NCBI RefSeq assembly: GCF_024300645.1
Contig: NZ_CP101291.1
Span: 2,170,001 to 2,234,000, forward strand
Reading direction: 5' to 3'
DNA: 64,000 nucleotides
Source: Alteromonas sp. LMIT006
Lineage (GTDB): Bacteria; Pseudomonadota; Gammaproteobacteria; Enterobacterales; Alteromonadaceae
Positions 1 to 64,000 of this stretch are shown here, piece by piece. The position numbers were made by a program, and so were the translations under genes. Position 1 is the stretch's first letter. Each line of letters opens with the position of its first letter. The notes under the pieces were generated by a model. The model was not told the origin of the DNA, did not search any database, and saw only the letters and a list, made by a program, of their open reading frames with translations.

Positions 1-397
1 CTAATCTAATACCTAGCGACATTGGCGGAAAAACGTGTCTGATAGTAATTTCAAATGGGTCTTGTAGTCGAAAGACAATTTGATTGTAAGTGCCTTCACC
101 CAAATAGTCACTGTAAGAGCAACTTTTTATCATTACCGGTGATTTCGGTAACTCAAATTTATTTGAAACAGTTGATTCACCTTCTCGCTTTAATGCAAGA
201 CCAAGTCCCGGATACCTTCCTTCGATGTCTATTTCACACGGTTTAATAGTGAAAACCGAGTCATCATCAAAGACTAAATTAACTTCATAACAAATCAAAA
301 AATCCTTGTTGGTATCGTCCTGCCAAGCCGGGGAAACACTGTCATGATTACTACTGATTAATACTTCGGTTAAATATTTTTCTGAGAAATCAGTCAT
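1..397 (-). CDS. Hypothetical cassette protein, C-terminus beyond window
   Basis: An open frame starts at ATG 397 and stays open to base 1, giving 132 codons without a stop. The protein begins MTDFSEKYLTEVLI and is acidic in its first half (a DDDSVF stretch), with alternating hydrophobic/polar segments that suggest beta structure. No signal peptide or membrane segment is seen and I do not recognise the family. The start lies 13 bases inside the cassette core site at 410-416, the usual placement for a cassette gene. Its own attC lies outside the window. Confidence 0.7.
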   Translation of the reverse strand, partial: MTDFSEKYLTEVLISSNHDSVSPAWQDDTNKDFLICYEVNLVFDDDSVFTIKPCEIDIEGRYPGLGLALKREGESTVSNKFELPKSPVMIKSCSYSDYLGEGTYNQIVFRLQDPFEITIRHVFPPMSLGIRL

Positions 398-409
398 ATG
401 CTACGGGAT

Positions 410-517
410 GCCTAACGCTAAGCTAACGGGCATAAACGGAATGCGAAAATTTGCGAAGCCTCGCATTGCGTTTGTGTCCCAGTGACCGCAGGGAACGAGT
501 TAAGCGCCTTGTTATAT
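410..517 (-). repeat. attC site of cassette 5 (lipoprotein cassette)
   Basis: The outer cores are GCCTAAC at 410-416 and GTTATAT at 511-517. An internal arm pairs AATGCGA with TCGCATT. The outer arm next to the gene stop is complementary over 9 bases to the left end of the same cassette (core near 1133), which fits folding of the attC bottom strand in the excised circle. Confidence 0.8.
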
Positions 518-519
518 TC

Positions 520-1113
520 CTACACTGAATCACATTTAGCCCTCTGTTTTACGTTGTCTATGTATTCCTCGTATGAAGAGAATACATCCAGCACAATCTT
601 GGCATCAGGCTTTAGCGCAATAAACTTTTTATTCATTTCCAAACTTTTATTGAACGATGCACAAGCTAAAAAAACTTGGTCATTTGCAATGTAGGTATAG
701 CCTCTATGCAAATAAATATTTGTTAAATCATCATAGCGTTCTAACTCTTCATAAATCATTGCAGACTTATCTAGAAACTTAATTGACGCATCAAATCTGT
801 CCTCATATTTGATCGTAGAGTTATTAAATCCGTTTTCAATGTAACGGCTTAAATAGAGTTCAACGCTACTGGACCTGAGGAAAATTGCATAAGCTTTGTA
901 AGCTTCGGCAAGTCCAACACGGTCGTTTTCTGTTTGATATATGTCGATTGCTTCAATTATAAGTTTTTCAGCTGGTAGCGGCCTTTCGTTTTGATCGAAT
1001 AACCAATAAGCATCTGAGATTTTTTGTTTTGGGTCAGATGTATATGGCACCAATGCAGCTGCACACCCTAATAAATTAGAAAACAATAAAACGATTATTG
1101 CTGTTCGAAGCAT
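520..1113 (-). CDS. Cassette-borne lipoprotein with TPR-like helices
   Basis: 197 residues. The N-terminus is a type II signal peptide with lipobox LLGC, so Cys17 should be lipidated; the following Ala predicts outer-membrane sorting. The rest is alpha-helical with TPR-like spacing of aromatic and small residues (for example around EAYKAYAIFL and LYLSRYIENG). The family is not recognised. The TAG stop lies 3 bases from the attC core, and the start is about 20 bases inside the upstream cassette boundary. It probably acts as a periplasm-facing adaptor, but that is inference from fold alone. A surface lipoprotein in a cassette is in keeping with integrons exchanging envelope functions. Confidence 0.8.
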   Translation of the reverse strand: MLRTAIIVLLFSNLLGCAAALVPYTSDPKQKISDAYWLFDQNERPLPAEKLIIEAIDIYQTENDRVGLAEAYKAYAIFLRSSSVELYLSRYIENGFNNSTIKYEDRFDASIKFLDKSAMIYEELERYDDLTNIYLHRGYTYIANDQVFLACASFNKSLEMNKKFIALKPDAKIVLDVFSSYEEYIDNVKQRAKCDSV

Positions 1114-1126
1114 GATTTTTCCTTGA

Positions 1127-1227
1127 ATATAACGCCCGATTAACGAGTGACCAGACTACGGCGTGACGGTTGCGAAGGCAAGCGACATGACTTTGTCTGG
1201 GCATCTCTGTTCAATCTCTTGTTAGGT
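1127..1227 (-). repeat. attC site of cassette 4
   Basis: The ends are ATATAAC (1127-1133) and GTTAGGT (1221-1227), with internal arms CCAGAC/GTCTGG. The TAA stop of the cassette gene lies inside the outer core. The outer arm is perfectly complementary over 11 bases to the left end of its own cassette (near 1655). Confidence 0.85.
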
Positions 1228-1641
1228 AGCATCGCTCGGTTGCTCACCATGGTAAAAATATAAAAGCTGTTCTTTCTCATGATAGCCAGTTCCCCATAAA
1301 GGCGAATTAAGTGAAGCAATTGAACCATCTTTCGCAATTTTTATTTTTGCTCTTGCGTATGCACAGTAATCTTCAATTTCACTGTTTATCTTACTTTTAA
1401 GCGCATCTAAAAATTGTTGTGCTGAATACTGCACTGGCTTTAACGAAAAATGTGTAGCACAACCATTAGGGACTAAGAAAAACTCCCCATCGTCATCCCA
1501 GTGAAAAGCCTCAATCGCGCGAAGTTCGATATTTCCCGAACCGTCTTGAGCGTAACAAGCAAAAGCGACATCATACTCTTTTGCCTTCGGAAGTGATTTA
1601 AAGACTGATTCAACGTCTTCAATGATTTGCCTGACATTCAT
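1222..1641 (-). CDS. Hypothetical cassette protein, cytoplasmic
   Basis: 139 residues starting MNVRQIIEDVESVF. There is no signal peptide or membrane segment. The sequence is rich in beta-strand-like stretches with aromatic residues (FHWDDDGEFFLV, LLYFYHGE) and has acidic patches, giving the look of a small mixed alpha/beta soluble protein. The family is not recognised and no catalytic motif is evident. It fills its cassette almost completely: start 14 bases from the left core and stop overlapping the attC core. Such compact packing is typical of real cassette genes and is the main support for the call. Confidence 0.75.
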   Translation of the reverse strand: MNVRQIIEDVESVFKSLPKAKEYDVAFACYAQDGSGNIELRAIEAFHWDDDGEFFLVPNGCATHFSLKPVQYSAQQFLDALKSKINSEIEDYCAYARAKIKIAKDGSIASLNSPLWGTGYHEKEQLLYFYHGEQPSDAT

Positions 1642-1648
1642 CCCTGCT

Positions 1649-1749
1649 ACCTAACGCCCCAATAAGCGGCAAGTAACACTTGGCTAAACTAAGCGAGGCA
1701 CGAGCGCAAGCCAAGTGTTATGCGTCCGCCCTTAATTGGTTTGTTATGT
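1649..1749 (-). repeat. attC site of cassette 3
   Basis: The ends are ACCTAAC (1649-1655) and GTTATGT (1743-1749). A perfect 12-base internal arm TAACACTTGGCT pairs with AGCCAAGTGTTA. The outer arm matches the left end of its own cassette (near 2486) over 12 complementary bases. Confidence 0.9.
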
Positions 1750-1750
1750 T

Positions 1751-2464
1751 TCAACAATTTAAAGGGTCTATGCCTATATATTGAACCCTATCAAATCTAA
1801 TTTCATCAAGACTAATTTTTGTACCGTTAATCATGATCTCAGGATATGAAACAGAAAAACTTTGTAATCTCGATAAAATTTTTCTTGTGCTGATACTAAA
1901 CGACATTCCTGTATTGAAATATCTTTCTCTACCAAAGAGCACAGAGTAAGAATAGGTTTTACCGCTTATTTTTGATAAGGCAGGAACCCGTATATATCCG
2001 TTTTCTTGATCGGAATTTTTAACTCGCTCAATAAGATCCTCACTAAGCCCCTGATATGATCTTTTTAAAATAGAATTGGGTGAGCCGAGATAATTTTTCT
2101 TGTTCGTTGATAAGAAATCAATATTTAGTTGCCAGCTATTAGAGGTGTTATTGTCTTTGACTATGATGTAATCACGGTCTAACTGAAGTTCTACTCCCTC
2201 AGGTGCGTTAATACTTGAAAAGAGATAAAAGTTGTCTAATTCAGTGTTGCTATCTGTGCTTGACGCCCACATCTGAATTTCAACACCTTCAGCAAGAAAT
2301 ATTTTAATTGTATCTGGCGGTCCAGAACTACCGCACCCGCGAGAAATAAGAGTTCCCTCTTCATGTAAAGGTTTATAGAAGTCTCTTGGAACAGGTGCAC
2401 ATGAAGCTAAAACTAACACGCTAAAAAGCACCACTAATGCTATATGAATCCTATCCAAGTTCAC
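1751..2464 (-). CDS. Cassette-borne lipoprotein, unknown family
   Basis: 237 residues with a clear type II signal peptide and lipobox LASC, so Cys22 should be the lipidated residue; Ala at +2 favours the outer membrane. The mature part looks mainly beta (runs such as GVELQLDRDYIIVKD and KTYSYSVLFGRERYF), with two cysteines apart from the lipid cysteine: one near the N-terminus in GCGSSGPP and one at the very end (LNC). These could form a disulfide. The family is not recognised. It is the largest cassette in view and, with the 197-residue protein, one of two lipoproteins among the five complete cassettes. Confidence 0.8.
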   Translation of the reverse strand: MNLDRIHIALVVLFSVLVLASCAPVPRDFYKPLHEEGTLISRGCGSSGPPDTIKIFLAEGVEIQMWASSTDSNTELDNFYLFSSINAPEGVELQLDRDYIIVKDNNTSNSWQLNIDFLSTNKKNYLGSPNSILKRSYQGLSEDLIERVKNSDQENGYIRVPALSKISGKTYSYSVLFGRERYFNTGMSFSISTRKILSRLQSFSVSYPEIMINGTKISLDEIRFDRVQYIGIDPLNC

Positions 2465-2479
2465 GCAACTCCCTTTGAA

Positions 2480-2596
2480 ACATAACGCCCCGCTCAGCAG
2501 CGCCGAGTATGGAGCGATTTTGTGTTAATGTCTGAGCGCAGCGAGCAACACAAAATTGTGGAATGCTCGGTGTCTGTCTGGAGCGGCTTGTTATAA
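2480..2596 (-). repeat. attC site of cassette 2
   Basis: The ends are ACATAAC (2480-2486) and GTTATAA (2590-2596). An internal perfect 10-base arm ATTTTGTGTT pairs with AACACAAAAT. The outer arm is complementary over 11 bases to the left end of its own cassette (near 2915). Confidence 0.9.
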
Positions 2597-2599
2597 GCC

Positions 2600-2890
2600 C
2601 TATTCATCATTACCCATATACTTGTCGAAATTTTGGATATAATCATTTAAATTCTCTTCGAGCATTTTTTTGTATTCGGAGGCAAAATATTCGATTGTTT
2701 CATTTTTTGCAGATTCCATTTCTTCTTTAGAATTCCACCCACAAGCACTAATCCAAGAATTAAATCGAGCAGTTGCATACATCATCGATGCACTTACTTT
2801 CCCGCGACCAATTTCTTCAGATATTTGATCGTTTGATAAATGAATATGTGAATCGGCTCTCTCGTAAAATTTGTCATCCACCTCTTTCAT
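2600..2890 (-). CDS. DUF3144 family protein (cassette gene)
   Basis: 96 residues matching my recollection of the DUF3144 pattern: FYERADSHIHLSNDQ near the N-terminus, then GKVSASMMYATARFNSW, ISACGW, and a C-terminal YKKMLEENLNDYI. It is a small, acidic, probably helical cytoplasmic protein of unknown function. The length is usual for the family and the whole domain is present. It occupies the second cassette from attI, with its stop 3 bases from the attC core. Family assignment is by pattern recognition, not a profile search. Confidence 0.8.
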   Translation of the reverse strand: MKEVDDKFYERADSHIHLSNDQISEEIGRGKVSASMMYATARFNSWISACGWNSKEEMESAKNETIEYFASEYKKMLEENLNDYIQNFDKYMGNDE

Positions 2891-2909
2891 AATGATTTAT
2901 CCCGTGGGC

Positions 2910-2997
2910 TTATAACGCCGCCAACACAGGCCGAGCGAAGCGAGGTCCAGTGCAATGCGTTTTTTGCATTGCACGTTTGTGCTTGGCCTTGTTATGA
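2910..2997 (-). repeat. attC site of cassette 1 (first cassette)
   Basis: The ends are TTATAAC (2910-2916) and GTTATGA (2991-2997), with a 9-base perfect internal arm GTGCAATGC/GCATTGCAC around a T-rich loop. The outer arm ACTCATAAC is complementary to GTTATGAGT at the attI junction (3311-3319), as expected for the first cassette. Confidence 0.9.
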
Positions 2998-3014
2998 GTG
3001 TTACTTGCTGCATA

Positions 3015-3305
3015 CTACAGCCCCAAGCCATTTTTTATTTCAATGATCATTTTTGCAATATTCAAGTCGTGCTCTGGAGCGGCAGACAAGCCCATACTTT
3101 CCGTTGAAACTACGCCAAGATACTTAGCAATTGGCTCAGGCGAATCACTTTCCATTGCATGGGCAAAAACTCTAGGCAAGTAAGACTGATACTCATCTCT
3201 AGCCCAGTCCCCATCTGAAATCCCAATCGGATCCCATTTATAGAAAAGAACCTCATCAATTCTTTTATAAAGTTCCAACTGATCTGGTGATAGTTTCTGT
3301 CCCAT
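3015..3305 (-). CDS. Hypothetical protein of first cassette
   Basis: 96 residues starting MGQKLSPDQLELYKRIDEVL. It has the motif YKWDPIGISDGDWARDEY followed by LPRVFAHA and IAKYLGVV, which I associate with a small conserved protein found in many proteobacteria, often in accessory DNA, with no known function. It is helical and soluble, without a signal peptide. As the first cassette it is the one most likely to be transcribed from a promoter in the attI region. The start is only 8 bases from the recombination core, so its ribosome-binding site would have to come partly from attI-side sequence. Confidence 0.8.
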   Translation of the reverse strand: MGQKLSPDQLELYKRIDEVLFYKWDPIGISDGDWARDEYQSYLPRVFAHAMESDSPEPIAKYLGVVSTESMGLSAAPEHDLNIAKMIIEIKNGLGL

Positions 3306-3310
3306 TACTT

Positions 3311-3420
3311 ACTCATAACAGTATATTATGTAGAACTCTGTGTAAAACATAACTGCTTTCCCCTCAAAGCTCTACATAATTTTAACAATATCAAAACTAT
3401 ACAACGCATTAACAAGTAAT
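3311..3420 (-). other. attI recombination site and probable cassette promoter region
   Basis: On the minus strand the sequence GTTATGAGT (3319-3311) marks the junction between attI and the first cassette, with cleavage expected after G3319. The stretch up to the integrase gene is AT-rich and non-coding, as in other attI regions. Reading toward the cassettes, TTGTTA is followed 17 bases later by GATATT (within about 3370-3415). This is a weak candidate for the cassette promoter. The attI outer limit cannot be defined by eye. Confidence 0.6.
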
Positions 3421-3656
3421 TACCACAACTTTTTTTCGTAGTTACATTGCGTTCTATGTAACAGCAATGCCAACTCATAACAGACACACAAGTATGTTAA
3501 AGCAATCAAATCTTATCCCATTGTTATATCCGTGATTATATTGAATGCATAGTAACAACATCATCAAACTGCCCTAAAGCTCTGCGATTTATGGTCATAA
3601 GGACAGTCGAATTTTTTATACAATTTTCCTTCATTCAGAACTGGAAAATTCTTATT

Positions 3657-4619
3657 TTGACAACCTCACCATTCTTAGAAAGCATTCGACACGTGTTAAG
3701 GACTAAGCATTATTCAATCCAAACAGAAAAGACGTATCTCTTTTGGATCAAACGCTTCATTCTATTTCACAACAAACGCCACCCTGCAGGGCTTGCTGAA
3801 GAAGAGGTTATGCAATTTTTAAACTACCTAGCAGTAAATAGAAAAGTCACTGCATCTACTCAAAATTTAGCCTTATGCGCCATTGTATTCATGTACAAAC
3901 ATATTTTTGACAGAGAATTAGTACTACTGCCCGATACTGTTCGGGCAAGAGCGCCTAGCAGAGTGCCAACAGTACTATCTCATGAAGAAGCCATGAACAT
4001 CATTGAGCACATGTCTCCAAAGTATCAACTCATGTTTTCCATACTATATGGCAGTGGATTGAGAAAAACAGAACTTCTTAAGTTAAGAATAAAAGACATC
4101 GATTTTGAGAATCGCACCGTGTTTATATTCAGAGGCAAGGGAAACAAAGACAGAACCAGTCTATTACCCAATAAACTCATCGAACCTTTACAACGACAAA
4201 TCGAGAACGTTCGTAAAATCCATGCCAAAGATCTGGCAGAAGGCTACGGTATGACAAGTTTGCCACCGAGTCTTGCAAGAAAATACCCAAATGCGATCAC
4301 AGAGCTTAAGTGGCAATATGTATTCCCTTCGACCACACGTTGCCAACATCCCTATGATGGATACTATTGTCGACATCATCTTCACAATACGGCACTGACC
4401 AAATCATTGAAGCTCGCTGTTCGCCAATCAGGTGTGAACAAACATGTTACTGCACACACCTTTCGACATTCATTTGCCACACAGTTGCTCTTATCCGGCA
4501 CAGATATTCGCACGGTACAAGAACTACTTGGCCATACCGATGTGCGCACAACCCAAATTTATACCCATGTCATTGGGCAACACGTCTCGGGAGTCATCAG
4601 CCCGTTTGATAAGAATTAA
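3657..4619 (+). CDS. intI: Integron integrase (tyrosine recombinase)
   Basis: This site-specific tyrosine recombinase inserts and excises cassettes at attI and attC. The N-terminal SAM-like domain (SPFLESIRHVLR..HYS..TEKTYLFWIKRF) is followed by the catalytic domain with Arg in GSGLRKTE, HTFRH, GHTD and the nucleophile Tyr in IYTHV. The segment SLARKYPNAITELKWQYVFPS is the extra helix patch specific to integron integrases. I chose TTG 3657, preceded by GGAAAA, because it gives 320 residues with the nucleophile at Tyr302, as in Vibrio cholerae IntIA. An in-frame ATG at 3591 would add 22 unusual hydrophobic residues. The gene is intact and divergent from the array. No CTGT-N8-ACAG LexA box is visible upstream. 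Confidence 0.93.
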   Translation: MTTSPFLESIRHVLRTKHYSIQTEKTYLFWIKRFILFHNKRHPAGLAEEEVMQFLNYLAVNRKVTASTQNLALCAIVFMYKHIFDRELVLLPDTVRARAPSRVPTVLSHEEAMNIIEHMSPKYQLMFSILYGSGLRKTELLKLRIKDIDFENRTVFIFRGKGNKDRTSLLPNKLIEPLQRQIENVRKIHAKDLAEGYGMTSLPPSLARKYPNAITELKWQYVFPSTTRCQHPYDGYYCRHHLHNTALTKSLKLAVRQSGVNKHVTAHTFRHSFATQLLLSGTDIRTVQELLGHTDVRTTQIYTHVIGQHVSGVISPFDKN

Positions 4620-4768
4620 AACAGCGTATAAATAAATCCAGCTAAACTCGATTGCTGTGTGGCTACAACTAACCCACCTAGCAACACGAAAAAGATAAAA
4701 ATAGGCAGTAACCACAGTTTTTTGCGATGTTTCAAAAACGCCCATAAATCAGATAAAAATTCACTCAT
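4616..4768 (-). CDS. DUF5989 membrane microprotein
   Basis: 50 residues starting MSEFLSDLWAFLKHRKKLW. A short amphipathic/basic N-terminus with a W-F-HRKK-W pattern is followed by one transmembrane segment (about residues 19-37, LLPIFIFFVLLGGLVVA) and an FIYTLF C-terminus. This matches the pattern I know for DUF5989, tiny proteins that travel with SxtJ and carbamoyltransferase genes. Here it is the third gene of that operon, 28 bases after the sxtJ-like stop. Its TAA overlaps the intI stop region by 4 bases in convergent orientation. The function is unknown; an accessory subunit of the membrane partner is a reasonable guess. Confidence 0.8.
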   Translation of the reverse strand: MSEFLSDLWAFLKHRKKLWLLPIFIFFVLLGGLVVATQQSSLAGFIYTLF

Positions 4769-4796
4769 ATTGCACTCATAATGATAACTAGCATGA

Positions 4797-5255
4797 CTAA
4801 AACGGATCCTGCATATGGTCTTTACGCATATCCTCGCGACTTCGCTTAATATAAAAACTATCTGCTTCGTTGGCTTGTGGACGTTTTTGATAGGTTAAAC
4901 GCTTGGTGAGTTGGCTATACAGCCCCATCGGCATCACCAGACACACATACAGTAACAGCAAAATGATTTTGGTATTGGTATAGGCCAGCACTGAAGCAAT
5001 CACCATCCAGCTTATATACACAGGATATACCGCAGGCAAATAAATCGAGCGCATCAACAACAAATACGCACTCATGTACAAGGGCCAATATGGCACTGGG
5101 CCATCGAACAACCAAGGCAACAATCCCATGAATACCAGACAAACAAAGCCACTGAATTGCCAACAAAACACGGTCAAACCGCGTTTGTCATCTTTATCAC
5201 ATAAAGGCAGTTGATGCTGTGTCCACCAATTAGTTAATGCGTTAGTCTTTGGCAA
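4797..5255 (-). CDS. SxtJ-like membrane protein
   Basis: 152 residues with about three or four hydrophobic segments between residues 28 and 118 and a polar C-terminus ending in SFYIKRSREDMRKDHMQDPF. Size, topology and tail agree with the SxtJ family, named from the saxitoxin cluster, where it sits beside the carbamoyltransferase SxtI. The start codon is TTG 5255, chosen because a perfect AGGAGGT lies 5 bases before it (5261-5267), inside the end of the carbamoyltransferase gene. The two genes overlap by 14 bases, so they are probably translationally coupled. The molecular role of SxtJ is not known to me; a membrane partner of carbamoyl transfer is inferred. Confidence 0.75.
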   Translation of the reverse strand: MPKTNALTNWWTQHQLPLCDKDDKRGLTVFCWQFSGFVCLVFMGLLPWLFDGPVPYWPLYMSAYLLLMRSIYLPAVYPVYISWMVIASVLAYTNTKIILLLLYVCLVMPMGLYSQLTKRLTYQKRPQANEADSFYIKRSREDMRKDHMQDPF

Positions 5256-7026
5256 ATGTCACCTCCTGCGCCCGTTGCATGACTGCATCCGGCATAGCTT
5301 GTTTATCGAGCAGCACCCCATCCATGTATAAATAATCCATCTCAGTCGCCAAAAAACAACGGATCGCGTCACTCGGCGTGCACACAGGGGGTTCCCCGCG
5401 CACATTGAACGATGTATTGATCAGCACCGGCACACCTGTTTTGGCATAAAACGCCGCCAAGACCTGATGCACTGGTTGAGACGAATGCACGGTTTGTACT
5501 CGCGCACTGCCATCGACATGGGTAATCGCAGGTAGCACCGATTGTTTATCTGACTGGACTTGCGCTACCATCAGCATATAAGGGCTATAGGTGATATCGC
5601 AAAACCAATCCGCAACATGGGCATCCATCACAATCGGGGCAAAGGGGCGAAAGGATTCGCGTTGTTTGATTTTTAAATTCATCACCGACTGCATTTTTGG
5701 GTCACGCGGATCACCCAAAATCGAGCGATGCCCCAACGCTCTAGGGCCAAATTCCATCCGACCAGTAAAATACCCCACTACGGCTTGTTCCGTTAACAAG
5801 TGCGCCACCCCCTCTGCGGTCACATCCGCTCGAAACTGCACGCCCCATTCTGCACAAGCTTGTTCGATATCATCTTGAGTAAACGTCGGACCGAGCTGAC
5901 TGCCCTGCATGCTATCTTGTGGCGACGGTAATACGTTGATTTCACGCGTTATTGCGCCAGACTGAAACGAATACTCCAGTGCTGCCCCTAGCGCGCCACC
6001 CGCATCGCCTGCCGCAGGCTGTACATATATCTCATCAAATCCAGCCTCGCGGAGTAACCGCCCATTTGCGACACAATTCAGTGCCACGCCCCCGGCCAGA
6101 CATAGATGAGTCTGCCCTGTCTGGGCTTTGAGATGCATCGCCATTGCCAGCACCACTTCTTCGGTCACTTGTTGAATGGAAGCCGCGAGATCTTTGTGTT
6201 TTTGTTGTAAAGGCGCATCGTGCGCAAGGGCGGGACCATCAAACAGCGCACAAAATGCCTGATTGACCATGCGCTCGCCCACCATAAAATCAAAATAATC
6301 CAGATTCAGCGCAAAACTCCCATCGGCTTTGATATCAATGAGATGACGTTTAATAATATCGGCGTACACGGGTTTGCCATATGGCGCAAGGCCCATTAAC
6401 TTGTACTCTCCCGCATTGACTTTAAAACCGCAATAATAGGTAAACGCCGAATACAATAATCCCAAAGAATGCGGAAAATGCAGCTCCCACAGTGGACTCA
6501 GGCTTTGACCTTCACCAATCCACGCACTGGTCGTTGCCCATTCACCGACCCCATCCAAGCACAGCACCACGGCTTGCTCAAACGGAGAGGGATAAAACGC
6601 AGACGCCGCGTGTGATAGATGATGTTCGGAAAACGCAATGGGAGGCAAAGTTGCCTTTTTATCCAGTCCAGCCAGCGTCCGGCACTCTCGCCTTAGCAGC
6701 TGCTTAAAATAGAGTTTTTCTTTGAGCCAGATGGGCAATGCGCGACTGAAACTGATAAACCCTCGCGGGGCATGGGCAAGGTAAGTCTCTAACAAACGTT
6801 CAAATTTGAGCAGTGGCTTGTCATAAAAGACAATTGCATCGCAATCACTGAGTAAGACATCGGCCTCGGCTAAACAATAGGCAATGGCTTGGGAAGGAAA
6901 TGACGCATCGTGTTTGATTCGGCTAAAGCGTTCTTCTTGCGCTGCGGCCACAATCACACCGTCGCAAATAATGGCGGCGGCACTGTCGTGATAAAAAGCG
7001 GAGATCCCAAGCACGTATTGCGACAT
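5242..7026 (-). CDS. O-carbamoyltransferase (TobZ/SxtI/NodU-like)
   Basis: 594 residues from ATG 7026 (MSQYVLGISAFYHDSAAA). The family uses carbamoyl phosphate and ATP to make carbamoyl-adenylate and moves the carbamoyl group to a hydroxyl on a sugar or natural product. The N-terminal ASKHA-type domain shows GISAFYHDSAAA, the metal-binding EHHLSHAASAFYPSPF (about residue 134) and LAGGVALNC. The C-terminal domain shows GPRALGHRSILGDPRDP and NTSFNVRGEPPVCTP. All family landmarks are present. It is first in an operon with the SxtJ-like and DUF5989 genes and divergent from two SGNH hydrolase genes across a 139-base promoter region. The acceptor is unknown; a cell-surface glycan or lipid-linked product is inferred from the membrane-bound neighbours. 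Confidence 0.93.
   Translation of the reverse strand: MSQYVLGISAFYHDSAAAIICDGVIVAAAQEERFSRIKHDASFPSQAIAYCLAEADVLLSDCDAIVFYDKPLLKFERLLETYLAHAPRGFISFSRALPIWLKEKLYFKQLLRRECRTLAGLDKKATLPPIAFSEHHLSHAASAFYPSPFEQAVVLCLDGVGEWATTSAWIGEGQSLSPLWELHFPHSLGLLYSAFTYYCGFKVNAGEYKLMGLAPYGKPVYADIIKRHLIDIKADGSFALNLDYFDFMVGERMVNQAFCALFDGPALAHDAPLQQKHKDLAASIQQVTEEVVLAMAMHLKAQTGQTHLCLAGGVALNCVANGRLLREAGFDEIYVQPAAGDAGGALGAALEYSFQSGAITREINVLPSPQDSMQGSQLGPTFTQDDIEQACAEWGVQFRADVTAEGVAHLLTEQAVVGYFTGRMEFGPRALGHRSILGDPRDPKMQSVMNLKIKQRESFRPFAPIVMDAHVADWFCDITYSPYMLMVAQVQSDKQSVLPAITHVDGSARVQTVHSSQPVHQVLAAFYAKTGVPVLINTSFNVRGEPPVCTPSDAIRCFLATEMDYLYMDGVLLDKQAMPDAVMQRAQEVTFAKD
5261..5267 (-). promoter_or_regulatory. Strong ribosome-binding site selecting a TTG start
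   Basis: On the minus strand AGGAGGT is followed 5 bases later by TTG 5255. It lies within the last codons of the carbamoyltransferase and explains how the SxtJ-like gene can use a weak start codon in a 14-base overlap. Confidence 0.75.
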
Positions 7027-7165
7027 GAATGTTATTATTGGTTTTGTCGGTCTGATAAGTCTATTGTGCCACGCTTGCACAAAAAGGTTAATCTTTTGTT
7101 GTGATTTTGTAATGCTCTGATTATCCTAACAGCATGTAAAGCATAATAATTAAAATACCCATTAC

Positions 7166-8974
7166 ATGCGCAAACTTGCCTTTTACCTCATTGCCATCTT
7201 CGTCATTCCACTGCTGCTACTGTTGTCTGCGGAAGGCTTATTACGTCTGGTTGGCTTTGGCCAAACTACTCCGCTCGTTGTACCGGTCAAAGGGCAAGCG
7301 GGTTATGTCATGCCCAACCCAAACCTCATCCAGCGCTTTGTCTTGCATCCGGCTCACGCGCCTGCAGTAGCGCCCGATACTCAGTATTTTTTGGCAGAAA
7401 AACCAGCCGATACCTTGCGTATTATTACCCTAGGCGGCTCATCCATGGCAGGTTTTCCCTATGGACGGTTTGGCGCACCTGGCTCTTTCTTACAACAGCG
7501 CGTTACAGGCCTGTATCCGGACAAAAATATCGAAGTCATCAACCTCGCCATGTCTTCCATCAATAGTTATGCGCTGCGCGATATTGCGAAAGAGGTCGTG
7601 ACGCTTGCGCCAGATGCGGTCTATATCTATGCTGGACACAATGAATACCTTGGCGTCATGGGGGTGGGTTCTTCTTATGCAGGCTTAGGTGGTCACCGAC
7701 TCAACACGTTGTATTTATCGGTCAAAGAGTGGCGATTAACCCAGCTTATCGTGTCTTTGATCAGCACATCATCTACAGACAATAAACCTGACAATGCCCG
7801 CACCGTGATGGCCAGTGTTGCCCAAAATCGCAACATTGCCTTTGACAGCCCTGCCTATCATCGCGGGATTGAGCAATATCGGGATAACATGCGCAAGGTC
7901 TTAGCCACATTTAATGCTGAGGATATTCCGGTATACTTGTCGACCTTGGCGGCCAATGATAAAGACCAAGTCCCTTTTGCGGATAGCTATGCATTGAGCG
8001 ACACTGACAGTGCGAAGCTTGACAGTACATATCTTGACACGCTAAAAGCCCTACACAAGCAACACCCTTTCCATGCGACAGTGAATTACCGTCTTGCGCA
8101 AGCTTATTTGGAAAATGGGGATACTCAGCTGGCGCGTCAGCATTTTGGTCTAGCAAAAGATTATGATGCCTTGCGTTTTCGCGCCCCTGGCGAGCTCAAT
8201 ATTGTCATCTCTGAGCTGGCAGAGCGCTTTGATAAAACTTATCTCGTTGATGGTGCGGATATGCTGCGCAGACAATCAAAAGATGGCATTGTCGGGTTGG
8301 ATCTGATGCACGAACATTTGCATCCCAATGCCAAGGGGTATTTTTTCTTAGCCGAAAGTGCGCTGATGCTCATGCAGCGCCATTTGCTACTGCCCAAAGT
8401 CAACACAGTTGCCAGCGCCAATGCCGCTTGGCATCATCGCTTTATCAATCCTGCTGACGAGTATCTGGCCAAAGTCAAAATCGCACGATTGACATCCGAT
8501 TACCCGTTTGTCCCTCAAGCGGTACCCGTACCTGAGTTCACACCGACAAATACCGAAGAAAAGCTCGGCGCTGCCCGTCTAACTCAAAACAACTGGCTCG
8601 GACAGCAACAACAGCTGCTCAACTATTATCAGACGGAACAAGATTATTTGAGTGCGGCCAATGTGGCAGCCAGTCTGTTTTATGCCCTGCCCTATAATCC
8701 TGAGATGGCGTGGTTTGCCGCCAATCTGTATAAACAGGCCGGTAGTTTTGATTATGCGCGCTATTTTGCCCGGCGTGTGACTGAGATACAGCCGCAAAAG
8801 CTGGAAGCGCGATTATTATTCGCTGAGATGCTGTTTAATCAAAGAGATTTTGCTGGCGCCAAAGCACAGCTTGAGGAAGCTTTACTTATTGAACCAACAC
8901 ATGAACCGACTAAACAGTATATTGAGCAGGTGGAGCAGCTAATGCAAACTGACGTTTCTAATGAGAGCAAGTGA
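7166..8974 (+). CDS. Membrane-anchored SGNH/GDSL hydrolase with TPR-like tail
   Basis: 602 residues. One N-terminal transmembrane segment (about 4-24) should leave the rest in the periplasm. The SGNH esterase/acyltransferase-like fold shows block I GGSSMAG (nucleophile Ser), an AGHNEYLG block carrying the oxyanion Asn, and a distal HEHLHPNAKGY holding the catalytic His. The C-terminal 150 residues contain helical repeats (LSAANVAASLFYALP, DFAGAKAQLEEALLIEP) of TPR type. The gene is the first of a tandem pair with the next gene, one base apart, and divergent from the carbamoyltransferase operon. It could add or remove acyl groups on a surface polymer; the substrate is not visible in the sequence. 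Confidence 0.85.
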   Translation: MRKLAFYLIAIFVIPLLLLLSAEGLLRLVGFGQTTPLVVPVKGQAGYVMPNPNLIQRFVLHPAHAPAVAPDTQYFLAEKPADTLRIITLGGSSMAGFPYGRFGAPGSFLQQRVTGLYPDKNIEVINLAMSSINSYALRDIAKEVVTLAPDAVYIYAGHNEYLGVMGVGSSYAGLGGHRLNTLYLSVKEWRLTQLIVSLISTSSTDNKPDNARTVMASVAQNRNIAFDSPAYHRGIEQYRDNMRKVLATFNAEDIPVYLSTLAANDKDQVPFADSYALSDTDSAKLDSTYLDTLKALHKQHPFHATVNYRLAQAYLENGDTQLARQHFGLAKDYDALRFRAPGELNIVISELAERFDKTYLVDGADMLRRQSKDGIVGLDLMHEHLHPNAKGYFFLAESALMLMQRHLLLPKVNTVASANAAWHHRFINPADEYLAKVKIARLTSDYPFVPQAVPVPEFTPTNTEEKLGAARLTQNNWLGQQQQLLNYYQTEQDYLSAANVAASLFYALPYNPEMAWFAANLYKQAGSFDYARYFARRVTEIQPQKLEARLLFAEMLFNQRDFAGAKAQLEEALLIEPTHEPTKQYIEQVEQLMQTDVSNESK

Positions 8975-8975
8975 T

Positions 8976-10673
8976 ATGAAAAATCACTCAAACACCTGGT
9001 TATTTCGTTTGATCGCCATCTTAATCCCGTTTGCATTTGTTGGCTTAATCGAATTATCGTTGCGTCTTGTTGGCTTTGGTCAAAGCTACCCCTTATTCAT
9101 CCCCAACCCTGCTCACCCAGATTATCTATTAACACGTCCCGATGTGGTCAAACGCTATTTTCCGTTTCAAGAAAATGTCCCAAATGTGACGTTGGAGCCG
9201 CATTTTTTCTTGAAAGACAAACCAAGTAATGGCGTACGGATTTTTGTGCAAGGGGGCTCTACCGCCGCAGGCTACCCCTACGGATTAGGCGCATCCATTG
9301 CAGGCATGCTGGAACATCGTCTGCGCGCGTCACTACCAGGCAAGCATGTAGAAGTAGTCAATACCGCACTTTCTGCGGTCAATAGCTATACGTTGCTGGA
9401 TTTTGCCGATGAAATCATTGCTCAACAGCCCGATGCGGTATTGATTTATGCTGGTCACAACGAGTACTTGGGCTTGCTTGGCTCAGGTTCGCGTTTTGCC
9501 ATTGCCGATAGCCACGCGGTCACCTTATTACAGCTTGCACTCAAAGACTGGCGGATCTACCAGCTCATTCAATGGCTAGTGGTTGAACTGTCATCCACCA
9601 CATCTGATACAAAAGCCTCTACCGGAACATCCTCTCGCACGGTTATGGCGCAAGTTGCGCAAACCCAAACCATTGAATATGGCAGTGAGGCCTTTGCTGC
9701 GGGCAAAACCCAATTGAAAGACAATTTGACGTTACTGCTTGATAAATACCAACAAGCCAATATCCCAGTATTCATCAGCACCATTGCCAGTAATGAAAAA
9801 GACTTTGCGCCTTTTGTTTCTGCGCCTCTCAGTGCAGAATACACGAAATTGCTGAAGGAGCTCCCCAGTAGTTATGCCACATTAGCAGAGCAAGCAGATT
9901 CCGCCACACACGCAGCCCTTGCCTATCATCTCGGGCAGTTCTGTCTGGCTACGCGTCAAACCTGCGCTCAGGCATGGTTTAGCAAAGCCAGAGATTATGA
10001 TGCGTTGCGGTTTCGCGCCCCGTCGCACGTCAATGAGATCATTCGCAGCTTTGCCGATCAGCAGGTATTTATAGTGGATAGCGAAGCGCGATTGCGCGGC
10101 CGAGATCCACAGGGTTTTATCGGCAACAACGTAATGCTCGAACATTTGCACCCCAATGTGTCTGGGTATTTTGTCATTGCCAACGCCTTCTATGACCGTC
10201 TGGTGGAAAGCGAGGTATTTGACGACATCCGTACCATTGACGTCAATACTGCGTGGCAACGTCGGCCCATTATTCCTGCCGAAGAATACGCGGGATTTGC
10301 GGATGTGCAGGTACTGATGTCAGATTATCCTTTTACTGATTCTCCTCAGCCCGTTAAGTTGCCCGCGCCAAGTAACGCCGATCAGCACTTTGGTTTACTA
10401 AAACATCGAAAAGAGCTTGATTGGCTAGGCATGATGAAACAAGCTCAGCGCTATTACATCAATCAAAAAGACACGCAAATGGTCACTAAGGTAACGCAAA
10501 TTATCGCCGACGCCCTGCCCCATGACCCGATGGCGAATCTTAAGGCCGGGCAATACTTGGCACAAGCAGAACGCTTTGCTGAAGCCCTGTATTATTATGA
10601 ACGCGCCCAGCGTGCGGGGGCGCTGCAGCTTGAGCAGACGATTGCAACACTTAAGACGAAAAGCCAGATGTAA
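8976..10673 (+). CDS. Second membrane-anchored SGNH/GDSL hydrolase, paralog
   Basis: 565 residues from ATG 8976, one base after the stop of the preceding paralog, so the pair is almost certainly co-translated. The plan is the same: N-terminal membrane segment (residues 11-30), a shared LRLVGFGQ motif after it, block I QGGSTAAGYPYG, then YAGHNEYLG and EHLHPNVSGY, and a shorter helical tail. The two proteins clearly come from one ancestral gene but have diverged through most of their length, suggesting different substrates or a heteromeric pair rather than a recent copy. An ATG at 8961 overlapping the previous gene is possible but lacks support. Confidence 0.85.
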   Translation: MKNHSNTWLFRLIAILIPFAFVGLIELSLRLVGFGQSYPLFIPNPAHPDYLLTRPDVVKRYFPFQENVPNVTLEPHFFLKDKPSNGVRIFVQGGSTAAGYPYGLGASIAGMLEHRLRASLPGKHVEVVNTALSAVNSYTLLDFADEIIAQQPDAVLIYAGHNEYLGLLGSGSRFAIADSHAVTLLQLALKDWRIYQLIQWLVVELSSTTSDTKASTGTSSRTVMAQVAQTQTIEYGSEAFAAGKTQLKDNLTLLLDKYQQANIPVFISTIASNEKDFAPFVSAPLSAEYTKLLKELPSSYATLAEQADSATHAALAYHLGQFCLATRQTCAQAWFSKARDYDALRFRAPSHVNEIIRSFADQQVFIVDSEARLRGRDPQGFIGNNVMLEHLHPNVSGYFVIANAFYDRLVESEVFDDIRTIDVNTAWQRRPIIPAEEYAGFADVQVLMSDYPFTDSPQPVKLPAPSNADQHFGLLKHRKELDWLGMMKQAQRYYINQKDTQMVTKVTQIIADALPHDPMANLKAGQYLAQAERFAEALYYYERAQRAGALQLEQTIATLKTKSQM

Positions 10674-10717
10674 TTTCCCCCCTGGTTTGTTATGGTAGTG
10701 CTTTCAGGGAGGAACTT

Positions 10718-12460
10718 ATGCACAAGCACATTTACACGCTTATTTTTATCCTATTAGCGCTATTTGCCCCATTTTCAAGTCTATCAGCGACTCTACATAT
10801 CACCGTCAGAGGCATTGAAACGCCCAGCTTATTTGTCATAGGTGAATCGGCACCATTGTCTATGACCAAGCCAACGCCCATGATACGTCACAAAGACGGT
10901 TTTAAACTTAGCCTATGGTTACCTGAAGTGGCCGTGGGTGAGCGTGTGCGTCTTAAATTTGCACAAATTAAACAAACTGACTTACTTTCTCCCCCCGAAA
11001 TCATAACAGAATCGCTGCAGGGCTTTCGTCAAATCAAACTCACCGATGAGCACACCTATACTTCACACGCTTATGGCGTGCCCGACCCACTGGCATTTTC
11101 AGATGTGGATACATTTACACCTGCGCAATTGCAAGCGGATTTGGCTATTTTGAATGACGTCCTTGAGACACTACATCCAGGGTTGAATCGCTACATGAGC
11201 GACAGTCAGTGGTCAGCTCACAAAGCCTCACTTTCCCAGCAATTCAAACAACCTATGAGTGTCAAAGACACCTACCTTGCGATCACGCTCTACGTTGCTG
11301 CCATCCAATGTGGTCATACGCATACTGGGATTTACAACCAGTCGGCCTTTATCGATCAGCTCTTACAAGGCGCTGCAGACAAACTACCCTTTTTGTTTGA
11401 TAACCAAGACGGTCGTTGGTATTTAACACACAATGTGTCGGGCAAAAGTTTGCTCAAACCCGGCACCGAAATTCTAGCCATTAACGATCAGCCAATTGCA
11501 GACATTATTGATTCCATGTTGCCTTACATGAGCGCGGATGGTGCCAATGACGCCCATCGTCATGCGCAAATCGCTCTGCACCCTGTCAGTACGTGGCAAA
11601 TGTTTGATGCGTATTTTCCATTACTCTTTGGCCAAGCCGATACACCGTATCGTCTAAAAGTACGCTTGGCCAACAGCAACAAGCCCTTATTTATCAATGT
11701 GGATGCGGTTACTTTGGCTGAACGCACGCGCCGCCTAGAAGCGTTAGCAATACCCGAAATGGACATCAACCAAAGTTGGTCTTATCGCATTCAAGAAGAC
11801 GGTTCGGGCTATCTGCGCATTGGTACCTATGCCACCTACAAAATGTCGTTAGACTGGCAAGCTTTTTATGCAGAAGCGTTTGCGGCATTTGCAGCAGCCG
11901 ATGTCGAACACATCATTGTCGATATTCGCGGTAACGGCGGCGGGATGGATATTGCTCGCTTAACCTTAGATGCGTACTTGGGCCTGACGGATTTACCCGA
12001 CCAATGGACGCACATGAGCAAGTACCAGGTGGTGCCAGAGCATTTGCGCCCTTATCTCAATACGTGGGATAACAGTGTGTTAGATATCTCTGAATGGACG
12101 CAAGCAGCGAGTAATAGCGTGCTTGATGGATACGAAGCAGTCTCACCGACTCAGCCTGAGCTACCCGTTTTAGAATCCCCCTTCACTGGCAAGATCAGTT
12201 TGTGGGTTGATGGCACCAACTCGTCGGCCACTTTCTATCAAGCTGTCGCGTATCAAGGTCATCCCAGAGTGGAGATTATTGGTGAGCCTACCGGCGGTAA
12301 CTTGCGTGGCATCAATGGTGGGGCAATGTTCTTTTTGACACTACCTAACACACAAATCGGTGTGGATATTCCCCTGTTTGCGTCGTTTCCAAAAGATGCA
12401 GATTTGGGCACAGTCCCTAATCGAGGCATCATACCCGATGCAATAAAAAAGGGCGTGTAA
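10718..12460 (+). CDS. S41-family (tail-specific protease-like) secreted peptidase
   Basis: 580 residues with a cleavable signal peptide (about 1-24, ending SSLSA). After an N-terminal beta domain there is an S41-like region: DLAILNDVLETLHPGLNRY near residue 145, a PDZ-like stretch (LLKPGTEILAINDQPI) near 250, then DIRGNGGG near 402 and the nucleophile-type motif NSSATFYQAV near 501, followed by GEPTGGN. These are hallmarks of C-terminal processing proteases, although in this subgroup substrates are usually unknown. A strong AGGGAGG site precedes the ATG. The stop codon lies inside a terminator hairpin. It is 44 bases after the SGNH pair on the same strand, so read-through is possible. Confidence 0.85.
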   Translation: MHKHIYTLIFILLALFAPFSSLSATLHITVRGIETPSLFVIGESAPLSMTKPTPMIRHKDGFKLSLWLPEVAVGERVRLKFAQIKQTDLLSPPEIITESLQGFRQIKLTDEHTYTSHAYGVPDPLAFSDVDTFTPAQLQADLAILNDVLETLHPGLNRYMSDSQWSAHKASLSQQFKQPMSVKDTYLAITLYVAAIQCGHTHTGIYNQSAFIDQLLQGAADKLPFLFDNQDGRWYLTHNVSGKSLLKPGTEILAINDQPIADIIDSMLPYMSADGANDAHRHAQIALHPVSTWQMFDAYFPLLFGQADTPYRLKVRLANSNKPLFINVDAVTLAERTRRLEALAIPEMDINQSWSYRIQEDGSGYLRIGTYATYKMSLDWQAFYAEAFAAFAAADVEHIIVDIRGNGGGMDIARLTLDAYLGLTDLPDQWTHMSKYQVVPEHLRPYLNTWDNSVLDISEWTQAASNSVLDGYEAVSPTQPELPVLESPFTGKISLWVDGTNSSATFYQAVAYQGHPRVEIIGEPTGGNLRGINGGAMFFLTLPNTQIGVDIPLFASFPKDADLGTVPNRGIIPDAIKKGV

Positions 12461-12476
12461 AACACCCTTTTTTTTT
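12445..12476. terminator. Bidirectional terminator between S41 peptidase and lipoprotein genes
   Basis: A-run, GGGCGTG, loop TAAAA, CACCC, then T9. The hairpin includes the peptidase stop codon. A-run and T-run on either side allow termination of both converging transcripts. Confidence 0.8.
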
Positions 12477-12489
12477 GCAGAATATACGA

Positions 12490-12882
12490 TTATTCGCCGC
12501 CGTCACCTTTCTCCTTGGCTTTTTCTTTCGCTTGTTCAAGCAAAGATTTGGCCTCATTTTTTGTCTCTTCTGCCTCGTCTTTCAAACCAGAGAGCATGGC
12601 TTTGCCTTCATCAACTTTGGCTTTAGCCGCATCGGTATATTCGCTCACTTTAGCCGCAGCTTCTTCAGAGTATACACCAACTGCGGCTTTAGCTTTGTCC
12701 ATCATTTTGTCCGATTCAGCAAAGGTTTCTTCTGACTTTTTAACGGCTGCATCGGCAGTTGCGACGGCTTTGTCTGCAGCTTCTTTGGACTCTTCTTGCT
12801 GTTGCTCTGAACAGGCACTGAATAAAAATACTCCTGTTAAAACAAGCGAAACAATAGAGACGGACTGTATTGATTTTTTCAT
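12490..12882 (-). CDS. Small Ala/Lys/Glu-rich helical lipoprotein
   Basis: 130 residues with type II signal peptide and lipobox FSAC (Cys24). The mature part is almost wholly Ala, Lys and Glu arranged as a long amphipathic helix (repeating AADKA, DAAKAKVDEGKA, EAKSLLEQAKEKAKEK), resembling apolipoprotein- or LEA-like proteins that coat membranes or shield them in stress. Its exact family is not recognised. It ends in a charged EKGDGGE tail. A terminator shared with the S41 peptidase follows. It is monocistronic on visible evidence, with 111 bases separating it from the oxidase gene. Confidence 0.8.
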   Translation of the reverse strand: MKKSIQSVSIVSLVLTGVFLFSACSEQQQEESKEAADKAVATADAAVKKSEETFAESDKMMDKAKAAVGVYSEEAAAKVSEYTDAAKAKVDEGKAMLSGLKDEAEETKNEAKSLLEQAKEKAKEKGDGGE

Positions 12883-12993
12883 ACGACTTTCCTTAGTGTG
12901 AATTCAGTAACAAATGAGTCATAAGTCATTTAATAAGTGACTACTCTAATAGAATAGATAGCTCTCACCATAATGCAAACATTTTGAGATTGT

Positions 12994-14217
12994 TCAATAT
13001 CGAACAGTGGAGGCAAACTGGCGGTCTGGCCTAAATTGTTCAATGCCCCCCACAGGTTTTTGATAAATCAATTCAGAAGCAATTATCTTTCCAGCCAAAG
13101 GACCTAGACATACACCACTATGCATGACTGCAATATACACCTCTGGACGCTTCAGTGATGAGCCTAATACTGGATGGCCGTCTAATGGTAAAGGTCGCCA
13201 GCCGATGACGACATCGGCTAGAGTTAGTTCTTGCAGTGCTGGAAAGTACTGACTTGCTCTTGTCAACATTTGCCTGCCATGTTGCAATGCTAAGCTTTGA
13301 TTAGGAAAGCGGTTAGGACGATTTTGTAAACGCATGGTATGGGCCTGCCCCTCCGGTGGACCATCTTGTTCACCAATGACAACAACACCGTCTGCGCGTT
13401 GATGGAGGTGAACACCCGGCGCTGCAACTACTGAATGAAGAATTCGTTCTGTTGGTTCAGAAAAGGCAATAACTCCAGGTGTCGATCGCTGTGGTAGAGG
13501 CAATCCAGAGAAATGCTCCGGTAACTGTGGATCAGCACCTGAGGCAATCACGACAAAGTCTGATGGGATCGTTCTAAGATTTGTTTCTACCCCAATTAAT
13601 CGCTCATTTCTCAAGACAGGATTAAGCGCTGCTTCTGGGAAATGTACCTTTGCTCCAAGCTGTACTGCTGCGTCTAATAATTGTTTGGTCGCCTGAACCG
13701 GATCCACCGCACCATCATTTTGAGCATAGGCTGCAACCGTTGCATCATCAATCACAATATTAGGTTCAAGCTCCCGGATTGCATCAGCATGAATCATACT
13801 AGAACGCTCACCCCAACGCTCCTGCTCTAAAATTTGCTCAGATAAGCGTTGGTTTCTCTGGGTAGACTCGAACCATTCAATGGAACCATGCCAATCAATA
13901 GGAATAGATAATTCAGCTTGCAGTGCACGCCACTGGCTAAGCCCTAGTTGATTTAAATAATGGTAGTGTTTTGGCTGTTTTGCCCAACTTGCGTTGAGCC
14001 AAGCAAACGTCCCAAGTGTTGAATGACTTGCTGGTGCCTGTTGATCGATAACCGTCACGTCAGCGCCAGCTTTAGACAGGTAATACGCAGCAGAGCTACC
14101 AACAATTCCTGCACCGATCACGGTCACTCTTGGTTTGCTAGCTGCAGCAAAAACAGGAGGTAATGCTATACAAGCACTAAGGCTAGCAAATAATTTTAAA
14201 GCCGTTCGTCTATCCAT
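12994..14217 (-). CDS. FAD-dependent oxidoreductase, DAO family, Tat-type signal
   Basis: 407 residues. The N-terminus MDRRTALKLF followed by a hydrophobic stretch and AAA looks like a twin-arginine signal, so the folded flavoprotein may be exported. The Rossmann motif VIGAGIVGSSAAYY lies at residues 33-46, with the acidic residue ending strand 2 (VIDQQ). The C-terminal IGWRPLPLDGHPVLG and HSGVCLGPLAGK are typical of glycine/D-amino-acid oxidase-like enzymes. The substrate is probably an amine or amino acid, but this family covers many reactions. It lies downstream of the pullulanase terminator and has no visible link to starch use. Confidence 0.85.
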   Translation of the reverse strand: MDRRTALKLFASLSACIALPPVFAAASKPRVTVIGAGIVGSSAAYYLSKAGADVTVIDQQAPASHSTLGTFAWLNASWAKQPKHYHYLNQLGLSQWRALQAELSIPIDWHGSIEWFESTQRNQRLSEQILEQERWGERSSMIHADAIRELEPNIVIDDATVAAYAQNDGAVDPVQATKQLLDAAVQLGAKVHFPEAALNPVLRNERLIGVETNLRTIPSDFVVIASGADPQLPEHFSGLPLPQRSTPGVIAFSEPTERILHSVVAAPGVHLHQRADGVVVIGEQDGPPEGQAHTMRLQNRPNRFPNQSLALQHGRQMLTRASQYFPALQELTLADVVIGWRPLPLDGHPVLGSSLKRPEVYIAVMHSGVCLGPLAGKIIASELIYQKPVGGIEQFRPDRQFASTVRY

Positions 14218-14270
14218 AAATCGCTTACCGTCTTATGAATCGTTTCACAATGAAAAGAGATATTAGAATA

Positions 14271-14304
14271 CAAAAAAAAACCGCCATATTAAATGGCGGC
14301 TTTT
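14271..14304 (-). terminator. Terminator of the TonB receptor-pullulanase operon
   Basis: CCGCCAT/ATGGCGG stem (14281-14299) with loop ATTAA. On the minus strand the stem is followed by nine T (14280-14272), a classic intrinsic terminator 24 bases after the pullulanase stop. Confidence 0.9.
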
Positions 14305-14322
14305 GCGATTAGGAATTTTTTC

Positions 14323-17300
14323 CTATGGGGTTTGTGTCACCGTTAAGCTCGGTACACCCGTTAATGGTGGGCCTACCGTGAACTTGTACGTCGCATTGGC
14401 AGGGAAATCAAACAAGAAATTATCTTGACTGTTTTGGATTAGCCCTACTGGCGTATCAATCACAACATCACGCTCACCGCTTGGTGCGCCTAAGTTCACT
14501 GTCGCCCAATCGTCTGAAGCGACTTTAAACTCATACGCACCCGCTGAAATCTCAATATCGACAGTGTATGTACCAGAGTCATTGTCAAATGCAAATGCAT
14601 TTGCCGTACCCCAGCCATTCATACCGCCACGTAAGAAGACCTCTGTCGCGCCGAAGAATTGGTTTTGGAACACACCAATCATTGGCATCGCAGGGTCAGA
14701 GACATCTAACGTCACGCGAAGCTCATCTGCAGCTGCACCTAATAAGCGGAAGTTTGGACCGCCACTGGTGTTGGCTTGGAGTAATGAACCTACGGTAAAG
14801 TTACGCGCTGCATCGGTGTCTTCCGTCGCACCATGGTCGACTGTTGACCAGTCTTCTGAAGCAACTTTGAACTCGATGTCGTTACCATCGTGGTTGAATA
14901 CCGCGCTGAATGTCTTACCGCCTTGGTAATTCATTTCATTGCCAGTACCCCAACCGTTCATGCCACCACGTACATAGACTGCCGTACCGAAGTAAGGATT
15001 GTCTTTACGTACCAATAGTGTCGGGTTGTCTAGGTCTGCTGCATCAAACACAAACTCATAGGTTGCGTCCACATCAGCTGTGAACTTCAAGTTGTTGTTC
15101 GATGGCGCTAGTGCAAACGCACTGCCTTCAGTGACCACATCAGATTCACCATCTGGTGCACCTAGGTTTGGATTCGCCCAATCCGCTTCCGCGACTTTGA
15201 ACTGCTCCTCTACCCCACCTGTGAGGTCATAGGTCGTTGTATAGATACCATCGCCTGCGTAGCTAAACGGTGTGGCCGTGCCCCATCCATTCATGCTGCC
15301 GCGTAGGTAAACCGTCGTTGAACCATAAGGAACAATGTCTGGTGCACCTGCTGTCGCGAAGGCCGATAAGCCCATACCTTGCTCAGTGCCCTGCTCTTTC
15401 ACAAATACCGCGATGGTTTGGGCTGGGACTGTAAACAGACCATTGCCTTCATCATCGTCAGTACCTTCAGCAAAGCTTGCACCACGCACGACTTCATCCA
15501 CCGAAGCAGCTTGAATGTCGTGAAGCGTAAAGCCCGTCGCAGTATTCACACGAATCGATGCTTCTTCATAGTTGCTGTTCACAACGACCATGATGGCATC
15601 GACGTTTTCGTCTAAATCAGCAAAGTCGGTACCATCGTCAATGCTCATCGCAATGAGACCCGGCTGTTGTGAGCGACCAATGTTGTGGAAACCTACACGT
15701 GCTTTGATGTCTTCACCCGTAGTTAAACGGAACAATGGTGAGCTGCTGCGAATACGCAATAGCTCTTGGAACACGTCGCCAGCAAACGCAATATGCTCAG
15801 CGGTCGCAACACGGTCTGAACCATAAACAAACTCACCAATCGCATCCCACGCACCTTGGTTGTCTTGCGCTAACGGCAGACCAACGTTCCAGTTGTTCGT
15901 AGTCTTAGTGAAATCCGTCTTGTTAAACCAGTCGCCGGCATCATAAGTGTTACGATCCATTGATTTGGAGCGCAGTAAATCACCACCAAACTGTAGGAAC
16001 GGAATACCTTGTGACATCAACGGTAAACCTAGCGCCATATTGTGCGCACGCACACGCTGGTCAATGGTTAAGTCATTGGGTAAGACATACTGCAACTGAT
16101 CCCAAAGCGTATTACCATCGTGCTTAGACACATAGTTGATGATATCCGCAGGGTCTGCTGCATAACCGCCAAGTGCTGAAGTATTAGACGCTACGCCATT
16201 TTGGTCTTCTAAAATGAAGTCCGAAAGCGTGCCTGCCATACCTGACTTGATACGGTCGCCTTTATCGAGCTTCGCACCATTGTCATCACTGTTACGCGCA
16301 AAGAATTGGCCTTGACGGATGTCTTCACGCATACGGTCATTGAATGTACCAATGCCGCTACCCGCAAGGTTCATTTGCGTCGCTTGCGTCGCACCACGGT
16401 CAGCCATGGTCCAACCTTCACCGTAGAAGTAATTGTCCGGATCCACTGCTTGCACTGCTTCACGCAATGCCAAGACGGTTTCTTCAGAGTGCAAGCCCAT
16501 TAAATCAAAGCGGAACGAGTCAAACTTGTACTGCGTGGTCCACATTAATAAAGAGTCTTGCATGAACTTCGCCATCATGCGTGAACGGTCTTCTGTATCG
16601 TCACAGCACGACTGACGCAAAATGCCACCAGATGTTATGTCGTAACGGTGGTAATAACCCGGTACCACTTTGTCTAGGACAGATTTTTCACTCAGACCAG
16701 ACGCATTCGTGTGGTTGTACACAACGTCTAGTACAGTGCGTAGACCCATCTCATGCAAGGCTTTGATCATCGTACGCATCTCTAAAATACGTGCAACACC
16801 ATCTGGGTCGGTTGCGTATGAGCCTTCTGGCGCATTGAAGTGATGCGGATCGTAACCCCAGTTAAACTGGTCATAGTTACGGACCTGATTCATTAGCTCC
16901 TGTGCTGCAGCTGGATCTAAGAACGGATCATAGCTTTCTAGCACTTGCTGGAGTGTCATGTCACGAATCGATGTGTCTTCACAGATGTCCAAACGACGAT
17001 TCAGCAAACACAATTCAAACACTGTGCTGTTCAAATCCACAGTACGATCACTGCGTTCATCAATGGTCGCAATGTCATTCGCTGGAAGCATGTGGAAGTG
17101 AGTCACACCTGCATCGGCAAGCGCTTTTAAGTGATTCACTGGCGCTGTATCTTCTTGTGCAAACGCTAAGAATTTACCGCGAACCGCTTCTGGCGTCGAT
17201 GCGTCAAGTGCAGAGAAATCACGAATGTGACCTTCATAAATCACGGCATCTTCAGGATTCTCAATCGTTGGCGCAGCATAATCATCCCAGCCTTCTGGCT

Positions 17301-18693
17301 TCAGATCAGCATCGTTTAAATTCACAAACTGTGAGAAACGACCATTCACACCTAAGCTAACTGAGTACGGGTCTGTGACTTCGTATGACTCAATGTCACC
17401 TGTGACCGGGTGGAACACCGTCATCGCAAAGCGGTAGAACATGCGATCCATGCCAGTACCTGTGTAAGACCAGATACCTGTCATGGGATCTTCAGTCATC
17501 GGATGCGATGCTTGTAGACGTTTTTCAGCGTTATAAACTTGTAACGTAACAGATAGTGCGGTCGGCGCCCATAGGTTGACGGTAATACCATCATCACCAT
17601 AGATAAGACCTAACGTTGCTTCGTCCGCATCGGCTTCACCAGCGGTATAGATGCTGTCAAGCGCATTAGCAATTTGTACGCCAGTCGCTGCCACTAAGGC
17701 ACCATCGACATCATAACCACCAAGCACGGCTTGACCTTTTAAGACCGCTTTCGCGTCATCCACTGTCCAAGGGCCAGAAAACGCACTTGCACCAGTCACT
17801 TCTGGGTCAATTGCACGCTGCGCATCAGTCAAATCCACGGCCGTTAAATCAACCGCTGTGCCGTTAAGACCAGATTCTAACGTCGCCTCGATACCTGCAG
17901 ATAATGAGTAGTGTAGTTTGACTGACTCAACCGCATCTGGTGCATCCCAAACGATCGTCGTCGCATCAATCCAGTGTGCGGCCATGCCGTCAATCTGAAC
18001 TGGACGCTCGCCCAAAGAAATAATTGGGAATTCAAAAACCGTTGGCTCACCAGTAAGCGTGAAGTTCATGCGCGCAAAACGGGCTTCATCTTCGGTCGGT
18101 GCTGGCGCTTCAGGATCGTCCAATAACTTAGCTTTAAAGTCTGCACCGCCCATTTCTTTACCCGCATCGTCAGTACCGATGTGGATAATGAAGTTATGGC
18201 AGCTCCCAAAACCCTCTTTTAAGTTCAAGATCCAGTATGCACCATAGTTAGGATCAACCCCGTTGTGCACTAAACCATTGTCCCAAGATGCGGCAAGCGA
18301 ACTTGATTCAAGGGCATCACACGCATCGTTGTTCCAAGTATGCAAACGCCAACCTTCATATGACGCATCGTTAGTGGTATTCGGCGCACCGGCTGCTGCG
18401 CGGTTATAATACAACACCGCTTGACGGTCTGTTGGAAAAACAGATGGATCCGGCAATGATGTATTCACACCAACCACACAGTTTTCATTGGCCGCGTCAG
18501 GTACTGTTGGTGCAGCACACTGAATCGGAGGAGGAGGCACACAAGCAGTACCTTGCGCATTGGGTACATTTGGCGCAGAACAAGCTAATAGTTGCACGCC
18601 AGATTCAATATCTGAACCGCCACCACAGCCTGCAAGGCCTAAAGTACCAAGCACGAGTACTACTGCACCCATTTTTCGGAATGTTTTAAACAT
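14323..18693 (-). CDS. pulA: Pullulanase-type alpha-1,6-glucosidase lipoprotein with three C-terminal repeats
   Basis: 1456 residues. Lipobox LAGC gives lipidated Cys23, followed by GGGSD, and predicts a cell-surface or periplasmic lipoprotein. An N-terminal region with paired cysteines (CAAPTVPDA-type repeats) is followed by a carbohydrate-binding region and a CBM48-like domain (DGITVNLWAPTALSV). The GH13 barrel carries DVVYNHT (about 654), FRFDLMG with the nucleophile Asp (about 726), YGEGW with the acid/base Glu (about 756) and SKHDGN (about 856). After an enzyme-specific C-terminal domain come three tandem domains (about 1124, 1233, 1346), each starting with a VYLRGSMNGWGT-like motif, probably starch-binding beta sandwiches. 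It debranches pullulan or amylopectin outside the cytoplasm, feeding the adjacent receptor. Confidence 0.95.
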   Translation of the reverse strand: MFKTFRKMGAVVLVLGTLGLAGCGGGSDIESGVQLLACSAPNVPNAQGTACVPPPPIQCAAPTVPDAANENCVVGVNTSLPDPSVFPTDRQAVLYYNRAAAGAPNTTNDASYEGWRLHTWNNDACDALESSSLAASWDNGLVHNGVDPNYGAYWILNLKEGFGSCHNFIIHIGTDDAGKEMGGADFKAKLLDDPEAPAPTEDEARFARMNFTLTGEPTVFEFPIISLGERPVQIDGMAAHWIDATTIVWDAPDAVESVKLHYSLSAGIEATLESGLNGTAVDLTAVDLTDAQRAIDPEVTGASAFSGPWTVDDAKAVLKGQAVLGGYDVDGALVAATGVQIANALDSIYTAGEADADEATLGLIYGDDGITVNLWAPTALSVTLQVYNAEKRLQASHPMTEDPMTGIWSYTGTGMDRMFYRFAMTVFHPVTGDIESYEVTDPYSVSLGVNGRFSQFVNLNDADLKPEGWDDYAAPTIENPEDAVIYEGHIRDFSALDASTPEAVRGKFLAFAQEDTAPVNHLKALADAGVTHFHMLPANDIATIDERSDRTVDLNSTVFELCLLNRRLDICEDTSIRDMTLQQVLESYDPFLDPAAAQELMNQVRNYDQFNWGYDPHHFNAPEGSYATDPDGVARILEMRTMIKALHEMGLRTVLDVVYNHTNASGLSEKSVLDKVVPGYYHRYDITSGGILRQSCCDDTEDRSRMMAKFMQDSLLMWTTQYKFDSFRFDLMGLHSEETVLALREAVQAVDPDNYFYGEGWTMADRGATQATQMNLAGSGIGTFNDRMREDIRQGQFFARNSDDNGAKLDKGDRIKSGMAGTLSDFILEDQNGVASNTSALGGYAADPADIINYVSKHDGNTLWDQLQYVLPNDLTIDQRVRAHNMALGLPLMSQGIPFLQFGGDLLRSKSMDRNTYDAGDWFNKTDFTKTTNNWNVGLPLAQDNQGAWDAIGEFVYGSDRVATAEHIAFAGDVFQELLRIRSSSPLFRLTTGEDIKARVGFHNIGRSQQPGLIAMSIDDGTDFADLDENVDAIMVVVNSNYEEASIRVNTATGFTLHDIQAASVDEVVRGASFAEGTDDDEGNGLFTVPAQTIAVFVKEQGTEQGMGLSAFATAGAPDIVPYGSTTVYLRGSMNGWGTATPFSYAGDGIYTTTYDLTGGVEEQFKVAEADWANPNLGAPDGESDVVTEGSAFALAPSNNNLKFTADVDATYEFVFDAADLDNPTLLVRKDNPYFGTAVYVRGGMNGWGTGNEMNYQGGKTFSAVFNHDGNDIEFKVASEDWSTVDHGATEDTDAARNFTVGSLLQANTSGGPNFRLLGAAADELRVTLDVSDPAMPMIGVFQNQFFGATEVFLRGGMNGWGTANAFAFDNDSGTYTVDIEISAGAYEFKVASDDWATVNLGAPSGERDVVIDTPVGLIQNSQDNFLFDFPANATYKFTVGPPLTGVPSLTVTQTP

Positions 18694-18711
18694 AATCTTA
18701 TTACTCCGATA

Positions 18712-21693
18712 TTATAGTGAATAGGTCATGCCTAAGAAGTACTGAGTACCAAAATACTGAATCGTACCGGTCAATGACTCATCGATAAAGTACGTTTTAG
18801 TTGGTGCGTCAGTCACGTTATTCGCTTGGAATAACACGCTTAGGTTTTCGTTAATTTCATAAGATGCCTGCAAGTCCACAACGATTTCTTTATCGAAGTT
18901 TACGACTTGTTCATTCACGGCAACTTGTTGTGACACAAATGGGTCGCGATAGCGAGTACTTATACGCGCTTCAAACCCGTCGTGCTCCCAAAAACCAGTT
19001 ACCGTTGCAACTTGCTTGGAAAGCCCTTGTAAGTCGCTCGTATATACACCATTACCTGTGGTACGTGTGATCTCAGATTCGGTATACGAGTAACTTGCGT
19101 TGACCCCTAAACCAGCCCAAAGTCCCGGTAAATTTGAGTAGATCTCGGTGTAGGCAATTTCAATACCGCGAATGTAACCACCCTCAGCATTATTGACTGC
19201 CGTTGTGTATGTTCCGTTTTCAGTTGGAACAATCACAGTAATTGGGTCGCCTGATGCATCCAATACTGGCTCATCATCTTCGTCCAATACCGTGACCGAC
19301 ACCTCTGTTGGCACATCAAATCCATTTGCAGCAAAATCATACGGGGTGATCCCAAACTCATCGATGAAGGATTTGATGTTTTTGTAGAATAACGCTACGA
19401 CAAAGGCACCATCAGTTTCATCAAAGTAACGCTCATAAGACAAGTCGAACTGATCCGCATAGAACGGACGCAAGAACGGACTGTTGGTACTCGAGCCGTT
19501 GATCTCTGCCGTTGGTTTGGTCAGTACGATGTCGCCAGTGTCTTCATCAATGGATGCAAACACATCCGATACACGCACATTTGCATTGGCAAATAAACGA
19601 TTGATTGGCGGACGCCCCATGACCTTGGCAGCAGCAAAACGAATCTGTTCATTGTCTGAAATCTTGAAGTTCAAGTTTAATGAGGGCAAGTAATCACGAT
19701 ACGAATCGCCTATAATATCAAACGCAAACCAATCGTTGATTAGGCCTGCTTCGTCAGTCAGATATTGCGCACCATTTTCAGGATTACCCCGTTTATCAAT
19801 AATTCTGCCTAATTCGTCTTCAATATTTTCTGACACATCCCGTAAGACAGTGGAAGATTGCTTAGTATCCACCATGCGAACACCGATATTGCCCGTTACT
19901 GGTAAATCGCCAATTTCTGCGTCGATGTTCGCCATGATGTAAGCCGAAGTGACCTCTTCAAATACAGAGCCTGACTCTGTCACTGACCATGCCGTATTTG
20001 GACCTTGACCAGGAGTAGGACTATTGATTACACCAGGATGAGAGGTCCCCCACGTTTGCACTGGCTGTGGAATACCTGATGGGAACCATGCATTAAGCGC
20101 TTTATCCAAGTCAATCGATAGGTAACTAGGGAAGTAGCTAAACTCACCTTTCCAATCCACCACTTCCACCATATCAGAGGTCAAACGCAGTGGCGGTTGA
20201 TTGCGTGGGAAGCCCGAATCTGAACCGTACTCAAACACAGAACGGTCTGAAGAATACTCGCGGTCAGAGTAACGCGCACCAAACTCAATAGAAGAGATGT
20301 AATCACTATCCACTAAGTATTTGAAGTCCAAACGGAGCGCTTCTATCGCATCTTCGTTTTGATAAGGATAAATACCATATTTACTGGCCATCACCCGGTT
20401 GATGTCGCTGAAGGCATCAAACTGACTGAAACCAATATCTGGTAAATCTAAACCGTTATTTTGATAGCTGATTTGGACATTTTCATCAAACACAGCCGTG
20501 TCAGCGTTCGCATCGACTGCCACATTGGACCATAACAAACCATTGCGGAAATCAGACGATGCAGATGAATAGGATGCGTCAAAACTGACTGACCAATCAT
20601 TATTAATATCCCACTGAGCATTGACACCATAACTTTTCACTTCATCAAAATCTTGGTTGTCATCGTTTACTAACTCAACACGTGTCGCACTAGATGAGTT
20701 ACGTGTAAACGTACCACCGGTCACAAACCCGTTGGGGTTTACAGTTAGATTAGCTAATGAGGCTTGATTCGCAGCGAGCTTCACGCGGAAACCACGTGCA
20801 AATTGTTCTGAATCAAAGCGCGACAAGAAAAAATCGGATTTCAAGCGGAAATTATCCACTGGCTGCCATTCTATGGCTGCCATGTAACCGTTTCGGGTTT
20901 CTTCGCCGCCCTTATGCTGCATCTCGAAACCTTCGGAAACAGTGACTTCTTGGCCTTCATAAATGCGAGTGCCACCTGGTGCTAGGCCAATATACTGCGT
21001 CGCGACCGATGGTTGAAACAAACGGGCATAACCAAGGGCTAGACCTAAGGTATCATCAAGGTATTTGCCTTGATAAGAAAAACTCAAACGACTACCAAAA
21101 TCAGAGTTATCAGACACTTCGTCCGAACGGTCGTTGGTCATGCCACGCACATTCAGACCAAATGTATGAGTTTGGTCATTGCTCAGCGGACTCGCCGTAA
21201 CAAGCTCAACCGTACCGGCAACACCGCCTTCAATCAAAGACGCCTTTGGCGATTTGTATACCGCAGCAGAACTGATCAATTCCGAAGGATATTGGTCGAA
21301 TTCGATTGACCGGTCACCTGAGGTAGAGACCTGTTCTCTTCCATTAAGGGTTGAAAAAACGAAATCGCCAGATAACCCACGGATGTTGATTTCCGCAGCC
21401 TGTCCACCGGTACGTACCGCAGATATACCTGGAAGACGCGTTAATGCATCCGCCATTGATACATCAGGTAGACCACCGAGATCGTCAGCTGATAATTGTT
21501 CTGATACCGTGTCACCAAAACGTTTTTGATTGAGTGATTTAATTAAGCTCGTAGAAAATCCACGGACTTCAATTACTTCTACTTCCTCTTTTTTTGGTGC
21601 TTCCTCTGCGTCCTGAGCAAGTAACGGTGTTGCCATTACTAACCCACTGGCAGCTAGTGCAGCGGTTATCATACTGGGTCTAAATTTATTCAT
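18712..21693 (-). CDS. TonB-dependent receptor, probable maltodextrin/alpha-glucan uptake
   Basis: 993 residues. The signal peptide ends at PLLA-Q (about 26), followed by a TonB box-like EVEVIEVRG. The plug domain has LPGISAVRTGGQAAEINIRG and IEGGVAGTVEL, and a 22-strand barrel is expected, ending in YFLGMTYSL. Length and plug motifs (SMADALTRLPGI) resemble the large carbohydrate receptors common in Alteromonadales and Xanthomonads. It is the first gene of an operon with the pullulanase 18 bases downstream, so the cargo is probably branched malto-oligosaccharides, an inference from context. A 16-base near-palindrome centred on CG lies upstream (21802-21817). Confidence 0.9.
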   Translation of the reverse strand: MNKFRPSMITAALAASGLVMATPLLAQDAEEAPKKEEVEVIEVRGFSTSLIKSLNQKRFGDTVSEQLSADDLGGLPDVSMADALTRLPGISAVRTGGQAAEINIRGLSGDFVFSTLNGREQVSTSGDRSIEFDQYPSELISSAAVYKSPKASLIEGGVAGTVELVTASPLSNDQTHTFGLNVRGMTNDRSDEVSDNSDFGSRLSFSYQGKYLDDTLGLALGYARLFQPSVATQYIGLAPGGTRIYEGQEVTVSEGFEMQHKGGEETRNGYMAAIEWQPVDNFRLKSDFFLSRFDSEQFARGFRVKLAANQASLANLTVNPNGFVTGGTFTRNSSSATRVELVNDDNQDFDEVKSYGVNAQWDINNDWSVSFDASYSSASSDFRNGLLWSNVAVDANADTAVFDENVQISYQNNGLDLPDIGFSQFDAFSDINRVMASKYGIYPYQNEDAIEALRLDFKYLVDSDYISSIEFGARYSDREYSSDRSVFEYGSDSGFPRNQPPLRLTSDMVEVVDWKGEFSYFPSYLSIDLDKALNAWFPSGIPQPVQTWGTSHPGVINSPTPGQGPNTAWSVTESGSVFEEVTSAYIMANIDAEIGDLPVTGNIGVRMVDTKQSSTVLRDVSENIEDELGRIIDKRGNPENGAQYLTDEAGLINDWFAFDIIGDSYRDYLPSLNLNFKISDNEQIRFAAAKVMGRPPINRLFANANVRVSDVFASIDEDTGDIVLTKPTAEINGSSTNSPFLRPFYADQFDLSYERYFDETDGAFVVALFYKNIKSFIDEFGITPYDFAANGFDVPTEVSVTVLDEDDEPVLDASGDPITVIVPTENGTYTTAVNNAEGGYIRGIEIAYTEIYSNLPGLWAGLGVNASYSYTESEITRTTGNGVYTSDLQGLSKQVATVTGFWEHDGFEARISTRYRDPFVSQQVAVNEQVVNFDKEIVVDLQASYEINENLSVLFQANNVTDAPTKTYFIDESLTGTIQYFGTQYFLGMTYSL

Positions 21694-21801
21694 TAGTGTG
21701 TCCCATTCCCATTGTAAAAATATGAGTTACGAGATTTAGCACGAAACTCACGCTGTTTATCACAGTTCAAGATAAAAAAAATAGGACACAACTACAACTT
21801 T

Positions 21802-21817
21802 ATACATACGTATTCAT
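21802..21817. promoter_or_regulatory. Possible LacI-family operator
   Basis: ATACATACGTATTCAT is 12/16 symmetric about a central CG, the general form of LacI-type operators. It lies in the 241-base gap between the receptor gene and the small double-glycine ORF and could serve either. No regulator gene is in the window. Confidence 0.3.
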
Positions 21818-21918
21818 AACATTTATGTAACAACAATGAACGTGTAAACCGATATTTTGGTCAGCAGACATCTGTATTTTGTTATTTCATAATCGCTTTG
21901 CAATCAATGCACTTTATT

Positions 21919-21925
21919 AAGAGGA
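21919..21925 (+). promoter_or_regulatory. Ribosome-binding site of the small double-glycine ORF
   Basis: AAGAGGA ends 9 bases before ATG 21935, a good Shine-Dalgarno sequence in otherwise AT-rich intergenic DNA. It supports real translation of the 53-codon ORF. Confidence 0.6.
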
Positions 21926-21934
21926 AAAAATATC

Positions 21935-22096
21935 ATGCAACGACAACAAATGGTGGTTATTAAGCCGTCTGAATGGAAAAAGGTAAATGGTGGCGTATAC
22001 AAGGATGCATTTATCCCGGATGATTACATGAAACCGTATGGTCCATATTATGAAAAGCCAAATCGACATGATTACTATGATCACATTGTAAAATAG
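21935..22096 (+). CDS. Putative double-glycine leader peptide (bacteriocin/RiPP-like precursor)
   Basis: A 53-residue ORF with a good Shine-Dalgarno site and its own terminator. The first 20 residues end in IKPSEWKKVNGG. Counted back from the cut site this has Gly-1, Gly-2, Val-4, Trp-7, Glu-8 and Ile-12, matching the double-glycine leader pattern (hydrophobic at -12, -7 and -4, Glu at -8). The 33-residue core (VYKDAFIPDDYMKPYGPYYE and on) has seven Tyr, several Asp and Pro, and no Cys. Such leaders are cut and exported by C39-peptidase ABC transporters, but no such transporter or modifying enzyme is in the window. It could instead be an unprocessed small protein. Codon content is unremarkable. 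Confidence 0.55.
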   Translation: MQRQQMVVIKPSEWKKVNGGVYKDAFIPDDYMKPYGPYYEKPNRHDYYDHIVK

Positions 22097-22099
22097 CAG

Positions 22100-22133
22100 A
22101 AAAAAGCCCCTTACTCAAACGAGTAAGGGGCTT
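22100..22133. terminator. Bidirectional terminator between small peptide ORF and sucD
   Basis: A perfect 13-bp stem AAGCCCCTTACTC/GAGTAAGGGGCTT with loop AAAC. The minus strand, carrying the suc operon, continues into T6; the plus strand continues into a weaker T-rich stretch. Confidence 0.9.
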
Positions 22134-22156
22134 GTATTTCATTAAGCTTGGTTAAA

Positions 22157-23029
22157 TTACCAACCAGTGATTTCGCGCAGACCTTTGCCGATATCAGCAA
22201 GAGAGCGAACGGTCTTTACGCCAGCCGCTTCTAGTGCTGCGAACTTGTCATCCGCAGTCCCTTTACCACCTGCGATAATAGCGCCCGCGTGCCCCATACG
22301 CTTACCTGCTGGAGCCGTTACACCTGCAATATAAGAAACAACAGGCTTAGTCACGTTTGCTTTGATGTACTCAGCCGCTTCTTCTTCTGCTGTACCACCG
22401 ATTTCACCGATCATCACAATCGCTTCAGTACCTGGGTCGTTTTGGAACATTTCAAGTACGTCAATGAAGTTAGAACCAGGGATTGGGTCACCACCAATAC
22501 CTACACACGTAGATTGGCCAAAACCTTCATCAGTCGTTTGCTTAACAGCTTCGTAAGTCAACGTACCAGAACGTGAAACGATACCTACTTTACCTGGCTT
22601 GTGGATGTGACCAGGCATGATACCAATCTTACACTCACCCGGAGTGATAACACCTGGGCAGTTTGGACCGATCATACGCACGCCTTTTTGCGTGATGTAT
22701 TCTTTGACATACAACATGTCAATCGTAGGAATACCTTCAGTAATACATACGATTAGCTCGATACCTGCATCAGCGGCTTCGATGATTGAATCTTTACAGA
22801 AAGGTGCTGGTACGTAGATAACTGTTGCGGTAGCGCCAGTCGCTGCTACTGCATCTGCTACGGTATCAAATACAGGAAGACCTAGGTGCGTAGTACCGCC
22901 TTTACCAGGAGTAACACCGCCCACCATTTGTGTGCCATACTCAATCGCCTGCTCTGAGTGGAACGTACCTTGACCACCAGTGAAGCCCTGACAGATGACT
23001 TTAGTATCTTTATTAATTAAAACTGACAT
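22157..23029 (-). CDS. sucD: Succinyl-CoA synthetase (ADP-forming) alpha subunit
   Basis: 290 residues, the usual length. It binds CoA and carries the phosphohistidine that passes phosphate between succinyl-CoA and ADP in the TCA cycle. The N-terminal Rossmann domain shows [19 protein letters not shown] and [23 protein letters not shown] lies mid-protein, and the active-site His is in [18 protein letters not shown] near residue 246. The start overlaps the sucC stop by one base (TAATG-like junction), so the two subunits are coupled. It is the last gene of sucABCD, followed by a strong terminator. Confidence 0.98.
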
Positions 23030-24195
23030 TATTTGCCCTCCGCCGCTGCAACTACTTTCTGAGCTGCATCTGTAAGAGATTCAGCTGCAATAATATCCAA
23101 ATCAGAAGAAGCAAGTACTTCACGACCTAAATCGGCATTCGTACCTTCTAAACGCACAACCACAGGTACATTTACGCCAACTTCTTTCACCGCACCGATG
23201 ATACCTTCAGCGATCATGTCACAACGTACGATACCACCGAAAATGTTAACCAATACTGCTTTAACATTGCTGTCAGATAGGATGATTTTGAACGCTTCCG
23301 CAACACGCTCTTTGGTCGCGCCGCCACCCACATCTAGGAAGTTTGCTGGGCTACCGCCGTGCAAGTTAACGATGTCCATCGTGCCCATTGCCAGACCAGC
23401 ACCGTTCACCATACAGCCTACATTGCCATCTAGGGCAACGTAGTTAAGCTCAAAAGAAGCTGCATGAGCTTCACGCTCGTCTTCTTGAGAAGGATCGTTC
23501 ATTTCTGCGACTTTCTTTTGACGATAAAGCGCATTTGAATCCACACCTAATTTGGCGTCTAGACAGTGTAAATCACCGTCTTCTTTAATCACTAGCGGGT
23601 TAATTTCGATCAATGCCAAATCTAAATCTTCAAACATTTTCGCAAGACCCATGAAAATGTTTGTGAACTGGCGAACTTGTACACCTTGCAGGCCAAGCTT
23701 GAATGCAATTTGACGAGCTTGGTAAGGCTGAGGACCCACTAATGGATCGATTTCAGCTTTAAGGATTTTCTCAGGTGTTTCTTCTGCAACGGTTTCAATT
23801 TCAACACCACCTTCGGTAGATGCCATGAAAACAATTTTACGAGAAGCGCGGTCAACCACTGCACCTAAGTACAACTCTTGAGCGATGTCTGTGCATGATT
23901 CAACTAAGATACGGCTAACTGGCTGGCCATTTTCATCTGTTTGATACGTTACTAGGTTTTTACCTAACCAGTTCTCTGCAAACGCTTTGATGTCTGCTTT
24001 GTCTTTAACAAGCTTTACACCGCCTGCTTTGCCACGTCCACCTGCGTGAACTTGACATTTAACGACCCACATGTCGCCGCCAATTTTATCTGCCGCTGCA
24101 ACTGCCTCTTCTGGCGTAGCTGCTGCGAATCCTTCAGAAACAGGTAAGCCATATTCTCTGAATAATTGCTTGCCTTGATATTCATGCAAATTCAT
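23029..24195 (-). CDS. sucC: Succinyl-CoA synthetase beta subunit
   Basis: 388 residues, full length. The N-terminal ATP-grasp domain starts [19 protein letters not shown] and includes [17 protein letters not shown]. The C-terminal CoA-ligase domain has [18 protein letters not shown] and [10 protein letters not shown]. It pairs with SucD to make succinate and nucleotide triphosphate from succinyl-CoA. It is separated from sucB by 149 bases containing a perfect 9-bp hairpin, so the CD half of the operon may be transcribed or processed separately. Confidence 0.98.
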
Positions 24196-24288
24196 GTTTT
24201 CTATCCGCTTTTTTGATTAAAAATCAGACGTTAATACGTCCATTCGTTGCTAAAAAGAATGTTTCATGGGTATAAAACACTCAAAACA

Positions 24289-24319
24289 AGACCGATGATA
24301 CGTGATGTAACATCGGTCT
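24289..24319 (-). other. Intergenic hairpin between sucB and sucC
   Basis: AGACCGATG/CATCGGTCT, a perfect 9-bp stem with a 13-base loop. It is followed on the minus strand by TTGTTTTG, a poor T-run. It may be a partial terminator, attenuator or processing signal within the suc operon. Confidence 0.55.
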
Positions 24320-24344
24320 AAAACTCTAAAAGACCAAAGTCTAA

Positions 24345-25817
24345 CTATACATCAAGTAGTAGACGCGTTGGATCTTCTAACATCTCTTTGACTGTCACTA
24401 GGAAGCCAACTGATTCCTTACCATCGATAATGCGGTGATCATACGATAATGCCAAGTACATCATTGGTAAGATCTCAACTTTGCCATTCACCGCTACTGG
24501 GCGATCTTGGATTTTGTGCATACCCAAAATGGCACTTTGAGGAGGATTGATGATAGGTGTTGATAACAATGAGCCAAATACCCCACCGTTAGTGATAGTG
24601 AAGTTACCGCCTTGTAATTCGTCTAAAGACAACTTGCCGTCACGACCTTTGATCGCAAGTGCTTTAATACCTTTTTCGATATCCGCCATACCTAACGCAT
24701 CAGTATCTTTAAGTACTGGAGTCACTAGACCACGAGGCGTAGAAACTGCAATGGATACGTCAAAATAGTTGTGATAAACAATGTCATCACCGTCAATAGA
24801 TGCATTCACTTCTGGGTAACGCTTCAATGCTTCTGTTACAGCTTTAACATAGAATGACATAAAGCCTAAACGAATACCGTGACGCTTCTCAAAACCGTCT
24901 TGGTATTGCTTACGCAAATCCATGATAGGCTTCATGTTGATTTCATTGAATGTCGTCAACATCGCTGTAGAGTTTTTCGCTTCTAATAGACGGTTAGCGA
25001 TTGTCTTACGTAAACGCGTCATTGGTACGCGTTTTTCTGAGCGCTCACCACCAAGGTTTACGGCTGCTTCTGCTACTGGAGCTGTCGCCACAGGAACCGA
25101 GCCACCTTTTAAGAATTGCTCAACGTCTTCTTTTGTAATACGTCCACCTTTGCCTGTGCCTTTTACTTTCGCTGGGTCAACGCCTTTTTCGGCTAGTAAA
25201 CGGCGAACTGAAGGGCTAAGTGCATCGTTATCATCATTTGACACTTCTTCCGCTGCTGCAGGCGCAGCCGCAGCTGGCGCTGCACCGTGTGCAAACTGTG
25301 CAATCACTTCTTCTGCAGTGACCGTCGCACCTTCTTCTGCGCTGATTGCAATCAAAGTACCATCCGCAGGAGCAACGACTTCAAGTACTACTTTATCGGT
25401 TTCAATATCGACAAGATTCTGATCGCGAGAAACTGGCTCGCCAACCTTTACATGCCAAGTTGCAACGGTAGCATCCGCTACAGATTCAGGTAGTACTGGA
25501 ACTTTAATGTCTTCGGTTTTACCTGACGCTACAGGCGCTTCAGCCGAAGCACTTGCCTCAGCTTTTGGCGCAGCAGCTGCACCTTCAGTCAAATTAGCAA
25601 TGACTTGTTCAGCTAATACTGTTGCGCCTTCTTCATGAAGGATTTCAGCAATCACACCATCAGCAGGTGCAACCACTTCTAGAACCACTTTATCGGTTTC
25701 AATATCAACAAGATTTTGGTCACGAGTAACTGTATCACCAGCTTTTACGTGCCAAGTTGCAACCGTTGCATCCGCTACCGACTCTGGTAAAACGGGAACT
25801 TTAATTTCAGTAGTCAT
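24345..25817 (-). CDS. sucB: Dihydrolipoamide succinyltransferase (E2) with two lipoyl domains
   Basis: 490 residues. This is the core of 2-oxoglutarate dehydrogenase, moving succinyl from E1 to CoA on a lipoyl arm. Unlike the familiar single-domain SucB, it has two nearly identical lipoyl domains (about 4-78 and 103-177), each with [11 protein letters not shown] holding the target Lys (43 and 142). They repeat with a 99-residue period, and the DNA is also similar. After an Ala/Pro linker comes the E1/E3-binding domain ([20 protein letters not shown]) and the catalytic domain ending with the active-site His in [10 protein letters not shown]. It follows sucA by 11 bases. No E3 gene (lpd) is nearby. 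Confidence 0.97.
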
Positions 25818-25828
25818 TGTGTTTGTCC

Positions 25829-28651
25829 TTATTTAATATTGAGTGCGTCTTCAACCAACGCTTTTTGCTGTTGATTGTGAACGGCTATGTAGCCAACCGC
25901 TGGAGATGCTGATGCGTCTCGTCCGGCATAAGTTAATGTCGCTCCAGCAGGGATTGACTCATAAAAATGGTGCTGTGAACAATACCAAGCGCCTTGATTT
26001 TTCGGCTCTTCTTGGCACCATACCCAGTCTTTTACGTGTTTGTATTGCTCTACCACGTTCTGCATCTCAGCAGATGGGAATGGGTAAAGCTGTTCAATAC
26101 GTACAATAGCGATGTCGCTTAGTTCTTTTTCACGACGCTTTTCAAGTAAGTCGTAGTATACTTTGCCCGAACACATCACAACGCGTTTGACCTTCTTCGG
26201 ATTGATATCATCAATCTCAGGCAAGACGTTGTGGAAGACGCCTTCTGCTAATTCTTCCATTGACGAGACCGCTAATGGATGACGTAGAAGTGATTTAGGC
26301 GACATGACAATCAACGGACGACGCATCGGGCGCACTGCTTGACGACGCAGCATATTGTATACCTGTGCCGGAGTTGATGGCACACACACTTGCCAGTTGT
26401 GGTCAGCACATAGCTGTAAGAAACGCTCTAAACGGGCTGAGCTATGCTCAGGGCCTTGGCCTTCATAACCATGTGGTAATAATACGGTCAAGCCACATAG
26501 ACGACCCCACTTGGCTTCACCAGAACACAAGAACTGGTCAAATACGACCTGCGCACCGTTTGCGAAATCACCAAATTGGGCTTCCCAAATGGTTAATGTG
26601 CGGGGCTCAGCAGTTGAATAACCGTATTCAAACGCCAGTACAGCTTCTTCAGAAAGTACTGAATCGTGCACTTCAAAACGGCCTTGTTCAGGCGCAATAT
26701 TTTGTAGTGGCAAATAGACGCTTGCATCCGTTTGATTGTGCAATACGGCATGACGATGGAAGAAGGTTCCACGGCCAGAGTCTTGACCGGTAATACGGAT
26801 ATCGGTGCCTTCAGCTACCAATGACGCATAGGCTAGGTTTTCTGCCATACCCCAATCGAGTAAGCGTTCGCCTTCAACCATTGCACGACGGTCGTCATAC
26901 TGTTTTTTGACACGAGAGTGCAACTTGTGCTCAGCAGGGATATCAACAATACGCTGACCTAATTCAATTAGACGTTCTACCGGTAATTTACCGTCATAAG
27001 CAACATCCCAGTCGTGCCCTAAGAACGGAGTCCAATCAACTGAGTGCTCGGTCATTGGACGCCACTCTTCTACCACACAAGCACCGTGGTCAAGGGCTGC
27101 GCGATACTCAGTAATGAGTTTATCGATTTCGTGCTGTTCAACACTGCCTTCTGCAGTCAATTGTTGTGCGTACAACTCACGAGGCACGGGGTGTTTTCTG
27201 ACCTTTTGATACATCAAAGGTTGCGTTGCATTGGGTTCATCCGCTTCATTATGGCCATGACGGCGATAACACACCAAATCAATGACAACATCACGTTTAA
27301 ACTTATTGCGATAATCCAGCGCAAGCTTCGTCACAAACGCAACGGCTTCTGGATCATCACCGTTAACGTGAAAAATAGGCGCCTGAACCATTTTGGCAAT
27401 ATCAGTACAGTACTGAGTCGAACGCGTATCTTCGGTTTTGTTAGTAGTAAAACCAACTTGGTTATTAATAACAATTCGTACTGTACCACCCACCGAATAT
27501 GCGCGTGTTTGTGACATATTGAAGGTTTCTTGTACCACACCTTGCCCTGCAATTGCAGAGTCACCGTGAATAGTGATTGGCAAAACTTTAGTACCTTCTG
27601 AACCACGACGCTCTAAACGCGCTTTTACAGAGCCCATCACCACAGGATTAACAATCTCAAGATGCGATGGGTTAAAGGCAAGTGCTAAATGAACATTGCC
27701 GCCATCTGTTGCAAAATCAGATGAATAACCAGCATGGTACTTCACATCACCTGCGCCTAATGATTCATCATGCTTACCGGCAAACTCATCGAATAGGACA
27801 GATGGGTTTTTGCCTAACACGTTAACGAGTACATTTAATCGACCACGGTGAGCCATACCGATAACGACTTCTTTTGAGCCCGATGCACCGGCTTCATTGA
27901 TAAGACCCTTCAGCATTGGAATTAAAGAGTCACCGCCTTCTAACGAGAAACGCTTTGCACCAGGGAATTTAGAGCCCAGGTATTTTTCCATACCGTCCGC
28001 AGCAATTAAGCCTTTTAATATCTTGATCTTCTCATCACGAGAAATTTCAGGACGCGCTTCAACCGATTCAATACGCTGTTGCAACCAACGCTTTTGCTCG
28101 GTATCCGTGATGTGCATATATTCTGCGCCAATCGAAGCACAGTAAGTACGATTCAGTGATTTATACAACTCGCCTAAAGACATTTTGTCTTTACCGATTG
28201 CATAAGAACCGACATTAAATACCGTATCAAAATCTTGTTCAGACAAGTTGTGATGAGACAACTCTAAATCGCGCACACGCTCTTGACGCCATAAACCGAG
28301 TGGATCAAGGTTGGCGTGTTGATGCCCACGGAAGCGATAGGCATTGATGAGCTGTAACACTTTGACCTGTTTTTCATCGCCTGCGACACCCACTTGCTGT
28401 GGAGCGCTTGAAGCAGCGCGGGCAATAGGACCAAGTGCGGCGAGTTTGCGGTACTGTTCGCGAATTTCAGTGTGATTGGCGTCAAGTGAAACGCCATCAA
28501 CTTTTGGTAAAGAATCAAATACTTCTTGCCAAGTAGCTGGAACGCTCTGCGGATCCTCTAGATAGAGTTCAAATAACTCTTCTACATAGGCCGCATTTGC
28601 ACCTGCCATGTGTGAGGATTCCCACCAAGCTTGCATTGTGCTTTGTTGCAT
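25829..28651 (-). CDS. sucA: 2-oxoglutarate dehydrogenase E1
   Basis: 940 residues, normal length. This thiamine diphosphate enzyme decarboxylates 2-oxoglutarate and succinylates the E2 lipoyl arm. The N-terminus [22 protein letters not shown] is the usual E2-binding segment. The ThDP region shows [11 protein letters not shown] and [13 protein letters not shown], with the metal-binding motif about [20 protein letters not shown] is also characteristic. The C-terminal transketolase-like part has [20 protein letters not shown]. It is the first gene of sucABCD and is separated from sdhB by tandem hairpins including a terminator, so suc likely has its own promoter in about 28652-28728. Confidence 0.98.
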
Positions 28652-28723
28652 CGATTATGCCCTGTTTCCTATTTGTGATGTGTAGTCTTGCTGTGACCAC
28701 GTCCATTGTTTCAATATTTTGTG

Positions 28724-28760
28724 CAAAAAAATAGCCATCCATGTCACGGGATAGCTATTT
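28724..28760 (-). terminator. Terminator after sdhCDAB
   Basis: AAATAGC/GCTATTT stem (28729-28760) extended by ATCC/GGAT. On the minus strand it is followed by seven T, so it fits termination of sdhB transcripts before sucA. Confidence 0.8.
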
Positions 28761-28768
28761 AGGAACTG

Positions 28769-28791
28769 AAGGCCGACTTGCTGTCAGCCTT
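28769..28791 (-). other. Stable hairpin directly after the sdhB stop
   Basis: On the minus strand AAGGCTGAC, loop AGCAA, GTCGGCCTT forms a 9-bp stem with one G-U pair. It has no T-run of its own and precedes the terminator at 28724-28760. It may protect the sdh mRNA 3' end. Confidence 0.6.
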
Positions 28792-28799
28792 TATTACAA

Positions 28800-29516
28800 C
28801 TAAACAGCTCGTTGTAAAAGCATCGATTTGATTTGACCGATGGCTTTGGTCGGGTTTAATCCTTTCGGACAAACGCTGACACAGTTCATGATCCCGTGAC
28901 AACGGAATACACTAAACGCATCATCCAGATCATTCAATCGTTCTTCAGTCGCAGTATCACGACTATCTACTAAGAAGCGATAGGCGTGTAACAAACCAGC
29001 AGGCCCAATGAATTTATCAGGGTTCCACCAGAATGATGGGCACGAAGTCGAACAACATGCACATAAAATACACTCATAAAGACCGTCTAGCTTTGCACGT
29101 TCTTCAGGAGACTGAAGGTGCTCACGTGCTGGAGGCTGTTTGTTATCATTAATCAAGAATGGCTTGATTTTTTCGTACTGGTTATAAAACTGCGTCATAT
29201 CAACGACTAGGTCACGAACAACTGGTAGCCCCGGTAAAGGTCTAACAACAATTGTACCCTTGCCTAAAGCTGATAATGGAGTGATACATGCCAGGCCGTT
29301 TTTGCCATTCATGTTCATACCATCAGAACCACAGACGCCCTCACGACAGGAGCGACGGAAAGATAAAGTTGGGTCTTGTTCCTTGAGCGCCAAAAGTGCG
29401 TCAAGAACCATCATATCCTGACCTTCTTCAACCTCTAACGAGTATTCCTGCATACGAGGCTTATCATCGATATCAGGGTTGTAGCGATAAATTGAAAAAT
29501 TAAGTTGCATCTTCAT
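28800..29516 (-). CDS. sdhB: Succinate dehydrogenase iron-sulfur subunit
   Basis: 238 residues. It relays electrons from the FAD of SdhA to quinone through three clusters. The [2Fe-2S] site is SCREGVCGSDGMNMNGKNG..C near residues 57-77. The C-terminal ferredoxin domain has CILCACCSTSCPS and CHGIMNCVSVCPKG for the [4Fe-4S] and [3Fe-4S] centres. All expected cysteines are present. It is last in sdhCDAB, 5 bases after sdhA, and followed by two hairpins. Confidence 0.98.
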   Translation of the reverse strand: MKMQLNFSIYRYNPDIDDKPRMQEYSLEVEEGQDMMVLDALLALKEQDPTLSFRRSCREGVCGSDGMNMNGKNGLACITPLSALGKGTIVVRPLPGLPVVRDLVVDMTQFYNQYEKIKPFLINDNKQPPAREHLQSPEERAKLDGLYECILCACCSTSCPSFWWNPDKFIGPAGLLHAYRFLVDSRDTATEERLNDLDDAFSVFRCHGIMNCVSVCPKGLNPTKAIGQIKSMLLQRAV

Positions 29517-29521
29517 TCTCC

Positions 29522-31294
29522 TTAATATGTACGCGCTTTCGGCGGGAAGGCTTCACGCAATTTAGGCGTCATATTAACGTCACGTTTAGTCATGCCTTCA
29601 GTTTGAGGGCGGTAGATAGAGTGGCATAACCAATTATCATCATCACGCTCTGGGAAGTCGAAGCGGCTGTGCGCGCCACGGCTTTCCGTCCTGAAGTTCG
29701 CTGCAACTGCTGTTGAGTACGCTGTTTCCATTAAGTTATCTAGCTCTAAACACTCGATACGCTGAGTGTTGAAGTCTGATGACTTATCATCCAAACGAGC
29801 ATATTGTAAACGCTCACGGATTTCTTTTAATTCTTTAAGACCTTCAGCCATTGCATCGCCTTCACGGAATACCGAGAAGTTTAATTGCATACACTGCTGC
29901 ATGTCTTTCTTGATTTGAACTGGGTCTTCACCTTTACCAACTGCTGATGATTCCCAACGATTAAAGCGTGATAATGACGATTCCAAATCAGATTCAGACG
30001 CGTCGCGAGATACGCTGATTTCTTTCAGTTTATCGCCAAGGTGTAAGCCAGTAGCACGACCGAATACAACCAAGTCAAGAAGTGAGTTACCGCCAAGACG
30101 GTTGGCACCGTGTACAGACACACAGGCGATCTCACCACAAGCAAATAAACCTTCGACTGGGACGTCATTGCCATTGTCGTCGATATTGATGACTTGACCA
30201 TCAACGTTAGTTGGTAATCCACCCATCATATAGTGACACGTTGGGATAACTGGAATCGGCTCTTTGACCGGGTCAACGTGTGCAAATGTGCGAGATAATT
30301 CAAGGATACCAGGTAAACGCGACTCAAGGACTTCTTTACCTAAGTGGTCAAGTTTGAGCTTGATGTGTGGGCCCCAAGGACCATCACAACCGCGACCTTC
30401 ACGTATTTCAGTCATCATTGAGCGTGCAACGACATCACGGCCAGCTAAGTCTTTGGCATTTGGTGCATAACGTTCCATGAAGCGCTCGCCATCTTTGTTT
30501 AGAAGATAACCACCTTCACCACGACAGCCTTCAGTGACCAAGGTCCCTGCGCCTGCTATACCCGTTGGGTGGAACTGCCACATTTCCATATCCTGAACCG
30601 CAACACCTGCGCGAAGTGCCATTCCAACACCGTCACCAGTATTGATGTGAGCATTGGTAGTAGACGCGTAGATACGGCCAGCACCACCTGTTGCTAAGAC
30701 AACCGCTTTGGATTTGAAGTACACCACTTCGCCCGTTTCGATGTCTATTGCAGTACAACCAACCACAGCACCGTCTTGATTTTTAACTAAATCAAGCGCA
30801 TACCACTCAGAGAATACTTTGGTTTTGTTTTTAACATTTTGCTGATAAAGCAAATGCAATAAGGCATGACCTGTACGGTCTGCTGCGGCCGCAGTTCGGG
30901 CAGCTTGCTCACCACCAAAGTTTTTAGACTGGCCACCAAATGGACGTTGGTAAACACGACCTTCTTCAGTACGAGAGAAAGGCAAACCCATGTTTTCCAT
31001 TTCAATAATAGCTTCGGGGCCGGTTTTACACATGTATTCAATCGCATCTTGGTCACCGATATAATCAGAACCTTTGACCGTATCGTACATGTGCCATTCC
31101 CAATTATCTTCATGAGAATTACCCAGTGCTACTGTGATACCACCCTGTGCAGACACAGTGTGAGAACGAGTCGGGAATACTTTGGAAAGCAAAGCACAAG
31201 ACTGACCTGATTGAGAGATTTGTAAAGCAGCGCGCATACCCGCACCGCCTGCGCCGATTACAACGGCATCGAATTCATGAACTGGAATACCCAT
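29522..31294 (-). CDS. sdhA: Succinate dehydrogenase flavoprotein subunit
   Basis: 590 residues, typical length. It oxidises succinate to fumarate with covalently bound FAD. The dinucleotide fold begins [16 protein letters not shown]. The FAD-linking His lies in [35 protein letters not shown] and the substrate-binding [10 protein letters not shown] are present. The C-terminus ends PPKARTY, as in enterobacterial SdhA. It follows sdhD by 6 bases in the sdhCDAB operon on the minus strand. Confidence 0.98.
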
Positions 31295-31300
31295 CGTCTC

Positions 31301-31648
31301 TTACACTCCCCAAAGTACAAATAAGCCTACCGCTACATAAACGAAGGCAATAATATTTAACACGTATTGTAAACCAGCACGTAATCCAGCTGGCTTAATG
31401 TAGTCCGTTAGTACCTGCCATAGGCCTATGCGAACGTGTAACATGACTGAGACTAATGCCGCAAGAGTAAACACCTTGGTCGTTAACGAACCAAAGAAAC
31501 CTTGCCACACGTCATAAGTTACTGTGTCAGTGGTGATGAAAAACCAACCGATGTAGAAAGAAAACAGCATAATGATAAGTGCTGTAGCGCGTAATGACAC
31601 CCAGTCTTGGACGCCGTCGCGTTTGATTGTTGCTTGATTGGTTACCAC
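31301..31648 (-). CDS. sdhD: Succinate dehydrogenase membrane anchor subunit
   Basis: I place the start at GTG 31648, which gives a 115-residue protein beginning VTNQATIKRDGVQDW, the same length and start pattern as E. coli SdhD. A longer frame begins at 31684 inside sdhC but encodes an unrelated N-terminus. Three membrane helices follow. The motif HVRIGLWQVLTDYIKP near residue 70 contains the haem-ligand His region and the conserved quinone-site Asp-Tyr. The start overlaps the sdhC stop by 7 bases, indicating coupling. Confidence 0.95.
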   Translation of the reverse strand: MVTNQATIKRDGVQDWVSLRATALIIMLFSFYIGWFFITTDTVTYDVWQGFFGSLTTKVFTLAALVSVMLHVRIGLWQVLTDYIKPAGLRAGLQYVLNIIAFVYVAVGLFVLWGV

Positions 31649-32037
31649 AATGCCACCCCTATGATTAATGTTAGAGCAATCCAAGCGCCAATGACGATTT
31701 GCGCGCTTTTGTTACCTGATTCCAGCTCTTCCCAGTGTCCCATATCCATGATTGCATGGCGTACACCGCCAAGAATATGATAGGTTAAGGCTGAAATTGT
31801 GCCGATGGTAATGAACTTACCTAAAAAACCGTTCATTGCTGCCTGTACGTCCGCAAAACCTTGGGCTGAGCTCAAAGAGACTGCCCATGCTGCAATAACA
31901 AACAACAAAGCAAAAAACATCGCCACACCTGTTACACGGTGTAAAATCGATGAAATAGCAGACGGTGGAAATTTAATCGTATTTAAATCTAAATTTACGG
32001 GTCTTTGCTTTTTCACAATAACTTGCCTATTTCTCAT
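31642..32037 (-). CDS. sdhC: Succinate dehydrogenase cytochrome b556 subunit
   Basis: 131 residues starting MRNRQVIVKKQRPVNLDLNT, closely like E. coli SdhC. ISSILHRVTGV contains the quinone-pocket Ser and Arg, three hydrophobic helices follow, and YHILGGVRHAIMDMG holds the haem-ligand His. With SdhD it anchors SdhAB and binds haem b and ubiquinone in the inner membrane. It is the first gene of the operon, divergent from gltA across a 412-base regulatory region. Confidence 0.97.
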   Translation of the reverse strand: MRNRQVIVKKQRPVNLDLNTIKFPPSAISSILHRVTGVAMFFALLFVIAAWAVSLSSAQGFADVQAAMNGFLGKFITIGTISALTYHILGGVRHAIMDMGHWEELESGNKSAQIVIGAWIALTLIIGVALW

Positions 32038-32143
32038 TCGTAGGGATTTTTAACATTGACGTTATTTTCAAACGTGTCACATAGATGTTTGTAAATTTAA
32101 CGTTAATTGCTATAAATCGTTGTTTCATCCAAAAAACCACAAA

Positions 32144-32161
32144 TGTTAACCATTTGTTAAC
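32144..32161. promoter_or_regulatory. Possible ArcA-type direct repeats upstream of sdhC
   Basis: TGTTAAC occurs at 32144-32150 and again at 32155-32161, an 11-base period as in ArcA-P binding sites (GTTAA repeats). A related CGTTAATTGC lies at 32101-32110. The sites lie about 60-125 bases upstream of sdhC, an operon ArcA represses in relatives. No arcA gene is in the window. Confidence 0.35.
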
Positions 32162-32341
32162 GTTTTGTAAGCTAAATATATTCCTTCAACATCAGATACA
32201 CTTAGCAATGTAAGTATACCGAGGGCATTATACAATTACAATTTTCTGTGTCTAGTTAAGACATTAGTAGCAAAGTAAATGATCATGAACAGTATAATAA
32301 ATGGCAATTTACACCATTTATTAAGGAAATTGTCATAAAAA

Positions 32342-32370
32342 TTGACTTAATGTTACTTTACCCTTACAAA
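32342..32370 (+). promoter_or_regulatory. Predicted gltA promoter
   Basis: TTGACT (32342-32347), 17-base spacer, TACAAA (32365-32370). Transcription would start near 32377, leaving a leader of about 70 bases ending in GAGGAG before the gltA ATG. Confidence 0.55.
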
Positions 32371-32449
32371 TACGCCCCTTTGCAAAAGGTTTATTTATTT
32401 ACATAACGCAGTTAAGATATGTAAAGAAACAATCTGAGGAGAACAAAAT

Positions 32450-33733
32450 ATGGCAGTAGATAAAGCCATTCTTACTATTGGTGACAAGGAAGTAGAACTT
32501 CCAATTTTACAAGGGACTGCTGGAAATGATGTCATCGACATTCGCACATTAGGCAGTACTGGGTATTTTACATACGACCCAGGTTTCTTAGCTACAGGTT
32601 CTTGCGATTCTTCTATTACTTTTATCGACGGTGCTGAGGGTGTATTACTACACCGTGGCTTTCCAATTGGTGAACTTGCTGAAAAATCAGACTATTTAGA
32701 AGTGTGTTATATGCTCCTCCACGGTAGCGCACCAACTTCTGAAGAATATAAAGAGTTTAAAAATACCATCACACGCCATACTATGGTGCACGAGCAAATC
32801 GGTAAGTTTTTCCACGGTTTCTTGAATGATTCGCATCCGATGGCGATGTTATGTGGTACTGTTGGTGCATTATCATCTTTTTATCACAGTGATTTAGATG
32901 TTTCTTGTCCTGAACAACGCATTCGTTCTGCGCATCGTTTGATTGCAAAAATGCCAACCCTTATCGCAATGGCATATAAGTATTCCATCGGACAACCCTT
33001 TGTTTATCCTCGCAACGATCTTTCTTATGCTGCGAACTTCTTAAACATGATGTTCTCTGTACCTGCCGAAGATTATCACATCAGCCCAGCGGTTGAACGA
33101 GCAATGGACCGCATTTTCATCTTGCACGCTGATCACGAACAAAATGCTTCCACCTCAACAGTTCGTCTAGCTGGTTCTTCTGGTGCAAACCCTTATGCAT
33201 GTATTGCTGCTGGTGTTGCGTCGTTGTGGGGACCTGCGCACGGTGGTGCCAATGAAGCATGTTTGAACATGCTAGAAGAAATCGGTACAGTTGACCGCAT
33301 TCCTGAGTTCATTGCTCGTGCGAAAGACAAGTCTGATCCATTCCGCTTAATGGGCTTTGGTCACCGTGTTTACAAAAACACAGACCCTCGCGCCAAAGTC
33401 ATGCGTGAATCTTGCCACGAAGTACTTGCTGAATTGCAACTAGACGACCCGTTACTTGACGTGGCAATGGAATTGGAGCGCATCGCTCTGTCTGATCCGT
33501 ACTTCGCAGAGAAAAAATTATTCCCTAATGTTGATTTCTACTCAGGCATCGTATTAAAAGCAATCGGCATCCCAACAAACATGTTCACATGTATCTTTGC
33601 ACTTGCACGTACCGTTGGTTGGATTTCACACTGGCATGAAATGATGAGCCAGCCAGGTCAAAAGATCGGTCGCCCTCGCCAAATGTACACAGGTGAAACA
33701 CAACGTACTTATCAGCCAATTGATAAAAATTAA
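32450..33733 (+). CDS. gltA: Citrate synthase (type II)
   Basis: 427 residues, the size of the hexameric, NADH-regulated gram-negative enzyme. It condenses acetyl-CoA and oxaloacetate. Catalytic residues appear in [14 protein letters not shown] (His near 222), [14 protein letters not shown] (His near 305) and FPNVDFYSG (Asp near 362). The N-terminal beta domain ([19 protein letters not shown]) typical of type II is present. It is preceded by a good promoter and strong ribosome-binding site and followed by an intrinsic terminator, so it is monocistronic and divergent from sdhCDAB. Confidence 0.98.
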
Positions 33734-33750
33734 TTAGCTAATATTCTATA

Positions 33751-33776
33751 AAAGCACTCTTCAGAGTGCTTTTTTT
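33751..33776 (+). terminator. gltA terminator
   Basis: AAAGCACTC/GAGTGCTTT with loop TTCA and a run of seven or more T, 17 bases after the gltA stop. Confidence 0.92.
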
Positions 33777-33823
33777 GTGTTCGCTTGATAGAATTTGCAC
33801 AATGCAGAAGATGGAATGAAAAG

Positions 33824-34288
33824 ATGTCTCACAATTCAAGTGTCCCCGAACCAGAAAGCTCCTATCGATTACCATTTCAAGCTTGGCTGTTAGGTGTTGC
33901 AGGACTGATTCCTTTTCTAACTATTCCGTTATTAATTACCATTGAGTTCATCTCATATAGTCAAGGTGTGTTTTATTTTAAGCAATATTCAGCACTGATT
34001 TTATCTTTCTTAGGTGGTGTATTATGGCTTAATGCCTTAATGGAGAGACATACTCCGCACATGCTTTACGTTGCCATGCTACCGAGTATCTTTGGCTGGT
34101 TTGCCGTCAGCTTTTTATCTAACAATACGGCTCTTACTTTTCTAACGTTAAGTTTTGTCAGTTTGGTGTTTTATGAAAGGTTGTTTCTTTTGATTCCAAA
34201 AGATTGGGTAAAAGACTACAGTAAATTGAGAATAATACTGACCGCAGTCGTTGCGGCCAGCCACTTTGTGATGACGATTCTAGATTAA
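33824..34288 (+). CDS. DUF3429 family membrane protein
   Basis: 154 residues from ATG 33824, preceded by GGAATGAAAAG. An upstream in-frame start at 33785 would add 13 polar residues. About four or five hydrophobic segments are seen (LLGVAGLIPFLTIPLL, YSALILSFLGGVLWL, YVAMLPSIFGWFAVSFL, LTFLTLSFVSLVFY, and a C-terminal one). The pattern LGxxGLIPF followed by SFLGGVLWL matches my recollection of DUF3429, a small inner-membrane family of unknown function. It sits between the gltA terminator and convergent manC. Confidence 0.75.
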   Translation: MSHNSSVPEPESSYRLPFQAWLLGVAGLIPFLTIPLLITIEFISYSQGVFYFKQYSALILSFLGGVLWLNALMERHTPHMLYVAMLPSIFGWFAVSFLSNNTALTFLTLSFVSLVFYERLFLLIPKDWVKDYSKLRIILTAVVAASHFVMTILD

Positions 34289-34310
34289 CCGTAAAAGTTA
34301 GAACCCATAA

Positions 34311-35732
34311 TCAGCTTTTCCTGCGACCATAACGATCTGAAAGGCGCACAATGTCGTCTTCGCCAAGATAGCTTCCTGATTGCACCTCGATTAATTCCAG
34401 TTCAATTTTGCCTGGGTTTTCTAAAGCGTGTACCTCACCGATCGGAATATAGGTAGATTCATTTTCTGATATCAAAAGCGTTTCTTCACCTAAAGTAACC
34501 TTCGCCGTGCCTGAAACCACAATCCAATGCTCTGCACGATGATGATGCATTTGTACAGATAACTTTTCACCTGGCTTGACTGTGATGTGTTTAACTTGAA
34601 AACGCTCGCCATTATCTATCGAATCGTAACTTCCCCATGGACGGAATACCTCTCTGTGGAATTGGAATTCTGGACGAGATTGTTCCTTGAGTTGATTGAC
34701 AATGGTTTTGATATCTTGTACTGCATCACGTTTAGCAACCAATACTGCGTCTTTGGTTTCAACCACAACCATGTCATCACATCCTACTAACGTAACTAGA
34801 CGCCCCTCTGCATTCACGTAATTGTTGTGTGACTGTGTGGCCAAGACATCACCCACGAACGCATTGCCAGAAGAGTCTTTTTCTGCCACATCCCACAAAG
34901 ATGACCACGCCCCCACATCAGACCAACCGGCTTGTAACGGAACCATGGCTACATTTTCTGCTTTTTCCATGACGGCATAATCAATCGAATCGTCTTGAGA
35001 AACAGAAAATGCCTCATCTGCAACCCGAATAAAGTCTAAATCTTGTTCAGCCCCTTCAAGTGCCCTCTCGCAAGCAAGAAGAATTTCAGGTGAATGGATC
35101 TTCAATGCGGCTAAATAGGCCCGTGCCTTGAACATAAACATACCCGAGTTCCAGTAGTAGTCTCCACTTTGCACATAATCTTGTGCCGTTGCCAAATTGG
35201 GTTTTTCGACAAACTGCGCTACTTGATAGCCCAATAACGTTTCTTTATGTGAGACTGAACTACCGCTTTTGATATAACCATATCCTGTATGAGGTGCTTC
35301 TGGTACTACCCCAAAAGTAACCAAATAATTTTGTTCAGCAAGCGTACGGGCTTTAACTAAGGCCTGATGAAACGCCTCTTCATCTTGTATCAAGTGATCG
35401 GCAGCCAACACCAACAACATGGGGTCATGAGCATTTTGTACCGATTGTAGGGCGGCCAGGGCAATCGCAGGCGCCGTATTTCGACCAACAGGTTCTAGGA
35501 TAATGCCTTGATGCCGATGATTGATCTGACGCAGTTGTTCCGCGACCAAAAAACGATGCTCTTCATTGCAGATAAGTAATGGCGCAGAAGTACCACTCAC
35601 AGGCAAACGCGTAAGGGTGTCTTGTAACATGCTTTGTTCAGAGGTGAGTTTCAAAAATTGCTTGGGATAAGCAACACGAGACTTGGGCCACAGGCGACTA
35701 CCTGAACCACCGGCTAAAATAACAGGGATCAT
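34311..35732 (-). CDS. manC: Mannose-1-phosphate guanylyltransferase / mannose-6-phosphate isomerase
   Basis: 473 residues, the usual bifunctional type II length. The N-terminal nucleotidyltransferase begins [19 protein letters not shown] and includes [19 protein letters not shown] and [10 protein letters not shown] follow. The C-terminal cupin has [28 protein letters not shown] with isomerase metal ligands. It makes GDP-mannose for exopolysaccharide or O-antigen. No other polysaccharide gene is adjacent, so it appears solitary. It converges with the DUF3429 gene across 22 bases. Confidence 0.95.
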
Positions 35733-35810
35733 TGTTGTATTCCTTTACTCACAAATGTCTTTAAAGTGTAGTCAATCAGTCGCATATTCGCCAAATCATC
35801 TAGACAATTT

Positions 35811-36632
35811 TTATGTCAGTTGTCCATTTTGATAATCGGTAATAGCCTGACGGATTTCTTCTTCAGTATTCATCACAAATGGTCCATATTGCACGATTGG
35901 CTCATTAATTGGCTTGCCACTGACAAATATAAACTTTGCCTCACTTTCAACATTAACAGAGATTGTTTCACTCAGCGAAAGTACTGCACAAATACCCCTA
36001 GTGATTGTTTTAGTGGCAATGTTGACCTCACCATCGTAGACATAAATAAAACCACTTTGTTCAGGGTCTGTATCGGCATGAAATGCCTGTTTTTGAGTCA
36101 AATGTACATCCCAAAACTGAGGTTTGACCGCTGTTGTATTCACAACTCCGTCAATATTGTGAAACTGGCCAGCTAACACTCTCACTTTACCGGCTTTTAA
36201 AATAACCTCTGGAATCATTGAGCTAGGAATATCTTGATAGTTCGGCTCACTCATCTTTTGGTGCGCAGGCAAATTGACCCACAACTGAAACCCGCGCAAA
36301 ACACCATGCGTTTGTTGAGGCATTTCTTCATGAATAATTCCTCTGCCTGCGTTCATCCATTGCAAACCACCGTCTTCAATAAGACCTGAGTTTCCGACTG
36401 AATCTTTATGTCTCATTTTGCCTTGCAACATATAAGTGACAGTTTGAAAACCTCTATGTGGATGTGGCGGAAATCCAGCAATATAATCCTGCGCAGAATC
36501 TGAACCGAATTCATCTAGCATCAAAAAAGGATCGAGTCTTGGTAATAAAGGCTGCCCAATAATTCGTTTTAGTTTTACACCTGCTCCATCTTGGGTAGCA
36601 ATGCCTTGCACTGTGTGGGAAATTATCGTCAT
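35811..36632 (-). CDS. Pirin family protein
   Basis: 273 residues of the bicupin pirin family. The N-terminal cupin shows LDEFGSDSAQDYIAGFPPHPHRGFQTVTYML with metal-binding His, then DGGLQWMNAGRGIIHEEMP with the remaining His/Glu. The C-terminal cupin is degenerate. Bacterial pirins act as quercetin dioxygenases or modulate pyruvate dehydrogenase; which applies here cannot be told. It is divergent from tcdA over a 64-base gap. Confidence 0.9.
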   Translation of the reverse strand: MTIISHTVQGIATQDGAGVKLKRIIGQPLLPRLDPFLMLDEFGSDSAQDYIAGFPPHPHRGFQTVTYMLQGKMRHKDSVGNSGLIEDGGLQWMNAGRGIIHEEMPQQTHGVLRGFQLWVNLPAHQKMSEPNYQDIPSSMIPEVILKAGKVRVLAGQFHNIDGVVNTTAVKPQFWDVHLTQKQAFHADTDPEQSGFIYVYDGEVNIATKTITRGICAVLSLSETISVNVESEAKFIFVSGKPINEPIVQYGPFVMNTEEEIRQAITDYQNGQLT

Positions 36633-36696
36633 ACGTTCCTTTTCGGTTTTGGCCTGTGATAAAATAGCAAAAGTTTACTAGATTATACGCAATTTT

Positions 36697-37461
36697 ATGC
36701 AAAAAGAACGATTTGGTGGTGTCGCTCGATTGTACTCTGAAACGAGCTTAGACAAATTTCAAAATGCGCATGTGATGGTCATTGGCATCGGTGGCGTAGG
36801 TACCTGGATTGCAGAAGGACTTGCCCGTAGTGCAATTGGTGAAGTGACCTTAGTTGACTTAGACGATATTTGTGTAACTAATACTAACCGCCAGATTCAT
36901 GCATTACAACACACCATTGGACAGCCTAAAGTAAGTGTAATGGCTGAACGCTTAAGAGATATAAATCCCAGCATAAAAGTAAACGAAGTAGAAGATTTTG
37001 TGCTACCAGAGAATGTTCAAGAGTTGATCCCAAAAGATGGACGCTTGGTTGTGGATGCTTGTGATTCTATATCCGCCAAGGCTGCCGTTATTGCGCATTG
37101 CAAACGCTTCAAGATCCCAGTGATTACCATAGGTGGTGCGGGGGGACAAACCGACCCTAGACAAGTCACCACAGGTGACTTAGCGAAAACGATTCAGTGC
37201 CCTTTAAGTGCCAAATTACGCAGTGAACTCCGAAGGCAGTATCACTTTAGCAAGAACCCCAAGCGACGTTTTGGTGTTGAGTGTGTTTACTCTACAGAAC
37301 AACTCAAATACCCCCAACCAGACGGTTCTGTATGCCCAACAAAATCATTACAAGAAGGCTCTACTCGATTGGATTGTGCCAGCGGTTTTGGCGCAAGCGT
37401 AGCGGTGACTGGGACCTTTGGCTTTGTTGCAGTATCTAGAATTCTTGAAAAGATTCGTTAA
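36697..37461 (+). CDS. tcdA: tRNA threonylcarbamoyladenosine dehydratase
   Basis: 254 residues of the E1-like ThiF/MoeB fold. The ATP-binding motif is VIGIGGVGTWIAEGLARS, followed by DLDDICVTNTNRQIHA, and SGFGASVAVTGTFG near the C-terminus is typical of TcdA (CsdL). It cyclises t6A37 in tRNA to ct6A using ATP. The length is right for TcdA. The 3' end overlaps the convergent DedA-like gene by 4 bases. Confidence 0.93.
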   Translation: MQKERFGGVARLYSETSLDKFQNAHVMVIGIGGVGTWIAEGLARSAIGEVTLVDLDDICVTNTNRQIHALQHTIGQPKVSVMAERLRDINPSIKVNEVEDFVLPENVQELIPKDGRLVVDACDSISAKAAVIAHCKRFKIPVITIGGAGGQTDPRQVTTGDLAKTIQCPLSAKLRSELRRQYHFSKNPKRRFGVECVYSTEQLKYPQPDGSVCPTKSLQEGSTRLDCASGFGASVAVTGTFGFVAVSRILEKIR

Positions 37462-38084
37462 CTTTTTTTATTTTTTATATCCAAAACAATAGCAACTATT
37501 AACCAAATAAATAAAGCAGCAAAAATAAAGTAAGTATTTTCTGCTAACTGCATAATTTCTTCACTTAAAATTGCAGTACCTGCTATCAACAATAAATAAT
37601 ATGGTAAATTCAATAATCCGGCTAACCAAACGACCTTCCAACTTTGCCCCTTAGCGCCTTGTGAGACCATAAAAAAAGCTAAAGAATTTATATGAACCAT
37701 CGCTAAAAGTAAGTTTTTTAAGGTAATTTCTTTACTTTTAGAGTTATCTTGCATCTGTCTTCTGCCCAGTGCAAAGTTAACCACAGACCCTAATGTCGCG
37801 GCCAACACCATGGCGATAGTTAGATAAGTAATTCCCTTTAAATCAGGTTCTGAGCCAACTACTAATAACACAGCAAAAAATTGTCCTGGAAAATAAAAAC
37901 CAACAAATACGATCGCTTCTAATAATATAATTAGGAATATTAAAGCATAAAAATAATCGCCAATTTGTCCATTAATGACTTGCAAAGTAGTGAAACCTGA
38001 GGGGATAATGGAAAAGTGTGTTAGGACTTGTATTAGAGACAGCGCTATCAGTGCAGATAAAGGAAGGATAAATCCATATTTCAT
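37458..38084 (-). CDS. DedA/VTT-like membrane protein
   Basis: 208 residues with about five or six hydrophobic segments. The stretch LLEAIVFVGFYFPGQFF resembles the DedA ExxGxxxPG motif, and AATLGSVVNFALGR resembles its second re-entrant motif. DedA proteins are half-transporters, some of them lipid flippases, but the conserved Arg/Asp set is not complete here, so it may be a distant relative. AT-rich relative to neighbours. It converges with tcdA, with stops overlapping by 4 bases. Confidence 0.6.
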   Translation of the reverse strand: MKYGFILPLSALIALSLIQVLTHFSIIPSGFTTLQVINGQIGDYFYALIFLIILLEAIVFVGFYFPGQFFAVLLVVGSEPDLKGITYLTIAMVLAATLGSVVNFALGRRQMQDNSKSKEITLKNLLLAMVHINSLAFFMVSQGAKGQSWKVVWLAGLLNLPYYLLLIAGTAILSEEIMQLAENTYFIFAALFIWLIVAIVLDIKNKKS

Positions 38085-38200
38085 TAAACGTAACTCGCAA
38101 ACTCATTTATAACTGATTTACGAATCAAAACGCGTTTCAGATCGCAAGGATCTGTATGAATGATGAAAGGATATGCAGACAATAACCAAGGAGATAATGG

Positions 38201-39100
38201 ATGAGTTATCGTCCTAAAACCACACTCGAACAGTGGCGGATTTTGCAAGCTGTAGTGGACTATGACGGTTATGCGAAAGCTGCGCAGGCCCTAAATAAAA
38301 GCCAATCATCACTGAATCATGCAGTGGCAAAATTACAGTCTGTATTAGGCGTACAATTACTTGAAATCCGCGGCCGCAAAGCCTATTTAACTGAGGCGGG
38401 TGAAGTCATGTTGCGTCGTTCTCGGTATCTGACTGAGAACGTTGAATCACTTGAGAACCTCGCAGAAAACATCAATCAAGAATGGGAGCCAGAGATCACT
38501 TTGGCCGTCGATCTAGCGTTTGATAGAAACCTGCTCTACCCCGCATTACAACAGTTTATCCCTGAATCTCGAGGTTCACGTCTAAAAATAATCGACACGG
38601 TTCTAACCGGGACCATCGATGCAATCACCGAACACTGGGCTGATTTAGTCATCTCACATCAGGTGCCTGTTGGATACTTGGGAGAACCCTTAGTCGACAT
38701 GCCTTTTGTGGCTGTATGTCATCCTCAACATGCCATTGCACGCATGCCAAGTCCTATTGACGCCGAAGCATTGATGCAGCATTGTCAAATCGTCATCAAA
38801 GACACCTCCAATAAACCACAAGAGCAATCCGGTTGGTTACGCTCTGAAAACCGCTGGACTGTTTCCCAATTCGATACAGCAATTGATTTGTTATTACAGC
38901 AAATTGGGTTTTGTTGGTTACCATTACACAAGGTGTCAAAATACATTGAGAATGATGAGCTTTATGTACTGAATATCAATGGTTCGACACACAAACGACT
39001 CAGCTCGTATCTTATCACTCCTCAACCAGATAATATTGGCCCAGGCACTCGTTTGTTATCTGATTTGATATTGGCACAAAAACAAATTTCGATAGCTTAA
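38201..39100 (+). CDS. LysR-family transcriptional regulator
   Basis: 299 residues. The N-terminal winged helix-turn-helix (LEQWRILQAVVDYDGYAKAAQALNKSQSSLNHAVAKLQSVLG) is followed by the linker helix and an effector domain. The position -1 region reads HWADLVISHQVPVGYLGEP. The target genes and ligand are unknown. The gene converges with the fatty acid hydroxylase gene, so it does not have the classic divergent partner on that side; the DedA-like gene upstream is divergent and could be a target. Confidence 0.9.
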   Translation: MSYRPKTTLEQWRILQAVVDYDGYAKAAQALNKSQSSLNHAVAKLQSVLGVQLLEIRGRKAYLTEAGEVMLRRSRYLTENVESLENLAENINQEWEPEITLAVDLAFDRNLLYPALQQFIPESRGSRLKIIDTVLTGTIDAITEHWADLVISHQVPVGYLGEPLVDMPFVAVCHPQHAIARMPSPIDAEALMQHCQIVIKDTSNKPQEQSGWLRSENRWTVSQFDTAIDLLLQQIGFCWLPLHKVSKYIENDELYVLNINGSTHKRLSSYLITPQPDNIGPGTRLLSDLILAQKQISIA

Positions 39101-39131
39101 ATATTTTTACGACAGATATTTTGCATTTGCC

Positions 39132-39164
39132 GGGATCTGTTACGAACGTTTGGTAAAAGATCCC
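39132..39164. terminator. Intergenic hairpin between convergent LysR and hydroxylase genes
   Basis: GGGATCT/AGATCCC with an inner TTAC/GTAA stem and a 9-base loop. There is no T-run, so it may be a weak bidirectional terminator or an mRNA 3'-end structure. Confidence 0.45.
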
Positions 39165-39214
39165 AATATCAGCGTTTTGAATGACTTTATGCTCGCCTTT
39201 GGGCAATCAGAAAA

Positions 39215-40060
39215 TTAACTTTGATTCGCAGATTGAGCCTGTTGCGTTGGAGTTCCAGGCTTAGTACGCGGGGTTTTATATAAAGGCCAAGCCAGTTGCT
39301 CTTTCCAATTTGCTCTGCGCATCCCCTCTACACCGTAACTGGCTGGGTATTGACGAGTAATCTTTGCCGTACCAAACAAAATATCCCAAAAGAAAAACAT
39401 ATTGCCATAATTTCCTTTGTAATTGGTTGCCGGGTCGTCTTTGCGCAAACCGTGATGGGCACTATGGGTTGAAGGAGTAGAGATGACCCGTTCAAGCACC
39501 CACATGACAGGATTGAGTACTGGGATTTTGTAAAGCGCTTGATCCCATTTCCATTCCGCATGTGCTCCCATAATAATGGTTAATTTAACCACCAAATAAT
39601 AAGCATATACCCATCCTAATCCCATATAAATTAGAATACCAGAGAACCAAATAGACGGCATCATCGCGTAATAAAAAATGTTATTGCGAAACACAATACG
39701 CACACTCATATACTTGGCATTATGATGCGCACGATGCAAATTATACAATGGAATAAACGTATGACTGGCTCGGTGCCACCAGTACTGCATCATGTCGTCG
39801 AAGACAAATAAGAGACCGAGCTGAACAAACACCGAGGTGCCAATTAGCACACCTTCCATATCAGGAGCGACCACACTAGCTAAAGCACCAGAACTAAATA
39901 ACACCAGTGGCTGGGTCAGCGCAAACAATACAATTGTACTGATGAATTCTACTTTGCCATCATCGGCGACCTCTGATTCCTTGCGAAACAGGCGTCCTTT
40001 AAACGCTTCCATCAAGGCAAAGCCAATAAATACACACAATATAGCGACCTGGTAAGACAT
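39215..40060 (-). CDS. Fatty acid hydroxylase / sterol desaturase family protein
   Basis: 281 residues, with several membrane helices and three His clusters of the di-iron family: HRASH (about 117), HRAHHNAKYM (about 130) and HSAHHGLR (about 218), separated by hydrophobic stretches. Members hydroxylate or desaturate lipids, sterols or alkyl chains using O2. The exact substrate cannot be inferred; a membrane lipid is likely. The C-terminal tail is Gln/Thr/Ala-rich. It is divergent from a Crp/Fnr-type regulator 78 bases away, which may control it. Confidence 0.88.
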   Translation of the reverse strand: MSYQVAILCVFIGFALMEAFKGRLFRKESEVADDGKVEFISTIVLFALTQPLVLFSSGALASVVAPDMEGVLIGTSVFVQLGLLFVFDDMMQYWWHRASHTFIPLYNLHRAHHNAKYMSVRIVFRNNIFYYAMMPSIWFSGILIYMGLGWVYAYYLVVKLTIIMGAHAEWKWDQALYKIPVLNPVMWVLERVISTPSTHSAHHGLRKDDPATNYKGNYGNMFFFWDILFGTAKITRQYPASYGVEGMRRANWKEQLAWPLYKTPRTKPGTPTQQAQSANQS

Positions 40061-40138
40061 ATTATTCTCCTATTCTTGTATTCATTGTAAAGTTAGGTAT
40101 CATCACAAAAAATATATTTATATAGTTTTATTAAAAAA

Positions 40139-40816
40139 ATGTTTGTTGCAAGTAACAATACGTCGATGCCCACCCCGTTGCTCGAGAAGTGCTTAGCCTA
40201 CGGCAAGCTTGTTCACTATCAAGTTGGCAAGCTGATCCACGACCGTGGTGATAAGAAACCGGGTATATCGATAGTGGTTTCGGGAGAGGTGGAAGTAGGT
40301 AACTATGATATTGAAGGTCGTTATTATCTTACTGCCATTTTAGGTGTGGGTGAGGTGTTTGGTGAGTTCACGGTACTGGCAAACTTACCTCGAACCCACA
40401 ACGCAGTTGCATTGAATAATTGTCAGATATTACAGATTAGTGCGTCTCAAACGCACAAACTTCTCACTGATATACCGCAAGTGCAAACTTTTTTGTTACA
40501 GTCTCTCGCGACACGGCTACACAAAGTGTTAGAGCGCTTAGATGATGTCATTCGCTTACCCACTCATGTTCAATTAGCTAAATATCTCTATCAAATTTAT
40601 AGCCAAACTCAACACAACAAAATCGAATTGCGACAACAAGACTTAGCGACCAGACTGGGAGTCACGGTGCTATCGGTACACAAAGCCATCAAGAAGCTCA
40701 GCGCATTAAATTTGGTTCAGACTTCTTATGGCGCAGTTTTGATTCCTGATAGGGTGTATTTTGTGCAATGGCTCAACGAGCAATCTGGCATATTACCGCT
40801 TAATAATGAAAACTGA
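40139..40816 (+). CDS. Crp/Fnr-family transcriptional regulator
   Basis: 225 residues. A cyclic nucleotide-binding-type beta roll (SIVVSGEVEVGNYDIEGRYY, GEVFGEFTVLANLPRTHNA) is followed by a long helix and a winged HTH (LRQQDLATRLGVTVLSVHKAIKKLSAL). It lacks the N-terminal cysteine cluster of FNR, so oxygen sensing by an Fe-S cluster is unlikely. The cAMP-contact residues are not clearly conserved. No good ribosome-binding site is visible before ATG 40139; ATG 40166 is an alternative. It is divergent from the lipid hydroxylase gene, an obvious candidate target. Confidence 0.88.
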   Translation: MFVASNNTSMPTPLLEKCLAYGKLVHYQVGKLIHDRGDKKPGISIVVSGEVEVGNYDIEGRYYLTAILGVGEVFGEFTVLANLPRTHNAVALNNCQILQISASQTHKLLTDIPQVQTFLLQSLATRLHKVLERLDDVIRLPTHVQLAKYLYQIYSQTQHNKIELRQQDLATRLGVTVLSVHKAIKKLSALNLVQTSYGAVLIPDRVYFVQWLNEQSGILPLNNEN

Positions 40817-40861
40817 TACAATAACTGTCGTTAATGAATATCAATCTGAGGCAAGCTCTAC

Positions 40862-42298
40862 ATGACGGTAAACCAATTCAATCCAAAACAAACGACCACA
40901 CTTGAGACACCTAAAAAGGTCATTGAGGAGCAGCACAGTCAAGATGTCGCAGAAGGGATTGAAATGGAACTTGGCCATCGCATTGGTTTTGTCAGTCTTG
41001 GCTGCCCCAAAAACCTCGTGGATTCAGAGCGCATTTTAACTCAGTTACGCACTGAGGGTTATGATGTGGTGAGTACCTATGACGATGCCGAGCTTGTCAT
41101 TGTCAATACCTGCGGCTTTATCGACTCAGCAGTACAAGAGTCGCTCGATACCATTGGCGAGGCATTAGCCGAAAACGGTAAGGTCATCGTGACAGGTTGT
41201 TTAGGTATCAAAGAAGACGAAATACGTGAAGTTCATCCAAATGTTCTATCGATTACCGGACCTCATGCTTATGAAAGTGTGGTCGAGCAAGTCCACGCTC
41301 ACCTTCCCAAACCCGAGCACAACCCTTACATGCACCTAGTGCCCGATCACGGGATCAAGTTAACGCCACGCCATTATGCGTATCTAAAAATATCTGAAGG
41401 CTGCAATCACAAATGCACGTTTTGTATCATTCCATCAATGCGAGGTTTGTTGGATTCGCGCCCTATCGGCTCTATTATCGCGGAGGCCAAGCGACTTCAA
41501 GCTGGTGGCGTTAAAGAACTTCTGGTGATCTCTCAAGACACCAGTGCCTACGGTGTGGATGTCAAACACAAGATCGACTTTGCAGACGGCACGCCGTTGC
41601 GTACCGATTTGAATACCTTGTGTAATGAATTAGGTAAATTAGGCATGTGGGTGCGTTTGCATTATGTTTACCCCTACCCGCATGTCGATGATTTGATTCC
41701 ATTGATGGTGGAAGGCAAAATCCTTCCATATTTAGATATTCCATTTCAACACGCGAGCAAACGCATTCTGCGTTTGATGAAACGTCCAGGTTCGTCTGAG
41801 CGTGTTATCGAGCGAATCAAGCAATGGCGAGCTATGTGCCCCGAGCTGATTATTCGATCGACCTTTATTGTTGGTTTCCCGGGGGAAACCGAAGAAGAGT
41901 TTGAAGAATTACTCGATTTTCTCAAAGAAGCCCAACTGGATCGCGTTGGCTGTTTTAAATATTCTCCAGTTGAAGGCGCAGCAGCGAATGACCTTCCCGA
42001 CCACATACCTGAAGAGATTAAAGAAGAACGTTTGCAACGATTTATGGCCGTGCAAAGTGAAATCAGTAGCCAGCGTCTACAACAGCGCATCGGTCAAGAG
42101 TATCTAATAGTCGTTGACGAAATTGGACCCGAAGGTGCAATTGGTCGCTGTTTCGCCGATGCACCAGAAGTGGATGGTGTGGTGCACTTAAACAATGTGT
42201 ATGACGTCGAACCAGGTCAGCAGCTCTGGGCTGAAGTCATCCACGCTGACGCCCATGACATCTGGGCAGTTCCTGTCGAAGAAGACGACGAAGCTTAG
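40862..42298 (+). CDS. rimO: Ribosomal protein S12 methylthiotransferase
   Basis: 478 residues. This radical SAM enzyme adds a methylthio group to Asp88 of ribosomal protein S12. The N-terminal MTTase domain has [18 protein letters not shown] and [10 protein letters not shown]. The radical SAM motif is [15 protein letters not shown] (Cx3Cx2C), and a C-terminal TRAM domain follows. It carries about 35 extra polar residues before the first domain compared with E. coli RimO; the ATG is supported by GAGG upstream. The stop overlaps the convergent kdsB stop by 4 bases. Confidence 0.96.
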
Positions 42299-43065
42299 CC
42301 CATAAGCTTCGTCAAATCCTCTGGTGTATCAACACCTGGAGGGGGTGTTACTAAGGCTTCTGCAACATGAATGTTTTCTCCGTGATATAACACGCGAAGT
42401 TGCTCAAGTGATTCGAGTTGCTCTAAAGGACTGGCTGGCATATCAACATAACGCTGAATAAACTCGGCGCGATACGCATAGATACCGATGTGGCGCAAAT
42501 ATGGGAACGCTGCAAAATCCACTTTCGCTTCAGAACTGCTTAATGCCTGTTGTTCCCCTAACATCCCATCGCGAACAAACGGCAAGGCAGAACGAGAAAA
42601 ATATAAAGCTTTACCCGAGGTATCTGTGACTACTTTGACAATATTAGGATTGTAAAATTCATTAATATCTGTGATCCGGCACGCCAATGTTGCCATGCTG
42701 ACCTCTGGATTGTCCGCTAAATTTTGCGCCACTTGCCTTACCACACTTACCGGAATATGTGGCTCGTCACCTTGGATATTCACTACAATATTCTGCGGAT
42801 CACATTGTAGAGTTTGCACCACCTCAGCTAATCGCTCGGTCCCCGATTGGTGATCACTTCTGGTCATTACCACTTGACCGCCAAAGCTTTCAACGCACCT
42901 AGCAATACGTTGATCATCCGTTGCGACATACACAGCTTCCGCTTGAGCCAATTGAGCTCGCTCAACGACATGCTGGATCATGGGTTTGCCATCGATATTA
43001 ACCAATGGTTTCCCAGGGAAACGAGTGGAGCCGTAACGCGCTGGAATGATTACGGTGAATTTCAT
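42295..43065 (-). CDS. kdsB: CMP-KDO synthetase
   Basis: 256 residues. It activates KDO with CTP for lipopolysaccharide inner core synthesis. The N-terminal nucleotide-binding [17 protein letters not shown] and the central IQGDEPHIP are diagnostic. It is last in an operon msbA-lpxK-ycaR-kdsB with four-base overlaps between successive genes, so expression is tightly coupled with lipid A export and completion. Confidence 0.96.
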
Positions 43066-43286
43066 AGTTTGGGTACCTTTTCCAATTCTTTTAAAGTGAG
43101 TGAACGCGCTTCACTAGTCAATAACTTAGGTATACCGTCATATATCGGGAATGCTACTTTATCAAAACGACACACAAGCTCTTGTTTTTCAGACTGTTCA
43201 CCAACTTGGGACAAGTGCAACACGAGTTTGCCTTTACACATGGGACAGGCAAGTACATTTAGTAAATTGCGTTCAAACTTTTTCAT
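43062..43286 (-). CDS. ycaR: Trm112/YcaR family small protein
   Basis: 74 residues, slightly longer than the 60-residue E. coli Yca[15 protein letters not shown] carries one CxxC; the second usual pair is replaced by [18 protein letters not shown] with a single Cys. The C-terminus ([20 protein letters not shown]) is the extension. It sits between lpxK and kdsB with ATGA-type overlaps on both sides, the conserved placement in gammaproteobacteria. Its precise role there is uncertain. Confidence 0.9.
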
Positions 43287-44248
43287 AATCTTTCTATGTC
43301 GTGAGCAATACGCAGCAAAAAATCATTATCGAACGTCGCCTCCACAGGTAAATAGCACCAATTTTTACCTGCAAAATCTGTACACTTAATTGCGTCTTTT
43401 TGCGTCATTATAATACTTTGATCGGTTGGTAAGTCGTTTTCAGTATAGGCATAGTGATCAGCAAATGCACGTTGTGCTTCAAACTCAATTCCTATATCTT
43501 CAAGGGTAGTAAAAAAGCGCTGAGGATGCCCTATTCCTGCGATTGCCATGACGAATCGTTCCGGTACTTGTCCGTTGGGCAAAATAGGTTGTATGGGTCT
43601 TGCCTGCAATGTCATACGGACATCACATTTGAGTCGGTTTGCACACCTTTGTGGGTCTGCACTATTGAGAATCGAATAATCAACCGTGTTTAACCGCCAA
43701 GGCCCCTCGCGTAAAGGCCCAGATGGTAATAACTGACCATTTCCAAGCCCTCTTTCATCCATTACGACAATTTCAATATCTCGTGCCAAAGCGTAGTGCT
43801 GTAAACCATCATCACAGATAAGAACATCACATTGTGCTAATAACCGCTCCCCCCCTCGCGCACGAATCGGATCAATTACCACTGGACACTGACTCAATTC
43901 GCTTAATAACTTAGGTTCATCGCCAACATAGCTCGCCTTATCCTCAGCCGTTACTAAATGCGGAAAAGTCTTACACTTTCCCCCATAGCCTCGCGACACA
44001 ATCCCAGGGCGCTTTCCTTGAGCTTTTAAGAATTTAGCTAAAGTAAGTACGACAGGGGTTTTCCCATTTCCCCCCACACTGATATTGCCTACGACAATAA
44101 CAGGAATAGGAAGTGTAGTGTGTTTGAAGATCCCATTTCGATACAGCCACCTGCGCAGAGCACTTAATATGCCAAACACAGCACTCAAAGGCCACAAACA
44201 CAACAGCCAAGGCGAACGATTGAGCCATGCGCGTTCTAAGCGAGTCAT
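43283..44248 (-). CDS. lpxK: Tetraacyldisaccharide 4'-kinase
   Basis: 321 residues. It phosphorylates the lipid A precursor at the inner membrane. An N-terminal membrane helix (LLCLWPLSAVFGILSAL) precedes the P-loop VGNISVGGNGKTPVVL. RGYGG, VGDEPKLL and CDDGLQHYALARDIEIVV follow. It overlaps msbA and ycaR by 4 bases each. Confidence 0.96.
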   Translation of the reverse strand: MTRLERAWLNRSPWLLCLWPLSAVFGILSALRRWLYRNGIFKHTTLPIPVIVVGNISVGGNGKTPVVLTLAKFLKAQGKRPGIVSRGYGGKCKTFPHLVTAEDKASYVGDEPKLLSELSQCPVVIDPIRARGGERLLAQCDVLICDDGLQHYALARDIEIVVMDERGLGNGQLLPSGPLREGPWRLNTVDYSILNSADPQRCANRLKCDVRMTLQARPIQPILPNGQVPERFVMAIAGIGHPQRFFTTLEDIGIEFEAQRAFADHYAYTENDLPTDQSIIMTQKDAIKCTDFAGKNWCYLPVEATFDNDFLLRIAHDIERL

Positions 44249-46014
44249 GACGATTCAGCACCAAACTGCATCTGATGGAGGTTAAAGTAATGGCCTTGTT
44301 TATCAAGTAAGGCTTCATGTGTACCAATTTCGACAATACGACCTTGTTCAATAACAACAATTTGATCGGCTTTTTCAATGGTTGATAACCGATGAGCCAC
44401 GACAAAGCAAGTGGTATGTTTTTGCAGTTGCTCTAATGCGTTTTGAATCAAGCGTTCAGACTCGGTATCTAAGGCTGACGTAGCCTCATCCAGAATCAAG
44501 ATTGGCGCATCCAACAAAATGGCACGAGCAATGGCAATTCGCTGTCGCTGTCCCCCAGAAAGCATTAACCCATTTTCTCCCACTATCGTTTCGTAACCAT
44601 CTTCTAATTGGGTCACAAAATCATGTACGTGAGCTAACTTGGACACTTCCTCAAGCCGCGATTGCGAAACCTGACCGTCGGCTCCATAGGCGATATTGTT
44701 CGCTATCGTGTCGTTGAATAAAGTGACGTGTTGAGAGACTAACGCACACTGACGTCGCAAACTGCGCAACTCAATGTCATTCAAGTCAATCCCATCAAGC
44801 GCAATAGTCCCTCGTTGCGGACGATAAAAGCGTGTTAGAAGATTGGATAAAGTTGATTTACCACTGCCTGAACGACCGACTAGAGCAATGGTTTCGCCTG
44901 CCTTAACGGTCAAATTAATTTCTGACAATGCGGGTTGTTCTTTACCAGGATAAGTAAAGGTCACATCATTAAAGACAACATCCCCTTGCGCTTTGTTCAA
45001 GTTCACCTTACCTTGGTCAATTTCAGCCAATTCGTCTAACACTGCAAAAATACTGGTACACGCAGCCATCCCTCGCTGAAACTCATTATTTACCGTAGTA
45101 ATTTGCTTCAACGGCTTTAATAGCATGGTCATACATACGACCACATTGGTGAACACCCCAGCCGATAAATCAACGAGTCCTGGAGTGCTAGCGATAAAAA
45201 GTACAACCGCTAAAGCAACCGAGGCAATAATTTGAATGGTAGAAACACTGATCACTTTGGTTGCAAAAAGCTTAAGTGTTTGTTGCCGGTTTTGGTTGTT
45301 TTTGCGCTGAAAGCGCTGGGCCTCTTTTTCTTGACCACCAAACATCAAGACGACCTTGTGACCTTTGACCACTTGTTCAACCGCTGTAGTTAAATTACCC
45401 ATGGCATGTTGAATATTGCGTGAGACCTTACGAAAACGCTTACTTACCACAGAGACGATTAGAGCAACAAGAGGCCCAATTAATAAGAATATCGCAGACA
45501 ATTGCCAGGAGTAATAAAACATCACCACAAGTAAACCGATGATCAAGGCACCCTCTCGAACCAACACCAAAAGCGCATTTCCTGCTGCGCGTGCCACTTG
45601 CTCTGTGTCAAAGGTCAATTTAGAAATTAAAGTACCGGTTGCATTTTGGTCATGAAAACTGACTGGCAATGCCATGTAGTGCTGAAACAGCTCTTGGCGC
45701 ATGTTCATTATCACTTGGCCACTGATCCAATTAAGCGTGTAAGTACCCAAAAAATTGCAAACACCTCGCAAAATAAAAATGGGTACAATCAAATACGCGG
45801 CCATGCGCAAAAAATCATATTCCCCTTTGCCGAGACTTTCATCGATAATGGGTTGTAACTGAGCGATAACGAAAGCGTCAATAGACGAGTAGCCAATCAT
45901 ACCCAAAATGGCAATGACAAAGTATTTTTTATACCCAGTAAGGTAAGAAAAAAAGCGTTTCACAACAGGAGCATCTAATGACTCTGCCGTTTGTTCAGAT
46001 TTATTGGCGTTCAT
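44245..46014 (-). CDS. msbA: Lipid A export ATP-binding/permease protein
   Basis: 589 residues, the usual half-transporter. Six membrane helices lie in the first 320 residues. The ATPase shows Walker A GRSGSGKSTLSNLL, signature LSGGQRQRIAIARA and Walker B ILILDEATSALD, with the H-loop in VVAHRLST. It flips core-lipid A across the inner membrane. It lacks an N-terminal C39 peptidase domain, so it cannot be the processing exporter for the double-glycine peptide elsewhere in the window. Confidence 0.96.
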   Translation of the reverse strand: MNANKSEQTAESLDAPVVKRFFSYLTGYKKYFVIAILGMIGYSSIDAFVIAQLQPIIDESLGKGEYDFLRMAAYLIVPIFILRGVCNFLGTYTLNWISGQVIMNMRQELFQHYMALPVSFHDQNATGTLISKLTFDTEQVARAAGNALLVLVREGALIIGLLVVMFYYSWQLSAIFLLIGPLVALIVSVVSKRFRKVSRNIQHAMGNLTTAVEQVVKGHKVVLMFGGQEKEAQRFQRKNNQNRQQTLKLFATKVISVSTIQIIASVALAVVLFIASTPGLVDLSAGVFTNVVVCMTMLLKPLKQITTVNNEFQRGMAACTSIFAVLDELAEIDQGKVNLNKAQGDVVFNDVTFTYPGKEQPALSEINLTVKAGETIALVGRSGSGKSTLSNLLTRFYRPQRGTIALDGIDLNDIELRSLRRQCALVSQHVTLFNDTIANNIAYGADGQVSQSRLEEVSKLAHVHDFVTQLEDGYETIVGENGLMLSGGQRQRIAIARAILLDAPILILDEATSALDTESERLIQNALEQLQKHTTCFVVAHRLSTIEKADQIVVIEQGRIVEIGTHEALLDKQGHYFNLHQMQFGAESS

Positions 46015-46082
46015 AGCAACTTAGAATAATCTTTTTATTTTTAATCTTTTATAATTACATTGTACCGCTCATTGCTTGGTTT

Positions 46083-47622
46083 CTAAAGCGTTAATCCCAA
46101 AATCAAAAGCCCCAGCCCCACAACCACTACCCCACATCGTCCCCACCAGATAATAGGCAGGCTTGCGCCAGAAATAATGACTAACCAACAACCTAGTACA
46201 CCCAATAGTGATATAGAACCGTAAACAGGCTCTGTAAGATGATTCACTAACACGCTTAATAGCCATTCTAGTGAAAAATCTAATATTAACACTCCCCCTT
46301 GCACAATGGGCTCGAACATTCCATTACTCAACTTGTTGACATACATGATCACCAATAAAACACCCCCCACTGGTACAAAGAACAGAGTAATAATAGGAAT
46401 AAATAGGAGATTCCATAACCAAGACAACGGGTGAATATAGCCCAAAATATGATATTGTACTGGTGTAAACAACACCGTAAACACCATTTGAAAAGCAACA
46501 AAGCCCTTAATTTTTTGCCACCGAGTGTCCATATTAAGTGGTAACCAATGCGCGCAAAAACCTATACACAAAAGCGCACCAAAAGTCAGATAAATACTGG
46601 CTAGCACCACGCAAAATGGATCGGTCAGCACCAAATAAAAAAATACCCCCAACAATAAATCACTGAATCTCACACGAACGTATAACCAGCGTAATAACAA
46701 CCCGATACACATTGCCACAAAGGCTCTTTGGGCAGGTCCTTGAGCACCCACTACATCCACATAAAAGTATCCGGCTAAAATAAGTGCCAGACAAATTAAT
46801 AATCGACTTTGTCGATGCGACAGCCTCGTGTAAGTCATCACATCTATGCGCTTAAAAAACCAGTAAAATCCGCCTGCCACAACGGCAAAATGGAGTCCTG
46901 AAATTACAAACAAATGAATAATACCTGCGTTTTTTAATGCACTAGAAAATTCACTCTCAACTGGCTTTATGCCAAGCAATAAAGCTGGTAACCAACTATC
47001 TTTTGACACACCAAGCCGTCGTGCCTCACTCAATAATTGCCCTCGAATCGATGGCGCATGATCTTGTAATAAAGAGTTATGCACCCAGCCAGTCGCACTG
47101 ATATTTTGTCCAAACAGGCTTTTCTGATAAGGCTTTGTGGCATGCCAATGCTCAGGCACTGGCGCAATGGTCACAGAGAGTAACCAATGTTGCCCATGTT
47201 GGTATTCTTTGAACGGGTCGCGGTCTATCAACTGAAACTTTTGTTCTGACAACGCTTTTGGCGCCATCACGGAAACCTGCACTATCGTTCGTTGAGACGT
47301 AATTTTGATGTCTTCTATGAGCCCAAGGATCTGCCATTGCGGTGTTTGCTTAAGAAATGCTGAGTGGTTTTGCCAAGCTGTGCTGTTATATGTAAAAAAT
47401 ATAAGACCAAAGATTAAGCCAAGATAGAAAACTCTTAGTTGTTGAAGGTAGCATAATCCCAATAAGGCACATATAATGAAAACCTCAAAAAGCGCTGGCA
47501 ATGATGGCCAAAGCGGGAATGATAGTGCCACGCAAATTGTTCCAAACCCAAACTCTCTGAGTTGGTTGGCGTTTGGAATACCATGCCAAGTATGCACTGC
47601 ATTAAGATTGAATTGAGGTCGC

Positions 47623-47624
<2 letters not shown>
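46083..47624 (-). CDS. ComEC/Rec2-related membrane protein without C-terminal hydrolase domain
   Basis: 513 residues. This is a membrane channel protein for DNA uptake across the inner membrane in competent bacteria. An N-terminal DUF4131-like region is followed by the competence domain, with KNAGIIHLFVISGLHFAVVAG near residue 240 and about ten hydrophobic segments. The usual C-terminal metallo-beta-lactamase-like domain of 750-800-residue ComEC is missing. The frame ends in a membrane segment (VVVVGLGLLILGLTL) and only 68 bases separate it from msbA. The ATG overlaps the divergent DUF2062 ATG (CATG 47622-47625) and has a poor ribosome-binding site, so the true start may be further inside. 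Function in uptake is uncertain. Confidence 0.85.
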
Positions 47625-50160
<2,536 letters not shown>

Positions 50161-51537
50161 TTATCCTAATAAGCGACGTTTTTCAAAATCACGAATACGC
50201 TCAACATACTGAGGCAAACCAGAAACCGTTAATTCTTGACGAGATTCGTCCAATACCTGCGCGCCAAACTCATCTGCTATTTTGCGCGCCGCATTGTGCA
50301 TCATATTAAACACCTGATGAGCATCACTCTCAGTTGGCAAAGTCATGAACAATGTTAATCCTTTCGTTTCAAATGTTTCCATGTGATGAATATCAAAAAC
50401 GCCAGGTTTAAACATATTCGCGAGACTGAACAACACCGGGCCTTTGCCGTTATTATTAACATGTCTATGAAATATATCCGAGTCCCCAAACTTCAGACCG
50501 AGTGTCAACAGCATTGGTAACAATTTTGCTCCGGTAATACTATTTTCGTCTTTTGCTCGCACACTAATGCAAAGTACTTCTGGTGGAATATTGGGGTCAT
50601 ACTTTGGGGCTTGCGTGGCCGTACCTTGCTCTGCTCGAGCTTGCTCTTTGGCTTCGTTTAGTACCGGATCAACTGAGTCAAAATCAATACTAAATTGGTT
50701 CTCATCCACTTTGCGTTGTTTTTTCTCTGCTTTACTACGTGAACCAAACAGCATATTAGCCAATGATGATTTCGGTTTTTTCGTTTGCGTTGCAGGCTCG
50801 CTAGGAGTCGCTATCGGTGTATTTTCTAAAGGTGGTTGGGAAGGTATTTCAATTGTATTGTCTTGATGACTCTGTGGTGGAATAAGCTCTTCGGTATCAG
50901 ACTGAACTATAGGGTCACTTGCAGTTTCACTGACGTTTGTCGCCTCAATTTTGCTGGCTTGGGCATTATCTGTTGGCTGAACTTGAACAAATTCAGCAGG
51001 TGGTGGAGTAACCGATATTTCTGGGTCTTCAGGTAAGGGAGCGGGTTTGGCTTTATTTTGATAGTGTTCAACCGGCTTTGGATTAGATACGGCCGGTGCG
51101 TATTTTGGCCCCTCATCAGTAATTGGCGTTTCTGGTGATGCTTTGGGTACTTCTTCAAGGTTTGCAATATCTGGAATATTGTCCAAATTAATGTTGTCTT
51201 TTTGCCCTGGTTCAAGCTGGTTCACTTCAGAATACTCAGATCCAGTCGGGGTATCAACTTCATTTTGAGACTCAGAATCAATTTCCTTATCCGCCACAGA
51301 AGTGGAGAGGACACGAGTCTTCCCGACACCAAATTCGTCAAACCCTTGAGCATCTAATTGAGGTTCTACCCTGGTCGGTTTCGAAAAATCCATCGAGGAT
51401 GGTGACATATCCTCATCGCTGTCGCCCCATTGCTCTTTGGGTGTGTTGTTTTTGCGCATGACATATAACCCATGCAACAACAGACCTAAGATGGCAATCC
51501 CACCAAGTACGATCAACACCAAACGTAAGTTATCCAT
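50161..51537 (-). CDS. zipA: Cell division protein ZipA
   Basis: 458 residues. An N-terminal membrane anchor (LRLVLIVLGGIAILGLLLHGLYV) is followed by a long Pro/Glu/Thr/Gln-rich linker (about 40-310) and a C-terminal FtsZ-binding domain (about 315-450) with CISVRAKDENSITGAKLLPMLL and MFKPGVFDIHHM. It is longer than E. coli ZipA (328) because of the linker. It lies between smc and ligA, the conserved position. Confidence 0.95.
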   Translation of the reverse strand: MDNLRLVLIVLGGIAILGLLLHGLYVMRKNNTPKEQWGDSDEDMSPSSMDFSKPTRVEPQLDAQGFDEFGVGKTRVLSTSVADKEIDSESQNEVDTPTGSEYSEVNQLEPGQKDNINLDNIPDIANLEEVPKASPETPITDEGPKYAPAVSNPKPVEHYQNKAKPAPLPEDPEISVTPPPAEFVQVQPTDNAQASKIEATNVSETASDPIVQSDTEELIPPQSHQDNTIEIPSQPPLENTPIATPSEPATQTKKPKSSLANMLFGSRSKAEKKQRKVDENQFSIDFDSVDPVLNEAKEQARAEQGTATQAPKYDPNIPPEVLCISVRAKDENSITGAKLLPMLLTLGLKFGDSDIFHRHVNNNGKGPVLFSLANMFKPGVFDIHHMETFETKGLTLFMTLPTESDAHQVFNMMHNAARKIADEFGAQVLDESRQELTVSGLPQYVERIRDFEKRRLLG

Positions 51538-51548
51538 TAAAACCTCTA

Positions 51549-54500
51549 TTATGCTTCAACAATCGCAACCGCTTCTGCCAAGTCAACTGAGACCATCCGA
51601 GATACTCCCGGTTCAGCCATTGTGACACCGGTCAAATGCGTTGCCATTTCCATTGCAATTTTGTTATGCGAAATATAAATAAACTGTACTGTCTTAGACA
51701 TTTCACTGACTAATTTACAAAAACGCCCCACATTCGCATCATCAAGGGGCGCATCAACCTCATCGAGCAAACAAAATGGTGCTGGATTGAGACGAAAAAT
51801 TGCAAATACTAATGATAATGCGGTTAAGGCTTTTTCTCCACCAGATAATAGGTGAATAGTGCTATTTTTCTTGCCTGGAGGTCGGGCCATAATCGTCACC
51901 CCCGTATCCAACATATCATCTCCAGTTAACTCAAGATACGCAGCACCGCCTCCGAATACCTTAGGGAAGAGCATTTTTAGATCGTTATTAACCTGTTCAA
52001 AGGTACTTTTGAAACGGGTCTTAGTTTCGTGATCAATTTTACGCATCGCGGTTTCTAACGTCTCTAATGCAGATGATAAATCGGTGAATTGTTCATCAAG
52101 ATGTGCTTTGCGCTCGGCTTGAACTTCATATTCGTCGACGGCAGCTAGATTCACCGCACCAAGACGTTGGATTTTTTGACCTATTTGTCCAAGTTCATCT
52201 TCCATCGCCGTCACATCAGCATCACGATCGAGTGAAGGGATGAGATCTTTCAAATTCGCATTGTGTTGGGCAAGTTGTTCGACAAAACCAGCCGCACGCA
52301 CATTATGTCCTTCCAGTTCGAGTTTCGCTGATTGTACTTTATCATTGAGAAGTTGTAGTTGAGCACGATAGCCAGTTGCGCCCTGCTCTAGAACTTTGAT
52401 CTCTTCATCAAAGATAGCCATCTGCTGTTGCACAACTAGGATCTGCTCTTCGATCTCAGCTTGTTGTGCTAATTGGGTTTGCAGTTCGCCTGATTCATAC
52501 TCTGACGGTTCATTTAATAACAACAATGACTCATTGAGTTCTTCAAGTTGAAGCTGCTTTTCAGAAATCTGTTCTTTGTGACTCGCCAGTGTTTGTTGTA
52601 AATATTGCGCACTAGATTGAGCTTGTTGCACATTAAGCTCAGCTTGATGGACCACAGCCTGTTGTTGTTCTACTGTAGATTGCAACTCATCGACATGCTC
52701 TTGCAGTTGCGACTGTTGTTCACCAAAACGCTCGTGAACGTCAGCAAAGTCCTCTAATTGTAGCTCCAATTCTGCAATTTCCTCGTTGAGTAAAGCTAAA
52801 CTCATTTGTTCTTGTTCAACACTTTCCTGAACTTCTTGCAACGATTCTTGATGACGAAGATACGTTTGCTTGGCATGTTCTGTTTTGAGTTGTAACTGTT
52901 GCAATGTTTGGGCTGTTTGCTGAGCCTGTTGTTGCGCAATGCGCTCAAAGTTTTGTGCGCTATCAAACTCAAGTTTTAACGATTTTTCGCGCTCTAATTC
53001 AACACTGATTTGAGTCTCTAACGCTTCTTTTTGCGCAGCTAAGGACTGAATTTGTTGTGCCAAATACTGGATTTTCTGCTCCCTAGCAAGCGCACCGGCT
53101 TCGCTATTATCGGCAGAGAACATCAGTAAATTGTTAATACCAAATCCACTAACAGCCTCTTGCGCTTCGGTATAAAATAGAATGTCTGGCACCTTATCAG
53201 CTTGCACGAATTGAGCTAAACCAAGTAGTTTGTTAGAGACAAACTCTTCAACAAAACAAAATGCATACCCTAGCGGGAGAACATCATGAGCCTGCAACAG
53301 CTCAATAAACTCTGCTCTTGGGATAGTCACGACCATTAGCGCAGGTAAGGTGCTGAGCCAACCATCAATCATGGCAATTGCATTTGATGCAACCTTAAAA
53401 TACTCACTAAACAACTGACAGTGATTCAAAATCGCATCTGGTAAAGCTGCAGTTTGTTGCGTGCGAAACTCGCACAAGGTGTCGTGTTCGACTTGTGCGG
53501 AGCGTAACTCCCGCTCAATGATATTAAACTGTTCTTGGGAGTGTTTTAATTGTTGTTGGGATGTATTGAGATGTTGTAGAGAGGATTGCTGTTTTTGTTG
53601 CGCTTCAGCGTGCTCGAGTAAAGCCTCTTCACACAACTGTTCCTGCTCAGCAAGCTGAGCTGTCAAGGTATCCATTTGCAGTAATAAAGCTTGAGTGTGT
53701 TGTTCCAATTCAGCCTGTCGTGCTTGGTTCTTGAGCTGAACCGATAGCAAGGCTTGAATTTGGCTATGTTTGGCAGCGACTTGATTTTTGCAATCTTGAT
53801 ACTGATTGGCGGTGTTTTGGCTACTGCGCAAAAATTCAGATAGCTCTGATTTTGCTTCATACAACGCACGCTGATATTCGTGTAACTGCTCTTTGAGGAT
53901 CAATGACTCAGGTAGAAGCTCATCCAACACAGCTTGTGCTTCTTGCGCTTGTGCCGTTAATCCAGAAAAGCCTTGTTGCTGAGCATCCAATTGATATTGT
54001 ACTTGTTGAATATTTTGCTCTGTTTGACGAATTCGCTCACTTTGATATTTTTTGTCTTGCTCAAGACGCGTTATCTGAGTAACAAGCTTGAACTTTTGTT
54101 CTTGCAGTTCCGACAACTGCGCTTGTGCTTCCTGTTGTTGCACTTGTTTTTGCACAAGTTGAGTATGGTCACCCTGCTCTTTTGACTTATAGGCTTCAAG
54201 CTCATTGGTTAAGGCATTTATCTGCTGTTGAGTATGTTCGATTTTATCTGCTTGTTGTACCCATTTAAGTGCGAGCAAATCGTGTTGCAACGTTCTTTGT
54301 TGTTGTTTTAAATCGGTATAGCGTCTAGCCGCCGCGGCTTGTCGTTGTAACTTGTCAATTTGAGCGCCTAGTTCAGTTCGCACATCGCTCAGTCGCTCCA
54401 GGTTTTCTTGAGTGTGCTTAATACGGTTGAGCGTTTCTTTGCGGCGTTCTTTATATTTGGATACCCCTGCTGCTTCTTCAATAAATACTCTGAGTTCTTG

Positions 54501-54971
54501 TGGCTTAGATTCAATTAAACGAGAAATCATACCTTGTTCGATGATGGCATAACTTCGAGGTCCCAAACCGGTACCTAAGAAGATGTCGGTAACATCGCGA
54601 CGGCGACATTTGGTGTTGTTTAGGTAATAAAAAGATTGCGCGTCTCGAGTCACCACCCGTTTTACGGACAATTCGTTGTATTTGGCGTATTCACCGCCAA
54701 TTCGATTAGAAGTATTATCGAACACTAACTCAACGGAGCATTGACCGACAGGTTTTCGTGCAGATGAGCCATTGAAAATAACGTCGGTCATGGCATCACC
54801 GCGCAAGTTCTTGGCTGAGCTTTCACCCAAAACCCAACGCACAGCATCAATTACATTCGACTTGCCACAACCATTAGGACCAACGATCGCTGTCATCTCC
54901 CCAGGAAAAGGAATATTTGTAGGATCTACAAAAGATTTGAAACCAGCGAGTTTGATTCGTTTTAACCGCAT
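51549..54971 (-). CDS. smc: Chromosome partition protein Smc
   Basis: 1140 residues from ATG 54971 (MRLKRIKLAGFKSF); an upstream start at 55019 would add 16 unlikely residues. Walker A is GPNGCGKSNVID. Gln-rich coiled coils flank a hinge around residues 500-620. The C-terminal head has signature LLSGGEKALTALSLVFAIF and Walker B PFCLLDEVDAPLDD. It condenses and segregates the chromosome with ScpAB, which are not in the window. Presence of Smc instead of MukB excludes enteric or vibrio lineages. It is first in the operon with zipA and ligA. Confidence 0.97.
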   Translation of the reverse strand: MRLKRIKLAGFKSFVDPTNIPFPGEMTAIVGPNGCGKSNVIDAVRWVLGESSAKNLRGDAMTDVIFNGSSARKPVGQCSVELVFDNTSNRIGGEYAKYNELSVKRVVTRDAQSFYYLNNTKCRRRDVTDIFLGTGLGPRSYAIIEQGMISRLIESKPQELRVFIEEAAGVSKYKERRKETLNRIKHTQENLERLSDVRTELGAQIDKLQRQAAAARRYTDLKQQQRTLQHDLLALKWVQQADKIEHTQQQINALTNELEAYKSKEQGDHTQLVQKQVQQQEAQAQLSELQEQKFKLVTQITRLEQDKKYQSERIRQTEQNIQQVQYQLDAQQQGFSGLTAQAQEAQAVLDELLPESLILKEQLHEYQRALYEAKSELSEFLRSSQNTANQYQDCKNQVAAKHSQIQALLSVQLKNQARQAELEQHTQALLLQMDTLTAQLAEQEQLCEEALLEHAEAQQKQQSSLQHLNTSQQQLKHSQEQFNIIERELRSAQVEHDTLCEFRTQQTAALPDAILNHCQLFSEYFKVASNAIAMIDGWLSTLPALMVVTIPRAEFIELLQAHDVLPLGYAFCFVEEFVSNKLLGLAQFVQADKVPDILFYTEAQEAVSGFGINNLLMFSADNSEAGALAREQKIQYLAQQIQSLAAQKEALETQISVELEREKSLKLEFDSAQNFERIAQQQAQQTAQTLQQLQLKTEHAKQTYLRHQESLQEVQESVEQEQMSLALLNEEIAELELQLEDFADVHERFGEQQSQLQEHVDELQSTVEQQQAVVHQAELNVQQAQSSAQYLQQTLASHKEQISEKQLQLEELNESLLLLNEPSEYESGELQTQLAQQAEIEEQILVVQQQMAIFDEEIKVLEQGATGYRAQLQLLNDKVQSAKLELEGHNVRAAGFVEQLAQHNANLKDLIPSLDRDADVTAMEDELGQIGQKIQRLGAVNLAAVDEYEVQAERKAHLDEQFTDLSSALETLETAMRKIDHETKTRFKSTFEQVNNDLKMLFPKVFGGGAAYLELTGDDMLDTGVTIMARPPGKKNSTIHLLSGGEKALTALSLVFAIFRLNPAPFCLLDEVDAPLDDANVGRFCKLVSEMSKTVQFIYISHNKIAMEMATHLTGVTMAEPGVSRMVSVDLAEAVAIVEA

Positions 54972-55111
54972 AGTTGAGATTGTGGATTTATCATTCTTAT
55001 AATGCTCATAATTTATCAAGAACTTGGCATTTATACAATGTTACAATTCGCCATACATCTGAGATAAAACCTGAGTATAATAGTGTTCACACTAAATAAA
55101 GTTTTATCAAT

Positions 55112-55858
55112 ATGTCTTATCAACATTCGCAATCTGGGTTTGATTATTTTTTATTAGGCGCTCAACTAATTAAAACCAAAGGGCTTAAACGCTTCGTTTT
55201 CATCCCTCTTGCGATTAATCTTGTGTTGTTTATTTCTGCTTTTATCTATCTATTTGGCGAAATGGGAAGCGCCATTCAAGCGGTTATTGATCTCATCCCC
55301 GATTGGTTTGGATTTATCAAAGAAAGTCTTGTATATGTATTATGGCCTTTGGCTGTGATCACCGTTCTTTTGGTATTTGCACTCATTTTTGGAACACTTG
55401 CCAATTGGATTGCAGCCCCCTTTAATGGCTTATTGTCGGAAAAAGTCGAAGCTCATCTCACAGGACAGCCTATGGGTGATGCTGGCTTGATTGATGCGTT
55501 TAAAGACATTCCTCGCACCCTAGCACGTGAAGCAAGGAAACTCATTTACTATATACCTCGTGCTGTGATTTTCCTGGTGCTGTTTTTTGTGCCAGTTATT
55601 GGCCAAGTTTTATGGTTTTTATTTAATGCTTGGATGATGGCTTTGCAGTACATTGATTACCCCTTTGATAATCACAAAATCGGTTTTACCCCAATGAAAA
55701 AAGCTTTGCGTACCAACAAAACGCTGACGTTTCAGTTTGGTATCATGGTGAGTGTTTTTTCTCTCATCCCTATTGTAAACTTTATTGTCATGCCAATAGC
55801 AGTATGTGGCGCAACGGCATTATGGGTCAATGAATACAAGGCAAAGTACGCCTCTTGA
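55112..55858 (+). CDS. cysZ: Sulfate transporter CysZ
   Basis: 248 residues with four or more hydrophobic helices. SGFDYFLLGAQLIKTKGLKRFVFIPL at the N-terminus and WMMALQYIDYPFDNHKIGF near residue 180 are typical of CysZ, a sulfate permease feeding cysteine synthesis. It is divergent from smc (140 bases apart), the common arrangement in this class, and monocistronic. Its stop is one base from the convergent next gene. Confidence 0.94.
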   Translation: MSYQHSQSGFDYFLLGAQLIKTKGLKRFVFIPLAINLVLFISAFIYLFGEMGSAIQAVIDLIPDWFGFIKESLVYVLWPLAVITVLLVFALIFGTLANWIAAPFNGLLSEKVEAHLTGQPMGDAGLIDAFKDIPRTLAREARKLIYYIPRAVIFLVLFFVPVIGQVLWFLFNAWMMALQYIDYPFDNHKIGFTPMKKALRTNKTLTFQFGIMVSVFSLIPIVNFIVMPIAVCGATALWVNEYKAKYAS

Positions 55859-55859
55859 T

Positions 55860-56570
55860 CTATTTTTGAGCTGCTCTGGCAAACTCTTGCAAGCGGTATT
55901 GCCAAAGGTGTTGATAAATTCGCGGGATATAACTCAGGTCAGAATACTGTAAAAAATGCCATTTAGCGTGTTTTATTTTGTACCAGCGCTTTCCTGTATG
56001 CTCTGTACATTGCTCATCGATTATTTTTGCATTAATTTGCTCAAGTAATTCCCATAAATAGTCTTCACTGCTCATTAAGGACGATGGTCTTTTATTGGCA
56101 TAGCCCTGCCAATGACATTGCTGAGCCAACAACCTATCAGAAAGTGCGTATTCATCGGCAAAATATACCAAATGTGCTAATTCGTGGATCAACACATGGT
56201 AAGGATGAGACGTGCTGATATGTAGTTTATCTCCGCGAACAAACGCCTTCGCTTTGTTAATAAATATGACCTGAGCATCAGATTGAAATGGATCACTGCG
56301 CTCATCTACAACATGGCTTATGCCCGTAGGCAACTCAAAACATATTGGTAAAAACCCCAAGTTTTTGTCAAATACATATTGCTCATACCAGCGTAATGCA
56401 GTTAAAAACTGTTCCGCATATTCCACTCTAAAGCTTATGCGTTGATGGCAATCTTGAATGTACGGATTGACGTGTAATGGCAGGACAGAATGGCCTGTAG
56501 CACGTATTGAAAAGGATGCCGAATACAAGACAATAAGTAGAAAAAGAAATTTATAATGACGCTTGTTCAC
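55860..56570 (-). CDS. Secreted protein with HExxH zinc-peptidase-like motif
   Basis: 236 residues from GTG 56570, overlapping the nlpI end by 20 bases. An N-terminal signal peptide (FLFLLIVLYSASFS) is followed by a globular region. The motif VLIHELAHLVYFADEYAL at about 126-143 supplies HELAH, typical of zincin peptidases, with acidic residues seven positions on that might act as third ligand. The family is not recognised. Coupling to nlpI is suggestive, because NlpI in E. coli is an adaptor for envelope proteases. Function as a periplasmic peptidase is inferred, not shown. Confidence 0.65.
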   Translation of the reverse strand: MNKRHYKFLFLLIVLYSASFSIRATGHSVLPLHVNPYIQDCHQRISFRVEYAEQFLTALRWYEQYVFDKNLGFLPICFELPTGISHVVDERSDPFQSDAQVIFINKAKAFVRGDKLHISTSHPYHVLIHELAHLVYFADEYALSDRLLAQQCHWQGYANKRPSSLMSSEDYLWELLEQINAKIIDEQCTEHTGKRWYKIKHAKWHFLQYSDLSYIPRIYQHLWQYRLQEFARAAQK

Positions 56571-57441
56571 GTAACTTGTTCAACTCGACCCGGGCAAAGC
56601 GATATTCCACAAATTCATAGATATTGGTACTTAACGAGAGTTTAAAAAAGTTATTTGCTATGGATAAATTGCCTTGATACACGTGATATTTACCAAGATA
56701 AAAATACAATTCACACAAACGCTCATTCAATTGTTGCTGATTTTCAATCCCAGCTATGACGGAATCAAGTAACTCTTTTTGCGACAGTTCCTCCAGAAAA
56801 AAACCAACGATCCGACGTGACCAATTGTCTGTAGTTAACCGTTCATAAGCCGAAGCCAATTCGACATTTGCTCGCTTTGAATCCATCTTAAGCGTTGTAA
56901 AATATCGCCATAACAATCGTAATGGGTCGTTATTATCCAGCTGAAGATAGGTGTCAAAATCTTGGTAACTCAGTTCATAGCGCTGATGATAATACGAGGT
57001 CAAGCCACGATTAAAATAAGCAAATGCATAATCTGGATCCATTTCTAATGTCGCATCCAGAGCATCGTAAGCCTCTGCGTAATTACCTAAAATGGTATAA
57101 TGTATACCCAAAGAGTTATACACATCAGGCATTCTAGGTTGTAAGCGGAGCGCTTGAAGATAATCATTATGCGCTAGAACCTCTAGGCCCAAACTGTCAT
57201 GCACTAACCCTCTTTGAAATAAAAGTTGTGCGCGCTCGTCGTCACTAAGTTCGCTATTTAATACGATTTGATTGAATTGTGCTAATGCGCGTTGCGCGCG
57301 ATAACTGGCAGCAGCGGGTTCTGCTAAGACAAGGTTGCCCAAAGTTGTCTGAGGCGATTCAATTGCTTTAGGCGCAACATTTTGACAGCCACTAAGTACC
57401 AACGAAGAAGCCACAACTAACAAAATAGTGAATTTGAGCAC
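56551..57441 (-). CDS. nlpI: Lipoprotein NlpI
   Basis: 296 residues with lipobox LSGC (Cys19). TPR repeats follow (AQLLFQRGLVHDSLGLEVLAHNDYLQALRLQP, DVYNSLGIHYTILGNYAEAYDALDATLEMDP, AYFNRGLTSYYHQRYELSYQDFDTYLQL given here only as landmarks). In E. coli NlpI is an outer-membrane adaptor linking peptidoglycan hydrolases and the protease Prc. It lies downstream of pnp, as usual, but separated by a terminator. Confidence 0.94.
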   Translation of the reverse strand: MLKFTILLVVASSLVLSGCQNVAPKAIESPQTTLGNLVLAEPAAASYRAQRALAQFNQIVLNSELSDDERAQLLFQRGLVHDSLGLEVLAHNDYLQALRLQPRMPDVYNSLGIHYTILGNYAEAYDALDATLEMDPDYAFAYFNRGLTSYYHQRYELSYQDFDTYLQLDNNDPLRLLWRYFTTLKMDSKRANVELASAYERLTTDNWSRRIVGFFLEELSQKELLDSVIAGIENQQQLNERLCELYFYLGKYHVYQGNLSIANNFFKLSLSTNIYEFVEYRFARVELNKLREQASL

Positions 57442-57510
57442 AGTTATCCTTTGTCATTAACAATATGAGAATCATCGCAAAATCAGCGATGATTAGCAAA
57501 AAAACCTAAC

Positions 57511-57549
57511 AAAAAAAAACCATCACAGAGATAGTTCCCTGCAATGGTT
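57511..57549 (-). terminator. pnp terminator
   Basis: AACCAT/ATGGTT outer stem with inner CAG/CTG pairs and a loop, followed on the minus strand by nine T (57519-57511). It lies 22 bases after the pnp stop. Confidence 0.8.
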
Positions 57550-57570
57550 CTTTAAATATTTTGCTAGAGC

Positions 57571-59697
57571 TTATTCAGCGTCAGGTGCATCATCCTGTGG
57601 CGCTTCTTGAACTGGCTTCTCAATGAGTTCCTTCATGCTCAAACGCACGCGGTTCTGACGGTCAATTTCCATTACCTTAACTTGAACTTCTTGACCTTCA
57701 CTCAAATAATCAGTGACCTTAGCAACACGCTCGTGTGCAATTTGTGAAATGTGAACCAAGCCATCTTTACCAGGTAATACTTCAACAAACGCTCCAAAAT
57801 CTGCGATGCGAGCAACTTTACCGGTGTAGACCTTGCCGACTTCGATTTCTGCAGTTACTGCCTCGATACGTGCAATGGCAATATCTGCTTTGGCTTTTTC
57901 AGTGGCAAAAATCTTAATGGTACCGTCATCTTCGATTTCGATATTAGTATCAGACTCTTCCGTAATCGAACGAATCGTTGCACCGCCTTTACCGATGACA
58001 TCGCGAATTTTATCAGATTCCACTTTCATCGTGTAAATACGAGGCGCAAATTCTGATAACTCTTCACGATGCCCCTGGATTGCTTGGTCCATTACACCAA
58101 GAATATGTAAACGAGCTTCTTTTGCTTGTTTTAATGCGATCTGCATGATCTCTTGAGTAATGCCTTCGATCTTAATGTCCATCTGTAGCGCGGTAACACC
58201 TTCTGCAGTACCGGCTACCTTAAAGTCCATATCACCAAGGTGATCTTCATCACCTAAGATATCCGACAATACGACGAAGTTATCATCTGATTTGACCAAG
58301 CCCATTGCAATACCCGCAACAGATGCTTTAATTGGTACACCCGCGTCCATTAACGCTAGAGAAGTACCACAAACAGATGCCATCGAAGATGAACCGTTTG
58401 ACTCAGTGATTTCCGATACAACTCGAACCACGTAAGGGAATTCTTCCATTGAAGGCATCACTGCTTGAATACCGCGTTTTGCCAAACGACCATGGCCAAT
58501 TTCACGACGCTTAGGAGAACCAATCATACCCGTCTCACCAACGCAGTAAGGAGGGAAATTGTAATGCAGCATAAAGCGCGAGTTGGTGACTCCACCTAGC
58601 TCATCAATCATCTGGGCGTCACGCTCAGTACCAAGCGTCGCAGCGACAATAGCTTGCGTTTCACCACGAGTAAACAATGCAGAACCATGCGTACGTGGTA
58701 ACAAACCTGTTGCTACATCAAGTGCACGGATCATAGCCGGGTCACGACCATCAATACGCGGCTCACCAGCAAGGATGCGTGAACGTACCACATCAGATTC
58801 TAGGTCATGTAAAAGATTAGAAACTTCTTTTGCGTCCTGTGACTCATCTTCGGCAAGAATTGCTTCTAGGGCTTTTGCCGTTACTGCTTCAACTGCAGCT
58901 TTGCGTTCTAGCTTATCTGAGATTTGATATGCTGCTGTCATACCTTCTTTAGCAAGCTCTGCAACTTTATTTTTAAGTTCTGTGTTCTCGGCTTCTGGCT
59001 GCCAATCCCACTTCGGCGTATTTACTTTGGCTGCGAATTCATTAACGGCATTAATGACCGTTTGAGATTGTTCATGGCCAAATACAACCGCACCAAGCAT
59101 TGTTTCTTCAGACAATACATCCGCTTCTGATTCAACCATTAATACTGCAGATTGCGTACCAGCAACAACTAAATCAAGTTGGCTAGCTTCCATTTCTGAA
59201 GTGCGAGTATTTAAAATGTATTCACCGTTTTGATAACCAACACGTGCGGCACCAATTGGGCCGTTAAATGGAATACCTGAAATAGCTAACGCCGCAGAGG
59301 TACCAATCATTGAAACTATGTCAGTTGGAATTTCTGGGTTAGCAGAAACAACGGTAATAACGACTTGAACTTCATTTTTAAAACCTTCCGGAAAAAGTGG
59401 ACGAATTGGGCGGTCAATTAAACGCGCAATCAACGTTTCACCTTCTGAAGGGCGGCCTTCGCGTTTGAAAAAACCACCAGGGATCTTACCTGCTGCGTAC
59501 GCTTTTTCCTGATAATTCACCGTTAATGGGAAGAAATCTTGGTCCGCTTTAGCTTCTTTTTTGCCAACAACGGTAACTAAAACAGAGGTATCATCCATGC
59601 TTGCCATGACCGCGGCAGTTGCTTGACGTGCAATCACGCCAGTTTCTAATGTCACAGTATGCTGTCCATACTGGAAAGAGGTAGTAATAGGAGTCAC
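57571..59697 (-). CDS. pnp: Polyribonucleotide nucleotidyltransferase
   Basis: 708 residues. This phosphorolytic 3'-5' exoribonuclease is a trimer with two RNase PH-like domains (first starting [19 protein letters not shown]; second with [18 protein letters not shown]). A KH domain ([19 protein letters not shown]) and an S1 domain ([32 protein letters not shown]) follow, with an acidic tail. It is complete. In most gammaproteobacteria rpsO lies just upstream; here rpsO is absent, so pnp must use its own promoter. Confidence 0.97.
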
Positions 59698-59763
59698 TAT
59701 GTATCCTTTTATATATCTAAATGTCTATCTAAATTTGATTTTTTTGCTTTTTAACGCGCGCGT

Positions 59764-59769
59764 ATTATA
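59764..59769 (-). promoter_or_regulatory. Probable pnp promoter -10 element
   Basis: On the minus strand a perfect TATAAT is followed by ACGCGCGCG, a GC-rich discriminator of the kind linked with stringent control. The -35 is weak. Transcription from here gives a leader of about 60 bases before pnp. Confidence 0.4.
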
Positions 59770-59845
59770 TGAAACATTCTGACAATAAGCCATGTTTAGG
59801 CATATAAAATACGAAAATTACTCGATTAGGTAGAATATCTAATAC

Positions 59846-59877
59846 ATAACACTTAAGAATTAATCCCAAAGTGTTAT
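59846..59877. other. 9-bp hairpin upstream of pnp
   Basis: ATAACACTT/AAGTGTTAT with a 14-base loop, in the 236-base gap between pnp and the first of three unknown genes. There is no T-run. It might be a regulatory leader element or a remnant terminator. Confidence 0.4.
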
Positions 59878-59933
59878 TTCGGAATCACAATTATTAACCT
59901 ATATTTAACATCAGCATTAAAGTATTCCCCCTA

Positions 59934-60335
59934 ATGCAAGTAAGACCTAACATGATTTTATATCGTATAGAAGACTTTAAAAGTGCCCCGTCCTGGATTG
60001 AATATATCAGTTTATATGCGATCAGTAGTACATTCATTATCATTGCAACTTATGCAATTATGGATAAGATCTCGGCGATATTAGGGTTTATTGCTTTTTT
60101 ACTGTTTCTCATAGCCTCATACACATTTGCAACCATAAAACGCGTTCGTCAAGAGCGAGCTATTCAGTTTTACTGTGCATGTTTGAAAGAACTCGATGTC
60201 AATGAGTTGAAAAACCTGGCGCAACGCTACCGGAGCACCGATCTAGAACTCACGATAATTAAGCAACGATTACATGTCCTGCATACCCACCCTACTCCGT
60301 CAGAGCCACCTGTGATGCCCATTGTCAATGTCTAA
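59934..60335 (+). CDS. Unknown protein with two membrane segments
   Basis: 133 residues. Two hydrophobic helices (about 26-62, YISLYAISSTFIIIATYAI and ILGFIAFLLFLIASYTF) form a hairpin, followed by a soluble helical tail (QERAIQFYCACLKELDVNELKNLAQRY) ending in a Pro-rich stretch. The family is not recognised. The start is uncertain: ATG 59934 has no Shine-Dalgarno sequence, and ATG 59952 is the alternative. It is the first of three small plus-strand genes placed between pnp and tRNA-Leu, where translation/transcription genes are normally found. Confidence 0.6.
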   Translation: MQVRPNMILYRIEDFKSAPSWIEYISLYAISSTFIIIATYAIMDKISAILGFIAFLLFLIASYTFATIKRVRQERAIQFYCACLKELDVNELKNLAQRYRSTDLELTIIKQRLHVLHTHPTPSEPPVMPIVNV

Positions 60336-60446
60336 TTTTTTTACACTACCACGCACAAGAAACAAAAATAAGCCTACAATTCAATAATTTAACAAGTGGT
60401 TTAAAAATTGCTTCATCATTTTGTCTATAGATGTAACGAGGCAATT

Positions 60447-60749
60447 ATGAACCGAATTAAAGACGCTACCAAACGTGTCAAGCTATACCATCAAACGTAT
60501 CAAGAAGAAATGCATCTGCCACAGCTCGATACAACTTCAAGCAGTAAACTTAACGCTCTACTCGATAAAATATATCGTTTTGAGCATCGCTGTACGATGA
60601 AAAAAATTAAATATTCAGAGCCAGTCTGTATAAAATTTCGTGGTGCAATTGCTGACTTGATGTTGTTACTCGATGATTTTGACTTACAACAAGCGATAGC
60701 AAATCGCGATAATGAGGACCAACACAAGGAAATTGATAGTGTTGCTTAA
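60447..60749 (+). CDS. Unknown small helical protein
   Basis: 100 residues from ATG 60447, chosen because ACGAGG lies 5 bases upstream; a start at 60408 would add 13 residues without a ribosome-binding site. It is rich in Lys, Leu and Asp, with a predicted all-helical pattern (SKLNALLDKIYRFEHRC, IADLMLLLDDFDLQQAI). There is no signal peptide. The family is not recognised. The 3' end lies in a small inverted repeat, GTGTTGC/GCAACAC. Confidence 0.55.
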   Translation: MNRIKDATKRVKLYHQTYQEEMHLPQLDTTSSSKLNALLDKIYRFEHRCTMKKIKYSEPVCIKFRGAIADLMLLLDDFDLQQAIANRDNEDQHKEIDSVA

Positions 60750-60778
60750 CGGCAACACCTTTGGTGTCGACATTTTTT
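60739..60778 (+). terminator. Weak terminator-like structure
   Basis: GTGTTGC/GCAACAC (7 bp, spanning the stop codon) overlaps an alternative AACACC/GGTGTC hairpin, followed by T6 at 60773-60778. The two pairings exclude each other. Confidence 0.35.
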
Positions 60779-60885
60779 ACAAACTCTTAAACATCCATAT
60801 ATATATCATTGTAATTTCAATAACATATACCTCTGGCACTGCTTTTGCAAATTCTGCAGTACTATCGAATTAAACCGGATTAAAC

Positions 60886-61473
60886 ATGTCACTTGCAATT
60901 ATTACCTTGCTAGTTTTACTCACATTGTATGCCATTTATTTTTATGACAAACGGTGTAACAACAGTAAAAAACATCTCAGATTAAAACAATATTTAAAGC
61001 AAGATAGTGCCAATAATGGTACTAATGAAACATTCCAATCATTTTTTGATAAAGAACCCATGCTTAAAGAGATCAAAGAAAATGGCGCTTTAATTTTTGA
61101 AGAGCACAAATTGAGAGGCATTTTGGATGGGAAATATTACTGGGAACTAAGTACCAATAAATACCAAAAAAAGGGGTACATTGGACTGATCATAAAAGGG
61201 TCAAAAGAGATTGCTGGAGTAGCCAAAATCGCTGCATACCATGGTCCCCTTAGCAAAGAAGAACTAATAGATAACAAAGACAAGCATGGCGTTTTGCTTG
61301 AACAGATCAACCAATCTGACTGCAAACACAATATTGCAATTGAGTTAGCTGAAATTATCCGATTTGAGCGACCCATCCCTTATGAACACAAGCTTGGAGC
61401 CGTAATGTGGGTAAAGATTGGCGAGCAAGATGATGTTATGCAGGCATTGGCAAAAACATTATCAAATTACTAA
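60886..61473 (+). CDS. Unknown membrane-anchored protein
   Basis: 195 residues. The N-terminal membrane helix (LAIITLLVLLTLYAIYFY) is followed by a basic patch and a cytoplasmic domain of mixed structure (FFDKEPMLKEIKENGALIFEE, YWELSTNKYQKKGYIGLII). The family is not recognised. GGA lies 9 bases before the ATG. It ends 10 bases before a strong bidirectional terminator shared with the tRNA-Leu/secG transcript. It is AT-rich compared with the core genes around it, which suggests later acquisition. Confidence 0.65.
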   Translation: MSLAIITLLVLLTLYAIYFYDKRCNNSKKHLRLKQYLKQDSANNGTNETFQSFFDKEPMLKEIKENGALIFEEHKLRGILDGKYYWELSTNKYQKKGYIGLIIKGSKEIAGVAKIAAYHGPLSKEELIDNKDKHGVLLEQINQSDCKHNIAIELAEIIRFERPIPYEHKLGAVMWVKIGEQDDVMQALAKTLSNY

Positions 61474-61479
61474 AAACAA

Positions 61480-61504
61480 AAAAACGAGCAATCGCTCGTT
61501 TTTT
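61480..61504. terminator. Bidirectional terminator between unknown gene and tRNA-Leu
   Basis: A-run, ACGAGC, loop AATC, GCTCGT, T6. It works in both directions by symmetry and ends the secG-tRNA transcript directly after the tRNA. Confidence 0.9.
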
Positions 61505-61508
61505 GAAT

Positions 61509-61594
61509 TGGTGCGGAAAGCGGGACTTGAACCCGCACGAGCATAGCTCACCACCCCCTCAAGATGGCGTGTCTACCAATTCCACCACTTCCGC
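61509..61594 (-). tRNA. tRNA-Leu (anticodon GAG)
   Basis: Eighty-six bases including encoded CCA. The acceptor stem pairs GCGGAAG with TTTCCGC, the D-arm region reads GGTGGAATTGGTAGACACG, the anticodon loop is CTTGAGG with GAG at 61560-61558, a long variable arm follows, and the T-arm has GGTTCAAGTCCC. It is closely similar to E. coli leuU. It lies 17 bases after secG, as in relatives, so is probably co-transcribed. Confidence 0.97.
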
Positions 61595-61610
61595 AAAAAT
61601 TGATATTTAA

Positions 61611-62027
61611 TTAATTACCAGGCTTATCACCCGAATCTTTTATATCATCCTGGGTAGATGATGCAGGTACATCAGACGCAGGAACAGACTGTTGCACAGG
61701 TAAATCAGAAACAGGCACATCAGAATTAGCCGGCATTACTGGTGCAGTAGAAACGGGAACTTCGATATTTTCAAATTCATCAACTGCTTTTTCTGAGCCT
61801 GCTGTTAGATTACCAAGTAACAAGCAAATCACAAAGAAAAATGTTGCTAAGATGGCTGTTGTTCTAGTTAAAAAATTACCTGAACCTGACGAACCAAATA
61901 CGGTGTTAGAACCGCCACCACCGAAAGATGCCCCCATATCAGCACCCTTGCCTTGTTGGATAAGGACTAAACCGATTAAGCCCAGTGCGACAATCAAGTA
62001 AGCAACAATCAATACTTCTTGTAACAT
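61611..62027 (-). CDS. secG: Protein translocase subunit SecG
   Basis: 138 residues. Two membrane helices (LIVAYLIVALGLIGLVLIQ, TAILATFFFVICLLLG) are separated by the conserved GKGADMGASFGGGGSNTVFGSSGSGNFL-type loop, then a Pro/Val/Ser-rich acidic tail. It assists SecYE. It is downstream of tpiA by 8 bases and upstream of tRNA-Leu. Confidence 0.95.
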   Translation of the reverse strand: MLQEVLIVAYLIVALGLIGLVLIQQGKGADMGASFGGGGSNTVFGSSGSGNFLTRTTAILATFFFVICLLLGNLTAGSEKAVDEFENIEVPVSTAPVMPANSDVPVSDLPVQQSVPASDVPASSTQDDIKDSGDKPGN

Positions 62028-62035
62028 GTAAACCT

Positions 62036-62776
62036 CTATTTATTTGCAGCTTTGCAAATGTTTATAAATTCTTCTAATTGAAGGCTTGCTCCACCGACAA
62101 GACCACCGTCTATATCCGGTTGAGCAAACAACTCTGGCGCAGTTGATGCATTCACACTGCCCCCGTATAAAATTTTTAATGACTCGGCAACTGCCTCATC
62201 ATGTTTTGCAAACCAAGCTCGAATAAACGCGTGTACCTCTTGCGCTTGAGCGGGCGTTGCAGTTTCACCAGTACCGATTGCCCATATTGGCTCGTATGCA
62301 ATAATTGCGTTACCAAATCCTGCAATACCAACTGTATCAAGTACCGCTTGCAACTGCGCTTCTAAAAAGGCAAATAGATTACCGGCTTGTCGGGTTTCTA
62401 ACGATTCTCCAACACATAATATCGGAGTTAAACCAGCCTCTTGAGCTCTGACAAATTTTGCTGCAACAAGGTTATTGTCTTCAGCAAACATCTCTCTGCG
62501 TTCAGAATGACCGACAATCACATACTGCGCACCAACACTTGCAAGCTGCTCACTAGATATTTCACCCGTAAAAGCTCCAGACGCACTAGATGCCAGATTC
62601 TGACCACCTAATCCGAGGTCAGATCGGAACAAGGGTAAAAATACAGCTGGAGGACAGATCACGATATCAACTTCAGATAGATTCACATTACCTAAACCTT
62701 GGTCAAAAGTTGTTACCAGGCTAGGATTACCATTGAGTTTCCAATTCCCAGCAACTAACTTGCGTCGTTGAATCAT
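62036..62776 (-). CDS. tpiA: Triosephosphate isomerase
   Basis: 246 residues from ATG 62776, supported by GGAAG about 8 bases upstream; a start at 62794 would add six residues. AGNWKLNG carries the active Asn and Lys, IVGHSERR the electrophile His, AYEPIWAIGTG the catalytic Glu with the flexible loop, and GGSVNASTAPE the phosphate-binding loop. A glycolytic enzyme located between glmM and secG, a known Alteromonadales arrangement. Confidence 0.96.
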   Translation of the reverse strand: MIQRRKLVAGNWKLNGNPSLVTTFDQGLGNVNLSEVDIVICPPAVFLPLFRSDLGLGGQNLASSASGAFTGEISSEQLASVGAQYVIVGHSERREMFAEDNNLVAAKFVRAQEAGLTPILCVGESLETRQAGNLFAFLEAQLQAVLDTVGIAGFGNAIIAYEPIWAIGTGETATPAQAQEVHAFIRAWFAKHDEAVAESLKILYGGSVNASTAPELFAQPDIDGGLVGGASLQLEEFINICKAANK

Positions 62777-62859
62777 CGTTTGTCTTCCATGCAAGTGTAC
62801 TTAGGCGCGAGATGATACCCAAGCCTACTGATTTATACAAGAACAAAATACAGAAATGC

Positions 62860-64000
62860 CTATGCTTTGCTCACTTCTTCAACTACTGCGGCGATTTGCT
62901 GAGCATTTTGTTGCGCAACATTATCATCTTCAGCTTCAACCATCACTCGAATAAGTGGTTCTGTACCGCTCTTGCGCAATAATACCCGCCCTGTGTCGCC
63001 CATCGCCTGTTCCGCCGTAGCAACAGCATCTTGAACAGTTGAGTTAGAGATAAAGTCTTGCGAATCATCGCTGTAGCGAACATTTATGAGTGTTTGTGGG
63101 AACTTTTTCATACCACTGGCCAAAGCATGTAAGCTCATATCATTACGCAGCATCGCAGTGATAACTTGTAATCCTGCCACAATGCCATCACCGGTTGACG
63201 TAGCTGCTAAATTGAGGATATGACCTGAACCTTCACCACCAATTAGCCAGCCATTTTCTTGCAATAATTCCATGACATAACGATCGCCCACTTTACTGCG
63301 TTTAAATGGGATACCTAATTGCTCAAGTGCAAGCTCTAAACCTAAATTGGACATTTGTGTACCGACAACCCCACCACTTAGGCGACCAGACTTTAATGCA
63401 TCTCGAGCGATAATGAATAATATTTGGTCACCATCAATAACATTGCCCTTGTGATCAACAAGCATAATACGGTCGCCGTCACCATCCAAAGCAAAGCCCA
63501 AATCAGCTCCGTGTTCAACAACCGCCTCAGCACACGCTTTCATAGAGGTAGCACCCACCTTGTGGTTTATATTGGTTCCGTTTGGTGATGTGCCTATAGT
63601 GATGACCTCAGCGCCTAATTCACTCAGTACGTTAGGAGCGATGTGGTACGTTGCACCATGTGCACAATCCACAACGATCTTCATCCCTGTGAGCGATAAT
63701 TCAGAAGGGAATGTCCCTTTACAAAACTCAATATAACGACCCGCGGCATCGTCAATCCGAACCGCTTTACCAAACTTATCAGCAGCCACACATTCCATTG
63801 GTTGATCGAGCATTGCTTCAATTGCTAACTCAACATCATCATCTAGTTTAAAACCATTGGCCGAGAAAAACTTGATCCCATTGTCATAATATGGGTTATG
63901 GGATGCACTGATAACTATGCCTGCTTCAGAACGAAATGTCTTGGTCAAATAGGCAATCGCTGGCGTGGGCATCGGTCCTAATAAACCTACATTTAACCCT
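62860..64000 (-). CDS. glmM: Phosphoglucosamine mutase, 5' end beyond window
   Basis: About 380 codons are seen; roughly the first 70 residues lie outside (the frame stays open to base 64000, reading [14 protein letters not shown]). It converts glucosamine-6-phosphate to the 1-phosphate for cell-wall and LPS precursors. The phosphoserine loop is [12 protein letters not shown], the metal site DGDGDR, and the phosphate-binding C-terminus [12 protein letters not shown]. It is the first gene of the glmM-tpiA-secG-tRNA-Leu group within the window. Confidence 0.97.

Follow-up and report, generated by a model that had tools for sequence, protein, structure and literature searches.

The window analysed here is a stretch of 64,000 nucleotides from Alteromonas sp. 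LMIT006 (genome G000). A short open reading frame (ORF) in it lies between a TonB-dependent receptor-like gene and a convergent sucD-like gene, and its translation starts with a double-glycine (GG) leader. The place of this ORF beside sucD is referred to below as the slot. The features of the locus, with both gene names taken from the original prediction, are the following.

18712 to 21693, minus strand: TonB-dependent receptor-like gene, a neighbour in six of nine slots, judged to lie outside the system
21862 to 21893, plus strand: putative promoter CAGCAGA-N19-CATAAT, with an equivalent arrangement in seven of nine slots, degenerate by eye in two
21919 to 21925, plus strand: Shine-Dalgarno sequence AAGAGGA, recognised in the sequence; a purine-rich site also lies 5' of the other slot ORFs
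21935 to 22096, plus strand: ORF of 53 codons encoding the precursor peptide of the GG slot linked to sucD, supported by its translation, a G004 homologue under purifying selection, and syntenic GG ORFs in nine of nine genus genomes with a sucD match
21935 to 21994, plus strand: 20-residue double-glycine leader with predicted C39 cleavage after Gly-20, supported by the leader matrix and by E-x6-GG, as in exporter-adjacent leaders
21995 to 22093, plus strand: 33-residue core, the predicted mature peptide, with its first 18 residues conserved in G004 and its last 15 variable
22104 to 22133, no strand assigned: 13-bp stem-loop recognised in the sequence, likely a bidirectional terminator common to the ORF and the convergent sucD
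22157 to 23029, minus strand: sucD-like gene (ORF, 290 aa) marking the slot

The ORF encodes MQRQQMVVIKPSEWKKVNGG (leader) followed by VYKDAFIPDDYMKPYGPYYEKPNRHDYYDHIVK (33-residue core). The original prediction had described an ORF with a Shine-Dalgarno sequence and a terminator, a leader with I-12, E-8, W-7, V-4, G-2, and G-1, and a Tyr/Asp/Pro-rich, Cys-free core, and all these elements are visible in the sequence and its translation: the Shine-Dalgarno sequence lies 10 nt 5' of the start codon, the stem-loop follows the stop codon and is itself followed by T-rich sequence, and the named leader residues are located as claimed. A stem-loop with flanking A/T runs was also seen by eye at the equivalent place in the other slots.

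No Pfam or NCBIfam model matches the window peptide or its G004 homologue at E-values up to 10, and no Rfam family overlaps the ORF, the sole Rfam match in the window being a tRNA at 61512–61594. Shortness and the absence of Pfam/NCBIfam matches are what one would expect of a chance ORF; this explanation is hardly credible in view of synonymous-biased changes, nine syntenic ORFs, and ribosome-binding sites.

The genus set comprised ten same-genus genomes, G000 included. A single-sequence search of these genomes yielded one further true homologue, at the syntenic position in G004 (E 4.6e-23), with 69% identity over residues 1–52 and cores 68% identical overall. G004 keeps both the ORF and its GG/E-8/hydrophobic pattern, contrary to the lack of conservation that the original prediction had named as refuting. 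Between the two genes there are 16 synonymous and 19 non-synonymous substitutions (dS 0.96, dN 0.16), with seven synonymous and one non-synonymous in core residues 21–38, and 3.5 synonymous and 12.5 non-synonymous in the last 15 core residues. Small as these counts are, this is the substitution pattern of a translated, selected peptide, and, judged on sequence evidence, the ORF is a genuine gene under selection with a GG leader.

The other eight genus genomes gave chance-level matches only; nothing further that was convincing came from the single-peptide search of 196 family and 394 order genomes, and no plasmid relatives of the slot peptide were found. Weak matches in ORFs of about 1000 residues, from eight of the ten genus genomes (E 0.013–0.09) and two family genomes, were taken as chance, since they lie inside one long reading frame, oxidoreductase-like by eye in G000. 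The order-level match in G071 is antisense within a 307-residue ORF and thus was also ascribed to chance. For three of the five other weak order-level matches the ORFs were read, and no convincing GG peptide was seen.

The slot beside sucD across the genus

The sucD protein search detected this gene in nine of the ten genus genomes, with none in G008 (83% complete), and in each of the nine a small GG-leader ORF is convergent with sucD, at a stop-to-stop distance of 57–111 nt. A loose leader pattern picked up eight of these ORFs, and the one in G009 was recognised by eye; inner start codons were chosen for the slot ORFs of G004 and G005. Outside the genus, 54 genomes have a sucD match, and the loci of 27 were examined: no ORF in them reaches 5.6 in the leader matrix described below (slot peptides, 9.0–18.7), and the loose pattern matched one locus, in G055, with a 64-residue ORF in the gap. 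No candidate immunity gene was seen by eye among the ORFs in the 900 nt upstream of the sucD end in the nine slots; distant immunity is possible.

The slots also share features upstream of the ORF. CAGCAGA-N18/19-YATAMT occurs 63–93 nt 5' of the start codon in seven of nine slots, with degenerate forms by eye in G005 and G006. This motif was derived post hoc from the slot sequences themselves, and its conservation is partly plain relatedness of the flanks. The pattern has a single occurrence in G000, at the slot. A genome-wide regulon is unsupported, with 16 matches in the ten genomes, seven of them the source slots, versus 13 in the reversed control. A promoter common to the slot and the exporter is unsupported as well, CAGCAGA being absent in the stretches of up to 450 nt upstream of all 11 fusion-protein genes; upstream of the other three GG peptides of G000 it is also absent, one CAGCAGC being seen. 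Separately, an identical CAGCAGA...TATAAT was observed 5' of a 356-residue ORF in G002 and G006 (regions L124 1419–1531 and L128 1501–1613), and in a short piece of G005.

The only invariant positions in the alignment of the nine slot peptides are the two glycines, and the cores range from near-identical to unrelated. Those of G002 and G007 differ at two residues, and those of G005 and G006 are clearly homologous; weak similarity links the cores of G001, G003, G005, G006, G002/G007, and G009 (400 shuffles and 36 pairs, uncorrected; highest z, 3.7), and the G000/G004 core is unrelated to the others (z ≤ 1.5). At the DNA level, the window and G003 are 82.7% identical over 18601–21873 and 89.2% over 22097–24250, and the unaligned gap between extends from within the promoter element through the stop codon of the ORF, whereas G004 aligns across the slot without a break, at 87.2%. 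The neighbours lack such a break (transporter, 96.9% for G003 and 97.4% for G004). With one genome per species, the core change relative to G003 could be either a swap or divergence beyond recognition. Core turnover suggests a fast-evolving secreted signal, surface peptide, or weapon.

The original prediction had considered a tie between the peptide and the TonB-dependent receptor, described there as an alpha-glucan receptor. We rejected it, as three of nine slots (G001, G002, and G007) are without the receptor, and the receptor is alike in G003 and G004 (94.1 and 94.8% identical to that of the window, respectively), though only G004 has the peptide core.

The slot is best explained as a fixed genus address, at which the leader would be kept and the core would be free to diverge or be swapped. 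The leader type is known; the arrangement is new. In the literature, we found no report of a sucD-linked GG peptide or of Glaciecola GG peptides. A survey of GG leaders in Gram-negatives (Dirix 2004) is said to exist, and Glaciecola has reportedly been linked with diatom blooms.

The leader and the C39 exporter

The rule for GG leaders asks for a short leader ending in Gly-Gly or Gly-Ala/Ser, with hydrophobic residues at -4, -7, and -12 and an acidic residue at -8; the window peptide, with a Gly-Gly end, agrees with it at every position. For an independent assessment, a leader matrix was built from the leaders of nine GG peptides adjoining C39 exporters, none of them from the slot, and its scores were compared with those of a background of 1373 other ORFs of 30–120 aa from the window and the 27 non-genus sucD loci. 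The window peptide scores 14.0, the best background ORF scores 5.5, and none of 2000 shuffles of the window peptide reaches its score. The nine slot leaders score 9.0–18.7, always ending at GG and above all 1373 background ORFs, and shuffled slot peptides reach their own scores 0–10 times per 2000. The background consists mostly of spurious frames, so the matrix tests the pattern, not expression. Across the genus, the leader pattern named in the original prediction holds in part: GG is invariant, but Glu at -8 is present in four of nine slot leaders (with Asp in two, Gln in one, and Lys in two; G009 aligned on its GG), and the core is unconserved.

Six other slot peptides were scanned with curated models, the G007 peptide, near-identical to that of G002, being left out. 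With the bacteriocin leader model TIGR01847 (cut-off 15.7 bits), the peptide of G006 passes at 16.8 bits, and those of G003 and G005 score under the cut-off (14.6 and 13.2 bits), the former narrowly. A profile of the nine peptides, run against 295 family genomes, recovered all nine and, from other genera, a further 15 weak matches (E 0.007–0.048), 14 of which are small GG-leader ORFs; matches L150, L152, L157, L158, and L160 adjoin, by eye, fusion-protein- and C39-transporter-like genes. Recovery of GG-leader ORFs elsewhere means that the slot profile carries a true family leader signal.

These data bear on the possibility of a small cytoplasmic protein with a GG motif unrelated to export. Although the window peptide has no leader-family match and the exporter is distant, the GG is invariant in nine slot peptides with unrelated downstream parts, and both the matrix result and the cross-detection of transporter-adjoining GG peptides by the profile speak against such a protein, which we consider very improbable.

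Two matches of the same profile in another genus of the family are Pro-rich GG peptides encoded beside RimK-like ATP-grasp proteins (L154, 1489–1695 and 1746–2693, plus strand; L155, 1369–1596 and 328–1260, minus strand). They have a common C-terminal EDGG motif, and one ATP-grasp partner is weakly MvdD-like; these pairs are possibly of the graspetide type. The window ORF might likewise encode a RiPP precursor, in which case an enzyme encoded elsewhere would modify side chains of Tyr, Asp, or Pro before export. A leader followed by a variable core is the RiPP plan, and the two ATP-grasp-linked peptides fit it, but no candidate modifying enzyme lies beside the slot in the slot neighbourhoods of the genomes read, and we regard this explanation as unlikely.

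Consistent with the original description of an orphan GG precursor with no exporter nearby, the single PF03412 (C39) match in G000, 125.4 bits vs. cut-off 22, is at G000:C1:1341051, about 850 kb from the ORF at 2191935; the genome-wide check proposed for an exporter thus finds one C39 peptidase ABC transporter. Such a transporter is encoded in all ten genus genomes, in 11 copies, and the Cys, His, and Asp catalytic motifs are present in all 11. The domain was found in 43 of 59 family genomes, and since the exporter is so common in the family, its presence alone says little.

In G000, the exporter cassette (G000:C1:1338789–1343114) encodes the fusion protein, a 57-residue GG peptide (MKELTFEEVKEVNGG...), a CPBP-type (Rce1-like) membrane protease, and the transporter; the peptide is 96.5% identical to its counterpart in G003 and 86.0% to that in G004. 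In G000, G003, and G004 the exporter has its own local GG peptide, which counts against the slot peptide as its substrate. Within the DNA examined, four exporter copies (G000, G001, G003, and G005) are neighboured by both folD-like and tig-like genes (names by eye), and four by one of the two; the G007 and G008 copies sit on short contigs (about 4 kb), and copy G009b is at another site, among several clustered GG peptides. Next to the longer transporter type (G001, G002, G005–G008, and G009a) no convincing GG peptide was seen within the limited flanks; for G007 and G008, on their 4-kb contigs, a substrate close by is possible. In G002 and G006, the fusion-protein gene is preceded by a 52-residue ORF with a weak pattern ending in NGS, which was not counted as a substrate.

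Other observations concern the exporter loci themselves. A single 1119-residue ORF of G002 (L084, 6952–10311, plus strand) spans both fusion protein and C39 transporter. In G009, the second exporter cassette (L092, 6186–15447) includes five GG-leader peptides, of which one (FGNCPTDTPVNDDLSDFF...) is hydrophilic. Paired membrane histidine kinases are encoded next to a C39 exporter in L017 (2146–3834 and 3770–5539, minus strand) and L091 (47–4091, minus strand); in G009 a response regulator of the LuxR type is present as well. The kinase pair of G000 and this regulator were assigned with Pfam.

We suggest that the 20-residue leader would be recognised by the only C39 peptidase ABC transporter of the genome, together with its membrane fusion protein, and that the precursor would be cut after Gly-20 during export, releasing a hydrophilic peptide of 33 residues. 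Export in trans by the C39 transporter is the best supported step of this scheme, given the leader statistics, the synteny, and the intact exporter.

Possible roles of the released peptide

The window core contains 3% Gly and has a GRAVY of -1.30 and, if unmodified, a calculated mass of about 4142, with 24% of its residues in AVILMFWGC (our own residue set, not that of PMC10233263); the nine slot cores are Cys-free, with 0–3% Gly and GRAVY from -0.37 to -1.36. The original prediction had proposed a genome-wide search for further copies of the leader, and three other GG-leader peptides were found. A degenerate leader pattern matched 12 times in G000 (11 times in the reversed control), and four of these matches start small GG-leader ORFs: the window ORF, the exporter-linked peptide, and ORFs at 627021 and 863266, both on the minus strand, with no exporter beside either. 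Their cores have 27 and 21% Gly and GRAVY of 0.72 and 0.62, respectively, and the exporter-linked peptide has 10% Gly and GRAVY of 0.02. By composition, the slot cores are cargo of a different kind from the other GG peptides of the genome, under the same leader.

The two additional orphans were inspected separately. The one near 627021 (MQYLTQSEIEEVNGG; L093, 4886–5137, minus strand) has a Gly-rich, microcin-like core and no exporter within the 10 kb examined; the one near 863266 (MKTLNTNEILAVNGG; L094, 5095–5322, minus strand) lies between rplI-like and dnaB-like genes and shows weak similarity to Bacteriocin_IIc and MccV, under the cut-off.

The main rival to our interpretation is a narrow-spectrum, microcin-like bacteriocin directed against sister species, using the same transporter, with immunity located elsewhere or unneeded. 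It fits the GG leader and the core turnover, close relatives carrying unrelated cores at a fixed slot; at least two of the three other GG peptides of the genome are Gly-rich and microcin-like, and Bacteroides is known to have GG-leader bacteriocins that lack an immunity protein (PMC10233263). Nevertheless, no immunity gene is seen in any of the nine slots, the core is hydrophilic and Gly-poor, retention in all nine genomes exceeds the expectation for an accessory weapon, and the first 18 core residues are under strong purifying selection between G000 and G004. We therefore take the bacteriocin to be possible, and favour an extracellular self-made peptide, acting as a signal or as a surface/matrix component and unlike the pore-forming class II microcins of the classical kind. 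On the whole, trans export by the C39 transporter, cleavage at GG, and an extracellular signal or surface/matrix role of a peptide whose core changes within a fixed slot make up the probable explanation.

A self-made signal could have a receptor, and the exporter-linked histidine kinases were considered for this role. These kinases are about 90% identical between G000 and G003 and over 99% between G000 and G004, with the corresponding cores unrelated and 68% alike, respectively. Hence their identities do not follow the core swap, a receptor covarying with the core is unsupported, and among the kinases compared, which were only these, no receptor is in sight.

More tentatively, the slot could be a genus-wide self-recognition locus, at which the allele of the secreted peptide is swapped as one unit, promoter element and stop codon included, and the leader and a dedicated trans C39 exporter are kept; sister species would then send out different peptides via one and the same exporter. 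If true, such a locus would be the Gram-negative equivalent of pherotype (pheromone-type) switching.

Gram-negative GG-exported peptides have mostly been sought beside exporters and as microcins. The gene described here is far from its likely exporter and has no visible immunity gene, and is kept in every genus genome that could be examined, its core being replaced at a fixed address. Slot synteny can reveal GG peptides that sequence similarity misses, and the slot is a simple test case for the role of C39 exporters without a local substrate.

Comparison with known systems

Gram-positive GG pheromones of the ComC/Blp type combine a GG leader with a short secreted core that varies between relatives. 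The slot peptides resemble them in the leader and in a short, predicted secreted core varying between relatives, and the G006 peptide is weakly ComC-like (E 0.025; 14.8 bits, under the cut-off of 20.4). They differ in that the slot has no linked receptor kinase, and the exporter-adjacent kinases do not covary with the core.

The exporter cassette of G000 itself shares with the slot an NGG-type leader, the host, and likely the exporter. However, its peptide is encoded between the fusion protein, the protease, and the transporter, and is 86–96% conserved, whereas the slot core is 68% identical or unrelated in the same comparisons.

Class II microcins (MccV, Enterobacteriaceae) are similar in having a GG leader and, in the genome, a C39 transporter with a membrane fusion protein (PMC10233263). 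According to the same source, their leaders are 15–18 residues long (20 here); their mature peptides are Gly-rich and hydrophobic (61.2% on average in PMC10233263). The window core is neither Gly-rich nor hydrophobic, and the slots have no adjacent exporter and, by eye in all nine, no adjacent immunity gene.

A precedent outside bacteriocins comes from Synechococcus elongatus, where the small GG peptides EbfG1–4 serve biofilm formation via the C39 transporter PteB (PMC4997328, PMC9981879). EbfG1 (TTYNPPSYPYPSYPK) is a Tyr/Pro-rich GG-exported peptide with a non-bacteriocin role (PMC4997328), and the core of EbfG2 is Tyr/Pro-rich as well. Both systems involve small GG peptides and a C39 exporter; as described in these sources, the cyanobacterial genes form a four-gene biofilm operon in another phylum, whereas here a single gene occupies a fixed slot, with its core replaced between sister species.
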